64,000 bases of DNA, taken from the NCBI GenBank assembly GCA_018064755.1, contig JAGHUP010000001.1, positions 1 to 64,000 of the forward strand, written 5' to 3'. Below, in pieces: positions 1-64,000 of the stretch. Within the stretch, counting starts at the first letter, position 1. Every line of letters starts with the position of its first letter. The position numbers and the translations under genes were made by a program. Origin of the DNA: Candidatus Crickella equi (GTDB lineage: Bacteria > Bacillota > Clostridia > Peptostreptococcales > Anaerovoracaceae). The notes under the pieces were generated by a model. It worked only from the letters and a program-made list of their open reading frames with translations, was not told where the DNA came from and did no database searches.

Positions 1-117
1 CGGCGAGGGGAAAGTACAAAAAAACAACCAGTACCATTACTGATACTGGTTGCAAAAACCTTTTAATATTTCACTGTCCTCTTGACGGGAAGCAGTTCAT
101 AATGCGAGCCGCGTTTG

Positions 118-346
118 TTTTGTCGCTATACGAAGGGAGATATGAAAAGTACATCACTTTCGACGAGGAAAAAACGGTGAATTGTCGCTATATGGGCAGT
201 GATGCAAAAAGTACATCATCAACCAAGCCAATTTGGCCCTAATTGATGATGTACTTTTGGTGTATAAGACCGTATTGCGACAAATCGCAAGAAACTCGAC
301 TTGAAAAATGATGTAGTTTTGGCATGAGAGTCTCTATTGCGACAAT
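118..346. repeat. Symmetric intergenic repeat array: four ~41-bp units (TTGTCGCWATA-N~14-AAAASTACATCAY) arranged + + - -
   Basis: Core AAAASTACATCA at 145-156 and 207-218 (+), and as TGATGTASTTTT at 247-258 and 309-320 (-); both same-strand pairs are spaced exactly 62 bp. Confidence 0.85.
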
Positions 347-381
347 CCGCCATTTTCCGGAATCAGGATAGCATTCATTGG

Positions 382-454
382 TGCGCCCGGCGAGATTCGA
401 ACTCGCGGCCTTTTCATTCGGAGTGAACTACTCTATCCCCTGAGCTACGGGCGC
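382..454 (-). tRNA. tRNA-Arg (anticodon CCG)
   Basis: Minus strand GCGCCCGTAGCTCAGGGGATAGAGTAGTTCACTCCGAATGAAAAGGCCGCGAGTTCGAATCTCGCCGGGCGCA; 7-bp acceptor stem, T-arm GTTCGAATC, loop CTCCGAA. Confidence 0.93.
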
Positions 455-506
455 ATATATGAGCCGCGCTAGGCACGGCTTTTCTATAGGAGTGAAACAT
501 CTTGAT

Positions 507-1430
507 CTATTGTTTTCTGCGTTTTAACAAATCACCAACATCTATCTGATCAACTACAACCGCCACGAAAATAACCGCACTACCGAGGATCTCCATTGGA
601 GTCATGAACTCGCTCAGGAATATTGCACCGAAAATAGCTGCGAATACAGATTCCAGGCTCATCAGAAGAGCCGCCGTTGTCGCATCTGTATATTTCTGTC
701 CCACAATCTGAAGTGTATATCCAGTTGCGGTAGGTAGGAATGTTGCATATAGAAGAACCGGTATTCCTGCACCGAGTTGTGACAAGCTCGGATGTTCAAC
801 AATTATTGCAATAATCAATCCAACAACTCCGGCAAATGCCATCTGAAGCACGGAAATAATAAGATCGTTCTCTCTATCTACGAATGCATTTACCGCCGTA
901 ATCTGTGCTCCAAATGCAACTGCACTAACCAAAGTCCACCAATCGCCAGGCGTAGTATTGCCGAGGCCGCCACGAAGGCTCAGCAGCGCAAATCCCACCA
1001 TTGCAATAGCAACGCAGAGGAAGGTTTTGCCGTTTACTTTCCTACCAATTGCTACACTTAATATTGGTGTGAAGACTATGTACATACCGGAAATAAATCC
1101 GGACTTACCAGCACTAACGGTCAACAGTCCTATCTGCTGAGTCATTGTTCCCAGCATCAAGAAAGCTCCGCACAGAACGCACGCCTTGATAAGTTTGCTC
1201 TTACGAAATGCCAGCGTGTCCTCAGAATTCTTCGCGCGGCTCAGGTAATTACTCTTACGGAGGCCCACCATCATAATTGGACACAGCACAAGTGCCGCCA
1301 TTATCTGACGCACTGCATTGAACGTCATAGGCGGCATTACTTCATTGCCTAATTTCTGTGCTATAAACCCGGTTCCCCACACAATTGCCGTGAGAAGGAG
1401 CGCGGTATTTCCTTTAAATTTATCTGACAT
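507..1430 (-). CDS. DMT superfamily transporter (EamA family)
   Basis: 307 aa, ~10 hydrophobic helices, GNTALLLTAIVWGTGFIAQK start typical of EamA. Confidence 0.88.
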   Translation of the reverse strand: MSDKFKGNTALLLTAIVWGTGFIAQKLGNEVMPPMTFNAVRQIMAALVLCPIMMVGLRKSNYLSRAKNSEDTLAFRKSKLIKACVLCGAFLMLGTMTQQIGLLTVSAGKSGFISGMYIVFTPILSVAIGRKVNGKTFLCVAIAMVGFALLSLRGGLGNTTPGDWWTLVSAVAFGAQITAVNAFVDRENDLIISVLQMAFAGVVGLIIAIIVEHPSLSQLGAGIPVLLYATFLPTATGYTLQIVGQKYTDATTAALLMSLESVFAAIFGAIFLSEFMTPMEILGSAVIFVAVVVDQIDVGDLLKRRKQ

Positions 1431-1437
1431 CTACAAC

Positions 1438-2667
1438 CTACCGAACAATATCTATAATAACCACCTCGCCATGAGATCCGAATCTCAGCGGCGGTCCAAA
1501 GTATCCACATCCCGAGCTAACTATCGTCGAAATTCCACTATTGATCTTGTATCCGTGCGCATTGTCGCTAACCGCTCTTGTGAACCATGTTCCCGGCCAT
1601 ATCTGTCCGTCGTGTGTATGTCCGGAGAGGACGAGGTCAGCGCCGATTGTTGCGAGCTGGTCGTAGTCTTCTGGTTCGTGCTGGACTACGACGAGCGGAG
1701 CGCTATGATTCACGGAGTCGGCGATTTCGCCGATGTCCATTCTGACATTCTTGCCATCGCCTGTTTTGTTCTTGTCCTTGCGGAAGAAGAACTGTATGCC
1801 ATCAACATCCAGGCCCTTGTCAGGCAACATCTGCCAGTCGCAACGCTCGAAGAACTTATCCATATCCTCGTGTCTATACACATTGCAAGGGTCCTCAATG
1901 GCAAAACCGCAGAAGAGCGGCTCGGTTACATCGTGATTACCATACGCCATATACGCCGGTGTTCCATCAGCCGTCATCTGAGCAAGTAGATCAGCGTATT
2001 GGTCCGCACCGAAGAGACCCACATATGAACTAGTGAAATAGTCTCCGGCGCCGATGACATAATCGACATCGGAAGATTTAACTATATCTACTAGATCTTC
2101 AATCGTTGAATACATAGTATTAACGCCCATATGCATATCGGCGAGCAGGGCTATACGAGTTACCTTCTCGCCGTCCTGTGGCTTGTATGCAAGATCCTGG
2201 TCAATGCGCTCATAGTCATGTCCTATGAGTTGTTCATCTATTAATTCCGTACTATTCGTACCCATCTTGAGGGCATAGTAATGAGTGTAAAGATGCTGTG
2301 CGTGAATATATCCATAAACATTGTAGCTCGCTGTAATTGCAAACATTGTAGCCAGTATTACAGCAGCCTGACGAGTCGATACCATGTGGATAATATGTTT
2401 AATTATATGGCCCACAACAAGGCAGAGGCCGAACACAGCCACCCATCCTAACCATATATTTCCTATCTTCTGAAGATATGCATCGAAGGTGCTCTGAGGC
2501 AGGAACGCGCCAAATATCGGAATCAGATCAATCACGCCAAGCGTAATAGCTATTCCATGCAATTTGTGCTTGTGTCCCCATCTAGTTCTCTTGAGCCACC
2601 ACATCAGCTGCCAAGTTGCATATAGGCAGCCAACGAGATATCCCAGCATAATGAGAAAAATCCACAT
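1438..2667 (-). CDS. Membrane-anchored metallophosphoesterase
   Basis: N-terminal TM helices, then ADMHMG, GAGDYF, YGNHD, SGHTHDGQ calcineurin-like motifs. Confidence 0.88.
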   Translation of the reverse strand: MWIFLIMLGYLVGCLYATWQLMWWLKRTRWGHKHKLHGIAITLGVIDLIPIFGAFLPQSTFDAYLQKIGNIWLGWVAVFGLCLVVGHIIKHIIHMVSTRQAAVILATMFAITASYNVYGYIHAQHLYTHYYALKMGTNSTELIDEQLIGHDYERIDQDLAYKPQDGEKVTRIALLADMHMGVNTMYSTIEDLVDIVKSSDVDYVIGAGDYFTSSYVGLFGADQYADLLAQMTADGTPAYMAYGNHDVTEPLFCGFAIEDPCNVYRHEDMDKFFERCDWQMLPDKGLDVDGIQFFFRKDKNKTGDGKNVRMDIGEIADSVNHSAPLVVVQHEPEDYDQLATIGADLVLSGHTHDGQIWPGTWFTRAVSDNAHGYKINSGISTIVSSGCGYFGPPLRFGSHGEVVIIDIVR

Positions 2668-2709
2668 AAAAAACTCTCCTAAACGATATAATTATAATCG
2701 CAAAAACGC

Positions 2710-2738
2710 TTGACTTCAAGGGTTACAGGGAATATACT
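2710..2738 (+). promoter_or_regulatory. Sigma-70-type promoter for rplM-rpsI
   Basis: TTGACT-N17-TATACT. Confidence 0.6.
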
Positions 2739-2744
2739 TGTTAA

Positions 2745-2890
2745 GCGTGTGTGTATGCACACGAATTGGAGCAGGCCTCTGGCCGGTAGCTCCGACACTA
2801 ATAATTTATTACTAGTTATGCCGAAAACGAACTCCGTTCTAAGTAGGCAGACCGAAAAAGTTTTCGAACTAAGTAGGTAGAAAGGAATTA
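2745..2890 (+). promoter_or_regulatory. Structured 5' leader of rplM-rpsI (candidate ribosomal-protein leader)
   Basis: Hairpins GTGTGTGTATGCACAC and GGAGCAGGCCTCTGGCCGGTAGCTCC plus duplicated CTAAGTAGGYAG, ahead of rplM. Confidence 0.45.
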
Positions 2891-2892
2891 AG

Positions 2893-3321
2893 ATGAAGTC
2901 TTACATCGCTAAGCCTGCAGATATCGACCGTAAGTGGTACGTTATCGACGCAGAAGGAAAGACTCTCGGAAAGCTGGCTGTAGAGGCTGCTATGATCCTG
3001 AGAGGAAAGAAGAAGCCAACTTACACTCCACACATCGACACTGGTGACTATGTAATCGTTATCAATGCTGAGAAGGTTGCTGTAACTGGTAAGAAGGAAA
3101 CTGACAAGATCTACAAGAGACACACTGGTTATCCAGGTGGACTCAGAGAGACAACTCTCGGCGAGATGAGAGCTAAGAAGCCTGAAGAAGTTATTCTTCA
3201 CGCTGTTAAGGGCATGATGCCTAAGGGCAAGCTCGGACGTCAGATGTTCAAGAAGTTAAAGGTATACGCTGGAGCTGAGCATCCACATGCAGCTCAGAAG
3301 CCAGAAGTATGGAATTTCTAG
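2893..3321 (+). CDS. rplM: 50S ribosomal protein L13
   Basis: [29 protein letters not shown]...; complete 142 aa. Confidence 0.98.
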
Positions 3322-3338
3322 GAAGGGAGGAGTAGACA

Positions 3339-3737
3339 ATGGCTAAGACAATGTATCAGGCAACAGGCAGAAGAAAGTCTTCAGTAGCTAGAGTTAGACT
3401 CGTTCCTGGCACTGGCAACATCATCATCAACAAGAGAGACATGGACACTTACTTTGGTGCTAAGGAAATCGTTAAGAACGAGGTTAAGAGACCTCTCGAG
3501 GTTACTGGCACAGCTGGTAAGTACGACGTAATCGCTACAGTTAACGGCGGTGGATTCACTGGTCAGGCTGGAGCACTGAGACACGGTATCGCTAGAGCAC
3601 TTTGCGAAGTTGACGCAGAGGCTTATAGAGCAACTCTTAAGGCTGCTGGATTCCTCACTAGAGACCCTAGAATGAAGGAAAGAAAGAAGCCAGGTCTGAA
3701 GAAGGCAAGAAGAGCATCCCAGTTCTCAAAGAGATAA
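3339..3737 (+). CDS. rpsI: 30S ribosomal protein S9
   Basis: [14 protein letters not shown]...; C-terminal [12 protein letters not shown]. Confidence 0.98.
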
Positions 3738-3738
3738 T
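3720..3738 (+). repeat. attL core (overlaps the rpsI stop codon)
   Basis: CAGTTCTCAAAGAGATAAT. Confidence 0.85.
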
Positions 3739-3825
3739 CTCACAACTTTTCAGAAAGCCTCAGAGCCTTGTTTTTACTGGGTTTTAGGATTTGGAAAGAT
3801 TTGGGATAGGGCTCAAATTTGCACG

Positions 3826-3857
3826 GTTTGCAACACGTTTGCAACAGGTTTGCAACA
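3826..3857 (+). repeat. Three tandem GTTTGCAACA repeats (candidate integrase arm-type sites)
   Basis: GTTTGCAACAcGTTTGCAACAgGTTTGCAACA, 11-bp period; two more copies at 10499-10520. Confidence 0.65.
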
Positions 3858-3879
3858 AAATTACTTAGAAGAAAAGATG

Positions 3880-4986
3880 CTATTCGCACTGAGTAGCATC
3901 TTTTTTCATGTTAGAAGTTGCAGGAAGCAGAGCTTCAAGTTTATTGATTTCATTTCTTAACTCCTTGATCTCAAGATGAGTATACACCTCTTCAGTTACA
4001 TTACCATTCCCGGAATGTCCGACAATCTTTTTTATAAATCTCTCATCTACATATGCTGCAGTCAGCATGCTTATACAGGTGTGTCTGGTGCAATGTGGTG
4101 TCCGATACAGTCCAAGTGGCTTAAAGTATGCCACAAAACGATCTCTGTAATTATCGTAGTTCCATTTACTTCCATCCTCTCTATGAAACAAATAACCGCA
4201 TTTTGATGACTCATAGAATTTCTTGAAGAACGGATAAACCGCATCGGCAATTGGCACTGGTCTTATACCATTATTTGTTTTAGCTTTTCTGATATAGAAC
4301 CACCTTTCTTCCAGATTGACATCCTCAAGTCTGACTTCCAGCATCTCCCCTATTCTCGGACCGGAATAGATAAGCATCAATATTGTCTGAGTCATAAAGT
4401 CATCTTTGAAAGACCATAGTTTATTTACCAACTCCATCTCCAGATGCTTTTCCTCATCATATTTAGGTTGCCATTCTTTCTTATGCTTAGCAATCTCGAC
4501 ATACTTTGCATAGTCTTTTCCGACCAGATCATACTTCATTGCGTATTTGTACATCTGATTCAGCAGTATCTTCATCTTCTTAATCATCGGATAGTTCTTG
4601 TCGCTGGAATCAATCACATCCTGAAGATCCTTCAGCTTCAAATCTGCGAACTTCTTATTATGCAGAGCGCTCATATCTTTATATGAGGCCTCATAAGATT
4701 TGATGCTTGCTTCAGATACAAGGGGGAATTTTTCTTCAGACCATCGTTTGTATATATCTGAAAAGGTTAGCTTGTTTGCTTCGGCATCGTATGGGTTGTT
4801 ATTATACTCTGCCAACATATTCAAGCCTTCGGCTTTTGATTTGGCATATCCTATGATTACATAATCTAATATTATTTTGTCTTTCTCCTCGTCATAATGA
4901 TATCCCACTGTTTTTCTGACAACATACGGGTACCGTCGCTTACCTGAGAGCTTCGATACGCTTCCGTATCCATTAGGTAATTTCAT
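3880..4986 (-). CDS. Site-specific tyrosine recombinase / integrase
   Basis: MLIYSGPRIGEMLEVRLEDV, TPHCTRHTCISML, VGHSGNGNVTEEVYTH catalytic motifs. Confidence 0.96.
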   Translation of the reverse strand: MKLPNGYGSVSKLSGKRRYPYVVRKTVGYHYDEEKDKIILDYVIIGYAKSKAEGLNMLAEYNNNPYDAEANKLTFSDIYKRWSEEKFPLVSEASIKSYEASYKDMSALHNKKFADLKLKDLQDVIDSSDKNYPMIKKMKILLNQMYKYAMKYDLVGKDYAKYVEIAKHKKEWQPKYDEEKHLEMELVNKLWSFKDDFMTQTILMLIYSGPRIGEMLEVRLEDVNLEERWFYIRKAKTNNGIRPVPIADAVYPFFKKFYESSKCGYLFHREDGSKWNYDNYRDRFVAYFKPLGLYRTPHCTRHTCISMLTAAYVDERFIKKIVGHSGNGNVTEEVYTHLEIKELRNEINKLEALLPATSNMKKDATQCE

Positions 4987-5006
4987 TCATAGATCGACCT
5001 CCTTCT

Positions 5007-5504
5007 TTACTTCTCATATCTGGACTTCTTTTTATTAAGATTAAGCTGCGCAACTTCTCTACCACTATTGAATGGCGGAAATGCATATGCCAGCTTAACC
5101 TTCTTCCAATTATCATAGTATTCATCATTCTGATAGTTGGATTCTTTATATACACACATCTCTCTAAGAGTCGAATTAATGAAATCTGACTCGAAGTCAA
5201 TGTGATATACATCTCCATCGTTTTCCGGTGGATTGATTTTTACAGGAATATAATCATCAATAGCAAATAGCAACGCAAGAACATCAGATGGGTTCTCTAT
5301 CTTCAGATCAAGGAATGCATTATATGGAACCTTTAATGCGTCAGCTATTTTTACAAGCTGTTCCTTTCTTGGAACAGTTTTGTCCAGTTCATACTTCCTG
5401 ATTGCAACTTCATGTATCTCGGTCATATCTCCGAGCTGTTTCTGTGTTAGCTGTCTGAAATTACGATAGTACTTTATTTTCTCTCCAAGTGTCATATCGT
5501 CCAC
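5007..5504 (-). CDS. XRE-family HTH transcriptional regulator
   Basis: LGEKIKYYRNFRQLTQKQLGDMTEIHEVAIRKYE N-terminal HTH. Confidence 0.9.
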   Translation of the reverse strand: MDDMTLGEKIKYYRNFRQLTQKQLGDMTEIHEVAIRKYELDKTVPRKEQLVKIADALKVPYNAFLDLKIENPSDVLALLFAIDDYIPVKINPPENDGDVYHIDFESDFINSTLREMCVYKESNYQNDEYYDNWKKVKLAYAFPPFNSGREVAQLNLNKKKSRYEK

Positions 5505-5519
5505 CTTCCTTTCACGACA

Positions 5520-5547
5520 ATTATATAGTACAAAAAATATATGTCAA
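5520..5547 (-). promoter_or_regulatory. Divergent consensus promoter for the XRE regulator
   Basis: Minus strand TTGACA-N16-TATAAT. Confidence 0.7.
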
Positions 5548-5565
5548 TAGTTATTAATAAATATG

Positions 5566-5594
5566 TTGACAGAGCATTTTATGCTCTATATAAT
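5566..5594 (+). promoter_or_regulatory. Consensus promoter with palindromic operator in the spacer
   Basis: TTGACA-N17-TATAAT; spacer region contains AGAGCAT-TTT-ATGCTCT (5571-5587). Confidence 0.85.
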
Positions 5595-5653
5595 AAGAGA
5601 GCAAGAAAAGCTCTGAGGTGAGCTGAGATGCAAACAAATTATGAGGAAAGGAG

Positions 5654-5923
5654 GTGTTGTATATGCCAGAAAGAAATGTATATGAAAAGGTCTATGTAGA
5701 CTTACCGGCTTTTACCGGAAGGAATGTGCCAATCTCTGAAATTGCCCGAGCAATCGGAAAGGATCAGTCTTATGTAAGAATCGGTCTTCAGCAGGGATGG
5801 TTAAAATTCGGCGTCGCTGCAAAGATCGGTGACTCGAAAGAGTACAACTATTTCTGCCCTGACAAGAAGGTCTGGGAAGAAACCGGTTACTTCAAACCTA
5901 TGGAAAGAGAATATTGCAGATAA
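5654..5923 (+). CDS. Small excisionase-like / HTH protein
   Basis: VPISEIARAIGKDQSYVRIGLQQGWLKFGVAAK HTH-like; divergent from the regulator, within the element. Confidence 0.6.
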   Translation: MLYMPERNVYEKVYVDLPAFTGRNVPISEIARAIGKDQSYVRIGLQQGWLKFGVAAKIGDSKEYNYFCPDKKVWEETGYFKPMEREYCR

Positions 5924-5938
5924 GGAGGTGAATAATCA

Positions 5939-7240
5939 ATGCAAGAGTTTTCAAAAGAAAAGACTGCCCTCTTACAGTCTGCAGGAACAGACTCGGGACA
6001 GTCAATATGTAAAAGTATCTACAGTATAACACATGAGTCAAGTGTTGAGCCGTTAGAAACCAAAACCGCCGCGCAGATTATGAACACCTTCTATCGTCCA
6101 AGACGAGATATTGTAGAAGGTATTCTCTGCCCCGGTACAAACTTCCTGGTTGGCAAGCCTAAGGTTGGAAAATCATTCTTAGTGCTACAGCTGGCATATC
6201 ATGTCAGCAAGGGAATTCCCCTCGGGGAGTTCCCTGTCCGCCAGGGCACAGTACTATATCTGGCTCTTGAAGATAATGAGCAACGAATACAGGAACGCAT
6301 GAACAATATGTTCGGAGTATCCAGCTCAAAGAATCTTCACTTTGCAAACATGTCAGAATGCATCGGCAACGGACTCGAAGAACAGCTCAGGGATTTTATC
6401 TCTATTCATCCCGATACTGTTCTAATCATTATAGACACGCTTGCTAAGGTCAGACAAATGGATCGTCACGATTATGCGGCAGACTATGATGTCATTTCAT
6501 CGCTGAAGAAGTTGACTGACCTGCGAGACATTTGTATCTTGCTCGTTCATCACACCAGAAAGCAGGATGCGGATGATGTTCTTGATCTTGTATCCGGCAC
6601 TAACGGTCTAGCCGGTTCTGCTGATGGAATCTATGTGATGAACAAGGAATCTCGCACCGAGTCTGATGCAACAATGGAAATCATTTGTAGAGATCTCGAA
6701 GCAACCAAACTTCATCTGAGTTTTGACAGTAGCAGAACTAAGTGGAAGTTAGACAGGATTGAACGCAATCAATTTGAGCTACCACCAAATCCACTAATCA
6801 AAGCAATAGATAACATCGTGATGAACGGCATTGATTACTGGGAAGGTACAGCCACCGACCTCGTAGAGCTTACCGGAATGATTGGTATGGATGCGGCGGT
6901 CTACTCTAAAGAATTAAGACATTCAGCCAAAAGGCTACTCAATGAACATCATATCGAGATGAACACTCGTAGGACAAGCTATAAGAGAGTAATCACACTC
7001 ACTCGCATCAGACAGAATGAAGTCGATGATGACAGCAATGACACTGATGACGGTATGTGGGACAGCGACTGCTTCAAAGTTTTCGCTTCACAAGCCGATG
7101 AAGGTATCATGAGTAGTCAGATGGTCAACAGCGAAGAAAAAGTCGCGCTAACAAAAGAAAATATTCAAAAATCGCTCCGAGAGTCCCCTGAAAAATGTGG
7201 ATACTACCCTAGCATAGAGGAGCGTGATGTGTATGCCTAG
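5939..7240 (+). CDS. RepA-like AAA ATPase (RecA/DnaB-like fold)
   Basis: LVGKPKVGKSFLVLQLAYHVSKG Walker A, VLIIIDTLAKVR Walker B, LLVHHTRK. Confidence 0.85.
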   Translation: MQEFSKEKTALLQSAGTDSGQSICKSIYSITHESSVEPLETKTAAQIMNTFYRPRRDIVEGILCPGTNFLVGKPKVGKSFLVLQLAYHVSKGIPLGEFPVRQGTVLYLALEDNEQRIQERMNNMFGVSSSKNLHFANMSECIGNGLEEQLRDFISIHPDTVLIIIDTLAKVRQMDRHDYAADYDVISSLKKLTDLRDICILLVHHTRKQDADDVLDLVSGTNGLAGSADGIYVMNKESRTESDATMEIICRDLEATKLHLSFDSSRTKWKLDRIERNQFELPPNPLIKAIDNIVMNGIDYWEGTATDLVELTGMIGMDAAVYSKELRHSAKRLLNEHHIEMNTRRTSYKRVITLTRIRQNEVDDDSNDTDDGMWDSDCFKVFASQADEGIMSSQMVNSEEKVALTKENIQKSLRESPEKCGYYPSIEERDVYA

Positions 7241-7394
7241 AATGAGTCAACGCGACAAGGCTCTGAATGCATTCTTCCTGACAGCAGACGGTCGCATCAA
7301 ACATAATGATAAATGTGTCCGTTGTGCCAAGGAATGCAAGCAGAGCTTTCGGGCAGTTATAGTTCACTGCCCGAGGTATGAGCAAAAATATTAG
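7233..7394 (+). CDS. 53-aa Cys-rich (zinc-ribbon-like) protein, absent from the ORF track
   Basis: MPRMSQRDKALNAFFLTADGRIKHNDKCVRCAKECKQSFRAVIVHCPRYEQKY*; start overlaps the stop of the upstream ATPase gene; CxxCxxxC. Confidence 0.65.
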   Translation: MPRMSQRDKALNAFFLTADGRIKHNDKCVRCAKECKQSFRAVIVHCPRYEQKY

Positions 7395-7471
7395 AAATCG
7401 GATGTTCATACCCTTATCCGAGAGATATCGAGGATAAGATGGGAGTCCAGAGGGGAGTACCCTCGGCACAC

Positions 7472-7502
7472 GACTTTGCAAGCAAAGTCTAGTGTGTTAT
7501 AC
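7472..7502 (+). other. oriT of MobV/pMV158 type
   Basis: GACTTTGCAAGCAAAGTC inverted repeat then TAGTGTGTTATAC; expected nick GTGTG/TTATAC between 7496 and 7497. Confidence 0.88.
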
Positions 7503-7738
7503 CCGTTATTAAAGTTTCGGTGCATTTTCAAATATATAGCACCGAATCGGAGTTGTCGCCTCAGCTATTTATTGCGACACTCCGCAGCTTTAACGGGTAT
7601 TCTCCTCGATGGATCATGACACATCTTTGCATCGGAACCGCTATCACTGTAGCTGTCATTGGTGTCATAGCTGTCATGAAATTATTTCCATCGAGGCTTT
7701 TATCAGCGACATATAATAATAGAAAGAAGGTGATTATA

Positions 7739-8698
7739 TTGCCTTATGCAATACTAAGATTTCAGAAAAAGAAGAAAGGAAGTATCGCCGCTTGCGAGCG
7801 ACACAACGAGAGGAAGAAATCAATTTATAAGAGCAATCCTGACATAGATATTGAGAAAGCGGATCTGAATTATCATCTGATTGCTCCGCCCAGATACACA
7901 TATCTTAAAGAAGTTAATAAGAAAATTGATGCTGCCGGGTGCAAAGTTAGAAGTGATTCTATACGCATGGTTGAAACAGTTATCACTGCTTCACCGGAAT
8001 TTCTAGATTCGCTTCCACCTGAAGAACAGCGAGAATATTTTGAAAGAGCCCTATCCTTCATGGAGTCAAAGATTGGAAAAGATAACATCATTTCCGCAAT
8101 CGTTCACATGGATGAACGGACACCGCACATGCATCTGACATTTGTTCCCTTAACGAAAGACAACAGATTATCTGCCAAAGAAATACTCGGAAACAAAACC
8201 AAATTGTGTGAGTGGCAAACAGAATATTATGATTGTATGTCTGAACGCTGGCCGGAAATTGAACGTGGAAAATCTGCAGCAGAAACTCATCGCAAGCATA
8301 TTCCGACATGGTTATATAAGCTTGGCGATCGGCTGGATCGAGAATGTGAGCAAATATTTGCTGAGCTCGGTGATATCAATATGCTGAATGCCGGCAAGAA
8401 AAGAGATGATGTTGTCGAACTTCTAAGGGAAGTAATTCCTGAAATGAATCGTTTCAGAGTTGAAGTAAATCAGCTTACCGAAAGCATGAACTATTACAAG
8501 GATGAACTGCGCGGAAGAGAAAATGCCTACAGAAATAACCGTAATGAACTGTACGAAGTTAAGCAGGAAATATATGAAGATCGTGCCCGCATCCGTACAC
8601 TTGAGCATCAACTCAACAAACAAAACAATCTTCTGAGGAAGATTCCGCCGGAAATACTACAGGAAATTAATCGCAAGAACGAAGACCGCGTTCGTTAA
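7739..8698 (+). CDS. MobV family relaxase (Pre/Mob)
   Basis: Likely TTG start at 7739 (LPYAILRFQKKKKGSIAACERHNERKK); HLIAP, AIVHMDERTPHMHLTFVPLT motif; coiled-coil C-terminus. Track ORF starts at 7520. Confidence 0.9.
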   Translation: MPYAILRFQKKKKGSIAACERHNERKKSIYKSNPDIDIEKADLNYHLIAPPRYTYLKEVNKKIDAAGCKVRSDSIRMVETVITASPEFLDSLPPEEQREYFERALSFMESKIGKDNIISAIVHMDERTPHMHLTFVPLTKDNRLSAKEILGNKTKLCEWQTEYYDCMSERWPEIERGKSAAETHRKHIPTWLYKLGDRLDRECEQIFAELGDINMLNAGKKRDDVVELLREVIPEMNRFRVEVNQLTESMNYYKDELRGRENAYRNNRNELYEVKQEIYEDRARIRTLEHQLNKQNNLLRKIPPEILQEINRKNEDRVR

Positions 8699-8704
8699 AC
8701 ATAC

Positions 8705-8735
8705 AGCAGCATCGAAGACATCTTCGATGCTGTTT
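8705..8735 (+). terminator. Terminator-like hairpin after the relaxase
   Basis: CAGCATCGAAGACATCTTCGATGCTGTTTCTT. Confidence 0.7.
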
Positions 8736-8881
8736 CTTGTTGCGGATGACTATATTCCATCGTAAAGCGATACAAAATAAGCAATAAAAGTGGCGGCAGA
8801 TTATTGTTCTACCGCCAAACCTATCGTTTGTAGTGTGTAAAAAAATCCTGATTTTGTATCATCTCGACAAACTGGGATTTA

Positions 8882-9703
8882 CTATTCTATCGGAAGCTGA
8901 ATTTCTGTCAGCCAATCCTCTACAGATTCTTTATTCCAAATGCCATCAATATAACATTCTCGAGCAAGCCCTGCTGTCGTATACCCGTTCTGATCTGCAT
9001 ATTTCATAAGAAATGCATATGCCTCACCGATTTTCTCATAGGCTCCCTTGTGGTATATGCTCAGCACTTTTGTTTCCGGAAGTGTTTTGAACTTGATAAG
9101 TTCGTTTTCTTTCCCGAACGTCGTTACGGCCTCATTGTGTCTGATACGAATATCTGTCTCTTTATACTCGCCATCAAGGTATTCACAGAACTCATAGGGC
9201 GGCTCTGCGCACTTTAGTCCTGGATTCAGTTTAAGGCACTCCTGCCCAACATGCGGGATCCACTGCATGCTATCCGAATAAGTTTCTAATACTGTTTCTG
9301 CAGTATAAACAATCTTTTCGGGAATCACTTTTTCTGTTACTTGGTATTTCATATCTTTATCCTCCAAAATGGATTTGATTATGGAAAGATGAGATTCAAT
9401 TATCTGTTTTTCTTTTGTAAGTGATTCTATTTTCTCCTGCAGGATTTCTTTCACATCAGCTCCGTTAAAAACCGCTTTAATTTCTTCAATGGACAGGTCA
9501 AGCTGTCTGTATGATTTTATCTTTGCAGCAGTTTCAAGCTGAGAAGTTTCATAAAACCTGTAATTATTCCATTCGTCAACGGATGCAGGCTTCAGAAGGC
9601 CTTCCTTTTCGTAAAACCTCAGAGCTTTGATTGTCAAATGTGATAACTTCGAAAATTCACTTATCTTAAGCATAATCGTCAATCTCCTTTCCACATCTGA
9701 CAC
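8882..9703 (-). CDS. MerR-family regulator with GyrI-like effector domain
   Basis: MLKISEFSKLSHLTIKALRFYEKEGLLKP HTH; C-terminal GyrI-like region; likely start at 9673. Confidence 0.88.
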   Translation of the reverse strand: MSDVERRLTIMLKISEFSKLSHLTIKALRFYEKEGLLKPASVDEWNNYRFYETSQLETAAKIKSYRQLDLSIEEIKAVFNGADVKEILQEKIESLTKEKQIIESHLSIIKSILEDKDMKYQVTEKVIPEKIVYTAETVLETYSDSMQWIPHVGQECLKLNPGLKCAEPPYEFCEYLDGEYKETDIRIRHNEAVTTFGKENELIKFKTLPETKVLSIYHKGAYEKIGEAYAFLMKYADQNGYTTAGLARECYIDGIWNKESVEDWLTEIQLPIE

Positions 9704-9769
9704 TCTAATCTATCCCCTACGGGATGAGTCAAGAAACAAATTCTAATTCTGTGCGAAAAGCACAGGGCA

Positions 9770-10186
9770 TTATCTTCCCCTGTGCTTCTCTTTTTTCTTT
9801 TGCTGTTTCAGTTCAAACTTTCGTTTCTCTTCAGCGGCTTTCTGTTCGCGACTTTTTACTTTACGTTCCAGTTTGTTCTGCTCCTGTTGTAATTTCAATG
9901 CCTGCTGGGATTTTGTACCTGCTCCGGTTTTACCGAGAGACCGCTTTATTTCCCGCTGCATTTTCTTTGGATTCTTTTTTGTTTCCTCTACAACAGCTGC
10001 CACAGCAGGGCTGAACTGCAGGCTGTAATAGTGCTCCAGGATGAACTCATACACGTCATAGTCCTTTGGTTCAGAACCAAAAGTAACTTTAGTTGCAGAT
10101 AGTTTTCCGTTTTCGTATCGTTCAAAAACCCCTACCCAAAACGGCTCCTCAAAAAACACTGTCAGTCTGGTCTTTACTTCACCCAT
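9770..10186 (-). CDS. yjdF: YjdF family protein
   Basis: TRLTVFFEEPFWVGVFERYENGKLSATKVTFGSEPKDYDVYEFIL; Lys/Glu-rich C-terminus. Confidence 0.88.
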   Translation of the reverse strand: MGEVKTRLTVFFEEPFWVGVFERYENGKLSATKVTFGSEPKDYDVYEFILEHYYSLQFSPAVAAVVEETKKNPKKMQREIKRSLGKTGAGTKSQQALKLQQEQNKLERKVKSREQKAAEEKRKFELKQQKKKEKHRGR

Positions 10187-10189
10187 GAC

Positions 10190-10420
10190 AATCCCTCCTT
10201 CTTAATTGTTATGAGCAAAGAATGGACAACCCGGAGGGGCAGGTTACTTACCACGATAATTCGTGACGGCCGGGCTACCTACCGGCTCTGGCATGCAAAA
10301 GCACACGTTGCGTTTTTATCTCTGCGATTAATATATAATCAGACCTTACGGTCGGATTTACAAATTCAAATTTATATGTCTAAATACTACACGATTTCGG
10401 TATCATTTGCCATTGCCATC
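10190..10420 (-). ncRNA. Candidate yjdF-type (azaaromatic) riboswitch
   Basis: ~230-nt leader directly upstream of yjdF with paired segments (TCCGACCGTAAGGTCTGA; GCCGGTAGGTAGCCCGGC; CACGAATTATCGTG; CCTGCCCCTCCGGG). No covariance search run. Confidence 0.6.
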
Positions 10421-10553
10421 ATGATGGAAAATTAAAATTTCATCCCATGATGCAACTATTATAACATCACAGGTCTTCAGTTGTCCCGACACGTCGTGAA
10501 TTTGCAACACGTTTGCAACAAAGCAACCTAAAACCCAGTATTTCCAATGCTCC

Positions 10554-10593
10554 AAGTTCTCAAAGCGTTAATTTCAGTTCTCAAAGAGATAAT
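10554..10593 (+). repeat. attR region with tandem att-like core
   Basis: AAGTTCTCAAAGCGTTAAT (10554-10572) and CAGTTCTCAAAGAGATAAT (10575-10593). Confidence 0.75.
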
Positions 10594-10628
10594 TTCTCAA
10601 ATCAACTCACGACATTTCATGTCAATTC

Positions 10629-10662
10629 AAAACAGCTCAGGACATTGTCCCGAGCTGTTTTT
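10629..10662 (+). terminator. Intrinsic terminator, probably the displaced native rpsI terminator
   Basis: AAAACAGCTCAGGACATTGTCCCGAGCTGTTTTT. Confidence 0.75.
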
Positions 10663-10859
10663 CATTTCACATTTTTAGAGCTGTTTCTTGTTGTGGGTGT
10701 CCGTATGTCTTTATTTCATCGTAATAATGATACAAAATGCGGGCATAATAATAGAGTGCCAAGATTTTGAGGTTAATCAAATAATCTGTGGCACTCATAA
10801 ATTAATTATTTCTTTACCTTGAGATATAATTCTCTATCATCACCTGTATTTGCTATAGC

Positions 10860-12641
10860 TTATCCGGGTTGATTTTGAGAAAAACATACTATAATGGTAG
10901 TATCAGCTGTTATTGTCTGCGAGTCTGGATTCAGCACAAAGCTATGAAATGTCCAGCCATTATTTGCTACAGCATGGTATCCATTTCCTCCAATCGTAAT
11001 TGTGCTACCATCGACATTGTATGCCGTTCCGCTCGGAACGATTAATTCTGTTACTTTTTGTCCATTTATATCCTGCACCTCACCTGTTTCTATATCTTGA
11101 TCTTTTTCCGGTTCAAAAGTTATGGTACAGGCCGGTGCGTAGGTGCCTACTGCATTTAATACATTTTCATCTGCACCTTCCAGGGCTTTAACCTCAATGC
11201 TTTCAAGCGTGTCTTTATTTGTCATGTTAAAAGTTACTGTATATTTCATATAGTCATTGCTGTAGGTATATGAATCACCATTCTTCTCTGCATTGTCGGA
11301 GGCCATTCCGCTATAAGAAAGCTGAAGCAATGGGTCGGATTGGGAATTAGCCTTTACATAAAGAATGTTAAACAACAAATTATTATATCCATAAACTCTA
11401 TTATTTGGTTTAGAGCTATCCATCCATGCATTTGTGGGAATATCGTTAGTATACATTGGGAAGTTAACAGTCTCGATAATGTCAACAATTCTTCTAGTCC
11501 ACCTAGCATACAATGTCATATCAGCTGTTACAGGGGAATTAAAATCCCACTTATTAGAGAGCGTTCCGTCAGCGTTTTTGGTCTTGTACCAACCCTCTAA
11601 GGTATGATTTGTAAACGTTGGATTTGGCTTGGTAGCCGTGCCCCCGCTTGCAATCGTCTGTGCAGTCGGTACTTCACCGGTTGCGCCATTCAGGTCGAAT
11701 GATACTGTGTATTCTGTTGGTGCAGGCGGTGGTGTTGGATTCTGTGACCACTTTGCATAGAGGGTTGTATCTGTAGTTACTGTATCTTCGTTGAAGTTCC
11801 ATGCATTTGTGCATGCTGCTTCCTTGTACCAGCCGCCAAATGTATAGCCTGCTGCTGTTGGTGCCGTTGGTGCTGAAATCTTTGAACCGGAAATAACATT
11901 ATTGAGCGGATCAATCTGTGTACCATGACCCTGCATATTGAATGTAACTGTGTATTCTGTTGGTGCTGGTGGTTCAGAAGACTTAACTGTAACAACTGTC
12001 TTGCACCACAAACCGCCTATGTCCTGAACATAGATTGTTGCTGCGCCTTCCTTATTAGCAGTTATAACACCATTGGCATTTACACTTGCTACAGTTGTGT
12101 TGTCAGAAACATATCTTGTTGCAGCTCCGTGGCTCTTCTTGATATGCTTCTTGTTCTTGTAGATCTTAGTTGTTGCTTTAAGAGTTGCTGTTTTGCCTGG
12201 TTCAAGAGTCACGGAAGTTGGGCTAACCTTGATGCTCTTGGCATTGGCATATTTGCCCATTGTTTTGCCTGTAATGAAGTGAATGCTCTTACTTGTTACA
12301 AGCTTCTTACCTCCTTTATAAGCAGCCACATAGAACTTGTAGTTCTTGTGAGCTTTAAGTTTTGTTTTCTTAATCTTCTTTACTTTGTAAGAAGTCTTGG
12401 ATGTGGTTGTAAGTTTCTTATACTTCTTGCCACATTTCTGTCCATATACTACATATTTAGTTGCTCCAGACACCTTGTTCCAAGAGAGCTTAACTGCCCT
12501 TGAACCAGATGTTGTAGCCTTAACCAGTTCTACTGGTACCGTAGTATCTGCTTCACCTGCAAATGATATGCTTGCCATTGCCGGCATCATCGTTATCACC
12601 ATTGCGAGTGATAGCAGAATGCTAAATAATCTTTTCTTCAT
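10860..12641 (-). CDS. Secreted protein with Fn3-like, Big_2-like and InlB B-type repeats
   Basis: Signal peptide MKKRLFSILLSLAMVITMMPAMASISFAGEA; two GGWYKEAACTNAWNFNEDTVTTDTTLYAKW-type repeats. Confidence 0.85.
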   Translation of the reverse strand: MKKRLFSILLSLAMVITMMPAMASISFAGEADTTVPVELVKATTSGSRAVKLSWNKVSGATKYVVYGQKCGKKYKKLTTTSKTSYKVKKIKKTKLKAHKNYKFYVAAYKGGKKLVTSKSIHFITGKTMGKYANAKSIKVSPTSVTLEPGKTATLKATTKIYKNKKHIKKSHGAATRYVSDNTTVASVNANGVITANKEGAATIYVQDIGGLWCKTVVTVKSSEPPAPTEYTVTFNMQGHGTQIDPLNNVISGSKISAPTAPTAAGYTFGGWYKEAACTNAWNFNEDTVTTDTTLYAKWSQNPTPPPAPTEYTVSFDLNGATGEVPTAQTIASGGTATKPNPTFTNHTLEGWYKTKNADGTLSNKWDFNSPVTADMTLYARWTRRIVDIIETVNFPMYTNDIPTNAWMDSSKPNNRVYGYNNLLFNILYVKANSQSDPLLQLSYSGMASDNAEKNGDSYTYSNDYMKYTVTFNMTNKDTLESIEVKALEGADENVLNAVGTYAPACTITFEPEKDQDIETGEVQDINGQKVTELIVPSGTAYNVDGSTITIGGNGYHAVANNGWTFHSFVLNPDSQTITADTTIIVCFSQNQPG

Positions 12642-12746
12642 GATTAAACCCTTTCAAGAATTAATAATTATTTATATCTATAATTACTCTTATTTTACTG
12701 AGTATCGCCCCCTCGAACAAGGGAAAAGTGTTGAAATTTGCACTAG

Positions 12747-13562
12747 TCATCGTCTTGATGTTATTAATCTGCCTTTTAGATAAAGATTGCCTTTCATGTT
12801 GGTTTTTATCGGTGTTATGTGCTCCTTGGCAGTTAGATATTGAAGATTCTGTCTGGAACATTCAAGCAATTCACAAGCGCCAGATGAATCCACAATGTTC
12901 ATTTTTACAAACGAAATGAAATTCTCCATTGTAAGAGGAACTCCAACGCCCTTTTCATATAGATAAATCGCAGGAATATCTATAGAATCATTGAATGTAA
13001 CGCAATACCCTCCAGCTGCAACATGCCCGGACATAAACAAGTCTTCATTGGCAATGACTTTGTCAACGCCCGAACAGGAAAGGCATTCATCTATTTGAAC
13101 TTTTCTTACTGTTTCATCATTAAAAAATAACAATAGCGAATTATCTTGGCAGGTAACGCACTCCGATATGTTGTGTTTCATCCGTTCCTTGACATAGTCG
13201 AATGGCTCGGGCAGCTCACGAACACGGATATAATCCTGACTGCTTGCACCTCTTGATTGCACAAGAAGCGCAAACTCGTCATACTCATGAAGCTTGGCAT
13301 TTACCAGAATACTATCAATATTCTGGCGGTCATTTGGTACTATTCTTTCCTTCACCCACAATGCACTCTGTTCTCTTGATGCCGTAAAGCGCCCCTCTTT
13401 AACCATATTCGAGAAAATTAATGGTGCACTCCACTCATCCAACGCATCATCAAGCTCTATGATAAATGAGCGCTCTTTCTCATAATATAATAGGCATCCG
13501 ACAGATAAGCCCTGATCATTATCGAACATTTCATAGACTTTCATATAGCTTATACCTTTCAT
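12747..13562 (-). CDS. Partner of HipA-like kinase with C-terminal HTH
   Basis: C-terminus DSSGACELLECSRQNLQYLTAKEHITPIKTNMKGNLYLKGRL resembles AlpA/MerR-like HTH; overlaps the kinase ORF end. Confidence 0.65.
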   Translation of the reverse strand: MKGISYMKVYEMFDNDQGLSVGCLLYYEKERSFIIELDDALDEWSAPLIFSNMVKEGRFTASREQSALWVKERIVPNDRQNIDSILVNAKLHEYDEFALLVQSRGASSQDYIRVRELPEPFDYVKERMKHNISECVTCQDNSLLLFFNDETVRKVQIDECLSCSGVDKVIANEDLFMSGHVAAGGYCVTFNDSIDIPAIYLYEKGVGVPLTMENFISFVKMNIVDSSGACELLECSRQNLQYLTAKEHITPIKTNMKGNLYLKGRLITSRR

Positions 13563-14346
13563 ATATCATTTCCCAGATGCGATTAATATGTAACTCTGAA
13601 ATAATTCCATCAAGATCTGCAAATATGTACTCTCTGTCATCTTGCGTCAGGTCTCTTGCGAAAACCTTTCTTCCATTAAGCAGTTTAAGATTATCCAAGC
13701 ATGACCTACTTCCTATGAAATTATTAGAAGTTTTATCCTCCATCACATCGAAGTTTTCTATTTCTTTTTCATTTCTACAGAATGATAACAAAGATATTCC
13801 GTGGTCAAACAGTGGTGCTACGCGCAAAGTTTTCTTTCTTGAATTTCGAAGTAATTCGATATTCGCCCCGTGTCTATCCCTGTTTCCGATTATATAATCT
13901 ACGGCTATCATCGTGTCTATGTAATCTGAGAGGCCCAGGCGCTTGCAAAAGTCATACTCATCTTGCGCATTTATGCGTTCCTTGTTTTCTCTATAGTAGG
14001 TATCCATCGCAATCTTGCTTTCTCCGCGTTCCTTAAAATCCTCTGATGAACACAAATATGTACAATAGCGCTTGCCATCGATCTCGATTTCTGCATTGAT
14101 AAGACTATAACTGAGATGCTCTACTCCGAGCACAGTTAGTAGCCTATCGACAATGATTTCGTTAACGCATTCATGGCCAACGATACCATCACCCTTTACA
14201 TAATTAGATAACTTATAATAGTTTTTCTTTCCATGCAGATTAGATTCGGATTTAAGGAAAGACCCTGCAGTACCGCTTGAACTACGTACATGAGACCATT
14301 TTAAATAAGTTAAATCCTGTTTTTCTAAAATTACATTAGCCTCCAT
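13531..14346 (-). CDS. Compact HipA-like Ser/Thr kinase
   Basis: DYIIGNRDRHGANIELL and VAPLFDHGISLL catalytic motifs; start set to ATG at 14346 behind AAAGGAG (track start 14370 lies in an operator palindrome). Confidence 0.8.
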   Translation of the reverse strand: MEANVILEKQDLTYLKWSHVRSSSGTAGSFLKSESNLHGKKNYYKLSNYVKGDGIVGHECVNEIIVDRLLTVLGVEHLSYSLINAEIEIDGKRYCTYLCSSEDFKERGESKIAMDTYYRENKERINAQDEYDFCKRLGLSDYIDTMIAVDYIIGNRDRHGANIELLRNSRKKTLRVAPLFDHGISLLSFCRNEKEIENFDVMEDKTSNNFIGSRSCLDNLKLLNGRKVFARDLTQDDREYIFADLDGIISELHINRIWEMIYERYKLYESL

Positions 14347-14360
14347 TGTTTCTCCTTTTA

Positions 14361-14419
14361 TTTGACGCACGTCAAATTTCTATGTGAAAATTGTACCATT
14401 TTATTTGACGCACGTCAAA
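14361..14419. promoter_or_regulatory. Twin palindromic operators upstream of the HipA-like operon
   Basis: TTTGACGCACGTCAAA at 14361-14376 and 14404-14419 (43-bp spacing), each inside TTTTATTTGACGCACGTCAAATTT. Confidence 0.85.
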
Positions 14420-14432
14420 TTTTTCATATCCT

Positions 14433-14909
14433 TTATCTTTCCTGTATCTGCTTGCCGCTGAGGTGCTCTATTGTCATCTCAATCATCTGCACCGCGTGGC
14501 CGTCTTTGTTTACTTCTATGTCAATTTCCTGAGCATTCGGATAGTATTTAGCTGCCAGCTTTCTTACCAGTTCAATTCCCTTATCCTGATCTTCGACCAG
14601 CTTGCATCTTCCGAAAGCAATGGCGCTCTGGACATATGGAGCCCATTCTACATCACCAATCGATACGTTGCCGTAAACAGTTAGGCAGGCTTTATCGTCC
14701 TTCTTAATGGAATCAACCTTGTGACCCTTGCGTGAGGAGTGGAAATATACCTTGCCTTCTTCCTCACAATATACGAAATTAATAGGAACTCCATATGGAT
14801 ATCCATCATCGCCATTTACGGAGAGTACTGCTCTTCTCTCATTCTTGAGCAGAGCCTTAGCCGACTCAAGATCAAGCTCTCTTGCTTTTCTTCTCATTTC
14901 TCTAAACAT
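14433..14909 (-). CDS. Pyridoxamine 5'-phosphate oxidase-like (NimA-type) FMN-binding protein
   Basis: ALLKNERRAVLSVNGDDGYPYGVPINFVYCEEEGKVYFHSSRKGHK. Confidence 0.88.
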   Translation of the reverse strand: MFREMRRKARELDLESAKALLKNERRAVLSVNGDDGYPYGVPINFVYCEEEGKVYFHSSRKGHKVDSIKKDDKACLTVYGNVSIGDVEWAPYVQSAIAFGRCKLVEDQDKGIELVRKLAAKYYPNAQEIDIEVNKDGHAVQMIEMTIEHLSGKQIQER

Positions 14910-14911
14910 AT

Positions 14912-15103
14912 TTATACCTCACTTAAGAATTCGCCTTCATTCTCTTCCGGATTAATTATCAACTCAACTTCAGCCTCCAGCTGCCTTCTATGTTCTTCTT
15001 CCTTCTTGCGCAGCGCATAGTCCAAGCCGGTAATAGCCGCAAACGGTGCGAACTGCTTGGCACGCTGGGACACCGGCATTGGCGTTCTTATTTTCTTCGT
15101 CAT
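14912..15103 (-). CDS. Small YolD-like protein
   Basis: SQRAKQFAPFAAITGLDYALRKKEEEHRRQ; overlaps the Y-family polymerase gene. Confidence 0.6.
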   Translation of the reverse strand: MTKKIRTPMPVSQRAKQFAPFAAITGLDYALRKKEEEHRRQLEAEVELIINPEENEGEFLSEV

Positions 15104-16458
15104 TCCTTGTGTCCTCCTATCTGGTGGTTGCGCTCTCGTGTCGTAGCCGCCTCGGTCATATCCATGCCCCTGAACATCGAGTCTTTGCCGTACTTGTATT
15201 TTATCTTATTGACCGCTTCCTGCAAAGCGCTGTCGCGTTCCATCTCCTCGCGAGATAGCGAATATGCATCAGTCTTATCTGCGTCGTCGAGGTCGAAGAG
15301 GGTCATCTGTTGGTCTTCGTCTGCGTCGTGGATGTCGTTGAAGTTGATGAAGACACGACGCACCGGATAGAGTGGGCTAACCACCCGTCTGTAGACGTCG
15401 ACGACGCCCGGCATTATCATTCCGAGGGCATCGGTTGGAACATTAAACGAAACGCTTCCACGTGCCATAGGCAGGTGAAGCGCGTTGGAATATCCAACCG
15501 CTATTGAAACATTCTTCGTAACCTTCTTGATATCTGTCATTTCAAGGCAAAGCTGTTCGGTCATTTCTTTGACGATGAGTTCACCTTCTTCATAGTTATA
15601 GTCTCTCATGAGCACCTGTCCTCTAGAAAGCGAATGACTCTTGTTCTTGAACCCCTTGATATCCGATATCTTGGTTGGCTCAATTCCCCAAGCGTGATCT
15701 ATCATCAGCTCGGCATCAATTCCGAACATATCATATAGAACATTCTCGTCGGCTCTCGCTATATCACGCATAGTGAAGATACCGATTTTGGCAAGGCGCT
15801 TGGCTGTCCCTGGTCCTATTCTCCAGAAATCGGTCAATGGCTTGTGATCCCACAGCGTATTGATGAACGAGGCTTCATCGAGGTAGCCGATGAAGTCCGG
15901 CGAGTGCTTGGCCGTCACATCCAACGCAATCTTGGCCAGGTACATATTCGTTCCAATTCCGGCCGTCGCGCGAACGCCGACACGTTCCGTGACCTCGTTC
16001 ATCAGGAATGTTGCCATCTCGCGCGGCGTGAAACCATATCGTCTCAGATAATGTGTTACATCCAGGAACACTTCGTCAATAGAATAGACATACATGTCCT
16101 CGGGTGACACATAGTCAAGATAAACCCCATATATCTCCGCAGCATAATCAATGTAAAGCTGCATACGAGGCGGGGCCATTATCATCCTCTTACGAAGGTG
16201 CTCAGGAATCTCAAATACCCTCGCGCGGCCACCTACACCCAGCTTCTTAAGAGCTGGTGAAACCGCCAGGCATATTGTCTTATCAGTTCTGGTAGGATCA
16301 GCAACAACCAGCTCAGCTGTCATCGGATCAAGGCCGCGCTCCACGCACTCAACAGAAGCATAGAAAGACTTCAGGTCTATGCACATATACACCCTGTCTT
16401 CCTTGCGAATATGCCCTTGTCTTACGTTGCGATCTTCCATTACTGAATAAAATATCAT
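15100..16458 (-). CDS. Y-family DNA polymerase (DinB/UmuC-like)
   Basis: MCIDLKSFYASVECVERG, YSIDEVFLDVT motifs. Confidence 0.93.
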   Translation of the reverse strand: MIFYSVMEDRNVRQGHIRKEDRVYMCIDLKSFYASVECVERGLDPMTAELVVADPTRTDKTICLAVSPALKKLGVGGRARVFEIPEHLRKRMIMAPPRMQLYIDYAAEIYGVYLDYVSPEDMYVYSIDEVFLDVTHYLRRYGFTPREMATFLMNEVTERVGVRATAGIGTNMYLAKIALDVTAKHSPDFIGYLDEASFINTLWDHKPLTDFWRIGPGTAKRLAKIGIFTMRDIARADENVLYDMFGIDAELMIDHAWGIEPTKISDIKGFKNKSHSLSRGQVLMRDYNYEEGELIVKEMTEQLCLEMTDIKKVTKNVSIAVGYSNALHLPMARGSVSFNVPTDALGMIMPGVVDVYRRVVSPLYPVRRVFINFNDIHDADEDQQMTLFDLDDADKTDAYSLSREEMERDSALQEAVNKIKYKYGKDSMFRGMDMTEAATTRERNHQIGGHKE

Positions 16459-16465
16459 TGTTCTC

Positions 16466-16506
16466 GGGGACGGGGCTCCTAACCCTAAGAAAGAGCCCCG
16501 TCCCCC
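16466..16506. repeat. G-rich palindromic repeat
   Basis: GGGGACGGGGCTC...GAGCCCCGTCCCC with no U-tract. Confidence 0.7.
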
Positions 16507-16520
16507 TTATAATAACATCT

Positions 16521-17261
16521 CTATTTCAAAAAGCAAACATTTGTTCTGTATTCGTTGGGTGTATTTCCGGTCACCCTTGTAAAGCATTTAGTGAAATAGC
16601 TCTGCGAGCAGAACTGCAATTGTTCTGCAATTTCAGATATCTGCAATCTGTTATCTGCGAGCAAACGCTTGGCCTCAGCAACTCTCTCCTGCAGTATGAA
16701 CTCATTCATTGTCATGCCGAGCTCATCGCGGAACACGGTTGATGCATAGTTCCTACTGATCTGAGCTACCTCGGCAACATCCTCGAGCGTGATCTTGTCT
16801 TTCAGATGCTTCTCTATATATGTCATCATCGCATTCAACCTCGCAGAATGAATTCCGCCCAGCCTGGTATATCTCACCCGGACAGCAAACTCGTGAGCCA
16901 TACCATGCAACAAGTCGTAGAGATCCGGCAAAGACATTGCTCTGTCGAACTCGACCATGTAATTATCGCGTATATCATAAGCAACCATATCCGGCAAACC
17001 ATTCTGGATAGCAACCAAGCACATCTCCGAAGCCGCGCACACAACGTCGTAATACATGTGATACATCGCATCGCTGTAGGAATCGCTTTGTTCAAAGACA
17101 ATAGACGGGTACATATAATTCTCTGCCGACAACTCATTAATCGCATAGGAATCACCTGCCGCGATTGCATCATAATACGCCTTCTTATCTGCATAAGAGT
17201 GGTATTGCTCGCGATTTCTTCGCCTATTTAAGATTAATTTTGTTGTTTCTTTGTTGCCCAT
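16521..17261 (-). CDS. AraC family transcriptional regulator
   Basis: C-terminal ITLEDVAEVAQISRNYASTVFRDELGMTMNEFI...SQSYFTKCFTRVTGNTPNEYR. Confidence 0.92.
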   Translation of the reverse strand: MGNKETTKLILNRRRNREQYHSYADKKAYYDAIAAGDSYAINELSAENYMYPSIVFEQSDSYSDAMYHMYYDVVCAASEMCLVAIQNGLPDMVAYDIRDNYMVEFDRAMSLPDLYDLLHGMAHEFAVRVRYTRLGGIHSARLNAMMTYIEKHLKDKITLEDVAEVAQISRNYASTVFRDELGMTMNEFILQERVAEAKRLLADNRLQISEIAEQLQFCSQSYFTKCFTRVTGNTPNEYRTNVCFLK

Positions 17262-17263
17262 AT

Positions 17264-17303
17264 ATTCGTAATATTATTATATAATTCGTAATATTATTAT
17301 AGT
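17264..17303. repeat. Two 20-bp tandem repeats at the araC-type gene start
   Basis: ATTCGTAATATTATTATATA x2. Confidence 0.75.
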
Positions 17304-17450
17304 ATCAACATTGACCAAAATATACAATATAGATGTACTAAATAGTTGCTTGTTTAGTACACCATGTGATGCAAACCGCAGGCTGTCAGTTCAACACGCA
17401 AGTGTATGTTTGCAAACATCACACAATTCGATTACAAGTGTACTTAAAAC

Positions 17451-17502
17451 GGCTATGAGCCTGTCGATCTCTACTCGACAGTTTCACAGCCGTTTTACTT
17501 TG
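17451..17502 (-). terminator. Large terminator hairpin downstream of the DUF1846 gene
   Basis: AAAACGGCTATGAGCCTGTCGATCTCTACTCGACAGTTTCACAGCCGTTTTA. Confidence 0.75.
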
Positions 17503-17510
17503 CATATTTT

Positions 17511-19022
17511 TTATTTTGAATACAGGTTGTTATTTGAGAACTCAGCGTTGGATGTGATATCAATACCCAATGCCTTGAGGCTCTGTTCATCCTTCTCTGA
17601 GAGGATTGCTGTGCAGTGTGCAACGCATCCATTCAGGTTCGGAATCTCTCTAAGTGCTAACTCAGCAAACGGGTTGGTGAGTTTGGTCAGAGTCAGGGCC
17701 ATTACAACCTCTTCAAGATTAAGGCTTGTCTTGTCTCTGAAGACATCTGCCTTAGTACTAGCCATTGCCTCGAAGATCGTAGGTGAAATCAGCGCCATAT
17801 CGTCCTGAATTCCAGCCATATGCTTGAGAGCATTCAGTACCATTGCTGCAGTCGCAACCATTCGTCTTGAACTACGTCCTGTTATGATGGTTCCATCAGG
17901 CAGCTCCATAGCAGCAACTACAACGTTCTCATATCTATCCGGATTCTGCTCCTTCTTAACCTCAACGTAAGCCTCAGCCTCCTTAACTGCCGGTCTGTCG
18001 TATCTAGTCGCTCCGACTTCTTCCATCAGCAGTTTGCAACGCTCAAGTGTCGCTTCGTCGATAGTACCCTTTCTGTATGAGCACTCCGCAATCAGGGTTC
18101 TTCTAATGATCTCCTGAATCGAAGCCTCTCGGCATGCCTCATCGTCAGTTATGCCAAAACCAACTCTGTTAACTCCCATGTCTGTTGGTGATTTGTAACC
18201 GTCATCCGAGCCCGTGATGGCTGTGAGGATTCGTCTTACAACAGGGAATGCATCGATATCTCTATTGTAGTTAACGGCTGTCTCGCCATAAGCCTCAAGA
18301 TGGAATGGATCGATGATGTTAACGTCCTTCAGATCAGCTGTTGCCGCCTCATAAGCGATGTTAACCGGATGCTTGAGCGGGAGATTCCATACTGGGAATG
18401 TCTCGAACTTCGCATAACGAGCCTTGTTGCCTCTCTTGTACTCGTGGTAAACCTGCGACAGAGAAGTTGCCAGTTTGCCGGAACCGCCACCTGGGCCTGT
18501 AACGCAAACAAGTGGTTTGGTCACTTCGATATAAGGGTTCGCACCGTATCCCTCCTCGGAAACGATGGTATCTACATCTGTAGGATAACCCTTGGTGAAG
18601 TGGTGGATGTATGTTCTGATGCCACGGCGCTCCAGTTTGGCAATGAACTGGTTAACGGACGGAGCATCTTCATATCTAGTAACAACAACAGAGTTTACTT
18701 CGAGGTCATAGCTGCGGAAAGCGTCGATAAGTCTCAGTACCTCGAGATCGTAAGTGATTCCGAAGTCCTGTCTTGTCTTACTCTTGATGATATCACCGGC
18801 ATAGATACAGATAATAATCTCTGCCTGATCTTTCATCTTCTGGAGAAGCTTGATCTTGGCATTCTCATCAAAACCGGGCAGTACTCTCATAGCGTGCTTG
18901 TCCTGAACCAGCTTGCCGCCGAATTCCAGGTACAATCTGCCCTCGCCCTGTTCGATTCTCTCAAGGATGTACTTGGACTGTTCCTCGATATATGTTTCTG
19001 CGCTAAATCCTATCTTTTTCAT
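17511..19022 (-). CDS. DUF1846 domain-containing protein
   Basis: 503 aa; MKKIGFSAETYIEEQSKYILERIEQ... Confidence 0.85.
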   Translation of the reverse strand: MKKIGFSAETYIEEQSKYILERIEQGEGRLYLEFGGKLVQDKHAMRVLPGFDENAKIKLLQKMKDQAEIIICIYAGDIIKSKTRQDFGITYDLEVLRLIDAFRSYDLEVNSVVVTRYEDAPSVNQFIAKLERRGIRTYIHHFTKGYPTDVDTIVSEEGYGANPYIEVTKPLVCVTGPGGGSGKLATSLSQVYHEYKRGNKARYAKFETFPVWNLPLKHPVNIAYEAATADLKDVNIIDPFHLEAYGETAVNYNRDIDAFPVVRRILTAITGSDDGYKSPTDMGVNRVGFGITDDEACREASIQEIIRRTLIAECSYRKGTIDEATLERCKLLMEEVGATRYDRPAVKEAEAYVEVKKEQNPDRYENVVVAAMELPDGTIITGRSSRRMVATAAMVLNALKHMAGIQDDMALISPTIFEAMASTKADVFRDKTSLNLEEVVMALTLTKLTNPFAELALREIPNLNGCVAHCTAILSEKDEQSLKALGIDITSNAEFSNNNLYSK

Positions 19023-19092
19023 TTTTCTTTCCGTTGTCTTATTTCTTGCTCTGTTGTGTTGTATTCTTAGCGGTCGCCTTCTCGGTATTCAC

Positions 19093-19566
19093 CTACGAAG
19101 GCTGTACTTCTATTTCAAGAACGTTGCGTCTCGAGAAGTATTGATCGAATCTGATCTTGTAATCGACTTCGATAGTTCCGTAGCCCTCTTCATCAAGATT
19201 GCCTTTGAGCTTGTTAGTGTAAACCTCCAGGTCAATACTCGCGAGCTGCGGAATTTTGTATCTTGTTATGTGTAGCATGCCCTGCTGCAGGAGCATATCT
19301 GAGTCATCATCCTCACCATTGCCATAGCGACGAATGCGCAGAGTGTTGTCCTTCAGTTTGAGCATTGTTCTGATATCCTCGAGACCTGCTTCCGCAGATT
19401 CCTCATAGGTAATGTATGTCGCATTATCCTTGGAGTACATAGTGCCCTCAGTCAGGATTTCGACTGTGTCCTCCAGCTCCAATTCACGCTTAAAAGCCTC
19501 GCCACTTGGCGCGAGGTTTTCGGAGTATTGTGAGCTTTTAATTTTCAGTGCAACGTTTTTCTTCAT
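19093..19566 (-). CDS. DUF1934 domain-containing protein
   Basis: 157 aa small beta-barrel-type; LTEGTMYSKDNATYITYEES. Confidence 0.75.
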   Translation of the reverse strand: MKKNVALKIKSSQYSENLAPSGEAFKRELELEDTVEILTEGTMYSKDNATYITYEESAEAGLEDIRTMLKLKDNTLRIRRYGNGEDDDSDMLLQQGMLHITRYKIPQLASIDLEVYTNKLKGNLDEEGYGTIEVDYKIRFDQYFSRRNVLEIEVQPS

Positions 19567-19703
19567 AACTATTTTATTTTATACTTTTAACTGTTTCTAC
19601 ACAATACTTACACATTTGATTTTTACAATGAATGGTGTAAAATTTAGAGCATACGAAGGATTGTGCGGTACGAAGACCTCGCCGCACACGAAGGAGGTTC
19701 GTA

Positions 19704-21110
19704 ATGTCGGATAAAGATAATCAATATGTAGTTTTTCACAACGGTGAAGAGGTTGAGTTTGAACCTGAGCTAATCAAGAAGGAAGAGCCCAAACCAGTTG
19801 TTCAAGAAACCACTCCAGCCGCACCTATTCATAAGGTGGATGATATTCCTTATATAGATCGTAGCAATGAGCCGGTTTCATACGAGCCGAACTTCGTCCT
19901 TCAAGGCGATGCGACTCAGGCCGAGCCACAATTCGAAGAGGTTGCGGCTGCTGGTCACGAGGAAGAGTACAAGAGAGCGGCAAGAAAGGAGCATCGCAGA
20001 GAGCTTGCTTCTTCATATGTAACCAAGAAGTTCATGGTCATCTGTCTTGTTATTGCAATCGTTGTCAGCACTTTGCTCGGCGCAGGTGTCTCAACTCTGA
20101 TTGGCGGAGGCAGCGATTCTAGCAAAGCTCACGATAACCTTTCCGAGTCAGATATTTCAGCCGCAACAGGCAGCAAGCTGACAGTGGCTCAGATTGTTGA
20201 GAAGAATGCTGATGCTGTCGTTGAGATTGTAGTTGAAAGCACCAGCGTTGGAATGTTCGGTCAGACAGAGCTCACTGAAGGTGCCGGTTCCGGCGTCATC
20301 GTTAACAAGGAAGGCTACATTGTAACTAATTACCATGTTATTGAGGGTGCTCGTGCTGTAACAGTAACTCTTCATAACGGCGATGAGTACAAAGCAACTA
20401 TTGTCGGTGGTGATGACGCCAATGACCTCGCAGTTATTAAGATTAACGGCAAGAACCTCAAGGTTGCAACGCTCGGAGACAGTAGCAAACTAGTTGTTGG
20501 AGATCTCGCGGTTGCGATTGGTAACCCTCTTGGACAGCTCGGAGGCACTGCGACATCTGGAATTATCTCCGCTTTGGATAGAGAACTCACAATTGAGAAC
20601 AGAACTCTCACACTCCTGCAGACAGACGCGGCTGTTAACCCAGGCAACTCCGGCGGCGGACTCTTTAACGGAGCCGGCGAGCTCATCGGAATCGTCGAGT
20701 CCAAAACATCCGCAACAGGAATCGAAGGCCTGGCTTTCGCACTTCCTATCAATGCGCTTAAGGACGAGATTGACCAACTGATTGCAAACGGCAAGGTTTC
20801 AGGCAAGCCGTCCATCGGAATTTCAATCTACGACATCAGCGAATCCAACGCAGAATATTACAACCTCGACGGCGAAGGCGTGTACGTTGCTGAGGTAACT
20901 GGCGATAACGCTAAGAAGGCCGGCTTCAAGAAGCTCGACAAGATTCTTACTTTCAACGGCAAGGATGTCGAGAGCAGCGATGATCTCATTAGACGAGTTC
21001 GCGAATGCAAAGTTGGCGACAAGGTAACCGTCGGCATCTCAAGAGACGGCCAGAAGATCACTATTAAAACCGAGCTTGAAGAACTCGTAACAACACAACA
21101 GAGTAAATAA
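19704..21110 (+). CDS. HtrA-like trypsin/PDZ serine protease
   Basis: TM segment; NYHVIEGA, NDLAVIKI, TDAAVNPGNSGGGL triad motifs; C-terminal PDZ. Confidence 0.95.
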   Translation: MSDKDNQYVVFHNGEEVEFEPELIKKEEPKPVVQETTPAAPIHKVDDIPYIDRSNEPVSYEPNFVLQGDATQAEPQFEEVAAAGHEEEYKRAARKEHRRELASSYVTKKFMVICLVIAIVVSTLLGAGVSTLIGGGSDSSKAHDNLSESDISAATGSKLTVAQIVEKNADAVVEIVVESTSVGMFGQTELTEGAGSGVIVNKEGYIVTNYHVIEGARAVTVTLHNGDEYKATIVGGDDANDLAVIKINGKNLKVATLGDSSKLVVGDLAVAIGNPLGQLGGTATSGIISALDRELTIENRTLTLLQTDAAVNPGNSGGGLFNGAGELIGIVESKTSATGIEGLAFALPINALKDEIDQLIANGKVSGKPSIGISIYDISESNAEYYNLDGEGVYVAEVTGDNAKKAGFKKLDKILTFNGKDVESSDDLIRRVRECKVGDKVTVGISRDGQKITIKTELEELVTTQQSK

Positions 21111-21130
21111 TATACAATGGATATAAACAA

Positions 21131-21476
21131 GGACGGCTCACATGAGCCGTCCTTTTCATTTCTGCCTACGCTCGCTCAACATACCTTTCGATGCCCCACG
21201 CATACCCTCGATTGCAACAGTTTATCCACGATTGCAAAAAATGGCTCATAATTTGCCCTCCCGATGCCAAAATGAGCCATCCTTTTGATGCGCAAGCTTG
21301 CGAGTCCCGTTTCAGTGGCTCGTAAGTCGTTATGTCGCGATTATTTGAGCCAAAAGTGCCGATTGCGGCGCCTGGGATACATGGCGCTTGTAGGCTTGAG
21401 TGGTAAATGGCTCGGAAAATGGCTCAAAACAGATTCAAACGGGTTAATTCCGAGCCATTTTTTGCAATTGAGCAAG
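21131..21476 (+). repeat. Inverted intergenic repeat element, copy 1
   Basis: GGACGGCTCACATGAGCCGTCC ... GATTGCAAAAAATGGCTC ... GAGCCATTTTTTGCAAT; homologous to 24211-24550 in reverse orientation. Confidence 0.85.
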
Positions 21477-21483
21477 TCTAAGG

Positions 21484-22281
21484 TTACTCGAAGAATGTTT
21501 CAATCAGCATTTCGATATATTGCAGATCTATAGCGTTATCGCTGGTTTCAAAGGTTGCAATCATGTTGACGCCGGGGATATAGCCGCTCTGAAAATATTC
21601 CCGCAGCTTGGTAATGGTTGATTCTTGATAGCCAGGATTGTCCATCATGCCAAAATGCTCCCAGATTATGTACTCACCTGTCGCGGCGTTATAAATGGTA
21701 AAGTCGGGCGAGCGCATTTTGCCATTGCTAAGCATAAGGTCTCTTTCGTAAAAGACGAGGAGATTGTGGTTGCGTAGACGTTCGTAAATTAGTGCTTCCG
21801 ATTTGGAGCGAAAGCGAAGCCCGAAATTCGATTTGATTTTATACTGGATCTTGTCTATTTCGCGGCCGGCGAATCTCTGGATGTTGTCTTCGTGTGCTGC
21901 TCTTAGCTGTTCTTGGAACTCGGCTATTGCAGGATGAATCCTTTTGTAGTATTCGCCGGCCAGACGCTCTATTTCTTCATTTGTCTTATATATTTGATTC
22001 TCACATAAAGCGAATCGCTCAAGTGTAGCCAGCTCTGTTTCAATTTCCTCTATTTGTTGCTGTAGTTGTTTCTTGTATGCCAGTTTCTCTGCCAAGGATT
22101 TCTGCTTAATCTTGCTGAGGCTCTTTTCGGTTCCATCACATTCATAATACCAGCGCCAGTTATCTCCGCGCCGCCTGCAGCGTATGTTTCCTTTAGGCAT
22201 TTTTCGAAGCTCAGATTTGGCCAGTTTTAAATTCTGCTCGAGCTGCCCTCTATATTTATTTGCATGTTCTTTAAATTTCAT
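21484..22281 (-). CDS. Uncharacterised protein with coiled coil and possible PD-(D/E)XK nuclease-like C-terminus
   Basis: FRSKSEALIYERLRNHNLLVFYERDL...MRSPDFTIYNAATGEYIIWEHFGM. Confidence 0.6.
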   Translation of the reverse strand: MKFKEHANKYRGQLEQNLKLAKSELRKMPKGNIRCRRRGDNWRWYYECDGTEKSLSKIKQKSLAEKLAYKKQLQQQIEEIETELATLERFALCENQIYKTNEEIERLAGEYYKRIHPAIAEFQEQLRAAHEDNIQRFAGREIDKIQYKIKSNFGLRFRSKSEALIYERLRNHNLLVFYERDLMLSNGKMRSPDFTIYNAATGEYIIWEHFGMMDNPGYQESTITKLREYFQSGYIPGVNMIATFETSDNAIDLQYIEMLIETFFE

Positions 22282-22492
22282 ATCCTCTCCTTCACTTAAA
22301 TCAGGTATATCAAAGTTTCTGTTTTATTGCGTTGTATGTGATTGTAACAGTTATGATGCGGCGCGTTGGGCCATGTTTTGCCGTGAAAGAAATGTAGGAT
22401 TTCATGCTTCAAATGTCGGATTTCGTGATTAGAGTGAATGTGGTATTATTAGGTGAAAGAGGAAGCACATCTTCATTATCCGGAGGAAAATA

Positions 22493-23416
22493 ATGATTAT
22501 TAATGCTTATGCGAAGATAAATCTGTCGTTAGATGTTCTTGGGCGTCGAGAGGACGGATACCACAATATATCGTCATTAATGCAGGATATTGGCCTACAT
22601 GACATCGTAAATATCGAGAAATGTTCTGGATTGTGTGCAAAATACAAGTCAGTACATTGCAGGATTTCCAAGGTTGATGTATATTTATGTACGAGCGTAG
22701 ATACAATTCCGCTGGATGAAAACAATCTCGCAATCAAGGGCGCAAGAGCTATCATCGAAGCAATTGATGGTAAAGGACTTGATGCCGTGTCGATGTATAT
22801 CGACAAGCAGTTGCCGGTGGCAGCTGGCATCGCGGGAGGCAGCGGTAACGCAGCAGCAGCGATGCTCGGCATCAACGCATTGGTCGGATATCCGCTTTCT
22901 CTTAGAGAGCTGATGAGTATCGGAGCGAGAGTTGGAGCAGATGTTCCATACTCTCTGATGATGAACGCGAAGAAGAATCAGAGCGTTCTTTCCGATTTAC
23001 CAGGAATCGAAGAGGCAAGCAGCGCGGCTATGATGGGCGGCATTGGCGACATAGTTGAGCCAGTAGAGCCTATCAAGAAATACATCATAATGGCGAATCC
23101 TGGAATTTCGGTTTCGACAAGAGATGCCTATGAAGCCATAGACGCGCTTCAGGAATACGGCGACGCAGCCGGATTATTCACGAATCAGCTGGAGAAGTAC
23201 ACTTTGGCGAACTATCCGGAGGCTGCAGCACTCAAGACAGCAATGGAAGAGCATCTTAATGCTGACCTCGTTCTGATGAGCGGCAGTGGACCAACAATGG
23301 TTGCCTATTATGATGACGAAGAGACTGCGAAGAATGACTACGACTCAATGAAAAATGACGACTGGCTTGGGGAATCCGGTCGTGCATGGCTAACCGTTAC
23401 GGGAGGCAATAACTAA
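22493..23416 (+). CDS. ispE: 4-diphosphocytidyl-2-C-methyl-D-erythritol kinase
   Basis: AYAKINLSLDVLGRREDGYHNISSLMQ; LPVAAGIAGGSGNAAAAM. Confidence 0.95.
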   Translation: MIINAYAKINLSLDVLGRREDGYHNISSLMQDIGLHDIVNIEKCSGLCAKYKSVHCRISKVDVYLCTSVDTIPLDENNLAIKGARAIIEAIDGKGLDAVSMYIDKQLPVAAGIAGGSGNAAAAMLGINALVGYPLSLRELMSIGARVGADVPYSLMMNAKKNQSVLSDLPGIEEASSAAMMGGIGDIVEPVEPIKKYIIMANPGISVSTRDAYEAIDALQEYGDAAGLFTNQLEKYTLANYPEAAALKTAMEEHLNADLVLMSGSGPTMVAYYDDEETAKNDYDSMKNDDWLGESGRAWLTVTGGNN

Positions 23417-23431
23417 GGAGGAGTAATTATT

Positions 23432-24118
23432 ATGATGGACTTTCAGCTTAAGGTGCAGAAACCTCTAAAGGAGCTTGTATATCTTGAACTCAAGCACAAG
23501 ATCCTGACAGGTGAAATTGCATCTCAGACAAGACTCATGGAGATTGATCTGTCCGAAAAGATGAACGTCAGCAGAACGCCTATTAGAGAGGCAATCAAGA
23601 GACTCGCAGACGATGGTCTCGTTAAAGTTGAACCAAGACGTGGCGCATATGTTGCCAACATTTCTATAAAGGACATGCTGGACGTATTCGAAGTAAGAGA
23701 GGATATGGAAGGCTTTGTCGCAAAACTCGCCAGCGAGCGTATCACTGACGAGCAGAAGAAGGAGCTCGCTGCAATCGCGGCTGAATACGAAGCTGCAATC
23801 AAGCGTCCTGACAAGGAAACAATCATCGAACTCGATGAGAAATTCCACAACTACATTGTAGCTTGCTGCAACAATGAGACTCTGGCTGAACTTATCAACT
23901 ACGTTCAGGAGCTCTCGCTCAGATTCAGATATCTGTACTATGACGATTTCTCAGTTTACGCAGCAACTGCAGATCAGCACAACAACATCATGCAGGCAAT
24001 CAACGAAGGTCGCGGTGAGGACGCAAGACGCGAGGCAGATGCACACGTTAAGGGCCTCAAGGAATTCGTTAACGACTTCGGCAAGAAGATGGAAAGCACA
24101 GTTGGAATTACTGAGTAA
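23432..24118 (+). CDS. GntR family transcriptional regulator (FCD domain)
   Basis: LTGEIASQTRLMEIDLSEKMNVSRTPIREAIKRLADDGLV; FHNYIVACCNN. Confidence 0.93.
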   Translation: MMDFQLKVQKPLKELVYLELKHKILTGEIASQTRLMEIDLSEKMNVSRTPIREAIKRLADDGLVKVEPRRGAYVANISIKDMLDVFEVREDMEGFVAKLASERITDEQKKELAAIAAEYEAAIKRPDKETIIELDEKFHNYIVACCNNETLAELINYVQELSLRFRYLYYDDFSVYAATADQHNNIMQAINEGRGEDARREADAHVKGLKEFVNDFGKKMESTVGITE

Positions 24119-24210
24119 TTAGTGCACAATTTCAGCAAACGATAAAGAAAAGGCGGTTCTAGTGAACCGTCTTTTTTCATTTACCCTCTTACTACGCCCT
24201 GCTTACTACG

Positions 24211-24550
24211 AGCGATTGCAAAAAATGGCTCGAAATATGAACTTCTGAACCTGTTTTGAGCCATTTTCTCGGATCCCTTTCGAATCCGACCGAAAAGCTT
24301 CGTATCCCGAGCGTCGAAATCGGCAATATTGGCTCAAAAAATCGCAACATGGCGACTTACGAGCCACTGATACGGGACTCGCGAGCTTGCGCATCAAAAG
24401 GATGGCTCATTTTGGCATCTGGAGGGCAAATTATGAGCCATTTTTTGCAATCATGGATAAACTGTTGCAATCGAGTGTATGTGCAGACATTGAAAGGTAT
24501 GTTGAGGGAGCGTGGGTGGAAATGAAAGGACGGCTCGTGTGAGCCGTCCT
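24211..24550 (-). repeat. Inverted intergenic repeat element, copy 2
   Basis: GATTGCAAAAAATGGCTC ... GAGCCATTTTTTGCAATC; shares GGATAAACTGTTGCAATCGAG and GGACGGCTCGTGTGAGCCGTCC flank with copy 1. Confidence 0.85.
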
Positions 24551-24620
24551 TGATTATTGTATAGAAAAGGCGGTTCGTGTGAACCGCCCTTATGTGTGTT
24601 TAAGATTGAGCTATGAGATG

Positions 24621-25484
24621 TTATTTCTTCTTAGCCTTCTTAGCGTTTTTAGCTTTGCGCTCTGCAGCGGCAGCCTTTTCAGCGGCCTTCTTCTCCTTAC
24701 GGAGTTTGTTCAGGCCTTCAATGGATCTGTCTGCGTGGTTGATTGGAGCTGGTGCATGTACGTGATATACATTGTTCAGCAGCTCAGCGCAATTCTCGAA
24801 ATGCTTCTCGTAAGCAGGTTCGTCTTTGTGCTTCTTGGCTTTCTTCTTAGCCTTCTTGTCGAGCTCCGCCTGGTGTGCAGCCTTAACTTCATCAACAGAC
24901 TTTCCTGTACGCTTAGCTTCTCTATATGGATTGAAGACTTCTTCAGGTTCCTCTGCAGCCTTCTCCTCATCTCTCTTGTTCTGAGATCTAGCAGACAGAA
25001 GGAAGAGTCCTCCGAACATTACAGCCATCATTCCCATGTTAACCCAGTTGTTCAGCTTCTGGTTGTAAGTCTTGAAAGTAATAACCTCATCCTTACCCAG
25101 CGCATGACCTTCGTTATCCTGGAAATTAGCTCCGATTGTCAGAGTGTATTCTGCATTATTCAGGACCTTGTACTTGCTGTTATTAGTATCTGCAACAACC
25201 AGAATCATCTTGCCGGCTTTGTTGCTGTACAGAACATCGATAGGAACGTTCTTGCCTTCCTTGTCAATCATCTTGATTGTCTTATTGTTCTGTGCCTGCA
25301 GTGCGCTATCATTAATCTTAGTATTGAATACAATCTTGACACCCAGGTTCTCCATGGAAGTGTTAGTCTGTCCATCCTTAGGATAGGATGAAACAACATG
25401 AAGATCTGTTGCTGCAAATGATACTGTTGAGCACATCATTACCATGATTGCTGCGAGTACTGCGATTAGGGATTTTCTCTTCAT
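24621..25484 (-). CDS. Secreted/membrane-anchored Ig-like domain protein with Lys-rich tail
   Basis: Signal peptide, Big_5-like DLHVVSSYPKDGQTNTSMENLGVKIVF, TM WVNMGMMAVMFGGLFLLS, Lys/Ala-rich C-terminus. Confidence 0.75.
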   Translation of the reverse strand: MKRKSLIAVLAAIMVMMCSTVSFAATDLHVVSSYPKDGQTNTSMENLGVKIVFNTKINDSALQAQNNKTIKMIDKEGKNVPIDVLYSNKAGKMILVVADTNNSKYKVLNNAEYTLTIGANFQDNEGHALGKDEVITFKTYNQKLNNWVNMGMMAVMFGGLFLLSARSQNKRDEEKAAEEPEEVFNPYREAKRTGKSVDEVKAAHQAELDKKAKKKAKKHKDEPAYEKHFENCAELLNNVYHVHAPAPINHADRSIEGLNKLRKEKKAAEKAAAAERKAKNAKKAKKK

Positions 25485-25527
25485 TGAATATATCCTCCGT
25501 CTTATCTATTCGTTCTTCCGGATTGAG

Positions 25528-26010
25528 CTATTCCTTTCCTCTTCTATTGCGGAAGAAGAATTTCAGCATTCCGCTACACTCTTCCTTGAGAACGCCGACT
25601 GTCATCTCAAGTCTATGGTTGAGTCCGTCATTGTCCGCCACATTCAGCAGCGATCCACACGCGCCCGTCTTCGGATCTTCCGTGCCAATAACAAGCCTCT
25701 TCATTCTGGCCAAAACCATCGCTCCGGCACACATGCTGCACGGCTCCAGCGTCACATACATCGTGGCATCCATCAGCCATTTAGCGCCCAGCAGCCTCTC
25801 TGCCTCCGCGATCGCTAGCATCTCTGCGTGAGCTTGCGACGAGTGCTGCGCCTCGACCTGATTGTGCGCTCTGGCGATAATCTCACCGTTCTTCACAATT
25901 ACAGCTCCAACCGGAACATCACCCTGTTCAGCAGCTAGGGCAGCCTCCCTCAGGGCCTCGAGCATATACCTCTCATCCTCGGTTGTAACCTGTATATTAT
26001 CAAAAACCAT
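25528..26010 (-). CDS. tadA: tRNA-specific adenosine deaminase
   Basis: HAEMLAIAEAE, TLEPCSMCAGAMV. Confidence 0.93.
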   Translation of the reverse strand: MVFDNIQVTTEDERYMLEALREAALAAEQGDVPVGAVIVKNGEIIARAHNQVEAQHSSQAHAEMLAIAEAERLLGAKWLMDATMYVTLEPCSMCAGAMVLARMKRLVIGTEDPKTGACGSLLNVADNDGLNHRLEMTVGVLKEECSGMLKFFFRNRRGKE

Positions 26011-26246
26011 AGCTGAAATATTTTATCATACGAGCACCGTCAATAGCAAGTTTTTCAGCCTTTTCAGGAGCCTATTTTCTTGCAAGTTTGTGAATTAAAA
26101 AATAAACTCTAATACTTGCATTTTCAACGCTTTCATTCATTGACGGTGCCCCGATTAAGTGCTACTATGTTATTAACTGACAAGTTATTTTTAGATTTTT
26201 TGTAATCTATCACATATTTAGCTACAAATTTAGGAGGTAATATACA

Positions 26247-27335
26247 ATGTGCAAGAAAACTCCGCTCTATGATACTCATGTAGCAGCAGGTGGAAAGATC
26301 GTTGAATTCGGCGGCTTCCTTCTCCCTGTACAGTATGAGTCAATTCTTAAAGAGCATATGGCAGTAAGACAAGAGGCTGGACTTTTCGACGTATCCCACA
26401 TGGGAGAAATCCTGGTTCAGGGCGAGAAGGCTCTCGACTTCCTCAACTACATTCTTACTAACGACTACACAGATCTGCAGCCAGGTTATGCAAGATACTC
26501 CCCAATGATGAACGAAAAGGGCGGCACAGTTGACGACCTGATCGTATACATGAAGGGCGAGAACGACTACTTCGTAGTAGTTAATGCTTCTAACTGCGAT
26601 AAGGACTTCAAGTGGATGTGTGATCACAAGATTGACGGCGTTGAACTGACTAACGTTGCTGATCAGTGGGGTCAGGTAGCACTTCAGGGACCTAACGCTG
26701 AGAAGATTCTGGCTAAGGTTGCTGACGCTAAGTATATTCCTCAGGAATACTACAGCTGCATCTTCGACTGTGAGGTTAAGGGCATTCCATGCATGATCTC
26801 CAGAACAGGATACACTGGTGAAGACGGATTCGAAATCTACATGCCAGCTGATAAGGCTGTTGCTATGTGGGACCTCCTCATCGAGAACGGTAAGGAATTC
26901 GGACTCATCCCATGCGCACTTGGTGCAAGAGACTCCCTGAGAATGGAAGCTGCAATGCCTCTCTACGGCCACGAGCTCGAAGAGGACATCTCACCAAGAT
27001 GGGCTGGACTCAAGTTTGCTATCAAGACTGACAAGCCATGCGACTTCATCGGTAAGAAGGAACTTCTGGCTGACGAACCACCAAGAATCATGAGAGTTGG
27101 TCTCAAGGTTACTGGCCGTGGAATCATCAGAGAGCACATGGACGTTTACAGAGACGGCAAGAAGATCGGACATACAACATCCGGAACTAAGCTCCCTTAC
27201 ATTGACGCAGCTGCTGGAATGGCTCTCGTTAACAAGGAAGATAGAGAAATTGGTGCTAAGGTTGAAGTTGATGTAAGAGGCAGAATGGTTGAGTGCGAAA
27301 TGGTTAAGCTCCCATTCTACAAGAGAGAAAAATAG
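26247..27335 (+). CDS. gcvT: Glycine cleavage system aminomethyltransferase T
   Basis: TPLYDTHVAAGGKIVEFGGFLLPVQY; GYTGEDGFEIY. Confidence 0.97.
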   Translation: MCKKTPLYDTHVAAGGKIVEFGGFLLPVQYESILKEHMAVRQEAGLFDVSHMGEILVQGEKALDFLNYILTNDYTDLQPGYARYSPMMNEKGGTVDDLIVYMKGENDYFVVVNASNCDKDFKWMCDHKIDGVELTNVADQWGQVALQGPNAEKILAKVADAKYIPQEYYSCIFDCEVKGIPCMISRTGYTGEDGFEIYMPADKAVAMWDLLIENGKEFGLIPCALGARDSLRMEAAMPLYGHELEEDISPRWAGLKFAIKTDKPCDFIGKKELLADEPPRIMRVGLKVTGRGIIREHMDVYRDGKKIGHTTSGTKLPYIDAAAGMALVNKEDREIGAKVEVDVRGRMVECEMVKLPFYKREK

Positions 27336-27436
27336 TAAGGGCGCGCCCCACTAACAAGTTAATAACTCGCAGCGCCGCAGGCGCCGGCGGGAATTAATAG
27401 AACAACTAATATTTTATTTAATAAAGGAGAATTGAT

Positions 27437-27811
27437 ATGAATTATCCAAGCGAACTTAAGTACACAAGAGATGACGAATGGCTGCTCGAAGAAGACGGAG
27501 TTGCTACAGTTGGTATTTCTGACTATGCACAGCACGAGCTGGGCGACCTGGTATTCGTTAACCTGCCAGAAGTTGGTGATGAAGTTGTTGCAGGCGAAGC
27601 TTTCGCAGACGTTGAGTCCGTTAAGGCTGTTGCTGACGTAATCTCACCTGTATCCGGCGAAGTTCTCGAGATCAACGAAGATCTTCTTGATGACGCTGCA
27701 CTGATCAACGAGGATGCATATGCTGCATGGTTCGTTAAGGTTGGTAACGTTACAGATAAGGAAGAGCTCCTCTCCGCTGACGAGTACGAAGCTTACAACG
27801 AGACTAGATAA
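27437..27811 (+). CDS. gcvH: Glycine cleavage system H protein
   Basis: [17 protein letters not shown] lipoyl-lysine site. Confidence 0.97.
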
Positions 27812-27824
27812 TTAAGTTAATTGT

Positions 27825-27850
27825 GAGGGCCGCTTTATGCGGCCCTTTTC
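27825..27850 (+). terminator. Terminator-like hairpin between gcvH and gcvPA
   Basis: AGGGCCGCTTTATGCGGCCCTTTT. Confidence 0.65.
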
Positions 27851-27856
27851 CAACAG

Positions 27857-29191
27857 ATGATTAAGGAGGAAATTGTGGCTACATATATTCCTAATACCAG
27901 AGAAGAGCAGTTAGCAATGCTCAACGAGATTGGTTATAAGGATTTCGACGACCTCTTTAAGCACATCCCTGCTGATGCCAAAGTAAAAGGCGAGCTCAAC
28001 TTACCTAGCGGCAAGTCCGAACTCGAGGTTGACGCAATCGTTCAGGGACTGGCTAACAAGAACGTTGTATTCCGTTCAATCTTCCGTGGTGCTGGCGCTT
28101 ACAATCACTACGTACCAGCTACTGTAGATGCAATTGCTAACAAGGAAGAATTCCTTACAGCTTACACACCATACCAGGCTGAGATCAGCCAGGGTATCCT
28201 TCAGTCCATCTTCGAGTATCAGACAATGGTTGCTGAACTCACTGGAATGGACATCGCTAATGCTTCCATGTACGATGGAGCTTCTGCAGCAGCAGAGGCT
28301 TGCAACATGTTCAAGGACAGAAAGCATAGCACTATCTACGTTTCAGACGCAGTAGACAAGAGAATCCTTAAGGTAATCGAAACTTATTCATTCGGAAGAA
28401 ACACTAAGGTATGTGTTGTTCCTTCCAAGGATGGAGTTACTGATAAGGCAGCTCTTAAGGAAATGCTCGAAGCAGACGCTGAATCAGCTTGCTTCCTGAT
28501 GCAGTATCCTAACTTCAACGGTATCGTTGAGAACGCAGACGAGCTCTGCCAGATTACTCACGATGCTGATACTAAGTTCATTATGTACGTTCAGCCACTC
28601 GCTCTCGGAGCACTCAAGACTCCTGGCGAAATCGGCGCTGACGTTTGCGTAGGAGAGGGACAGCCTCTCGGACTCGGACTCGAGTTTGGTGGACCTTACC
28701 TCGGACTCCTCGCAGCTAACGCTAAGTTCATGAGACAGATCCCAGGAAGACTGATCGGTGAGACAGTTGACTCCAAGGGTGACAGAGGATTCGTTCTTAC
28801 ACTGCAGGCAAGAGAGCAGCACATCCGTCGTGAGAAGGCTAGTTCCAACATCTGCTCCAACGAAGCACTTTGCGCACTGAGAGCTGGAATCTATCTGGCA
28901 ACAATCGGTCCTAAGGGACTCAAGGATGTTGCTACACTTTGCTCATCCAAGGCTCATTACCTCGCTGAGGAACTCGGCAAGGTTGGCCTGAAGCTCGCTT
29001 ATGATGGTGAGTTCTGGAATGAGTTCGTAACTACTTGCCCAGATGCAGACAAGCTGCTCAAGGCTCTTGGCGACAAGGGTATCCTCGGTGGACTCAAGCT
29101 CGAAGATGGCAACATCCTCTGGGCTTGCACAGAGATGAACACTAAGGCTGACATCGACGAAGTAGTAGCAATCGCAAAGGAGGTGTTCTAA
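27857..29191 (+). CDS. gcvPA: Glycine dehydrogenase (decarboxylating) subunit 1
   Basis: YIPNTREEQLAMLNEIGYKDFDDLFKHIP... Confidence 0.97.
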   Translation: MIKEEIVATYIPNTREEQLAMLNEIGYKDFDDLFKHIPADAKVKGELNLPSGKSELEVDAIVQGLANKNVVFRSIFRGAGAYNHYVPATVDAIANKEEFLTAYTPYQAEISQGILQSIFEYQTMVAELTGMDIANASMYDGASAAAEACNMFKDRKHSTIYVSDAVDKRILKVIETYSFGRNTKVCVVPSKDGVTDKAALKEMLEADAESACFLMQYPNFNGIVENADELCQITHDADTKFIMYVQPLALGALKTPGEIGADVCVGEGQPLGLGLEFGGPYLGLLAANAKFMRQIPGRLIGETVDSKGDRGFVLTLQAREQHIRREKASSNICSNEALCALRAGIYLATIGPKGLKDVATLCSSKAHYLAEELGKVGLKLAYDGEFWNEFVTTCPDADKLLKALGDKGILGGLKLEDGNILWACTEMNTKADIDEVVAIAKEVF

Positions 29192-29192
29192 G

Positions 29193-30611
29193 ATGAAGTT
29201 AATATTTGAAAAGAGCATCCCTGGAAGAGGACAGCAGATCTTCCCTGCTTGCGATGTACCTGAAGTATTACCTAAGGTAGAACTGCGTAAGTCAGTTGCA
29301 CATCTCCCAGAGATTTCTGAGAACGAGATGGGCAGACACTATACAGCTCTTGCTAAGAGAGCACACGGAGTTAACGATGGATTCTATCCACTCGGCTCCT
29401 GCACAATGAAGCACAACCCTCGTATCAACGAGAAGATGGCTTCTCTCCCTGGATTCACTAAGCTGCATCCACTTCAGCCAGCTTGCTCCGTTAAGGGCGC
29501 TAACGAGCTGATTACTGGACTGGAGAAGGCTCTCTGCGAGATTACAGGTATGGACGGAGTTACTTTCCAGCCTGCAGCAGGAGCTCACGGTGAGTTCACT
29601 GGACTTCTCTTCATCAAGTCATATCATGAGAGCAGAGGAGATCACGAGAGAAACGAGATCATCGTTCCTGACTCAGCTCATGGTACTAACCCTGCATCCG
29701 CTACAATGGCTGGATACAAGACAGTTGAGATTAAGTCCAACGACAAGGGAATGGTTGACATCGAGTCACTGAAGGCTCACCTCGGTCCTAAGACTGCTGG
29801 TCTGATGCTGACTAACCCTAACACTGTAGGTCTCTTCGATGAGAACATCATGGAGATTACCAAGCTCGTTCACGAAGCTGGCGGACTTTGCTACTATGAT
29901 GGAGCTAACCTGAACGCTGTAATGGGCGTTGTTAGACCTGCAGATATCGGATTCGACGTAATTCATATGAACCTGCACAAGACTTTCTCAACACCTCACG
30001 GTGGCGGCGGTCCTGGTTCAGGTCCATGCGGATACAAAGCATTCCTCGCTCCATTCGCACCTGGTCTCGTAAGTCGTGACGGTGGCGAGTATACAAGAGC
30101 TGAGAAGAGCTTTGGTAATATGACAGGATTCTACGGAAACTTCCTCGTAATGGTTAAGGCTTATACTTACATCCTGACTCTTGGTAAGGAAGGCATCCCA
30201 GCAGCAGCTAAGAACGCTGTACTGAATGCTAACTACATGCAGGAGAAGCTGAAGGATCTGTATCCAGTTGCTTACGATACAACTTGCATGCACGAGTTCG
30301 TTCTGTGTCTCGAGGAGATTCACAAGAATGATAAGGTTTCCGCTCTGGACGTTGCTAAGGCACTTCTGGATTACGGTATCCATCCACCTACAATGTACTT
30401 CCCTCTGATTGTTCACGAAGCTCTGATGATTGAGCCTACTGAGACAGAGACTAAGGAAACTCTTGATGAGGCTATTACAGCATTCAGAGAGATCTATGAG
30501 CAGATCAAGAACGCACCTGAAGCTGTATGTGCTTGCCCACAGACTACACCAGTACTCAGATTGGACGAAGTTAAGGCAGCAAGAGAACCAGTACTAAAGT
30601 ATCAGTTCTAA
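29193..30611 (+). CDS. gcvPB: Glycine dehydrogenase (decarboxylating) subunit 2
   Basis: PLGSCTMKHNPRINE; NLHKTFSTPHGGGGPGSGP PLP site. Confidence 0.97.
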   Translation: MKLIFEKSIPGRGQQIFPACDVPEVLPKVELRKSVAHLPEISENEMGRHYTALAKRAHGVNDGFYPLGSCTMKHNPRINEKMASLPGFTKLHPLQPACSVKGANELITGLEKALCEITGMDGVTFQPAAGAHGEFTGLLFIKSYHESRGDHERNEIIVPDSAHGTNPASATMAGYKTVEIKSNDKGMVDIESLKAHLGPKTAGLMLTNPNTVGLFDENIMEITKLVHEAGGLCYYDGANLNAVMGVVRPADIGFDVIHMNLHKTFSTPHGGGGPGSGPCGYKAFLAPFAPGLVSRDGGEYTRAEKSFGNMTGFYGNFLVMVKAYTYILTLGKEGIPAAAKNAVLNANYMQEKLKDLYPVAYDTTCMHEFVLCLEEIHKNDKVSALDVAKALLDYGIHPPTMYFPLIVHEALMIEPTETETKETLDEAITAFREIYEQIKNAPEAVCACPQTTPVLRLDEVKAAREPVLKYQF

Positions 30612-30622
30612 TTAAAAGATAA

Positions 30623-30657
30623 GAATGGTTGCGCTAATGCGCAGCCATTCTTTTTTC
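30623..30657 (+). terminator. gcv operon terminator
   Basis: AAGAATGGTTGCGCTAATGCGCAGCCATTCTTTTTT. Confidence 0.85.
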
Positions 30658-30679
30658 GCGATAAATGCGTCTAAATTTA

Positions 30680-30886
30680 GAAAGACAGTTACCAGCATTA
30701 TTTTTCAACACTTCGCTCTGCTGAGTAACTGTCTTTTTCATTATTTACTCAATAAAAAAAGGGGAATATATAGCATTTCGCTATATATTCCCTTCATTTC
30801 CGTATAAAAACAAACTCTTCTTGCATAAAAGTCAGTTACTCGAGAGCCGCAACCGTTGCGATTAAAAGTCGGTAACTGTCTTTTGA
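30680..30886. repeat. Two palindromic units AAAGWCAGTTAC-N32-GTAACTGTCTTTT plus central hairpin
   Basis: Both units have exactly 32 nt between arms; between them GGGAATATATAGCATTTCGCTATATATTCCC (30761-30792). Confidence 0.8.
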
Positions 30887-30902
30887 ACTTTTGGCAAAAA
30901 TA

Positions 30903-32147
30903 CTATTTGAAAAAGTCTTTGCCGATGTGGTAGGCGATTTCGAGGTCTTCCATGATGGTGCGTGTTACAACGTCTACGATGAGGAAGCCGAATGAAATTG
31001 CCAGGCAAGTTGATACAAGCGCAAATGTTTGGCTCTGTACCATTGCGTAGTCCTGAATGACGAATCCGTACATTACGTAGTAGAGCGCAGCTCCCGGGAT
31101 GAGCGGGAATACGGATGCTGTCAGGAAGATTGTTGATGGAGCTTTGTTCACGCGTGACATTATGAATGCGTATAATGCTACGAAGATTGCGCCCATCAGA
31201 GTTGCAAAGAAGTTGCTTGGCACTATCTTGATTGCTACCAGATAGATTGCGTAGGTGCAGAAGGCGCCGATTCCAGAGTATACAACTTGTCTTCCCTTGA
31301 CTTTGAAAAGTACGGCGAAGGCGATACATCCGATTGTACAGGATAACAACTGCACGATGGCACTGTTAGCGATGAGGGATGTGTCTGCCTCTTGAATATC
31401 GTAAAGAGCTAACATGGCGAGTGCAGTTCCTACTGCAATGCCTGCTGCTCCAAGTATTGAGTTCATTATATTGATTGAGCCGGAGATAAAGTCTCTCTGG
31501 AGCAATTCTCTGATGCCGTTGGTCGTTGACATGGCTGAAATCAGGAGCATTACGATTCCTATCATTATGCTCTTGTGATTGACATCCAGGCCGAACTTAT
31601 AACAGCAGAGGATAATTATCTCGGCAAGGAACGCCAGCAATGTGTTATATACCAGAAGGTTATGTTCACGTTTGCTGAGAATACTACCAGCGCCAGCAAT
31701 TGCCAGAGAAGCAACTGCCGCAATGATTGCATCCAGCCAATGGCCACCGAAGAATACCGCGAAAGCCGTACCACCAACTAGCATCGCAACGTAGTACATC
31801 CAAGTTGGCTGTGGTTTGCGACTCATGACTTCGTGGAATTTGGCCGCGAGCTCGTCTGCGTCTGGTGTATTGGCACAGACATATCTGCAGAGGTCATTAA
31901 GGTAGTCGAGTCTATCGAGGTTCACGGAAGTGCTCTCAATATGGCGGACCTGAGTGATGAATTCTCCGTCCTGGGTCTCGACTGTTATCTGGATATTGCT
32001 AGGTATAGCAAACACGTCTGAATGTTTGAAGCCATAGGCATGGCACATCCTGTAGATGCTGTCATCCAGTCTGAAATTCTCCGCGCCGCTCTTGAGCATT
32101 GCTTCGCCTATATCCAATATTCCTTTAACTATTCTATGGTAATTCAT
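30903..32147 (-). CDS. Threonine/serine exporter family (ThrE-like)
   Basis: 414 aa; LKSGAENFRLDDSIYRMCHAYGF..., multiple TM helices. Confidence 0.88.
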   Translation of the reverse strand: MNYHRIVKGILDIGEAMLKSGAENFRLDDSIYRMCHAYGFKHSDVFAIPSNIQITVETQDGEFITQVRHIESTSVNLDRLDYLNDLCRYVCANTPDADELAAKFHEVMSRKPQPTWMYYVAMLVGGTAFAVFFGGHWLDAIIAAVASLAIAGAGSILSKREHNLLVYNTLLAFLAEIIILCCYKFGLDVNHKSIMIGIVMLLISAMSTTNGIRELLQRDFISGSINIMNSILGAAGIAVGTALAMLALYDIQEADTSLIANSAIVQLLSCTIGCIAFAVLFKVKGRQVVYSGIGAFCTYAIYLVAIKIVPSNFFATLMGAIFVALYAFIMSRVNKAPSTIFLTASVFPLIPGAALYYVMYGFVIQDYAMVQSQTFALVSTCLAISFGFLIVDVVTRTIMEDLEIAYHIGKDFFK

Positions 32148-32151
32148 GGCT

Positions 32152-32856
32152 CTATTCTACCACAAATTTGTAGCCCACTTTCCTTATATTTTGAATAAAC
32201 ATCGGTTTATTCGGATCATCTTCTATTTTGCTCCTCAGTCTATTGATGTAGACCATGATAACGTTGTCATCGAATACTTCGTTATCCCAGATGAGCTCGT
32301 ATAATGCTTCCCTTGAATAGATGCGATTCGGGTTATCAAGGAAGAGTTTCATCATTGCGTTCTCCTTGCTGGTTAGGATAATCTCCTTGCCGTTCTTGAA
32401 GAGACGCAAAGTGCTAGTGTTATATTCGAAAGGTCCCGCGACGATAACAGCTTCCTCTGATGCGTAAGGGCCCTTGCTGCGTCGAATTAGGGCTTTGACC
32501 CTCGCACCCAAAGTAACCGGGTTGAACGGTTTGACGATGTACTCGTCCGCGCCAATGTCCAGTCCGTACAAAGTATCTATGTCTTCTCTTCGATCGCTCA
32601 CGATGATGACAGGTGTTGTTTTGCCATTCTTACGGAGCTGCTTGATTGTCTCAAACCCATCCATGCCCTGCATGTTAATATCCATCAGAATCAAAGCGTA
32701 ATGCTCTCTTGCAACTTTCTCAAGAGCCTCTTCGCCACTGTTAGCGATATCGCCTTGCATCCCGTTGCTGACAATTACTTTGTTGATCATCTCGGATACC
32801 GATGGTTGATCGTCTACAATTAGGATTTTCTCGTACATAACACCTTCTGTTTGCAT
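32152..32856 (-). CDS. OmpR-type response regulator
   Basis: ILIVDDQPSVSEMI, LILMDINMQGMDG, winged-helix C-terminus. Confidence 0.95.
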   Translation of the reverse strand: MQTEGVMYEKILIVDDQPSVSEMINKVIVSNGMQGDIANSGEEALEKVAREHYALILMDINMQGMDGFETIKQLRKNGKTTPVIIVSDRREDIDTLYGLDIGADEYIVKPFNPVTLGARVKALIRRSKGPYASEEAVIVAGPFEYNTSTLRLFKNGKEIILTSKENAMMKLFLDNPNRIYSREALYELIWDNEVFDDNVIMVYINRLRSKIEDDPNKPMFIQNIRKVGYKFVVE

Positions 32857-32932
32857 CAGTTATTTTCAAAATCTTAAATTGTTATACTACGAGTATAATT
32901 AGAAGTTCTGGTTAATTCAAGGGAGCTAAGGT

Positions 32933-34630
32933 ATGAGAACAGAGAAAGAAACCTTAAAATTTCGTAAGATTTTTGGTATATACACATCCAGTGTTGTTGT
33001 CGCAGCGCTCGCAATTATAGCCGGCATTGCAGTCGGAATATATGCGCTGAACAGTTCATTCCAAGAGCTTGAGGCTGAGCACAACGGACACATGCAATCT
33101 ATAACCCTCTCGGCTGATAGAAATCTTGCCAGTCTATTTAAATTCTGCAGGCAGGAACTTCATGAAGAAGCCCGCATGGCTACCAACCTTTCCGTCGATG
33201 ACTTTATGGTTAACGCGAAGAAGAACGAGCTTCTTTCAGATTCAACTATGAAAGCCATCGCTGTCATTACCGACGGCAAAGTCCGTTCTTGTACCAATTC
33301 ATCCATTCGCAAATTGTCATTCTACTGTGATTACTCTACAGATAATCCTTGCATATGTACTGATAACAATAACAATGCCTATATCGCTTTAATTGAGCCG
33401 GTTTCCAGCCCTAACAATATTGTTGTTGGGCTTCTTAACATGGATAATTTCTTCAAGCGTTTTGCCGGAATGGAGTTGTCTGAGGACTATTGGATGGCCC
33501 TATACGATATGCAGCATGGGCTATGTATTCAGAACAATCAAGAAGAACCTTTCATTAACAATGTAAATTATGAGAATGCTATCAAGTACGGAGCTGGCCT
33601 AGGTATAATGGCCCGCAGCGAACAATACGATGAGATGATATTCGATGAGTATTCCCAGGAGAGCAAATCGCCGCACTCCTCTGAGTATATCGTGACTGCT
33701 TTGCCACAATCTCATAGTGAGAATGGCTATTACGCTATTGGTCTAGCGATTCACACTGACCATTACACCAGAACCCTTACCGATATCTTCTTAAGGACTG
33801 CGATCTGCGGTGCACTTATTCTGTTCGGTATTCTAGTTCTGTTCATAATCAATCGTAAACACAGCCGTGTTAACCAGCAGATGAGGGCGAATATCAGCCT
33901 GTTAAATGAGCAGAACGCACGTCTCCAGGAATTATTAAGTGCTGCTGATGAATTTGCCCACCAGCAGAGGCTAGTTACGATTGGAACGCTTGCCAGCAGC
34001 GCCAACCACGAGTTCAGCAATTTGTTGACGCCGATCCTTGGTTACAGCGTAATGGCTATGGAGAAGGCCCAGGATGATGAGGAGATGATGGATTATCTCG
34101 AGAAGATATACCTCGCAGCATCCAAATCGAAAGAACTAGTTGCCAGGTTCCTGCGTATGTCCAGACGCAGTACTATTCGCGAACGTGTCGATCTGTCGCC
34201 TGATGAACTCCTTGAGAACGTTGAGAAGGTGCTCAATCCTTCGCGCCCGCACAATGTTAAGGTGATTACAGATTATAATTGTCCGGATAAGTGCCTGTAT
34301 GCCTATGAAACCGAGATTGAGCAGGTAATGATTAACCTTATTCTTAATGCTTTCCAGGCAATGAAAAATGAGGGTGGAACCCTTACAATTTCAACTAGCC
34401 ACACGGATGAATACGTTAATATAGTCCTGGCTGACAATGGTCCTGGCATTCCTGAAGAAATTAAACAGCACATATTTGAGCCATTCTACACAACCAAAGA
34501 AGAGGGCTCCGGCACAGGTCTAGGTCTGTCTATAGTCAACCAGATAATAGAGGCTCACCATGGACGCATTGAACTCGACACTGTTGTTGGTCAAGGAACC
34601 ACCTTCAGAATTATCCTTCCTATATATTAA
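32933..34630 (+). CDS. Sensor histidine kinase
   Basis: N-terminal extracytoplasmic sensor; SSANHEFSNLLTPILGYS, NLILNAFQAM, DNGPGIPEEI, GTGLGLSIV. Confidence 0.95.
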   Translation: MRTEKETLKFRKIFGIYTSSVVVAALAIIAGIAVGIYALNSSFQELEAEHNGHMQSITLSADRNLASLFKFCRQELHEEARMATNLSVDDFMVNAKKNELLSDSTMKAIAVITDGKVRSCTNSSIRKLSFYCDYSTDNPCICTDNNNNAYIALIEPVSSPNNIVVGLLNMDNFFKRFAGMELSEDYWMALYDMQHGLCIQNNQEEPFINNVNYENAIKYGAGLGIMARSEQYDEMIFDEYSQESKSPHSSEYIVTALPQSHSENGYYAIGLAIHTDHYTRTLTDIFLRTAICGALILFGILVLFIINRKHSRVNQQMRANISLLNEQNARLQELLSAADEFAHQQRLVTIGTLASSANHEFSNLLTPILGYSVMAMEKAQDDEEMMDYLEKIYLAASKSKELVARFLRMSRRSTIRERVDLSPDELLENVEKVLNPSRPHNVKVITDYNCPDKCLYAYETEIEQVMINLILNAFQAMKNEGGTLTISTSHTDEYVNIVLADNGPGIPEEIKQHIFEPFYTTKEEGSGTGLGLSIVNQIIEAHHGRIELDTVVGQGTTFRIILPIY

Positions 34631-34639
34631 CCTGAATAA

Positions 34640-34668
34640 AAAAGAACCCGTGAAAACGGGTTCTTTCA
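34640..34668. terminator. Bidirectional terminator
   Basis: AAAAAAGAACCCGTGAAAACGGGTTCTTT. Confidence 0.8.
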
Positions 34669-34688
34669 ATTCACATATTATGTCGTGC

Positions 34689-36059
34689 TTACAGTCTTGC
34701 TGCTTCCATAATTGCCTCAGCGAATGATGGATGTGGGTGAATGATGTTAGCAACTTCTTCGAGCATCATTCCTCTTCCAATTGCTACTGCGAGCTCTCCA
34801 ATCAGGTCGGAAGCTCTTCCGCAGAGGAGGTGTGCGCCAATCAGAACGTGGTCATCTGCTCTTGCAACAAGCTTAACGAATCCACGGTCGAGTCCAGCGA
34901 TGATTGTTTTGCCGTTAGCGGACATTGGGTACTTCTTAGTGATAACCTCGATGCCAGCTTCCTTAGCCTCGTCTGCTGTCATTCCTACTACTGCGATCTC
35001 AGGATCTGTGTAGATGCAGCTAGGAACTGTATTCATCTGAATTGTAGCCTGTCCACCGTTCATCATTGCAACTGCGTTACGTCCTTCAGCTGCTGATACG
35101 TGTGCCAGCTGGATGCCGCCGATGCAGTCGCCGATAGCATAGATGCTAGGGCAAGCTGTCTGGTACTGTTCGTTAACGATGAAGAACTTCTTAGCATCCT
35201 TCCACTCGTACTTGTGGTACATTTCTTCGCTGAAGAGACCAACTGTTGTAGGCTTTCTTCCTACGCAGAGGAGAACCTTGTCAGCCTTAACTGCAACTTC
35301 CTCGCCCTTCTCTTCGAATGTAACTACGAGCTTGTCGCCGTCCTTCTCAATCTTCTTAACTGGGGACTTAACGTGAACATCAACGCCCTTCTTCTCGAGA
35401 GTCATCTTGATGGAACGTCCGATTTCCTTGTCAAGGAGTGGCAGCAGTCTGTCAGCTCCCTCGATTACTGTTACGTGATCCTTGAGGTCAGCATAGATAG
35501 TTGCGAACTCGATACCAATAACTCCGCCACCGATGATAACGAAATCAGGAATCTCTTCTCCGCCCATTTCGATCAGCTGTGTACTGTCGATAACGCCTTC
35601 TAGATCTGCACCAGGAATTGGTGGGAAGAATGGGTGTGAACCTGTAGCAAGCATGATCTTCTCAGAAGTATAAGTTTCACCAGCTACTTCAACTTCGTGC
35701 TCACCAGTGATGAGGCCCTGTCCCTCGATGAGTGTAATCTTCTTCTTGTCAATGAGGCCCTTAATTCCAGCTCTCAGAGTGTCCAGAACTTCGTCCTTTC
35801 TCTCTCCGATTCTAGCACGGTTAGCCTTGAGTCCGGAAACTTCAACACCTACTTCTGCGCCATTAGCTGCCTCACGGTATACATCTGAAGAATGCATCAG
35901 CGCCTTAGTAGGAATACATCCTCTGTTCAGACAAGTTCCGCCTACTCTGTCTCTCTCAACGATTGCAACATTCATGCCCAGCTCCTGAGCATAGAAAGCA
36001 GCCTCGTATCCGCCAGGACCTGCTCCAATTATAATTAAGTCAAACTGATAGTCACTCAT
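34689..36059 (-). CDS. lpdA: Dihydrolipoyl dehydrogenase
   Basis: IIGAGPGGYEAAFYAQELG; GGTCLNRGCIPTKAL. Confidence 0.96.
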   Translation of the reverse strand: MSDYQFDLIIIGAGPGGYEAAFYAQELGMNVAIVERDRVGGTCLNRGCIPTKALMHSSDVYREAANGAEVGVEVSGLKANRARIGERKDEVLDTLRAGIKGLIDKKKITLIEGQGLITGEHEVEVAGETYTSEKIMLATGSHPFFPPIPGADLEGVIDSTQLIEMGGEEIPDFVIIGGGVIGIEFATIYADLKDHVTVIEGADRLLPLLDKEIGRSIKMTLEKKGVDVHVKSPVKKIEKDGDKLVVTFEEKGEEVAVKADKVLLCVGRKPTTVGLFSEEMYHKYEWKDAKKFFIVNEQYQTACPSIYAIGDCIGGIQLAHVSAAEGRNAVAMMNGGQATIQMNTVPSCIYTDPEIAVVGMTADEAKEAGIEVITKKYPMSANGKTIIAGLDRGFVKLVARADDHVLIGAHLLCGRASDLIGELAVAIGRGMMLEEVANIIHPHPSFAEAIMEAARL

Positions 36060-36131
36060 TTCTGTATATCCTTTCTGGGGTTCCCCAATTAGTATTTCAT
36101 TAGTAGGTTAATTATATAACAGCCGTGAATT

Positions 36132-37109
36132 TTACTCAACAGCGTCCGCGATTAAATGCAAAACTTCACGTTCTCTTGCAGTCGTTTCTGGAGCAATTCC
36201 GAGCTGGACGATTGACGCTGCATCGTATTTGCAGCCTATCAGATTCTTCTCCAGCTCGTCGAAGATTCTGAACTCCAGTGCGTCAGAGTATATGCGGCAC
36301 TGATCGATTGTCTGTCCCTGCATATGGAGCTGAACGTCTATCTCGCCCCACTCGAATCTATGCTCTATCTCCTTCTCGAATGGAATCTTAGTACCGAATC
36401 TCCATTCCTCGCTAGCGTATCTATCCTTGAGATCCTGTGGAACTTCAGGGAGCTCTACTTCAACAGGTGTGCCACCGTAGTTGCGTCCGAAAGCTTCAAT
36501 CAGAGCATCCTGCATAGTTGTAATCAATTTCTTGCGTGACATCTTGGGCAGATAGTCCTTAAGATTGGTTACACGAGAACGAACTGAGTCTACGCCCTTG
36601 GATTTTAGCTTGGCTGCAGAAGGCCTTAAATACTTCGGCATGTCGCCAAAATCAACGTCCATCATAATTGTTCCATGATGGTAATTATAGCCGTTAGAGG
36701 AGAAATATGCGTGTCCTGAGAACTTCCTGCCATCTACCAGCAGATCATTACGGCCAGTCTTCTCAGCGCTAATGCCAAGGATGCGACATGCCAGCAGAAT
36801 AGTATCCGTCTGCTTGCTGATGTCGTAAAGATCATCACGGGCAATGAATGTAAAATTCAGGTTGCCCATATCGTGATACACGGCCCCGCCACCGGACATT
36901 CTACGAGACAGTCTCGCATCGTCTTCCTTGATCTTCTCGACGTTGCACTCTTTCCATGGATTTTGGTTCCTTCCTATTACTATGGTATGTGCATTCTGCC
37001 ACAGGAATAGTGTTACCTCATCTTCCTTGGCGTTCATAGTCAAGAATTCTTCGGTTGCAAGGTTGTCATATGGATTGGTACAATCCGTTCTCATTACGTT
37101 AAGTTTCAT
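36132..37109 (-). CDS. lplA: Lipoate-protein ligase
   Basis: IGRNQNPWKECN; RRMSGGGAVYHDMGNLNFT. Confidence 0.94.
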   Translation of the reverse strand: MKLNVMRTDCTNPYDNLATEEFLTMNAKEDEVTLFLWQNAHTIVIGRNQNPWKECNVEKIKEDDARLSRRMSGGGAVYHDMGNLNFTFIARDDLYDISKQTDTILLACRILGISAEKTGRNDLLVDGRKFSGHAYFSSNGYNYHHGTIMMDVDFGDMPKYLRPSAAKLKSKGVDSVRSRVTNLKDYLPKMSRKKLITTMQDALIEAFGRNYGGTPVEVELPEVPQDLKDRYASEEWRFGTKIPFEKEIEHRFEWGEIDVQLHMQGQTIDQCRIYSDALEFRIFDELEKNLIGCKYDAASIVQLGIAPETTAREREVLHLIADAVE

Positions 37110-37168
37110 ATTTAACCTCTATTAATTAGAATAATATTTGTCGATTCCATTATAACATAATGAGCATA

Positions 37169-37196
37169 AAAAAGGCGGTTCAATGAACCGCCTTAG
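37169..37196 (-). terminator. Terminator hairpin
   Basis: AAAAAAGGCGGTTCAATGAACCGCCTT. Confidence 0.7.
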
Positions 37197-37234
37197 TGCA
37201 TATTATTGCTGTGTGCTAGTTGTTATCTGTAGCC

Positions 37235-40200
37235 TTACTTAGTTACTGTTACGACTGTCTTAGTATGCATTCCGTTAACAGCAATGATGTAGATTGTTGC
37301 AGTTCCAGGTCTGATACCTGTTACGTATCCACCTGTGCTAACTGTGGCAACTTCAGGATTGTCAGAAATGAATCTCAGCTTGGCTGCATGGTTGAGCTCA
37401 AGTGGTTTCATGTTCTTGTATACCTTAATTGCTGCGCCGAGCTTAATCTCCTGGCCAGCTACTACAGATCCTGTTGCTGTATTAGCGGAAATCTTAGTAA
37501 CATTACCGTGGTCGCCCTTAGTCTTGGCTGCAATAAAGTGTGCAGTCTTAGTCTTAGCAATCGTCTTACCACTAGCATCAAGAGCCACTACATAGAACTT
37601 GTAAGTTGTGTGTGCCTTAAGCTTCTTGCCGGCAATCTTCTTAACAGTTAGGCTAGTTCCTCTAACCGTCTTAATCTTCTTGATAGTTTTGCCACACTGG
37701 TTACCGTATACAACGTACTTGCTAGCACCTGGAATCTTGTTCCATGAAATCTTAGCAGCGGAACCAGTTGCCGGTGTTGCCTTACCAAGCAGAATTGCTG
37801 CCGGCTTACCGTAGATTCTGAACTTGATACTTGCCTTGCCCTGGTAATTGCCCTTGAATGTAACGATTGCAGTTGCATATCCAGGTTCAACGTTGTTCTT
37901 ATATGTAACTGTGTAGTCAACACCTTCCGTCATCAGTCCATTCAGTCCAACAATCTCTAACTTTGGAGTGATTGCGGAGCCGGTATAGAGCTGGTCATCA
38001 ATCGCATTGATGACAAATGCTCCCGCTTCTCTTGGATAGATGGAGAAGCTCTTCTTTACCTGAGCGCCCTTGTAGTTCTTAGTCTCAGCGACTGTTGCTC
38101 TTACCCAATATGATCCAACCTGAGTTGGGATTGTTGTACTCCAGTTAGCTGTTCCAATTGGAGCATACTCATATGTTACAGCTCCTTCTCCAAGGTTGCC
38201 ACTTACATATGGTGTGTTGTACTGAGGATCATATCCGCCGTAAATCCAGCTGTTAATTGAGAGGACCGGTGTAATATCTGCCTTCTTAATTCTGAGGAAT
38301 GCCCAGTCATATGAAGGCTTGTAGCTCTCGTTACCATTGAAGATTGTGAGAACCAGATACAGTCCTGCATCTCTTGCCTCCTCAACAGCGCCAGTCTCCT
38401 CTCCGGCCATTGCCTTCTTAGCAATACCATCGATATCCAGTCTGTTCATGGAGTCATCCCAAGTGATATACAGAGTACTGATTTCATCACTAGAAACTTC
38501 GATTCCTTCTTTAGTCTCCCTGTCTTCTACTGTTGTCTCGAATTCATAACCATCACCATAAGTGAAGTTGTATGTCTCGAGAATCTTCTGAACAGCGTTC
38601 TTGTTCTCCTTATCCAGACTTGAGTAGCAACTCAGTGTAGTCTTGGAATTCAGTCTCTCAACTTTGAATGCGCGAATAATTGGATCCGCCCTGTATTCAC
38701 CCTTCAGCACATATGAAATTTCAACATACAGACCAGCCTTAGTCGGCTTTCCGATGTTTGCTCTTCCCTGGTAATCAACTCCGGCAATAACTCTCTTAAC
38801 GTGACCTTGGACAGCTTCTTCATCTATTATCTCGGTGCTACCTTTCTTGCTGAGATAGCTGCCAAAATCGAAGTTCTCAAGGTCATCGATAGAAATTACA
38901 TATGCCGACCTAATCTGATTATATTTAGTAATACCATACTCGGTCAGTTCCTCAGTTCCGAAGAGATTAGCTAGGTTGATAAGCGTCTGCTCCTCAGTTG
39001 TGAGTGCAACTTCTCCACCGCCAATCTGCTTAATCCAGTTTAGCTGACCCGGATGCTTCTGAATCTTGAAGACACGTGTAATTGGCATTGCGATATAGTT
39101 ACCGAGCAATACGTATACTGTCTCACTATATACTCCTGGTGCAGTTGGAGGAACATCTTTCTCTGCATAAACGCCTCCATCAGCTGGCATACCAATATAC
39201 ATTGCATGTACAAACTTCTGAACTGCAGGATCAACCTTACCATCTTCAGTACGTTCTAAAATGCCGCTTCCTGCCAGATATCCGCCCCAGTCAAAGCGAT
39301 TTGCTTCATCAATAGTGAGCGTCCTTGCTTTAACAGCCTTAACTACCTTGTCAAGCTGTGCGTCCTTATAGAATTTTTCGGATATCAATTTCTTCTCAAG
39401 AGCTATTTCAATGGCTGTCTTAGCAATTTCTTCGGCTGATAAGTCACGGTCGGTACCGTCCATCTCCCGATTAAACTCAAGAGAAATATCATCTTCTCGA
39501 TTCCATCCCTTCTGAAGGATAATCATGCTACCAATGTCCATGGTAAATTCGTAATTCCTATCAACCGAAACCGCTGTAGTGATATACGTTCCAGCATCCT
39601 TAGGTCCGGTACCCAGTGTCACCTTAACACCAGAGCCGAGATTCATATCACCAATGGCGTCCAGAATGTTGTCGAACGCACCCTTCTCAATTCCCATGCG
39701 TGCCAGTGTCGCTTCATCAAGATTATCAAGCCTACCGTTGATTATTCCAATTATATCTTCGAATTTGTCTAGAGTTTTTCCTTCACCAATCTGGGTCTGA
39801 AGGTATGCATAAATATCAAAACTGCCAAATTTTAGCTTGTTTTTAACGCTCTCTGGAATATCCAGGCTCAGGAAGCCCTGAACACTAGTACTAGCGCCAC
39901 CTGTGAGAGTTATGTAGTCAATTGTAGTATTGCTAGTAGGATCTATGAACTTCTTATTAACAACAGGTTGATGCGCGTTGCCGTCATAAGTATATGTCTC
40001 AAGGTCTGCAACACTTAATTTAGCCTTAGCCTTATCGACAGTTACATTTACTACCTTAGTGTAAGGCTTATAATCATGATTGCCTGAATAGCTAATTCTC
40101 ACGGGTTGGGGTTCCTCAGAAGCATTCATCATCGTAGGATTTAATGTAATCTGATCAGCTGTATACTCTACTGGATTACCCTCATCATCTATTAATGACA

Positions 40201-43200
40201 TGTTGCTAAGTGCCGCAGCCTTAAAGTCTGCTTCAGGACAATATTTGATAGTGTAGTCCTCACAGATAATCTCAGTAGGAGTACGGTTCTCCACGAGATT
40301 CACTTTCACATTTTCCAGTTTAAATGGTTTGTAAATTTCGTCGCCCGGATAATAAATATTAACTATTTCATAATCCAGTCTATTGCCTACTTTATCGGTA
40401 TTATCTCCAAAAGTATGAAGCAAAGGTTCAAGCAGATTATACTTGTAGTCAATAGGTTTCCACTGTGCCAAACCATCAAATATCAATGGGTCATACGCTA
40501 AATATTCGATAGTAAGTTCATCAAAGTGGTCCTTATCGAAGAATCCATCTAATGGAGTTGTTTTTGTTCCCTCAGACAAATCTACAATCGCGTTAAAAAC
40601 TTCTTTTGAATCAACCGCCGATCTATCCTCATACCATGTCAGCTCAACAGGATTCTTACGGGCCAAATTAGTATCAATTCTCTTATCCCTAAGCTTCGCT
40701 GTTGTTGTAAGAACAAGCTTTACTCCAGGGAATTTAGTTTCATTAGAATACACAACCTTGACCATTTCAGTTGCATTTTCATTATAGCGTCCAGCTTCGG
40801 TTGCGGTATAACCGAAAGCGTGATATCCAACCTCTAGTACACCTTCTGGTTTTTCATGATCTAGGTTCCACCAATCGTCGTTATCATCACCTATTCTATC
40901 TATAGACTTATAGGTTACGACCTTCGTAGTCTCTGCATCTTTAAAGAATGCATCTAACGACGAATCGTATGTGATATCATTGATAATTTCAGAGGCAGCA
41001 AGAGCGCCTCTAGTAATAGCAGGATTGGTATCAGGCTTGTCAGTCCATAGGCCCTTTTCTACATCATAACTATTTACATAGATAGGATTATCAATATTGA
41101 CAGTAAGTGGAACAAATACAGCTGTAACTGTATAGTACTCTCCCTTACTGAATGTGCCTCCCAAATTCTCAACCTTGTTTGTAAAGTCATTGGAATCAAC
41201 AATTACGCTACCTTCTCCGCTTGCGCCGTCTTTAGTAAGCTTAATTGACTTAGCGATATATACAGTTCCATCTTTAGACACGCCTGGAACAGCTGTGATT
41301 GTGAACGATGTTCCTTCAACAATTCTAATATTGTGTGTGTCGATTTCATTTAAGTCTGTATCACCGATTTTAATTGTACCTTCACCCTCAATTGTTCCGA
41401 GGTTAATCTGATACTTTGTTGCAGGGTTGTGGATACTTACGTCAAACGGCTTATTACAACCCTGATAAAAGTCATCTCCAGCAAATGTAGCCGTTGCTTC
41501 ATCCGTCTTGGTCTGATCTTCATCCATACTAACATCTGCACCTGTGTATACGCATGTCGCATTAGCAACAAGTGTTGTTTCGTCGCCTTTCTTGTGAACT
41601 ACGACTTCCTTATCTAACTGATCCTTGTAGTCCTTCGTTTCTGAATATGTTAAAGCAACTGGATCATTCTTTAGTGAAATGTCAGATTCCAGTCTAGTTT
41701 CATGTAGCTGTGCAGTTGTTTCAAGAACGACCTCAACGCCAGGGAATTTAGGGTTAGTGTATTTTACATGAACACGCTCTGTTTTATTTTTGTTAAAGGA
41801 ACCAAAAGCAAAACCAAATCTATGGCAGTCCACTAACGCTGCATCTGTTGGTTTTTCGTGGTAAATTGGCCACCATTGACTTTCTGTACGTGGTGGCAAC
41901 ACCGATGTAATCTTCTCTCCAGCATAGTAAGTTACTTCTGTTACTAAATCTGTTGGATTAAAGAATGGCGAGTCACCCTTAGTCGCTGCACCAGTTATTT
42001 GCCCCTCTACATAGGACCATCTTGGTGTACCATCAGATCTTATTAACGATTGTGTCTCATCTTCTCTCTGTGCAAGGTCTACATCGTATGAACTTACATA
42101 TACCAATTCTGCAATGGTCGCACTAACTGCCTCAAACTCTGCTGAAATTGTACAGTTTTCATCTATTTCAAGATTGCCGCCTACTGCTTCGGTTGTAAGC
42201 GCTCCGTCGCTTTCTGTTCCTTTAGAATATGTCTTAGTTGTTAATGTTACGCCCGGTGTTCCATTCTTTGTTACCGTAATGGATTTGGCAACGTAAACTA
42301 CGCCATCCTTTTCAACAGGCTTTGCTGTTACTGTGAATGTCTGGCCCTTAGTTATTCTTACATACTTCTTGCTGTCTGAAAGTTCTACAGGAGTCTTTCC
42401 CAAGTCAGTGCTATTAACACTGATTGTTCCCGAACCAACAACAGTTCCAAGATTAAGTTGATATTTAGTTGATGGTCTGGAGATCTTTACAGTGAAGTCT
42501 TTGCTACATTCCTTGTAAGTCGCATCTCCAGCATATAAGGCCGTCACTTCAAAAGTATTTGTCTCACCATCTTCGAGTTCAACTTTAGATTTAAAATCGT
42601 ATTGAATGGTTCCTGTAATTGCAGTGTCTTCACCATTAACATGAAGAGTACTGATTGCAGCTAATTGGCTATCATATTTGCCACCCTCAGCATATGAAAG
42701 CTCAACCGGTTTCTCTTCAGTTCCGATATTACCCTTGTCGTCCTTAATTTCAATAACAGATTCGGTTCTCTTATCTTCAAGAGTTACTGTAATTGTCTTC
42801 TGCCACGTAATGCCTGGGAATTTATCATTAGTGTAAGTTACTCGAACTGATTCAGATGCATCAGATCTGAATGTTGGGTTATTATATCCTGCATTATATC
42901 CAAATGCGTGCTGGTCCCGATGACTATAATCCGGCTTGTAATCTAATGTATGCCAATCGTTTCCTGACTTTCCAAGATATTCAACGGTAGGTGTTACGCC
43001 ATTGAAGAATGCGCTTGGAGATTTTTCAGTTATCTGATTAACTATTTCATTTACTGTAGTAGTGGCTCTCTTGTCTGTTTTGTCAGGAATGTTATTCCAA
43101 AGGCCCTGGCTAACATTGTAGCTATCTACTGTGATTGAATCATTAAGGGTCGCTGTTACTGGCTCAAACTCTACATCAACTGTGCATGTCTGGTTAGCTG

Positions 43201-44632
43201 ACATATCATCAGAAGCTACAGTCGCCTCCAATACTCCATTTGCAAGAGTTCCAGCAGCATTTGTTGCACTTGCTATTGGCCCTTCAGCGCCATTCTTTTT
43301 CACAGTAATTGACTTAGCAACATAAATTACCCCATCCTTTGTAGTTGGAGTTGCTGTTACTGTAAATCCATCACCTTCATTAAGTCTGACTGAAGTTGTT
43401 TCACCATTTAATTCTGTTGAATCAATCTTAACCGAGCCCGAACCAGTAATAGTACCTTTGTTCACAGTGTATTTAGTTGCAGGATTGTTAAGCTGAACCT
43501 TAAATGTCTTGGTTGTGGACTTGTATTCATCATTTCCAGCAAATGTTGCTGTAACATCTACCTTATCTGAAGTTGCTCCTTCGGCCAAGCTGGATACAGC
43601 TAAAAGGTTTGAAACATCAAAAGTAATATTCTGTCCAGCATATTTTGTGTCAGTGTCATCGAGCTTATGAAGAAATACTGCACTTGTTAGGGCTGCTTTA
43701 TAAGAATCCTCTCTGTCTGATGCATTGCTATATTTTACTACTATAGGTTCACCATCAGTGCCCTTACCGTCTTTTCCCGAAATGTCAGTATTCTCCCTTG
43801 TATCAGCTAGATGTGCTGTTGTATAAAGGATAAATGAATTGCCATTATTTGTATATGTAATACGAATGCTTTCTTCTGCATTTTCATTGTAGTTATTGCC
43901 ACTTTTCTTTGAAGTATAACCAAATGCATGTTGATTTTCTACAAGTATTGTATTCGGAACATTATTGAAATCTTCAGTGTAACCGCCTGCTTTTCCGCCA
44001 GTATGATATTCAACTTTAGCGGTGACTCCATCAATAAAGGATTTAGAGTAAGCATCTGTTTCTTTTTCAACATATGACGTTATCTGATTGACCAGTTTAT
44101 TTGCATACCCTATCTTTAAATCCCCACTTTGGAGACGCTTATCTTTTACGTAAAACTCATTTACGTTGATAGATTCTGCAATTTTGGCTGGTGCTTTATG
44201 GATTACAACCTCAACACCGTCGCAAGGTTCTGTATTATCCTTCTGATATACCCATGACGCCGAATGGTTCGCATACACACATTTAAGTGTTACTAGTTTA
44301 GCGTACACATAATAAGAGCCTATATCAGTTGCCTTCACGAACGCATTATTGCTGTTCTGATATCCCCAGTCAATAACCGTTTGTCCAGTTGCATCTTCCA
44401 CTTTGTAATAATGAACTGTCCTTTCAGTATTTCTCTTTGAATAAGAAGCTAGCTCGGTAAACGCCTGAACATTACTAATAAGTTCCTGCGCGCTACCATT
44501 ATAAAATAGACAGTTCCTCGCTACTGGAACAGTGCCATTAAAATCATCCGCAAACGAAGTAAACGCCATGCTAGGCATGAAGGTTACCATCATTGACAGT
44601 GTTAAGAGTAATGCTATTAATCTATTCTTCAT
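37235..44632 (-). CDS. Giant (2465 aa) secreted repeat protein with C-terminal Fn3-like and Big_2-like module
   Basis: Signal peptide; repeats with (Q/Y)HAFGY motif and NPATKYxxNxGTIxGxG module; C-terminal KISWNKIPGASKYVVYGNQCGK... Confidence 0.85.
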   Translation of the reverse strand: MKNRLIALLLTLSMMVTFMPSMAFTSFADDFNGTVPVARNCLFYNGSAQELISNVQAFTELASYSKRNTERTVHYYKVEDATGQTVIDWGYQNSNNAFVKATDIGSYYVYAKLVTLKCVYANHSASWVYQKDNTEPCDGVEVVIHKAPAKIAESINVNEFYVKDKRLQSGDLKIGYANKLVNQITSYVEKETDAYSKSFIDGVTAKVEYHTGGKAGGYTEDFNNVPNTILVENQHAFGYTSKKSGNNYNENAEESIRITYTNNGNSFILYTTAHLADTRENTDISGKDGKGTDGEPIVVKYSNASDREDSYKAALTSAVFLHKLDDTDTKYAGQNITFDVSNLLAVSSLAEGATSDKVDVTATFAGNDEYKSTTKTFKVQLNNPATKYTVNKGTITGSGSVKIDSTELNGETTSVRLNEGDGFTVTATPTTKDGVIYVAKSITVKKNGAEGPIASATNAAGTLANGVLEATVASDDMSANQTCTVDVEFEPVTATLNDSITVDSYNVSQGLWNNIPDKTDKRATTTVNEIVNQITEKSPSAFFNGVTPTVEYLGKSGNDWHTLDYKPDYSHRDQHAFGYNAGYNNPTFRSDASESVRVTYTNDKFPGITWQKTITVTLEDKRTESVIEIKDDKGNIGTEEKPVELSYAEGGKYDSQLAAISTLHVNGEDTAITGTIQYDFKSKVELEDGETNTFEVTALYAGDATYKECSKDFTVKISRPSTKYQLNLGTVVGSGTISVNSTDLGKTPVELSDSKKYVRITKGQTFTVTAKPVEKDGVVYVAKSITVTKNGTPGVTLTTKTYSKGTESDGALTTEAVGGNLEIDENCTISAEFEAVSATIAELVYVSSYDVDLAQREDETQSLIRSDGTPRWSYVEGQITGAATKGDSPFFNPTDLVTEVTYYAGEKITSVLPPRTESQWWPIYHEKPTDAALVDCHRFGFAFGSFNKNKTERVHVKYTNPKFPGVEVVLETTAQLHETRLESDISLKNDPVALTYSETKDYKDQLDKEVVVHKKGDETTLVANATCVYTGADVSMDEDQTKTDEATATFAGDDFYQGCNKPFDVSIHNPATKYQINLGTIEGEGTIKIGDTDLNEIDTHNIRIVEGTSFTITAVPGVSKDGTVYIAKSIKLTKDGASGEGSVIVDSNDFTNKVENLGGTFSKGEYYTVTAVFVPLTVNIDNPIYVNSYDVEKGLWTDKPDTNPAITRGALAASEIINDITYDSSLDAFFKDAETTKVVTYKSIDRIGDDNDDWWNLDHEKPEGVLEVGYHAFGYTATEAGRYNENATEMVKVVYSNETKFPGVKLVLTTTAKLRDKRIDTNLARKNPVELTWYEDRSAVDSKEVFNAIVDLSEGTKTTPLDGFFDKDHFDELTIEYLAYDPLIFDGLAQWKPIDYKYNLLEPLLHTFGDNTDKVGNRLDYEIVNIYYPGDEIYKPFKLENVKVNLVENRTPTEIICEDYTIKYCPEADFKAAALSNMSLIDDEGNPVEYTADQITLNPTMMNASEEPQPVRISYSGNHDYKPYTKVVNVTVDKAKAKLSVADLETYTYDGNAHQPVVNKKFIDPTSNTTIDYITLTGGASTSVQGFLSLDIPESVKNKLKFGSFDIYAYLQTQIGEGKTLDKFEDIIGIINGRLDNLDEATLARMGIEKGAFDNILDAIGDMNLGSGVKVTLGTGPKDAGTYITTAVSVDRNYEFTMDIGSMIILQKGWNREDDISLEFNREMDGTDRDLSAEEIAKTAIEIALEKKLISEKFYKDAQLDKVVKAVKARTLTIDEANRFDWGGYLAGSGILERTEDGKVDPAVQKFVHAMYIGMPADGGVYAEKDVPPTAPGVYSETVYVLLGNYIAMPITRVFKIQKHPGQLNWIKQIGGGEVALTTEEQTLINLANLFGTEELTEYGITKYNQIRSAYVISIDDLENFDFGSYLSKKGSTEIIDEEAVQGHVKRVIAGVDYQGRANIGKPTKAGLYVEISYVLKGEYRADPIIRAFKVERLNSKTTLSCYSSLDKENKNAVQKILETYNFTYGDGYEFETTVEDRETKEGIEVSSDEISTLYITWDDSMNRLDIDGIAKKAMAGEETGAVEEARDAGLYLVLTIFNGNESYKPSYDWAFLRIKKADITPVLSINSWIYGGYDPQYNTPYVSGNLGEGAVTYEYAPIGTANWSTTIPTQVGSYWVRATVAETKNYKGAQVKKSFSIYPREAGAFVINAIDDQLYTGSAITPKLEIVGLNGLMTEGVDYTVTYKNNVEPGYATAIVTFKGNYQGKASIKFRIYGKPAAILLGKATPATGSAAKISWNKIPGASKYVVYGNQCGKTIKKIKTVRGTSLTVKKIAGKKLKAHTTYKFYVVALDASGKTIAKTKTAHFIAAKTKGDHGNVTKISANTATGSVVAGQEIKLGAAIKVYKNMKPLELNHAAKLRFISDNPEVATVSTGGYVTGIRPGTATIYIIAVNGMHTKTVVTVTK

Positions 44633-44687
44633 TGTTCTCCCCTTATTTATAGATTCTAAATCTATCTAAATTAGTTCGTTATATTCG

Positions 44688-46250
44688 TTATTTAATCTTC
44701 TTGTAGTAGTTCTTGGACCACTGGCTGTAATAGGTCTTGCCATTGCCTGTGACATATGCACGTACCTTGAATATGTACTTCTTTCCGCTCTTGAGCTTCT
44801 TGATTGTCTTGGTCAGTGCAGTTGTCTTGATCTTCTTGCCTGATTTACCACTTTGCTTGTAGTAGATCTGATAGCCAGTTGCTCCAGCGACTGTCTTGTG
44901 TTTAACAGTTGCTTTCTTGGAGCCAGCCTTGATTGTTATGTTCTTTACAGGCTGGAGCTGAACTCTTTCAATGTACTCCTTGCTGAGGTTGTTGCCACAT
45001 GCTGTGCAGTAATGCTGAACCTCTCCTGTTGTGAGGTAAGTTGCTGCTGTAATAGTACGAGTTGCAACTACAGGCTCCTCGCACTGGCATCTATCCTTAG
45101 GAGTTGATGGGCTCTGCCATCCGGAGACTCCACCTTCCTTCGCTGATTCTCTCAGCGTCCACTCTCTATTAATACTCTTCTCGATAATGTCGGCAATTCT
45201 CGCCTGAGCTGTCATATCGATATGGAAGACTTTGGCCTTGTGTGGAGCAATATTAGTAATATCTGCAATCTCATATCCGTACTGAGCTCCGATTGCAGCG
45301 TAGCCCTTGTTGACTGTATCAACGTATGGCTGAGCAAGTACTGTTGCTACATCGTTCAGTGCCTTAGCACCGAGGTTGCTATCAATCAGTTCCCACTGAA
45401 TCATTGTGTCGCCGATTGTTGCTAGCGGATTGAAGAGGTTAACGATAACAACTACAGCGTCCGGGTTGAGCTCGCGAATTCTGTCAACGATCTTGCTTGT
45501 TGCTGTAACTGCGTTGTTAGCTCCATTAGTCAGCAGCGTGTCGAGTGTAATTGGTGCAACGGATGCCTCTGCGGCATAAGCATTAACCTTGACAACTGTA
45601 GTTATGAGTTTCAATGACTTGGCGATGATTCCCTTAGTATCCTTGATGTCCTGAATCTTGTCAGGGATGTCTGTAAGACCATCGATGCTCTTAGCTGTTG
45701 TTTCGATAGCCTTGAGGATTGTCTCTTCGTTATCGTAGAGCTGCTTGGTAATGTCGTTGAAACCGAGCTGAACAGTAATGACATCAGCCTGCTGGATCTT
45801 CTTTTCAATCAGTTTTCTGTATGCAGTTCGCTTGTTGCTATCAAAGGCTTGATATTCTTTGTCAGCATCCATAACACCGAGGATGTTGCAAACTTGCTCT
45901 GCTCTCAAGCCAGGGTATGTCATGTTAAAGCTATCGCAATCTGCATTCATATAGTTGAATACTTTTTGAACATATGAAGCGCGGCAGAATTTCGGACCAT
46001 ATTCATTCTCGTACATGATTCCATATATATCGAATTCTGGCTCTTCGGTATAAAGCTTACTAAGCTCATCGATTCCGTTCACATCCTCATTAGCCAGGAA
46101 TCCGGCTCCGATACTATCACCGATAGCAAGGTATGTTGCCTTGGAGTTAGCTGGCCATGCTGCATCAGCAAATGACGCACTAAAAGTGCCCAACACCATA
46201 GTAAGTGTGAGCAATAAAACTAAGCATTTTCTGAACCAATTTTGTTTCAT
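44688..46250 (-). CDS. SGNH/GDSL hydrolase family protein with C-terminal Fn3-like domain
   Basis: Signal peptide; YLAIGDSIGAGF; VQLGFNDI; C-terminal VKHKTVAGATGYQIYYKQSGKSGKK. Confidence 0.85.
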   Translation of the reverse strand: MKQNWFRKCLVLLLTLTMVLGTFSASFADAAWPANSKATYLAIGDSIGAGFLANEDVNGIDELSKLYTEEPEFDIYGIMYENEYGPKFCRASYVQKVFNYMNADCDSFNMTYPGLRAEQVCNILGVMDADKEYQAFDSNKRTAYRKLIEKKIQQADVITVQLGFNDITKQLYDNEETILKAIETTAKSIDGLTDIPDKIQDIKDTKGIIAKSLKLITTVVKVNAYAAEASVAPITLDTLLTNGANNAVTATSKIVDRIRELNPDAVVVIVNLFNPLATIGDTMIQWELIDSNLGAKALNDVATVLAQPYVDTVNKGYAAIGAQYGYEIADITNIAPHKAKVFHIDMTAQARIADIIEKSINREWTLRESAKEGGVSGWQSPSTPKDRCQCEEPVVATRTITAATYLTTGEVQHYCTACGNNLSKEYIERVQLQPVKNITIKAGSKKATVKHKTVAGATGYQIYYKQSGKSGKKIKTTALTKTIKKLKSGKKYIFKVRAYVTGNGKTYYSQWSKNYYKKIK

Positions 46251-46405
46251 TTTGCCTCCCCCAATACTATTAAATTATATAATGATAAAATCTAATTAGA
46301 CATAATATACTATTGTACGTATTGTACACCTTTTGCGTGGAAATTGTAGGAAATGCGCGGATTTTATGCTTATGGGGGGGGGTAAAGTTTATTTTTTAAC
46401 AAAAA

Positions 46406-46466
46406 ACGGAGCAGGTTGGACGTTGTGCCGTAGGCAGATACGTCCTTGCTGCTCCGTTTTTTATTG
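46406..46466 (-). terminator. Terminator of the adh operon
   Basis: ACGGAGCAG...CTGCTCCGT with T-tract on the minus strand. Confidence 0.7.
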
Positions 46467-46467
46467 T

Positions 46468-46536
46468 CAATCCGACGATTGGCGGGATTTCAATCCGACG
46501 ATTGGCGGAAAATCATTCCGACGATTGGCGGGATTA
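46468..46536. repeat. Three 23-bp tandem repeats, each containing a dyad
   Basis: CAATCCGACGATTGGCGGGATTT x3 (46468, 46491, 46514); third includes the stop codon of the ADH gene. Confidence 0.9.
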
Positions 46537-47721
46537 GAATGCTTCTTCGTAGATCTGAAGGATTTCTTCATTGGTGAGAGGTCTGTATGCGCCGCCGGAA
46601 ATGAAGCAGGAATCTGCTATTTCCTTGAGCTGCATCTTTTCTTCTTCGCCAAATCCTATTTCTCTCAGAGTGGTTGGGAGGCCAACCTCGCGGATGAAAT
46701 CGGCGAGTGCGTCGATGCCGGCGAGTGCAAGTTCGTCAGCGCTGTTATAGTCGGCAGGATTAAGTCCCCATACGTTCTGAGCGAAGCTGACGAATTTGCC
46801 GAGTCCGTCCTTGTATATGTGTCTGTAGTATACAGGGTGGAGAATTGCCAGGCCTTCTCCGTGGTTACAATTAGTGTAAGCGGAGAGCTGGTGCTCCATG
46901 TTGTGCGCCTGGAAATCTTTGGACTTTCCGGTCTTGATGATGCGGTTCTCTGCGAGTGATGCGCACCACATAATGTTGCTACGCGCCTGGTAATCCTGAG
47001 GGTCTTTCATTGCTGCTCTAAAGTCTCTGATAAGTCCTCTCATGAGGCCTTCTGATGTGTCATCTGCAGGATTGCCCTCGATAGGCCAGCTGAAGTATGT
47101 CTCCATGATGTGAGAGAGGATATCGAAAGTTCCTGCTCTCAGCTGACGGATAGGCATAGTCAGTGTATATGTTGGATCCATGATTGCGAACAGTGGATTA
47201 ATTGCTGGATAATCTCTGTCGCATTTGATCTTAGTCTCTTCATTAGTAAGAACTGCACAGCCGTTAACTTCGCTGCCTGTTGCCGGCATTGTTACGACAA
47301 CTCCACAAGGAATTGGAGTATGCTCGATTGGCTTGCCATCCATCCAGAAGTCCTGCCAAGCGTCCCCATCGTATGGTGCCTGAACTGCTACTGCTTTGCA
47401 GCAATCCATAGTTGAGCCACCGCCTACTGCGAGGATAAGGCCGACGTCGTTCTTGCGAGCGAGGTCTGCTCCTTCTAGCATTTTGGCAAGGGTAGGATTG
47501 GACATAATGCCACCGAATTCAACGACTTCAAGACCGAGCTCGTTTAATACTGTCATTACGTCATCATATGCGCCGTTCTTCTTGATTGATCCTCCGCCGT
47601 ATCCCAGGAGAACCTTCTTGCCAGGGATAGCGAATTCTTTGATCATGTCAGCGAGGTGTTCGCTGACTGCCTTCTCACCAAATCTTACTTTGGTGCGGCA
47701 TTCCCAATTATGACTATTCAT
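46534..47721 (-). CDS. Iron-containing alcohol dehydrogenase
   Basis: VGGGSTMDCCKAVAVQAPYDGDAW; MEHQLSAYTNCNHGEGLAILHPVYYRH. Confidence 0.95.
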   Translation of the reverse strand: MNSHNWECRTKVRFGEKAVSEHLADMIKEFAIPGKKVLLGYGGGSIKKNGAYDDVMTVLNELGLEVVEFGGIMSNPTLAKMLEGADLARKNDVGLILAVGGGSTMDCCKAVAVQAPYDGDAWQDFWMDGKPIEHTPIPCGVVVTMPATGSEVNGCAVLTNEETKIKCDRDYPAINPLFAIMDPTYTLTMPIRQLRAGTFDILSHIMETYFSWPIEGNPADDTSEGLMRGLIRDFRAAMKDPQDYQARSNIMWCASLAENRIIKTGKSKDFQAHNMEHQLSAYTNCNHGEGLAILHPVYYRHIYKDGLGKFVSFAQNVWGLNPADYNSADELALAGIDALADFIREVGLPTTLREIGFGEEEKMQLKEIADSCFISGGAYRPLTNEEILQIYEEAF

Positions 47722-48179
47722 TACTTAATCACCTTAACTCCACATTCGCGTTCAACGATCTTAGCGAATGACTTAATGCATGCATATACGATGCCTGTGC
47801 ACCATTCTTTTCTCTCTGGTGTTGCGAACTGGTAGTCTGCGATGAGGTCAGGGCAGATGCTAGTCTTGTACTCAGCTGCGATATCGTCATTGAGTTCTCT
47901 AACTACAGCAATGCACTTCTCATATGCCGGGTCACCCTTAACTGTTCTTCCGAAGATCTTGCCGAGTGCCATTGTTGCTCCTGCAACTGCTCCGCATACG
48001 TTACCGCCATCACCAAATCCATATGGGAATCCTGTGGAGAGAGCGATTGCTTCCTCACCAATTCCCAGGTCGTAGTATCTGTTCAGTACGTCGAGTACGG
48101 ACTCTGAGCACATGAAACCTGTTGTGAAATTTTCCTTAGCTGCTGCGAGCATTTCGTTCAAGTTTACTTCCTTAACCAT
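47721..48179 (-). CDS. C_GCAxxG_C_C family protein
   Basis: GFMCSESVLD; GNVCGAVAGATMALG; KEWCTGIVYACI. Confidence 0.88.
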   Translation of the reverse strand: MVKEVNLNEMLAAAKENFTTGFMCSESVLDVLNRYYDLGIGEEAIALSTGFPYGFGDGGNVCGAVAGATMALGKIFGRTVKGDPAYEKCIAVVRELNDDIAAEYKTSICPDLIADYQFATPERKEWCTGIVYACIKSFAKIVERECGVKVIK

Positions 48180-48191
48180 AATTGCCTCCTA

Positions 48192-49151
48192 TTATATAGT
48201 TGCTACTATGCAACACCATTCTCCATCTTTAAGTACTTCTACTATGCTGAATCCGGCGGCCTTGATAGCCTCGGATACCAGTTCTTCTTTCTCAAGCAGG
48301 ATACCTGATGAGATGTAGATGCCGCCGGTATTTAAGTGTTTAGCTACATCCGGTGTTAACATCACTACCAGGTCTGCCATGAGGTTAGCTACAACGATGT
48401 CTGCCTTGTAGTCAACGCCCTTGGTAAGATCGCCGTACTGAATCTTGATCTTGTCGCTTAATTTGTTCAGCTCGACGTTGCTCTTGGCAATTTCTACAGC
48501 GTCGGTATCGATCTCGATGCCAAGAGCCTCCTTGGCGCCAAGGAGGGCTGCGCCGATTGCCAGGATACCCGAGCCGCAGCCAACGTCGAGCACTGCGTTC
48601 TCAGGCTTGAGATATTTCTCAAGAGCTCTTAGACACATTGATGTTGTCTCGTGAGTTCCGGTTCCGAAAGCCATTCCCGGGTCAATCTCAATTACCAGCT
48701 CATCAGCTTTAGCATCGTAGTTCTCCCACGTTGGCTTAACTACGATTTTCTCTGATATTTTGGTAGGCTTGAAATACTCCTGCCATTTGTACAACCAGTC
48801 CTGATCATCTGTCAGCTGCTGAGTAACGTTGAAACTGTACTGAGCCTCATGATCACCCATATCGTTCAGGTATCTAATAGTTGTCCAGATACACTCCTGA
48901 ACGTCGTTCATCTTGTACATACCCTCTTCATCATCAGGCAGATAGATACTAATCACCGGCCATCTCTCAAGATCACCGATTACCTCATCACTGAGGTAAT
49001 CGTATTTATACAGCTCCTTGTGATCAATAATATCCTGGGCATCAGCCGGATCATTGATAATCAGCTGATCGAACCCCTCATCATTTAAATTTCCTACCAG
49101 CAGATCCAATCTCTTAGGATCTACTTCTATCTTAATCTCTAAATACTTCAT
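48192..49151 (-). CDS. prmA: Ribosomal protein L11 methyltransferase
   Basis: DPGMAFGTGTHETTSMCLRAL; VLDVGCGSGILAIGA. Confidence 0.95.
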   Translation of the reverse strand: MKYLEIKIEVDPKRLDLLVGNLNDEGFDQLIINDPADAQDIIDHKELYKYDYLSDEVIGDLERWPVISIYLPDDEEGMYKMNDVQECIWTTIRYLNDMGDHEAQYSFNVTQQLTDDQDWLYKWQEYFKPTKISEKIVVKPTWENYDAKADELVIEIDPGMAFGTGTHETTSMCLRALEKYLKPENAVLDVGCGSGILAIGAALLGAKEALGIEIDTDAVEIAKSNVELNKLSDKIKIQYGDLTKGVDYKADIVVANLMADLVVMLTPDVAKHLNTGGIYISSGILLEKEELVSEAIKAAGFSIVEVLKDGEWCCIVATI

Positions 49152-49169
49152 TCTACTTTCTAACGATTC

Positions 49170-51146
49170 TTATCTGGCTTTGCATTTTACTACCTGGGAA
49201 TAATGGCCATTATATGCCTCTTCTCCTATCTGCTTGCTTGCTCTTACTTTGAACTTATACGTCTTGCCCTTGCTCAGTTTTTTAACTGTATACGAAGTCT
49301 TCGTTGTCTTGGCAAGCTGCTTATACTTGCCGTTCTTCTGCTTTCTGTATACTTTATAAGTCACGCCATCACTATCGCATTTGTTCCAGCTGAGCTTAGC
49401 ACTCTTCTTAGCCGCATTCGCCTTGAGTTGTGGCTCATACTCTGCAATTACCAGTTTCTCTCTAGTCTCTGCATTTTCTTTCTGAACTGCAGCCTCATAC
49501 TCTTCTTTGCTACCGATGAAGATTCTCTTCTGAGACTTGGCGTATCTGGAACCGATTTCGCCATTAAGATTCTTCTTAATGTATTCCATCAGAAGTTCAC
49601 TATCCAAGATTACCTCGTCCTGAATAAACTTATTGTCCTTGAACATTGTATATCCGTCTCCACCAGACTTCAGTTTGAAGTTATGGCACGCAAGAGTATA
49701 TGTTTTGGTCGGATTGATTGGCTGTCCTCCTACCTTAACGTTATATACCCTTCTTGCACCATCAACCTTAACGAAATTACTGTCTTCATCCAGAACAACC
49801 GGAGAATCAATATTAGGATTAATGCAATATGTCATTCCAGATACTTGAAGGAATCCGCCAAATTCACTCTTTCCCACGTTCATAGCGCTGAGTTCAAGTG
49901 CATCCAAAATCTCCTGTCCACTTGCCTCACATTCACACATCATATTGCCAAATGGGAAGATATCGAGAATATTTCCGCGTGTAATTGTGCCCTTCTTAAG
50001 ATCAGTTCTAAGTGCGCCTCCGTTAACAATTCCAATGTCTGAACCCATTACGGTTCTGATAGCATCTGCGCAGAAATCTCCAAGATTAGTTTCCTGCTTT
50101 CTAACCAATCTGTTTCCATCTGCGTCGTGAGTAATCAGGTTGTATTTAGATGTTCCAATTTTCTGACTAGTTATTTTGCCTATTTCGTCATTGATTTCTT
50201 TAATCAGTGCATCAAAATTGGTATCTGTAGATTCGGTTGGGAACTCTTCAATTACATCAACAGAAATCGTTCCATCAGTCTTAATCTCAATCTTGCCAAC
50301 AGCTTCTATTTTGGTTCCAATTGCAATTCTAGGAACTTCCTTACCATTAACATTTTTAACAGAATCACTATATTTCAGATGGTCATGTCCATCAATGAAT
50401 GCATCAATACCTGAAGTATTAGCAATAATATCCTGTGATTTCCATGGATTAGCAGTGTCTCCAGTCTTACCAAGATGACCCAGTGCAATTACATAATTTG
50501 CACCTGCTGCTCTTGCAGCATCTACGCTCTTCTGCACCTGTGCCTGAAGTTCCTTGCCGTCATTGGCTCCGTAGAAATCATACTTCTTGTTGCCCTTCTC
50601 ATCGTACCAATTTGTTGGTTTGGATTTAGTAAGTGTCTCAGGCGTTGTAATTCCAACGAAAGCAACCTTAATATCACCATACTTCTTTATGGCATATGGT
50701 TTGAAATAGGAGCCATCATCGCCCGCGCGTCTGAAATTGCAAGATACTATCTGTGCTGATTTGATTGAACTGGCAATGTCTTTAAGGAAATAATCAACGC
50801 CATAGTCAAAGTCATGATTTCCAGGAACAATAACATCATATTTAATTGCGTTTATCAGTTTAACAACGGCAGTTCCCTTAGTCAGGAATCCTCCGCTGCC
50901 ACCCTGAATACTATCGCCATTGTCAACCATAACCACATTCTTATACTGACTTTTCATTTCCTGCTGTATGCTGCGCAGGCCCTTGAATCCGGCTGTGTCT
51001 GCACCCACATTGGCATGAATATCTGATGTTGCCAAAATAACAATATTGTCTGATTTTGCTGTTGTTGCAAAAACAGTCATTGGCAGCATTGTGATAACCA
51101 GTGCCAGCGCCAGCAAGATTGCAAGCCATCTATTAGTTTTCTTCAT
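49170..51146 (-). CDS. Secreted 5'-nucleotidase/metallophosphatase with C-terminal Fn3-like domain
   Basis: ILATSDIHANVGA, VPGNHDFDYG, IDGHDH, VNGGALRTDL, LKSGGDGYTMF. Confidence 0.93.
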   Translation of the reverse strand: MKKTNRWLAILLALALVITMLPMTVFATTAKSDNIVILATSDIHANVGADTAGFKGLRSIQQEMKSQYKNVVMVDNGDSIQGGSGGFLTKGTAVVKLINAIKYDVIVPGNHDFDYGVDYFLKDIASSIKSAQIVSCNFRRAGDDGSYFKPYAIKKYGDIKVAFVGITTPETLTKSKPTNWYDEKGNKKYDFYGANDGKELQAQVQKSVDAARAAGANYVIALGHLGKTGDTANPWKSQDIIANTSGIDAFIDGHDHLKYSDSVKNVNGKEVPRIAIGTKIEAVGKIEIKTDGTISVDVIEEFPTESTDTNFDALIKEINDEIGKITSQKIGTSKYNLITHDADGNRLVRKQETNLGDFCADAIRTVMGSDIGIVNGGALRTDLKKGTITRGNILDIFPFGNMMCECEASGQEILDALELSAMNVGKSEFGGFLQVSGMTYCINPNIDSPVVLDEDSNFVKVDGARRVYNVKVGGQPINPTKTYTLACHNFKLKSGGDGYTMFKDNKFIQDEVILDSELLMEYIKKNLNGEIGSRYAKSQKRIFIGSKEEYEAAVQKENAETREKLVIAEYEPQLKANAAKKSAKLSWNKCDSDGVTYKVYRKQKNGKYKQLAKTTKTSYTVKKLSKGKTYKFKVRASKQIGEEAYNGHYSQVVKCKAR

Positions 51147-51215
51147 AATAATTCCTCTTTATTACAAAACGAAGCAGATGCAAATTCTTCATCCGCTTCG
51201 TCCGTATGTTTCTAT

Positions 51216-52547
51216 CTAGAATTCAATCTTCATGAACTTCTTCTTACCCTTCTGCAGGATAATTACGTCGTCCTTGATATCCTTCTCTGTTACTGAGTAA
51301 TGGTTGTCAGTTACCTGCTCACCGTTAACTCTTGCGCCGCCGCCCTTGATAGTGCGGATAGCTTCAGATGTTGATGGCTCGAGACCAACTTCCTTCATCA
51401 GTGCTGCGAGGCCCACGCCTTCTCCGCCAAAACGGCTCTTGTCCATCTTGGTAGTTGGCATGTTCTCGGCAACTCCACCACCGGAGAACACCTTACGAGC
51501 TGCTTCGAGAGCCGCCTGTGCCTTCTCTTCACCGTGTACGAACTTAGTGATCTCGAAAGCAAGAACTTCCTTAGCCTCGTTGATAGCTGCTCCCTCAAGT
51601 GCAGACAGTCTGTTAACTTCTGACATTGGGAGGAATGTGAGCATTCTCAGGCACTTGTTAACGTCAGCGTCCTCAACGTTTCTCCAGTACTGGAAGAAGT
51701 CATATGCGGATACTCTGGACTCGTCAAGCCAGAGAGCTCCACCGGCAGTTTTGCCCATCTTCTGGCCATCGGACTTAGTCAGAAGACCTGTTGTCATTCC
51801 GTAAACCTCAAGTCCTGCGAGCTTTCTTGACATATCAATTCCGGCGATGATGTTGGACCACTGGTCGTTGCCGCCGAGCTCCATCTTCAGGCCAAAGTCT
51901 CTTGCCATTACGTAGAAGTCGTATCCCTGCATGAGCATGTAGTTGAACTCGAAGAAGGAGAGTCCGCCTTCTTCCATTCTCTTCTTGAAGCACTCTGCGC
52001 GGAGCATTTCCTTAACGTTGAACTTGGATCCAACTTCTCTAACGAAGTCTACATAATTCAGTGGTCTCAGCCACTGGCCGTTGTTAACGCTTACTACTGT
52101 GCCATCCTTAGGCTCGTAGTTGATGTGACCAGGGCAACCAACGCCGTTGTTGCCTTCATACTTCCACTCATAATCGATAGGAAGGAATCTGTCGAAGAGC
52201 TTAACGAACTGTTCGCAGTTGTAATCGATCTCTTCAATGGTCATCATTCTACGCATATCACTACGTCCTGATGGGTCTCCAACCATTCCTGTGCCGCCTC
52301 CTACGAGAGCAACAGGGTGGTGACCATACTTGAGCATGTACAGGAAGATGATTACCTGAATCAGGTGTCCTACGTGCAGACAATCTGCAGTTGGGTCAAA
52401 TCCGATGTAGAACTTGATCTTCTCGTTAGCGAGAAGGTCTCTTACCTTGCCAGGATCTGTGCACTGCTCAACCAGGCCTCTCTCCATCAGTACGTCATAA
52501 ACGTTAGTGTGTTCGCTGATGTTATCAGGAATTGGGTTCTTAAACAT
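51216..52547 (-). CDS. tyrS: Tyrosyl-tRNA synthetase
   Basis: YIGFDPTADCLHVGHL; GQKMGKTAGGALWLDE; C-terminal S4 domain. Confidence 0.97.
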   Translation of the reverse strand: MFKNPIPDNISEHTNVYDVLMERGLVEQCTDPGKVRDLLANEKIKFYIGFDPTADCLHVGHLIQVIIFLYMLKYGHHPVALVGGGTGMVGDPSGRSDMRRMMTIEEIDYNCEQFVKLFDRFLPIDYEWKYEGNNGVGCPGHINYEPKDGTVVSVNNGQWLRPLNYVDFVREVGSKFNVKEMLRAECFKKRMEEGGLSFFEFNYMLMQGYDFYVMARDFGLKMELGGNDQWSNIIAGIDMSRKLAGLEVYGMTTGLLTKSDGQKMGKTAGGALWLDESRVSAYDFFQYWRNVEDADVNKCLRMLTFLPMSEVNRLSALEGAAINEAKEVLAFEITKFVHGEEKAQAALEAARKVFSGGGVAENMPTTKMDKSRFGGEGVGLAALMKEVGLEPSTSEAIRTIKGGGARVNGEQVTDNHYSVTEKDIKDDVIILQKGKKKFMKIEF

Positions 52548-52567
52548 TACTTAATACTCCTTCTAAA

Positions 52568-53197
52568 TTACTTTGTTCCGAACAGTCTGTCGCCAGCATC
52601 TCCGAGTCCAGGTACGATGTACTTGTTCTCGTTCAGGCGCTCGTCCTGCTGAGCGATGAAGATGTTAACATCTGGATGCGCTTTGGACAGAGTCTCGATT
52701 CCTTCAGGTGCAGCGATGAGGCACATAAAGCTGATGTCCTTGCCGCCCTTTTCCTTGATATTGTTAATAGCGTCTACTGCGGATCCGCCTGTTGCCAGCA
52801 TTGGGTCAACAACGATGATTCTTCTCTTGTCAATATCCTCAGGGAGCTTGCAGTAGTATTCTACTGGCATATGAGTCTCAGGATCTCTGTACATTCCAAC
52901 GTGTCCAACCTTAGCTGCTGGAACGAGTTCGAGCATTCCGTCTACGAATCCAAGACCGGCTCTTAAGATAGGAACGATTGCGAGGTCCATACCCTTCAGC
53001 ATTCTCTGCTTGGTCTTGCAGATAGGTGTTGTAATTTCAACTTCCTCGAGAGGAAGGTCTCTTGTTACTTCGAATGCCATCAGCATAGCTACTTCTTTAG
53101 CGAGCTCTCTGAAGTCCTTGGAAGTTGTATTAACGTCTCTCATCATTGAAACCTTGTGCTGAATCAGAGGGTGATCAAATACCATTACGTTAGCCAT
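52568..53197 (-). CDS. upp: Uracil phosphoribosyltransferase
   Basis: [18 protein letters not shown]. Confidence 0.97.
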
Positions 53198-53238
53198 TGT
53201 TATTCTCCTTTATATATTGCTGTTGAATTAAGTGTCTA

Positions 53239-53676
53239 TTAGAAATTGATGTCGTCGAGTTCGTTGATTCTTCTCTCGTGCTTGCCGCCTTCGAACTCAG
53301 TTGTCATCCATGTATCTATCATTGCAAAAGCGAGTTCCTCGCTAATCATTCTTGCGCCCATGCAGATAACGTTAGCGTTATTGTGTCTTCTGCACATCTC
53401 TGCCATTTCTGTTGATGTGCACAAAGCGGCTCTAATTCCAGGCACCTTGTTGCATGCGATGCTGATGCCGATTCCGGATCCGCAGATTGCGATTCCTCGT
53501 TCAGCTGAGCCGTCAGCTACTGTTCTGCCAACAGCATGTCCGAACTTAGGGTAGTCAACGGACTCGTTAGAGTCTGTGCCGACATCGATCATCTCATGTC
53601 CTGCAGCTGCCATCTTAGCCTTTACTTTTTCCTTTAATTCATAGCCTGCGTGGTCGCATCCGATTGCGATTTTCAT
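53239..53676 (-). CDS. rpiB: Ribose 5-phosphate isomerase B
   Basis: IAIGCDHAGYELKEKVK; GIAICGSGIGISIACNKVPGIRAAL. Confidence 0.96.
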   Translation of the reverse strand: MKIAIGCDHAGYELKEKVKAKMAAAGHEMIDVGTDSNESVDYPKFGHAVGRTVADGSAERGIAICGSGIGISIACNKVPGIRAALCTSTEMAEMCRRHNNANVICMGARMISEELAFAMIDTWMTTEFEGGKHERRINELDDINF

Positions 53677-53679
53677 TTC

Positions 53680-54723
53680 TTACTCCTTTACAATGTCATA
53701 TCCTGCAGATTTCAGCATTCTATTCATAACGCTGAATCCAAATCCTACTTCTTCAAGTGATCTGATAAGTATCAGGTCGTAGCCTTCTCTATCGAGTTCG
53801 CGGAGGTCTGCGAACAGCTTGTGCGCTGCCTTCTCCGCATCGTCGCCATAGTTCAGAACGGCAACCTTCTGGCCCTCTGCCTTGGCTTCTCTTCCGAGAG
53901 CAACCGCCTTCTCCATGAAGACTGCATCTGTTCCTTCGATGAGTCTAACCTTGGCGTTAGGTGAATAGTGTCTGTATTTCATTCCCGGTGACTTTGGTGC
54001 CTCGCTTGTCTCGGCAACTCCGTCTTCAGGATCTGCGATAGTCTCCGGCTTGCTGTAGAGGGCTTTGTCATAAAGCACCGGTTTGTCCAGTACGTTAGCC
54101 AGCCACTCTGCTGTGATGATGCCCGGTCTCAGCACTGTTGGTGTCTCGCTAGTGAGATCAACTACAGTTGATTCGATTCCTACGCTGCACTGCTCGCCCA
54201 TCAGGACTGCCGCAATTCTTCCGTCCATATCCTCCAGCACATCTTCTGCTGTTGTTGGACTCGGCTTGCCTGAGAGATTAGCACTTGGTGCTGCAATCGG
54301 GCAGCCCGCTGCATCGATTAGTTTGAGAGCTGTCTGGTTCGATGGCATCCTGATTGCGACCGTGTCCAGTCCGCCGGTGGTCGCATCAGGGACCGCTGCG
54401 GATTTCGGAAAGATCATGGTCAGCGGTCCGGGCCAGAATGCCTCAATCAGCTGGATGGCATCCTGGCTGATGCCATCGGTTCCACCCTTTACCAAACCTG
54501 TCAGTGCAGCGGCATCAGAGATGTGCACTATCATTGGATTGTCGGATGGTCTGCCTTTCGCTGCATATACTGACTTTACAGCCTCTGCATTCATTGCATC
54601 CGCGCCGAGTCCGTATACGGTCTCTGTCGGAAATGCCACAAGCTGGCCTTCACGTATCAGCTCTCCCGCTTTGTCTATTTCATTAACTGATAATCTTAAT
54701 GTTTCCATTCTTGGTCTAACCAA
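53680..54723 (-). CDS. L-threonylcarbamoyladenylate synthase (Sua5/YciO/YrdC)
   Basis: [34 protein letters not shown]. Confidence 0.95.
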
Positions 54724-55783
54724 ATGTCTTCATCTTCTCTGCCTGATCAGCAGTGATAAGTCCGTCGATAATCTCGTCGATGTCTCCATCCAGGAAGGCG
54801 TCAAGTTTGTAGATTGTCATATTGATACGGTGATCGGAAACTCTGCTCTGTGGGAAGTTGTAAGTTCTAATCTTCTCTGAACGGTCTCCGGAACCAATCT
54901 GGCTCTTAATCTGTGCTGACAGAGCGTCGTTCTGTTCCTGCATCATTTTGTCATAGAGACGAGCCTTCAGAACGCGGAGAGCCTTCTCCTTGTTCATGAT
55001 CTGGTCCTTCTCATCCTGGCAAGTAACTACCAGTCCTGTAGGCAGGTGAGTAATTCTAACAGCGGAGTCAGTAGTATTTACGCACTGTCCACCGTTACCG
55101 GATGCTCTGAATACGTCTGTCTTGATATCGTTAGGGTCAATCTTAACCTCTACGTCGTCAACTTCAGGGTATACAGCGATTGTTGCTGCTGAAGTGTGAA
55201 TTCTTCCGGATGACTCAGTCTCAGGAACTCTCTGTACACGGTGAACGCCGCCTTCCCACTTAAGTCTGGAATAAGCGCCCTTGCCCTTGATCATTACAGT
55301 ACAGTCCTTAACGCCGCCGATACCAGTATCGTTCATGTCGAGAATCTCGGCCTTCCAGCGCTTTCTCTCGGCGTATCTCAGATACATTCTCAGGAGGTCT
55401 CCTCCGAAGAGTGCTGCCTCGTCTCCACCTGTACCTGCACGAACCTCAAGAATTACGTTCTTGTCATCGTTAGGGTCCTTAGGCAGGAGCAGAATCTTCA
55501 TCTCATCTTCGAGTGCTGCGATTCCGTCTTCGAGCTCATGAGCCTCTTCCTTGGCCATTTCACGCATCTCTTCATCGTCTTCCATGTTAACGATTTCCCA
55601 TGCGTCCTCGAGATCAGCCTTCATCTTCTTGTACTTCTCGTACGCCTTAACGATAGGCTCGATCTCAGCCATTTCCTTCATGTATTTCTGCCAAGTTGCC
55701 TGGTCGGCAATTATAGCTGGATCTGCTACCTTCTCGGACAGTTCCTGGTACTTTTCAGTTATAAAATCAAGCTTGTCAAACAT
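54716..55783 (-). CDS. prfA: Peptide chain release factor 1
   Basis: [25 protein letters not shown] (GGQ); [14 protein letters not shown]. Confidence 0.97.
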
Positions 55784-55880
55784 ATTAACTCCTTAATTGA
55801 AAGCAATCTTTTTCAACTAATTATTATAGCAGAAAAACGCAAGTTTATCAGCATATTTCAGCACTTTCAAGCAAACAAAA

Positions 55881-55906
55881 ACTGGCGACTCCTCGCCAGT
55901 TTTCTA
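55881..55906 (-). terminator. Terminator hairpin
   Basis: AAAACTGGCGACTCCTCGCCAGTTTT. Confidence 0.7.
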
Positions 55907-55910
55907 CATA

Positions 55911-57254
55911 TTAATAACAGTATTGATTCATAGTAGATTTTACGTCACTTCTGAACTTATCCATAGTGTATCCTGTTTTGAGCTGTCTCCACATATGCTC
56001 AGGATCCTGATGTCCGCCGCCTGACAGATCATAGTATTCAGTGCCCCATTCATAGTGAGACACGATATTGCCCTTCTTCATAGGATTCAGTCCATAGTAG
56101 TCGCAAAGTGTTGCGAACAACTTAACTGCAGTCTGGTAAGTTCTCTGTGCTACAGCCTTAGCATCCTGCTCGTGACCTTCCTTCACTGTGAATGTCACAC
56201 CATCTTTTCCGTACTGGAGATACTTGGATTCACACATCTCAATTCCGATGTATCTGTTATTACCTTCAGCTTCGGCATGACCGGCTCTAACTTCCCATCC
56301 GAGGGTCTGCCACAATGCGCCTGTTACTCCGTCGATAAATCCGTGTACTGATGCCGCGCTCTTCATCGTAGTGTTATATAGATTAACCCACTCCTCAGCT
56401 GACTCAATATTGCCACCAACTGAATGAAGCATCAGACCTCTCAAATTGAATGATCTATTGAAAATATACTCGTCATTAGCTGTTGTATAATGCTGCTCGA
56501 TAACAAGTCCAGGAATCTTCCTAACTTCGGCACTTACAACATTAGACTCATTGCCCTTAACTTCGAAAGTCTTATAAGAAGTTCTATCGAAAGGTACAAC
56601 CTTGAAATAGTATGTTACATTCTGATCGCAGCTCCTCTGTGTATACTCCTTAGTTGCTGTTGTCAGATTCTCTGCAACGAGAACCCAATTCTCCTGATCA
56701 ACTGAGCAATATACATTGAATCTTGCCCTCTTGTAATCGGTCATCTCGCTGTCTGTTGGATCATTGAAACTCCAAGCGACTGTAATTGAACCAAGTCCGC
56801 GATTTTTAACCTTAAGAGCCTTAGTCAGGTCTGGCAGATCAACATCGAATGAGTATGGCTTGGTGTACTGCTGAATTGTCTTGGACCAGTTACCTTTCTT
56901 GCTGCCATTCAACGCCCTTACTCTAATGCTGTACTTGCAGTAAGGATTGAGGCCCTCAATCTTCAGCTTGGTTTTCTTGCTAGTAGCCTTGGTCCACGCA
57001 TTGGCACCAGTCTTATAGTTTACCTCGTACTTCTTAGCATACTTAACTTTGTCCCATTTGAGTGTCAGTGACGCAGCCAAAACATTCATGTCGGCCATCG
57101 GACACTCAGCGACCTTGAGCCCTGTCACTTTGGTCGGTGTCTTTACCTTGGTCTTGGCATCAACAGGCTGAACCGTAAGCAATGAAATCGCCAACATCAC
57201 AGACAGAATTGTCGCGATAAACGTTAAAAATCTTCTATTATATATAACTCTCAT
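55911..57254 (-). CDS. Secreted N-acetylmuramoyl-L-alanine amidase-like protein with Fn3-like domains
   Basis: FNLRGLMLHSVGG, ASVHGFIDG, NRYIGIEMCES, IVSHYEWG amidase_2-like motifs. Confidence 0.82.
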   Translation of the reverse strand: MRVIYNRRFLTFIATILSVMLAISLLTVQPVDAKTKVKTPTKVTGLKVAECPMADMNVLAASLTLKWDKVKYAKKYEVNYKTGANAWTKATSKKTKLKIEGLNPYCKYSIRVRALNGSKKGNWSKTIQQYTKPYSFDVDLPDLTKALKVKNRGLGSITVAWSFNDPTDSEMTDYKRARFNVYCSVDQENWVLVAENLTTATKEYTQRSCDQNVTYYFKVVPFDRTSYKTFEVKGNESNVVSAEVRKIPGLVIEQHYTTANDEYIFNRSFNLRGLMLHSVGGNIESAEEWVNLYNTTMKSAASVHGFIDGVTGALWQTLGWEVRAGHAEAEGNNRYIGIEMCESKYLQYGKDGVTFTVKEGHEQDAKAVAQRTYQTAVKLFATLCDYYGLNPMKKGNIVSHYEWGTEYYDLSGGGHQDPEHMWRQLKTGYTMDKFRSDVKSTMNQYCY

Positions 57255-57359
57255 AATATAACCTCCGAGGACTGTCCCAAAACTGACAATCTTGACAGAA
57301 ATGGACCGGCCCAGTTTTACAAAAAAGCGGAGCTGAACGCTCCGCTAATTGTTTCCTGT

Positions 57360-57560
57360 TTACTTAATGTTGTACTTGTTCTTAAACTTCTCAACACGGC
57401 CGCCTCTGTTGGAGAACTTCTGCTGGCCAGTAAAGAATGGGTGGCACTCACTGCAGATGTCTACTCTCATTTCTTCCTTGTTGGAGAGAGTCATGAACGT
57501 GTTACCACATGCGCAAGTTACTTTACATTCCTTATAATCAGGATGGATTCCTTCCTTCAT
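57360..57560 (-). CDS. rpmE: 50S ribosomal protein L31
   Basis: [36 protein letters not shown]. Confidence 0.97.
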
Positions 57561-57599
57561 GTTCGGTACCTCTTTCTACTTAATCATTAAGTTATAATT

Positions 57600-57662
57600 T
57601 TCTTAGCTTGCTCCAGGCTTGACTGCCATATAGGTCACCCTGCCTTTCGCGACAGCTTACAC
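57600..57662 (-). promoter_or_regulatory. Structured 5' leader of rpmE (candidate L31 leader)
   Basis: Minus strand GTAAGCTGTCGCGAAAGGCAGGGTGACCTATATGGCAGTCAAGCCTGGAGCAAGCTAAG ahead of rpmE; no covariance search. Confidence 0.4.
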
Positions 57663-57744
57663 AGTATATCAAAGCAGTCCAGTAATTGCAAGGGTTTTCT
57701 TAATATTGTATAATTCTATTTAGCAATCAAAAGGGGGATTATTT

Positions 57745-58968
57745 ATGAAGAGTATTGGTACTGTTTTCAAGGTAGGCAATGGCCCATCAAGTTCACATTC
57801 TGTTGGTCCATACAGTGCTGCCAAGTTCATGAGAAAATATTATCCTGACTGCGACGAGCGCAAGGTGTATTTGCGTGGTTCGCTGGGTCTGACAGGCAAG
57901 GGTCACGGAACAGATAGGTCCATCAAGACTATTCTTCCAGATATCGAAGTTATATTCGATATGGATACGCCAGAATCTGAACTGCCGCATCCTAACACTA
58001 TGGATTTCTATGGCTACAAGGATGGCAAGGAAGTTCATCATGTTCGCATCATGAGCATCGGCGGCGGTCAGCTGAGCATAGAGGACCACCCTAACAAAGA
58101 GGCTATAGAGGTCTATCCACAGAAGTCTTTCGCTGAGATTTATGACTACTGCCAGGAACATTACCTTAACCTCGCACAGTTCGTATTCGAACATGAGGAT
58201 GAGGACATTAACTACAAGCTCCACAGCCGTTGGCGCACCATGCAGGCTGCCGTTGAGGAAGGACTCCAGCAGAAAGGTGTTCTCCCGGGCGGTCTTGAGC
58301 TCGAGCGCAAAGCGAGACATCTCTTCAACAACGTTTCCCACAACGAATCGTCCGAAACGGCTATGGCGAGACTCGTGTCCGCTTATGCCTTTGCGGTTGC
58401 CGAGCAAAATGCCAGCGAAGAGGTTGTTGTTACTGCTCCGACTTGCGGTTCATGTGGCGTTCTTCCGGCAGTTCTCTATTACGCTAAACACAACAAGGGT
58501 TTCACGGACGATGAGATCTGCGAAGGCCTTGCTGTTGCTGGACTTATAGGTAATTTGATTAGAACCAACGCATCTGTTTCCGGCGCCGAATGTGGATGCC
58601 AAGCAGAAATAGGTAGTGCCTGCACTATGGCCGCAGCAGCCCTCGCACACATGGAGGGTCTGCCACTCGACCAGATTGAATACGCAGCCGTTGTAGCACT
58701 GCAGCACTTCCTCGGACTCACATGTGATCCTGTTAATGGACTTGTTCAGATACCATGTATCGAGCGCAACGCTGTTGCTGCATTAAGAGCAATCAACTCC
58801 GTTAATCTGGCAAGATTCCTTCACGCAACAAGAAGAATCAGCCTCGACAATGTTATCGAAACAATGTACCAGACCGGCCTTGATATGAAGGAACAGTATA
58901 AAGAAACTTCGAATGGCGGACTTGCCAATCTTTACAAAATTGACATCAGCGACGTCAGCCGTGAATAA
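57745..58968 (+). CDS. L-serine ammonia-lyase, iron-sulfur type, single chain
   Basis: GPSSSHSVGPYSAAKF; APTCGSCGVLPAVLYY; CNVE-like Cys-rich centre GAECGCQAEIGSACTMAAAA. Confidence 0.94.
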   Translation: MKSIGTVFKVGNGPSSSHSVGPYSAAKFMRKYYPDCDERKVYLRGSLGLTGKGHGTDRSIKTILPDIEVIFDMDTPESELPHPNTMDFYGYKDGKEVHHVRIMSIGGGQLSIEDHPNKEAIEVYPQKSFAEIYDYCQEHYLNLAQFVFEHEDEDINYKLHSRWRTMQAAVEEGLQQKGVLPGGLELERKARHLFNNVSHNESSETAMARLVSAYAFAVAEQNASEEVVVTAPTCGSCGVLPAVLYYAKHNKGFTDDEICEGLAVAGLIGNLIRTNASVSGAECGCQAEIGSACTMAAAALAHMEGLPLDQIEYAAVVALQHFLGLTCDPVNGLVQIPCIERNAVAALRAINSVNLARFLHATRRISLDNVIETMYQTGLDMKEQYKETSNGGLANLYKIDISDVSRE

Positions 58969-58982
58969 TTTAAAGCAATACA

Positions 58983-59011
58983 AAATCCCGACTTTTGCGA
59001 GTCGGGATTTA
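58983..59011. terminator. Terminator hairpin between convergent genes
   Basis: AATCCCGACTTTTGCGAGTCGGGATTTATT. Confidence 0.8.
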
Positions 59012-59027
59012 TTCATTTTCTAGGGTT

Positions 59028-59795
59028 TTAGAATGTTTCGAGTTCGTTGAATTTGTGGAGGAGCTGTTCAACTGTCAGCTTCTTCTTTTCTTCGCCTCTT
59101 ACATCGAATACTACCGCTCCCTCATGCATCATGATAAGTCTATTACCATAGTCGATTGCATTCTGCATGTTGTGAGTAACCATCAAAGTTGTGAGGTTGT
59201 GTTCCTTAACGATCTTGTCTGAAATCTCGAGTACTACTGCTGCTGTCTTAGGGTCAAGGGCTGCGGTATGCTCGTCGAGAAGGAGCAACTCCGGCTTCTT
59301 GATTGTAGCCATGAGCAGTGTGATTGCCTGACGCTGTCCGCCTGAGAGCAGACCTACTTTGGTCGTAAGTCTATCCTCAAGACCAAGGCCGAGCTTGGCA
59401 AGCTGAGTCTTGTAGAGCTCAAGTTCTTCGCCCTTAGGCATTCCCCACTTGAGGGTGTGCTTGTTGCCTCTTCTGTATGCGAGGGCAAGGTTCTCCATAA
59501 TCCACATATTAGGAGCGGTTCCCATCATAGGATCTTGGAAAACGTGTCCGATGTATTTTGCACGCTTAACTTCGTGCATAGTTGTGATGTCTTTGCCGTT
59601 CAGTACAATACTACCTCCATCCGGAATGATGGATCCTGCTACTGTGTTCAGCATTGTTGATTTGCCGGCGCCGTTGGAACCGATGACTGTTACAAAATCG
59701 CCATCTTCAACTGTAAGGTTAAGATCCTTGAAGATCTTATTCTCGTTGATTGTTCCTGGGTGGAATGTCTTCTGTAAATGTTCAATTTTCAGCAT
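59028..59795 (-). CDS. ABC transporter ATP-binding protein (TrpZ-like)
   Basis: VIGSNGAGKSTMLN; LLSGGQRQAITLLMA; LLLDEHTAALDP. Confidence 0.93.
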   Translation of the reverse strand: MLKIEHLQKTFHPGTINENKIFKDLNLTVEDGDFVTVIGSNGAGKSTMLNTVAGSIIPDGGSIVLNGKDITTMHEVKRAKYIGHVFQDPMMGTAPNMWIMENLALAYRRGNKHTLKWGMPKGEELELYKTQLAKLGLGLEDRLTTKVGLLSGGQRQAITLLMATIKKPELLLLDEHTAALDPKTAAVVLEISDKIVKEHNLTTLMVTHNMQNAIDYGNRLIMMHEGAVVFDVRGEEKKKLTVEQLLHKFNELETF

Positions 59796-60722
59796 TTATT
59801 CCACCTCCTTAGCGGCCTTCTTAGAGTTCTTCTTGCGGCCTGTCTTAGCCTGCCATGCAGGAATTGCAAGGGCGAATGCTACGATTACAGCTGTGATCAG
59901 CTTGAGGTCTGTAGCCTTCATCCAAGGCAGTGTGAGTGCCAGTGCAATGATAGTTCTGTAGATAATTGCACCTGCGGATACCGCTGCCATCTTAAATCCA
60001 AAGTTTCTTTCTTTTCTTACAAAGATAACTTCACCAATGATTACTGAAGCAAGTCCGATTACGATGGTACCCTGTCCCATATTAACGAGAGCTGAACCAT
60101 AGTCAAACTGCGCAATCAAACTGCCTGCGAGCGCAACGAGTGCGTTGGATACTGCCAAGCAGAGGTTAATCATAGTGTCTGTGCTGATACCGAGCGCTCT
60201 TGCCATCTTCTGGTTGGAGCCAGTTGCACGAACAGCGCAGCCAAGCTCTGTTCCGAAGAAGTAGTACAGCAGCTCGATGATAATGAAGCACATTACCAGT
60301 CCAACTACAATTGAAATTGTGTTAGGTGATGTTCCTGCTGGGAACAAATCGGTAATCATTGTCTTGAATGAGTCTGCTGACAAAGCAACCGTCGCCTTGT
60401 CGCTCATGATTCGGATGTTGACCGAGTACAGAGCGATTTGCGTGAGGATTCCCGCAAGGATGGCAGGAATTGCGAATTTGGTATGAAGAATACCTGTTAC
60501 AAGACCTGCAACCGCACCTGCAAGAATACAGATTAACATTGCTAGCATTGGGTTCATTCCATTGTTAATCAGAACTACAGTAATTGCAGCTCCGAGAGGG
60601 AATGTTCCCTCAATTGTTAGATCCGGAATATCTAGCACTCTGAAAGTGAGAAATACTCCAATAGTCAGGATGGCCCACAATAGGCCTTGTGCTATTCCCG
60701 ACTGTATAGTTGCCATTATCAT
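59796..60722 (-). CDS. ABC transporter permease (TrpY-like)
   Basis: Multi-TM; IPDLTIEGTFPLGAAI; GCAVRATGSNQKMARALGI. Confidence 0.9.
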   Translation of the reverse strand: MIMATIQSGIAQGLLWAILTIGVFLTFRVLDIPDLTIEGTFPLGAAITVVLINNGMNPMLAMLICILAGAVAGLVTGILHTKFAIPAILAGILTQIALYSVNIRIMSDKATVALSADSFKTMITDLFPAGTSPNTISIVVGLVMCFIIIELLYYFFGTELGCAVRATGSNQKMARALGISTDTMINLCLAVSNALVALAGSLIAQFDYGSALVNMGQGTIVIGLASVIIGEVIFVRKERNFGFKMAAVSAGAIIYRTIIALALTLPWMKATDLKLITAVIVAFALAIPAWQAKTGRKKNSKKAAKEVE

Positions 60723-60725
60723 TTA

Positions 60726-61721
60726 TTACTCTCCCATTCTCTCTGCTCTATCCAGAATGCTCTGTGGTACATCAAGACCAAGAGCTGCTACGCTTGCCAT
60801 ATTGATTGCTGTTACACATTCCTTAGTCTGGAATTCTACAGGCATCTTAGCGATTTCAGCCAGAGGATCATCAGACTGGAGCAGTTTAACTGCCATTGCT
60901 GCAGTCTGCTTTCCAAGCTCTGTGTAGTCAATACCGAATGTCAGAGTTGCACCGTTTTCAACCATTCCTGGCTCTCCGCATACGATAGGGAGACCAACGC
61001 TATTAGCTGTCTCGGATACGAGTGCCATTGCATCGGATACTGTATTGTCTGTAGGAACATAGATGCAATCTACCTGACCCTTGAGAGACTCAATTGCTGA
61101 CTTTGCCTCATCAACAGTTGAGATTGTCTTCTGTACACATTCCATTCCATCCTTCTCAATCTGAGCCTTAGCGAGTTCGTACTGAGCTGCTGAGTTGGAC
61201 TCTGATGAGCAGTAGAATACTGCAACCTTCTTAGCCTTAGGCAGGAGCTCCTTAATAAGGTCAATCTGCTCTGCAACTGGGTTCATATCTGATGTGCCTG
61301 AGATGTTACCACCAGGTTCTTCGTTGCTAGCAACGAGCTGGGATGCAACTGCATCTGTTACTGCACTGAAGAGTACAGGAATGTCTGTAGTCTTTTCCTT
61401 CATTGCGCTTGCGGATGGAGTTGCAATTGCAAAGACTAAATCCGATTCATCATTGATAAGTGTGTCTGCGATTGTTGGACAGTTTGCTGTATCTGCTGCA
61501 GCAGACTGCATGTTAATTTTGATATTCTCGCCATCCTTGTAACCAGCCTCTTCAAGGCCTGCTACAAATCCATCGTAGCAGTTCTGCAGAGCTGTGAACT
61601 CTCCGAACTGCATAACGCCGATCTTAATCTGATCGCCTGAATCTGATGAGTCGCTACCGCCACAAGCAGTCAGCGAGAATACCATCAATACTGATAACAT
61701 AAGTGCTAAAAACTTCTTCAT
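60726..61721 (-). CDS. ABC transporter substrate-binding lipoprotein (TrpX-like)
   Basis: Lipobox MVFSLTACGG; IKIGVMQFGEFTALQNCYDGFVAGLEEAGYKDGENI. Confidence 0.92.
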   Translation of the reverse strand: MKKFLALMLSVLMVFSLTACGGSDSSDSGDQIKIGVMQFGEFTALQNCYDGFVAGLEEAGYKDGENIKINMQSAAADTANCPTIADTLINDESDLVFAIATPSASAMKEKTTDIPVLFSAVTDAVASQLVASNEEPGGNISGTSDMNPVAEQIDLIKELLPKAKKVAVFYCSSESNSAAQYELAKAQIEKDGMECVQKTISTVDEAKSAIESLKGQVDCIYVPTDNTVSDAMALVSETANSVGLPIVCGEPGMVENGATLTFGIDYTELGKQTAAMAVKLLQSDDPLAEIAKMPVEFQTKECVTAINMASVAALGLDVPQSILDRAERMGE

Positions 61722-61733
61722 AAAACCCTCCCC

Positions 61734-61775
61734 GGGGTCGGTCCTACTGTCCTCTGTGAAAGAGGACTGACCCCC
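61734..61775. repeat. G-rich palindromic repeat immediately upstream of the substrate-binding gene
   Basis: Minus strand GGGGGTCAGTCCTCTTTCACAGAGGACAGTAGGACCGACCCC. Confidence 0.75.
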
Positions 61776-61779
61776 TTAT

Positions 61780-61815
61780 TAAAATAAAAATACCCCGTAG
61801 CTCATTGCTACGGGG
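61780..61815 (-). terminator. Attenuator terminator
   Basis: Minus strand CCCCGTAGCAATGAGCTACGGGGTATTTTTATTTT. Confidence 0.88.
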
Positions 61816-61867
61816 CTGATTAACGAATTAATTATTACGGTAAATCTTCACATAGCAAGCATCGTCT

Positions 61868-61927
61868 TCAATTGTTGAAGCCGTAATAATAATAGTAGTT
61901 TGCTCTGTGATTAATACGATTTAACAT
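61868..61927 (-). CDS. Tyr-rich leader peptide MLNRINHRANYYYYYGFNN
   Basis: SD AAGGAG 7 nt before ATG; codons TAC TAT TAT TAT TAC; stop TGA; followed by terminator. Confidence 0.88.
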   Translation of the reverse strand: MLNRINHRANYYYYYGFNN

Positions 61928-61992
61928 AATACATCTCCTTGATAAGATGTCACAATTTTACAGGAAAAATTTGTGAAAGTCAACGAATTTTA

Positions 61993-63090
61993 CTATTTTA
62001 TCCAGTCTTTAAACTGCTCACAAGCTAGCTCTATAAGCTTGTCCATGAGTTCTGGAGTTGGTACTCCGTCGTGTCTCCACAGCATTGGATACATTGAGAT
62101 ATTAGTGAAACCTGGAAGAGTGTTAATCTCATTGAATACTACTCTGGACCCGTTTACTTCAACGTCTGAATAGAAGAAGTCAACTCTTGCGAGACCTCTG
62201 CAGTCGAGAATCTTATACAGCTTAACTGCATAATTCTTAATCTCCTCAATTTCTTCTGTTGGCAGGTCTTCAACAATGCTAGTCTGAATCTCAGGATTCT
62301 TGTACTTGGCATCATAATCATAGAACTCTGCTGCTGCCCTTATTTCTCCAACTGATGAAGCTACTGGCTCTAGGTTGCCGAGAACTGCAACTTCGAATTC
62401 TCTTCCTATTATAGCCTTCTCTACGAGAACTTTGTGGTCATACTTGATTGCTTCGTCGATAGCCGCTTTGAGCTCTTCAGCCTTGTGAACCTTGGTAACT
62501 CCAACGGATGAACCTGCTGCAGATGGCTTAACGAATAGTGGCATATATCCACCAAGTTCATCGAGAGCCTTCTTGACCTGACCTTCTGTATCCTTCATGT
62601 AATTGGCAATTCTAACCACATAGTCATCAGCCATTCTAACGCCTGTCAGTTTAGCAAGTTGCTTGGCTGCTGTCTTATCCATGCAGTTAGCACTGGCCTT
62701 TACTCCAGATCCAACAAATGGAATCTCTGCCATCTGGAAGAGTCCCTGGATTTCTCCATCTTCTCCATGGTCTCCATGCAGAATAGGAACGATGCAGTCG
62801 AGCTTAATTAGCGAAGTCTTTCCCTCTTCATCGAACACCAAGAGTCCACCGTAGTTAGGATCTGCCGGCAGTGCACAACGCATTTTGTCTTTGCCGTTAA
62901 TCCAATTGCCGTTCTCAATCTCTTCAACGCTGGCACCAGTAACATACCAAGCGCCACCCTTGGTCATTCCAATTTGAACTACGTCGTACTTCTCTCTATC
63001 AAGAGCGCGAAGTACGTTGGCTGCCGAACACAGTGATACTTCATATTCGTCGGATTTGCCTCCGAATACTACTCCAATCTGTTTCTTCAT
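61993..63090 (-). CDS. ddl: D-alanine--D-alanine ligase
   Basis: IGVVFGGKSDEYEVSLCSAANVL; VKPSAAGSSVGVTKV; FNEINTLPGFTNISMYP. Confidence 0.95.
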   Translation of the reverse strand: MKKQIGVVFGGKSDEYEVSLCSAANVLRALDREKYDVVQIGMTKGGAWYVTGASVEEIENGNWINGKDKMRCALPADPNYGGLLVFDEEGKTSLIKLDCIVPILHGDHGEDGEIQGLFQMAEIPFVGSGVKASANCMDKTAAKQLAKLTGVRMADDYVVRIANYMKDTEGQVKKALDELGGYMPLFVKPSAAGSSVGVTKVHKAEELKAAIDEAIKYDHKVLVEKAIIGREFEVAVLGNLEPVASSVGEIRAAAEFYDYDAKYKNPEIQTSIVEDLPTEEIEEIKNYAVKLYKILDCRGLARVDFFYSDVEVNGSRVVFNEINTLPGFTNISMYPMLWRHDGVPTPELMDKLIELACEQFKDWIK

Positions 63091-63101
63091 GAGTTGCCTC
63101 C

Positions 63102-64000
63102 TTAGATCCTTTCAGCAATTACTGCTCTGTCGAGTCCTGCAAGATCCTTGATAACCTGAACTGGGCCGTACTCTTCAGACTCTTCAAGGAGTCTCTTAAC
63201 GGCGCGAGCCTGTTTGTCGCCAATTTCTAGGGCGAGAATTCCGCCCTTCTTGATATATCTTCCTGCCTTGTCTGCGATTTCTCTATAGAAGTCCAAACCA
63301 TCCTTGCCTCCGTCGAGAGCAATGCGAGGCTCGAAGTTCTTCACTTCTGTCTGAAGTGTCTCGATTACCTTGGACTCAATGTATGGAGGATTGCAGATGA
63401 AGACGTCATACTTGGAGCCCTTGGCGAGCGCCCCGAACATATCTCCAACCAGGAACATACATCTTCTATTTACATTATTATTATGAGCATTGTAATCAGC
63501 AACGCTGATTGCCTTGTCACTTACGTCTGTCATTGTAACTACTGCATCAGGGACGATGGAGGCAACTGAAACACCTATGGCTCCACTACCGGTGCACATA
63601 TCCAGAACCTGTGGATCGACCATGCCCTTCTGTGCCATCATTTTAGTTACATTCTCAACGAGAACTTCTGTGTCCTGACGCGGAATTAGAACGTTCTTGT
63701 TAACTCTAAATGTGAGGCCCATGAACTGCTGGTTTCCCAATATATACTGCATAGGAACACCCTTGAGTCTGAGCTTGATTCTCTTGATGTATTCTGTAAG
63801 CTTTTCCTTGTCGATGTGCTCACTTCCGCGTGTAATGATGTCTGCTCTAGACATTCCAGTCACGTGATCGAATATTATCATGGCCTCGTTCTTGCCGTTT
63901 TCAACTTTAACGAGCTGCATTTCTCCCCAACGAAGAGCCTTGTCATAAGTCAGCTCACTAGGAGTGTTCTCCTCTGTACTAGCAAGGAATTCCTTCTCGT
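63102..64000 (-). CDS. prmC: Peptide chain release factor N5-glutamine methyltransferase, 5' end beyond window
   Basis: CTGSGAIGVSVA; DVFICNPPYIE; frame stays open upstream of the track ATG to the window edge (...EKEFLASTEENTPSELTYDKALRWGEMQLV). Confidence 0.92.
   Translation of the reverse strand, partial: EKEFLASTEENTPSELTYDKALRWGEMQLVKVENGKNEAMIIFDHVTGMSRADIITRGSEHIDKEKLTEYIKRIKLRLKGVPMQYILGNQQFMGLTFRVNKNVLIPRQDTEVLVENVTKMMAQKGMVDPQVLDMCTGSGAIGVSVASIVPDAVVTMTDVSDKAISVADYNAHNNNVNRRCMFLVGDMFGALAKGSKYDVFICNPPYIESKVIETLQTEVKNFEPRIALDGGKDGLDFYREIADKAGRYIKKGGILALEIGDKQARAVKRLLEESEEYGPVQVIKDLAGLDRAVIAERI

Follow-up and report, generated by a model that had tools for sequence, protein, structure and literature searches.

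A HipA-family kinase with a downstream HipS–DUF2442–HTH partner, a probable autoregulated toxin–antitoxin module in Candidatus Crickella equi and rumen Lachnospiraceae

Described Hip systems and the locus in the window

In hipBA, the kinase HipA carries its lid, N-subdomain 1, in its own polypeptide, and the gene for its antitoxin, the small HTH protein HipB, lies upstream of the kinase gene. HipT of the three-gene system hipBST (gene order B, S, T) lacks N-subdomain 1, as do the short kinases HipG, HipI, HipJ, and HipM (PMC8262856). Its lid is supplied in trans by HipS, which blocks HipT via the active site, with Trp65 wedged under the HipT Gly-rich loop (PMC10627512). A kinase-first order is already described for hipAB, hipEB, hipIN, hipJS, and hipMP (PMC8262856). 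In hipIN, the HipI kinase is paired with HipN, a HipS-like–HIRAN protein (Gerdes et al. 2021; PMC8262856). HipA-DUF3037 systems (DS-6/HipAD, Retron-Sda1 effector, PDC-M66) combine a compact HipA-like kinase with a partner that has a C-terminal DNA-binding part; in one such pair, deleting the partner was toxic, and phage defence required the kinase (PMC12548924). DUF2442-HTH antitoxins are found in DUF4160/DUF2442 pairs (dhiTA), listed as a toxin–antitoxin (TA) system (PMC8198452).

The locus analysed here lies in a 64,000-nucleotide stretch of DNA, hereafter the window, and consists of the following features.

13531..14346, minus strand: kinase gene, 271 aa, from ATG 14346 to a stop ending at 13531; compact HipA/CtkA-type Ser/Thr kinase without an N-terminal lid
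14352..14357, minus strand: kinase ribosome-binding site AAGGAG, read from the sequence
12747..13544, minus strand: partner gene, 265 aa from ATG 13544; start and overlap as in relatives
13209..13544, minus strand: partner domain 1, lid of the HipS / HipA N-subdomain-1 type, residues ~1–112 (hhalign, Foldseek)
12945..13181, minus strand: partner domain 2, DUF2442, residues ~122–200 (Pfam, hhalign, Foldseek)
12750..12932, minus strand: partner domain 3, MerR/excisionase-like winged HTH, residues ~205–265 (phrog, Pfam, Foldseek)
14403..14420, no strand assigned: predicted operator O1, palindrome ATTTGACGTGCGTCAAAT on the minus strand, containing the −35 hexamer
14360..14377, no strand assigned: predicted operator O2, palindrome identical to O1, between the −10 box and the ribosome-binding site
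14390..14418, minus strand: promoter, TTGACG (14418–14413), 17-nt spacer, TACAAT (14395–14390), with TG ahead of the −10 box

A kinase profile scan of 84,980 species genomes returned 366 relatives, and the best 80 were kept for comparison. These 80 are close (at least 58% identity), and many come from metagenome assemblies.

The nearest described system is hipIN, equivalent to PADLOC PDC-M03, with HIRAN replaced by DUF2442-HTH. The correspondence of PDC-M03 to the hipIN organisation follows from a related locus (L020), in which a kinase is paired with a HipS-like–HIRAN protein; this HipN-type protein matches PDC-M03B at 6e-107 and carries Couple_hipA and HIRAN. As in hipIN, a short kinase comes first, followed by a predicted antitoxin with an N-terminal HipS-like lid and a C-terminal putative DNA-binding domain. 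Unlike in hipIN, the partner ends in DUF2442 and a winged HTH, without HIRAN, and the module has a conserved twin-operator promoter.

The module shares with hipBST a kinase devoid of N-subdomain 1, a lid supplied in trans, and a repressor HTH that autoregulates, the last being a prediction here. It differs in having two genes instead of three, in placing the kinase first with the S and B functions fused, in having a MerR/excisionase-like HTH with DUF2442 instead of the XRE-type HipB, and in having Arg at the position of HipS active-site Trp65. An earlier note on this DNA had stated that the layout is not that of three-gene HipBST. This stands for the gene count, but in function the module seems to be a HipBST in which S and B have been joined and placed after the kinase. 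A HipA-family kinase with an autoregulating HTH partner is also common to hipBA and the reversed hipAB and hipEB, but here the lid sits in the partner and the HTH gene is downstream. The kinase-first order, which the same note had called the reverse of classical hipBA, is as it described, but such an order is not new. HipA-DUF3037 partners have different domains by sequence, and those systems act experimentally as TA-type phage defence. In dhiTA, DUF2442 is paired with a DUF4160 protein, whereas here it is paired with a kinase.

The organisation kinase plus HipS–DUF2442–HTH is absent from the published survey of Hip kinases (PMC8262856), and our literature search found no paper on HipS–DUF2442–HTH partners. 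This new gene organisation has many relatives in gut anaerobes and suggests how HipA-family toxins swap regulatory modules. One lid type is found in several settings: fused in cis, alone in trans, with HIRAN, with DUF2442-HTH, and apparently also with an N-terminal XRE HTH. The last setting is found at two loci (L023, 806–2244; L026, 868–2220, reverse complement), where an N-terminal XRE-type HTH is fused to a HipS-like segment directly upstream of a short kinase. The lids were read by eye, and the HTH of L023 was identified by Pfam. These are apparently independent HipB–HipS fusions in canonical order.

Domains of the kinase and the partner

The kinase of 271 residues from ATG 14346, claimed earlier on the basis of HipA-like motifs, is present with all its elements: the open reading frame, GNRDRHGANIELL, and LFDHG. 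The Gly-rich loop SSSGTAG comprises residues 22–28, the catalytic residue is D157, and D181 is positioned to bind Mg. Across 77 aligned sequences, the catalytic set K45, N155, D157, R158, N162, D181, and G183 is invariant, as are the loop residues S23, S24, G25, and G28. With its Gly-rich loop, catalytic Asp, and Mg-binding DxG, the kinase belongs to the HipA-homologous superfamily. Judged by profile, it is of the PDC-M03A/HipI type: PDC-M03A matches the window kinase at 1.3e-11 and all 28 kinases tested (best 1.1e-13). PDC-M66A is matched by 2 of the 28, weakly, and Pfam HipA_C scores 18.1 bits on the single sequence, under its cut-off of 30.5.

The AlphaFold2 model of the kinase has a pLDDT of 90; the Gly-rich loop (residues 21–27) alone falls below 50. 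Foldseek with this model returns CtkA (1e-10), HipT of HipBST (7e-6), and HipA (1.4e-5). CtkA, a Helicobacter pylori kinase, is the best match in both structure and sequence, and the sole significant PDB match in a profile search (E 1.1e-7), but its identity to the kinase is ~17%. The N-terminus is ~20 residues ahead of the Gly-rich loop, and HipA N-subdomain 1 is missing. Judged from sequence and model, the kinase is a HipA that has lost its lid to the partner protein. Two further HipA-family kinases are encoded in the same small genome, making three with the module kinase: a full-length, lid-bearing HipA (425-aa frame; L001/L160, G000:C11) and a fused lid-kinase (448-aa frame; L002, G000:C4).

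The mechanical open reading frame of the partner spans 13562–12747. Homologues begin at the next ATG, the equivalent of 13544, and a ribosome-binding sequence, AAAGG, precedes this ATG at 13559–13555. Therefore, the partner probably starts at ATG 13544 and has 265 residues, and its gene overlaps the kinase gene by 14 nt. The overlap noted previously is thus real; an overlap of 14 nt is the commonest among relatives and is present in most of the 80.

A single-sequence PDB search with the partner gave no match. The AlphaFold2 model of the partner has a pLDDT of 92.5. The earlier note had called for models of both proteins; they give a CtkA/HipT/HipA-like fold for the kinase and a lid, DUF2442, and an HTH for the partner. 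The description of the partner as mostly uncharacterised no longer applies, as its first ~200 residues resolve into a HipS-type lid and DUF2442.

The lid aligns in hhalign (E-values are for single comparisons) with the N-terminal lids of ~390-aa clostridial fused HipA-like kinases (97.4%, E 1.3e-11, 98 columns) and with the HipS-like domains of HipN-type proteins (97.3%, E 2.6e-11, 45 columns). These HipS-like domains align in turn with classical HipA N-domains (85.8%, E 5e-6), and one HipN-type protein passes the Pfam Couple_hipA cut-off and has HIRAN too. Foldseek with the partner model returns Shewanella oneidensis HipA (prob 0.98). Compared directly with classical HipA N-domains, the lid profile aligns collinearly, but the match is weak and not significant (E 0.057); the claim of lid homology therefore rests on the intermediates. 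By these comparisons, the lid appears to be encoded in trans, as in hipBST. A DUF3037 identity of the lid was ruled out by sequence. The partner contains no DUF3037, and neither the host genome nor a sample of 250 genomes from its phylum has a match to it.

Residues W63, R67, P70, R73-Q74-N75, and Q103-D104 of the lid are invariant. In the collinear alignment, the position of HipS Trp65 corresponds to the invariant Arg73, inside an invariant P-x-x-R-Q-N motif, indicating that the plug, if any, differs from that of HipS. Some HipS proteins lack the Trp as well (PMC10627512).

The second domain is assigned to DUF2442 by Pfam in 5 of the 26 aligned partner members (best 8.6e-7) and by Foldseek (2auw NE0471, prob 0.99). 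The second protein of an apparent DUF4160 / DUF2442-HTH pair encoded in the same genome aligns with the partner over domains 2 and 3 (hhalign 95.8%, E 7.4e-9); the DUF2442-HTH half therefore looks like a module common to another antitoxin family. The C-terminal HTH anticipated in the earlier note is also real: phrog_4691 excisionase matches the window partner (E 4.9e-13), HTH_17 is found in 18 of the 26 aligned members, and Foldseek returns the MerR-type CvkR (prob 0.99). From sequence and model, the partner appears to unite an antitoxin of the HipS kind with a repressor of the HipB kind in a single protein encoded downstream. The apparent DUF4160 / DUF2442-HTH pair mentioned above (L130 1224–1920, G000:C5) is adjoined by a RelB/RelE-like pair at 502–1048 (by eye), forming a compact cluster of two candidate toxin–antitoxin modules.

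Operators and conservation of the gene pair

The near-consensus promoter upstream of the kinase gene is the best-scoring promoter of the region. O1 and O2 are two perfect 18-bp copies of ATTTGACGTGCGTCAAAT, with centres 43 nt apart, on either side of the −10 box. The window contains four matches to the palindrome pattern (two sites on both strands), compared with 0.62 expected. In the host 1.39-Mb assembly, O1 and O2 are the only sites within 2 mismatches; a regulon-wide role of the operator was rejected, as the host genome has it at this promoter only.

In relatives, the 200 nt ahead of the kinase gene were also searched for the twin operators, allowing up to 3 mismatches to ATTTGACGNNCGTCAAAT. 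Among the best 80 of the 366 relatives, all 80 have such a site and 62 have at least two. In 47 of these 62, the spacing is 40–45 nt, usually 41–45 nt. The 80 loci hold 146 sites in the 16 kb that precede the kinase genes versus 9 in 844 kb elsewhere. A −10 box (at most 2 mismatches) follows the operator-internal TTGAC by 16–18 nt in 78 of the 80, by exactly 17 nt in 72, and it is nearly always the upstream operator copy that holds the −35 box. The twin operators proposed in the earlier note are perfect palindromes in the window and are also kept in relatives. At one locus (L073, position 4765), a perfect operator copy lies beyond the promoter region, 1.2 kb ahead of the kinase gene.

The palindrome is absent from loci whose partner is a short, lid-only protein devoid of an HTH (L009, L010, L011, L013, L143). 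In a second HTH-bearing clade (L006–L008), the −35 box is likewise covered by a palindrome, a TTGAC-centred variant such as ACTTGACATATGTCAAGT. Therefore, the palindrome is most simply the partner's own predicted binding site.

The 80 relatives come nearly all from rumen or gut Lachnospiraceae (Butyrivibrio, Pseudobutyrivibrio, and others). Conservation of the gene pair across genomes, which the earlier note had named as a check, was found at every checkable locus: among the best 80 of 366, the partner lies directly downstream of the kinase in 79 of 79, and the 80th is at a contig end. Both genes are under purifying selection (dN/dS 0.04–0.29 in 14 close pairs), and the distance matrices of kinase and partner correlate (r 0.76, 0 of 2000 permutations). 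The proposal of a coupled, autoregulated kinase/HTH unit is strongly supported, at the level of sequence, by the co-varying trees and the purifying selection on both genes, together with their pairing, overlap, and operators. Every other neighbour family is found in at most 13 of the 80 loci, indicating that the pair is a stand-alone two-gene cassette. A larger conserved operon or a defence island was rejected, as the 80 loci lack a recurrent neighbour; most of them are flanked by ordinary chromosomal genes.

Of 47 genomes from the host genus, 2 carry a close kinase, and it is absent beside the nine same-genus copies of the upstream neighbour gene that were compared. One close relative is on the rumen plasmid pNP95. 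The patchy distribution is the pattern expected of a mobile toxin–antitoxin module. The viral contigs searched contain no relative, and the phage records searched contain distant kinases only. One assembly, of Lachnospiraceae isolate Tb.RUG.54, holds two different copies of the module (L057 and L105).

Proposed mechanism and competing explanations

We consider it likely that the pair is a two-gene autoregulated type II toxin–antitoxin module of the HipA family; it has the small operon, overlapping genes, and operator-bearing promoter of that class. Kinase and partner would be translated together and assemble with each other, so that the lid domain of the complex may cap the kinase in trans and block the Gly-rich loop, by analogy with HipS and HipT. 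To judge from the positions of the sites, the HTH of a dimeric partner would bind O1, over the −35 box, and O2, covering the early transcribed region too, and exclude RNA polymerase. The two operators are ~four helical turns apart, on about the same helix face. Loss or displacement of the partner would derepress the operon and free the kinase, which, by analogy with the targets of HipA and HipT, would phosphorylate a host target, probably in translation (e.g. an aminoacyl-tRNA synthetase), and stop growth. Phage infection is a plausible trigger, since a defence role has been proposed or tested for the related hipIN/PDC-M03 and HipA-DUF3037. With twin operators conserved, autoregulation can be put directly to the test, and the Arg-Gln-Asn motif could show clearly whether HipS-type inhibition holds in general.

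Several findings count against the toxin–antitoxin reading: the weak direct match to HipA N-domains, the replacement of Trp65 by Arg73, the ordinary chromosomal neighbours, and the fused relatives, whose lid in cis suggests that kinase activity may depend on the lid structurally. The main rival is accordingly a two-subunit signalling kinase, in which the kinase needs the partner lid to be active and the HTH serves to localise or autoregulate the complex. The homologous lid of fused clostridial kinases is consistent with this, as are the membership of HipA's own N-subdomain 1 in an active toxin and the ordinary genes that adjoin most loci. However, this pair has the patchy, mobile distribution and the predicted tight autoregulation that TA modules typically show. 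HipBST uses a detached lid as its antitoxin (PMC10627512), and in a HipA/DUF3037 relative it is toxic to lose the partner (PMC12548924); we regard a signalling kinase as rather improbable. A chance juxtaposition of a kinase relict and an unrelated regulator, to which nothing but the weak single-sequence Pfam scores would point, is already refuted by conservation, given the 79/79 pairing, the 80/80 operators, and the invariant active site, and we give it practically no weight.

Two further explanations are specific forms of the preferred toxin–antitoxin reading. The module may be dedicated to abortive infection, with a phage product, or phage interference with DNA, displacing the partner and freeing the kinase. 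The matches to the PADLOC candidate defence models PDC-M03A/B and the defence by HipA-DUF3037 systems in Escherichia coli (PMC13092281, PMC12548924) point this way, but the PDC-M03A/B matches are distant and the 80 loci lack a defence-island context, leaving this form possible but doubtful. Alternatively, it may be an addiction module only, persisting by post-segregational killing without benefit to the host. The copy on pNP95, the patchiness in the genus, and the autoregulation are in line with addiction, but most copies lie beside ordinary chromosomal genes and both genes are under strong constraint, the latter a weak point since addiction alone could explain constraint too; this form seems unlikely. 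In its boldest version, which we advance tentatively, the toxin–antitoxin reading makes the module an anti-phage or stress switch, widespread in rumen Lachnospirales, that joins HipS plug and HipB repressor in one polypeptide. A DUF2442-HTH from an unrelated TA family would have been grafted onto a detached HipA lid, DUF2442 would sense where HIRAN is thought to sense in hipIN, and an Arg-Gln-Asn plug would replace the HipS tryptophan.

Directly downstream of the pair, the window encodes a putative secreted protein of 593 aa (10860–12641, minus strand) with repeats of Ig-like and Listeria–Bacteroides-like appearance; it does not recur next to the pair at other loci. At 10206–10329 (minus strand) lies an azaaromatic (yjdF) riboswitch, which scores 72 bits with Rfam RF01764 (gathering score 45), just upstream of a 138-aa open reading frame at 10186–9770 that is presumably yjdF.

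Follow-up and report, generated by a model that had tools for sequence, protein, structure and literature searches.

On the minus strand of the window, as we call the whole stretch of 64,000 nucleotides analysed here, lies an ABC importer operon whose three genes were assigned by profile searches:

60726 to 61721, minus strand: PF04392 ABC substrate-binding lipoprotein (SBP), TrpX-related
59796 to 60722, minus strand: ABC permease (PF02653)
59028 to 59795, minus strand: ABC ATPase (PF00005)

The SBP passes the gathering cut-off of PF04392 (243.5 vs 25.9 bits), in agreement with the family named in the preliminary description of this DNA, and it lies below the cut-off of the NCBIfam TrpX equivalog (NF041285; 284.5 vs 390 bits). 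The operon's upstream neighbour, a D-Ala-D-Ala-ligase-like (ddl-like) gene, has the same orientation and ends at 61993, 10 nt before the -35 element of the leader described below.

Anatomy of the leader

From 61983 down to 61783, the minus strand reads in order as a promoter-like site, a Shine-Dalgarno (SD) sequence, an ATG, the leader MLNRINHRANYYYYYGFNN, a stop, a terminator and a T-rich tail. The elements are the following:

61955 to 61983, minus strand: sigma-70-type promoter-like site TTGACT-17-TAAAAT (motif scan, 10/12 matches)
61935 to 61940, minus strand: SD sequence AAGGAG of the leader ORF (sequence read)
61868 to 61927, minus strand: leader peptide ORF MLNRINHRANYYYYYGFNN, 19 codons, with the stop UGA included (sequence read)
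61900 to 61910, minus strand: segment 1, UCACAGAGCAA, partner of segment 2, predicted to be masked when the ribosome stalls at the Tyr codons (ribosome-mask folding)
61883 to 61897, minus strand: five Tyr codons UAC UAU UAU UAU UAC, the predicted stall site (Tyr runs kept in orthologues)
61848 to 61858, minus strand: segment 2, UUGCUAUGUGA, which pairs either with segment 1 or with the terminator 5' arm (ribosome-mask folding)
61831 to 61840, minus strand: CCGUAAUAAU, earlier proposed as partner of the Tyr block, paired with the start-codon region in the minimum-energy fold (folding)
61805 to 61812, minus strand: CGUAGCAA, stretch of the terminator 5' arm that pairs with UUGCUAUG in the antiterminator (folding)
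61793 to 61815, minus strand: intrinsic terminator CCCCGTAGCAATGAGCTACGGGG, then the T-rich tail at 61792-61783 (terminator scan, dG -17.1)

Direct reading and the terminator scan thus recovered the SD sequence, the Tyr-rich ORF, its stop and the terminator, all of which had been noted before on this strand. Transcription would start at about 61948, and translation of the leader would run from the ATG at 61927 to the UGA at 61870-61868, through five consecutive Tyr codons and then a single Phe codon. A whole-genome search for the pattern SD-ATG-TyrTyrTyr returned the leader and four other sites, none of them with a longer in-frame Tyr run. The leader fold is better than 200 of 200 shuffles (z -3.97), and the terminator scan of the leader stretch gave one terminator against 0.4 expected. 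No match to the T-box (RF00230; stem I, specifier and T-box sequence) was obtained in the window or in the 82%-complete genome, and the covariance models of the Rfam Trp, His, Phe, Thr and Leu leaders gave none at the gathering score in the window.

Alternative folds and the proposed switch

Ribosome-mask folding, in which the transcript was grown to the terminator loop and the ribosome was either placed at Tyr1-Tyr5 or left off the RNA, gave a computed probability of pairing between segments 1 and 2 of 0.85 in the free RNA and of 0.00 with the stalled ribosome. Before the 3' arm of the terminator is made, the computed probability of the antiterminator rises from 0.09 in the free RNA to 0.95-0.96 with the ribosome at Tyr1-Tyr5, and the stall-minus-free difference was equalled in 3 of 150 shuffled window leaders. 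The antiterminator pairing with the terminator 5' arm had been foreseen in the preliminary description and is supported by the computed folds, but its size differs: the sequence carries the complementary pair TTGCTATG (61858-61851) and CGTAGCAA (61812-61805), and the helix UUGCUAUG:CGUAGCAA has 8 bp rather than 6. The Tyr block had been taken as one strand of the switching stem, with CCGUAAUAAU (CCGTAATAAT in the sequence read, at 61840-61831) as the other; the two are complementary, but their pairing has a probability of 0.00-0.01 in every ribosome state, and it is the codons before the Tyr block that form the switching stem.

We consider it very probable that this locus is a ribosome-mediated (leader-peptide) transcription attenuator, which responds to the supply of charged tRNA-Tyr and governs an ABC importer whose predicted substrate is tyrosine. 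With enough tyrosine, the ribosome would finish the 19-codon leader and depart, segment 1 (the codons before the Tyr block) would pair with segment 2, and the terminator would form and end transcription. If charged tRNA-Tyr runs short, the ribosome would stall on the five Tyr codons and mask segment 1; segment 2, thereby freed, would pair with the terminator 5' arm during its transcription, and RNA polymerase would continue into the transporter genes. In the complete transcript at equilibrium the computed probability of the terminator is 1.00 in every ribosome state, and the switch must therefore be kinetic and operate during transcription. When the ribosome was placed right on the stop codon and pairing across it was forbidden, so that only the downstream RNA was folded, segment 2 was free with a probability of 0.74; termination in the cell would consequently rely on ribosome release or timing, or on the ribosome not yet having begun translation, and this dependence on release or timing is the weak point of the model.

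Tyrosine and phenylalanine leaders among the orthologues

SBP orthologues were collected and the 400-500 nt upstream of each were read for ORFs of 8-45 residues that follow an SD sequence and contain four or more Tyr in five, dinucleotide shuffles serving as the control. Such Tyr-run ORFs lie upstream of 8 of the first 73 orthologue loci, against 0.025 expected, and no other residue was comparable to Tyr in the same test (Leu 2 vs 0.35, Arg 2 vs 0.58). Further searches yielded about 20 tyrosine leaders, together with several phenylalanine or mixed ones; mixed Phe/Tyr leaders occur in L099, L100, L104 and L193-L195. Tyrosine leaders include:

L031: MRNLNMNFGYYYCLSQVDRCTTLG, SBP 72%
L032: MTNSRKYYYYYCYAQVDRCCTSLD, SBP 70%
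L121: MKRRFFYYYYYYFSPAVECCAANI, SBP 66%
L122: MKNRFYFYYYYFRDAAKRCTADTL, SBP 64%
L034: MKSVARAYAYYYYYDAAVVRCCALL, SBP 61%
L071: MFTYTYYYYYYIGDLMMR
L108: MKTTALLNSKTYYYYYSLYI
L192: ...ALYYGYYYYYFRAPKK

Intrinsic terminators follow nearly all the Tyr-run leaders, and the order leader-terminator-transporter is kept. Together with the switching fold, these Tyr-rich leaders and their terminators support the earlier reading of a Tyr-codon leader peptide with transcription attenuation. That the leader might be a low-complexity ORF arisen by chance, with the hairpin as the mere terminator of the ddl-like gene, is suggested by the closeness of this gene on the same strand and by the ease with which TAT repeats may arise in A+T-rich DNA, but it is hardly credible in view of the excess of Tyr-run loci over expectation, of the constant order of the elements in orthologues and of a window fold that switches beyond its shuffles. 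The Tyr leader is not universal among orthologues: close ones without such a leader in the 330-500 nt upstream are L094-L096 (~61%), L033 and L058 (57%) and L035 (53%). The Tyr-containing ORF of L055 was judged unconvincing as a leader.

The Tyr and Phe blocks are exchanged between tandem paralogues. The second, tandem SBP gene of L032 (L032_2) has its own leader, MRNCTKFSFSFNFTFFFTQVDRCCTSLG, whose Tyr/Phe block is swapped relative to MTNSRKYYYYYCYAQVDRCCTSLD, and its RNA can be aligned with the Tyr leader of L032 outside the codon block; the alignable part takes in both the terminator and the antiterminator element AGGTGGATCG. A Clostridioides-like genome (G121, a single contig of 4.26 Mb) has two tandem permease-ATPase-SBP operons with the leaders MKTLLNKQVRFFSSQFS (operon 1) and MNTLLNNKKYYYYYSHYF (operon 2), which have a common RNA frame and differ in the codon block; as these operons begin with the permease, their leaders were located by scanning for Tyr runs:

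L199:5836, plus strand: Phe leader
L151:2602, plus strand: Tyr leader

In the Tyr operon (operon 2), the sequence of the first SBP agrees almost throughout with that of PDB 6hni, and this SBP is thus a near-identical CD0873. A further genome (G339) has three paralogues, each with a different upstream element: a leader rich in Phe at L107, a Tyr leader at L189 and a T-box for Trp at L167.

Macrolide (erm-type) leaders operate in a comparable manner, and any slow ribosome on the leader ORF would release segment 2, so that the ORF might sense the general speed of translation or a ribosome-targeting drug rather than tRNA-Tyr. The enrichment specific to Tyr, the Tyr-to-Phe codon swap in paralogues, the T-boxes of the same specificity in homologues and the amino-acid importer encoded downstream all speak against such a sensor, which we regard as highly improbable, and for an attenuator responding to charged tRNA-Tyr.

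At least three different switch designs occur among the leaders. The leaders of L031, L032, L032_2, L121 and L122 have their antiterminator element within the ORF, directly behind the Tyr/Phe block, and folding indicates that a ribosome reaching the stop blocks the antiterminator pairing; the stall-minus-stop difference was equalled in 1, 5, 1, 4 and 8 of 150 shuffles, respectively. In family f4 the leader has a his-like chain of helices, A:B, B:C, C:D and D:D', and in L151 the computed probability of the antiterminator is 0.00 in the free RNA, 0.78-0.90 with the ribosome stalled and 0.30 with the ribosome at the stop. In L107, L189, L002, L104 and L100 the switching was not significant in the shuffle test, and the mechanism is therefore putative in these five leaders.

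The alignment of orthologous leaders, which the preliminary description had named as a check, bore out the Tyr runs and gave covarying stems in nine aligned leaders of a distant group, the window leader itself being weakly alignable. In these nine, with shuffles that ignore relatedness, B:C pairs in 90.9% of cells (covariation 0.319 vs 0.207 shuffled, 0/500), C:D in 94.2% (0.333 vs 0.242, 0/500) and D:D' in 98.6% (0.189 vs 0.136, 14/500), and A:B is paired in 90% but shows no double changes; sliding the helix partners by 1-3 columns abolishes the signal. The covariation supports the mutually exclusive helices B:C, C:D and D:D' in these distant leaders. One conserved structure for the window leader and those of L031, L032 and L034 was tried and rejected, and as the window leader aligns only weakly with these three, covariation is not claimed for its own stems.

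Substrate, T-boxes and known systems

The CD0873 protein of C. difficile (PDB 6hni; PMC6816091) has tyrosine bound in its crystal structure and proved specific for this amino acid in thermal-shift experiments, with a Kd of 94 uM. The same paper associates the pocket residues Glu-263 (which contacts the hydroxyl) and Tyr-279 with tyrosine, the pair Ala/Tyr with phenylalanine and Ala/Gln with tryptophan. The window SBP is homologous to CD0873 (E 4.3e-62) and has, in the alignment, the same two selectivity residues, Glu and Tyr. Glu and Tyr are found in all 22 of the 22 SBPs behind Tyr leaders, and Ala in 15 of the 18 behind Trp T-boxes; most SBPs that follow a Phe leader or a Phe T-box have Glu as well. 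The pocket thus disfavours tryptophan and fits tyrosine, with phenylalanine remaining compatible, and the residue was rejected as a Tyr/Phe discriminator because Glu is common to both groups.

The homologues carry T-boxes with the specifiers UAC, UUC or UGG (Tyr, Phe, Trp), some read from alignments and others, less certainly, by pattern, in keeping with the earlier remark that the phylum mostly uses T-boxes for this task. In a quick tree of 95 SBPs, several branches of which are weak, the UGG T-boxes make up two branches and the Tyr/Phe T-boxes and Tyr/Phe leaders are mixed elsewhere; two leader loci (L002 and L104) are nested in a Tyr/Phe T-box group. The substrate of the window transporter is probably tyrosine, judged from sequence comparison: the CD0873 copy behind a Tyr leader, the T-box specifiers of homologues and the pocket residues would agree, indirectly, with the earlier preference for tyrosine over tryptophan, the Trp T-boxes standing on separate branches. 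Broader sensing of Tyr and Phe, or a transporter that also carries phenylalanine, the Tyr codons being a convenient proxy, would be in line with the mixed Phe/Tyr leaders, with the Phe T-boxes on close branches of the tree and with the Glu-263 equivalent of most Phe-regulated SBPs; we hold it unlikely, since in the window leader a single Phe codon comes after an unbroken run of five Tyr codons, and since paralogue pairs keep the Tyr and Phe blocks apart.

Under strict filters, and with many incomplete genomes, 0-3 T-boxes per genome were counted in the genus of the window (g1, G001-G035), against 7-26 in the other sampled families of the order. With 15 T-boxes each, the genomes of L005 and L006 nevertheless have a Tyr leader at the transporter, so that the absence of T-boxes is not a condition. 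Taken together, the leaders probably form a family of Tyr/Phe-codon attenuators that controls PF04392 aromatic importers in several families of Bacillota and has been repeatedly exchanged with T-boxes of the same specificity; duplicated importers would have been re-addressed between Tyr and Phe by a swap of the codon block with the switching RNA unchanged, including the Clostridioides-like CD0873 operon and its neighbour.

The trp, his and phe attenuators of Proteobacteria (Rfam Trp_leader, His_leader and Phe_leader) likewise combine a short ORF bearing a run of regulatory codons, alternative helices, an intrinsic terminator and downstream genes of biosynthesis or supply, but here the codons are for tyrosine, the operon encodes a transporter, the genome is of Bacillota, the sequence is unrelated and none of these Rfam families scores above its threshold. 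In Firmicutes, leader peptides are described for histidine (hisS/hisZ and his operons; PMC2965389, PMC9413887), where leader-peptide attenuation also stands in for the T-boxes of relatives, with histidine and other genes instead of tyrosine and phenylalanine. The uORFC-13-1 motif upstream of aroF in Acholeplasma (PMC8632094) is a predicted uORF with Phe codon(s) and a terminator before an aromatic amino-acid gene; it differs in its amino acid (Phe), its DAHP synthase gene and its structure. The T-box of trpXYZ, as for TrpX of Streptococcus suis (PMC9382623), controls a homologous ABC importer by antitermination on uncharged tRNA, but its RNA binds the tRNA directly, with no ribosome, and its specifier is UGG (Trp). 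The G121 leader of the CD0873 copy is his-like and differs in fold from that of the window, and the control of the CD0873 operon seems untreated in PMC6816091.

Tyrosine has been assigned to T-boxes in Firmicutes (PMC1262725). We found no tyrosine leader peptide in the open-access literature (subscription papers lay mostly outside the search), and priority can therefore not be claimed; the mechanism is known in Firmicutes for His, and the Tyr/Phe version would be the new element. As leader-peptide attenuation in Firmicutes is documented mainly for histidine, the Tyr/Phe branch fills a gap, its leader codons provide substrate predictions for transporters annotated as tryptophan or sugar transporters, and the Tyr/Phe swap in tandem paralogues amounts to a natural codon-replacement experiment. 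The tyrosine importer CD0873 of Clostridioides is linked to p-cresol production, and for CD0876 the published proposal is tyrosine (PMC6816091); the Phe leader of G121 predicts phenylalanine for the neighbouring CD0876-like protein.

Other elements were noted in passing. Between the terminator and the SD sequence of the SBP gene, a second strong hairpin, GGGGTCAGTCCTCTTTCACAGAGGACAGTAGGACCGACCCC (61734-61774, minus strand; single copy in the genome), is a possible mRNA 5' stabiliser or translation control, and the window also carries an azaaromatic (yjdF) riboswitch at 10206-10329 on the minus strand (72 bits vs a cut-off of 45). In L037, L039, L041 and L044, where neither leader nor T-box was seen in the upstream regions, a conserved AGTAGYATGGTAGYACGGTAGGG block stands shortly 5' of the SBP gene. 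The WEFFYF-type ORFs of L003 and L008 were judged unconvincing, their regions carrying repeated UAG/GUAG triplets instead; upstream of the SBP homologues of L003, L004, L008, L009 and L153, repeated (G/U)AG triplets precede a terminator, and this arrangement, reminiscent of TRAP binding sites, may represent a further control route for the same transporter family.
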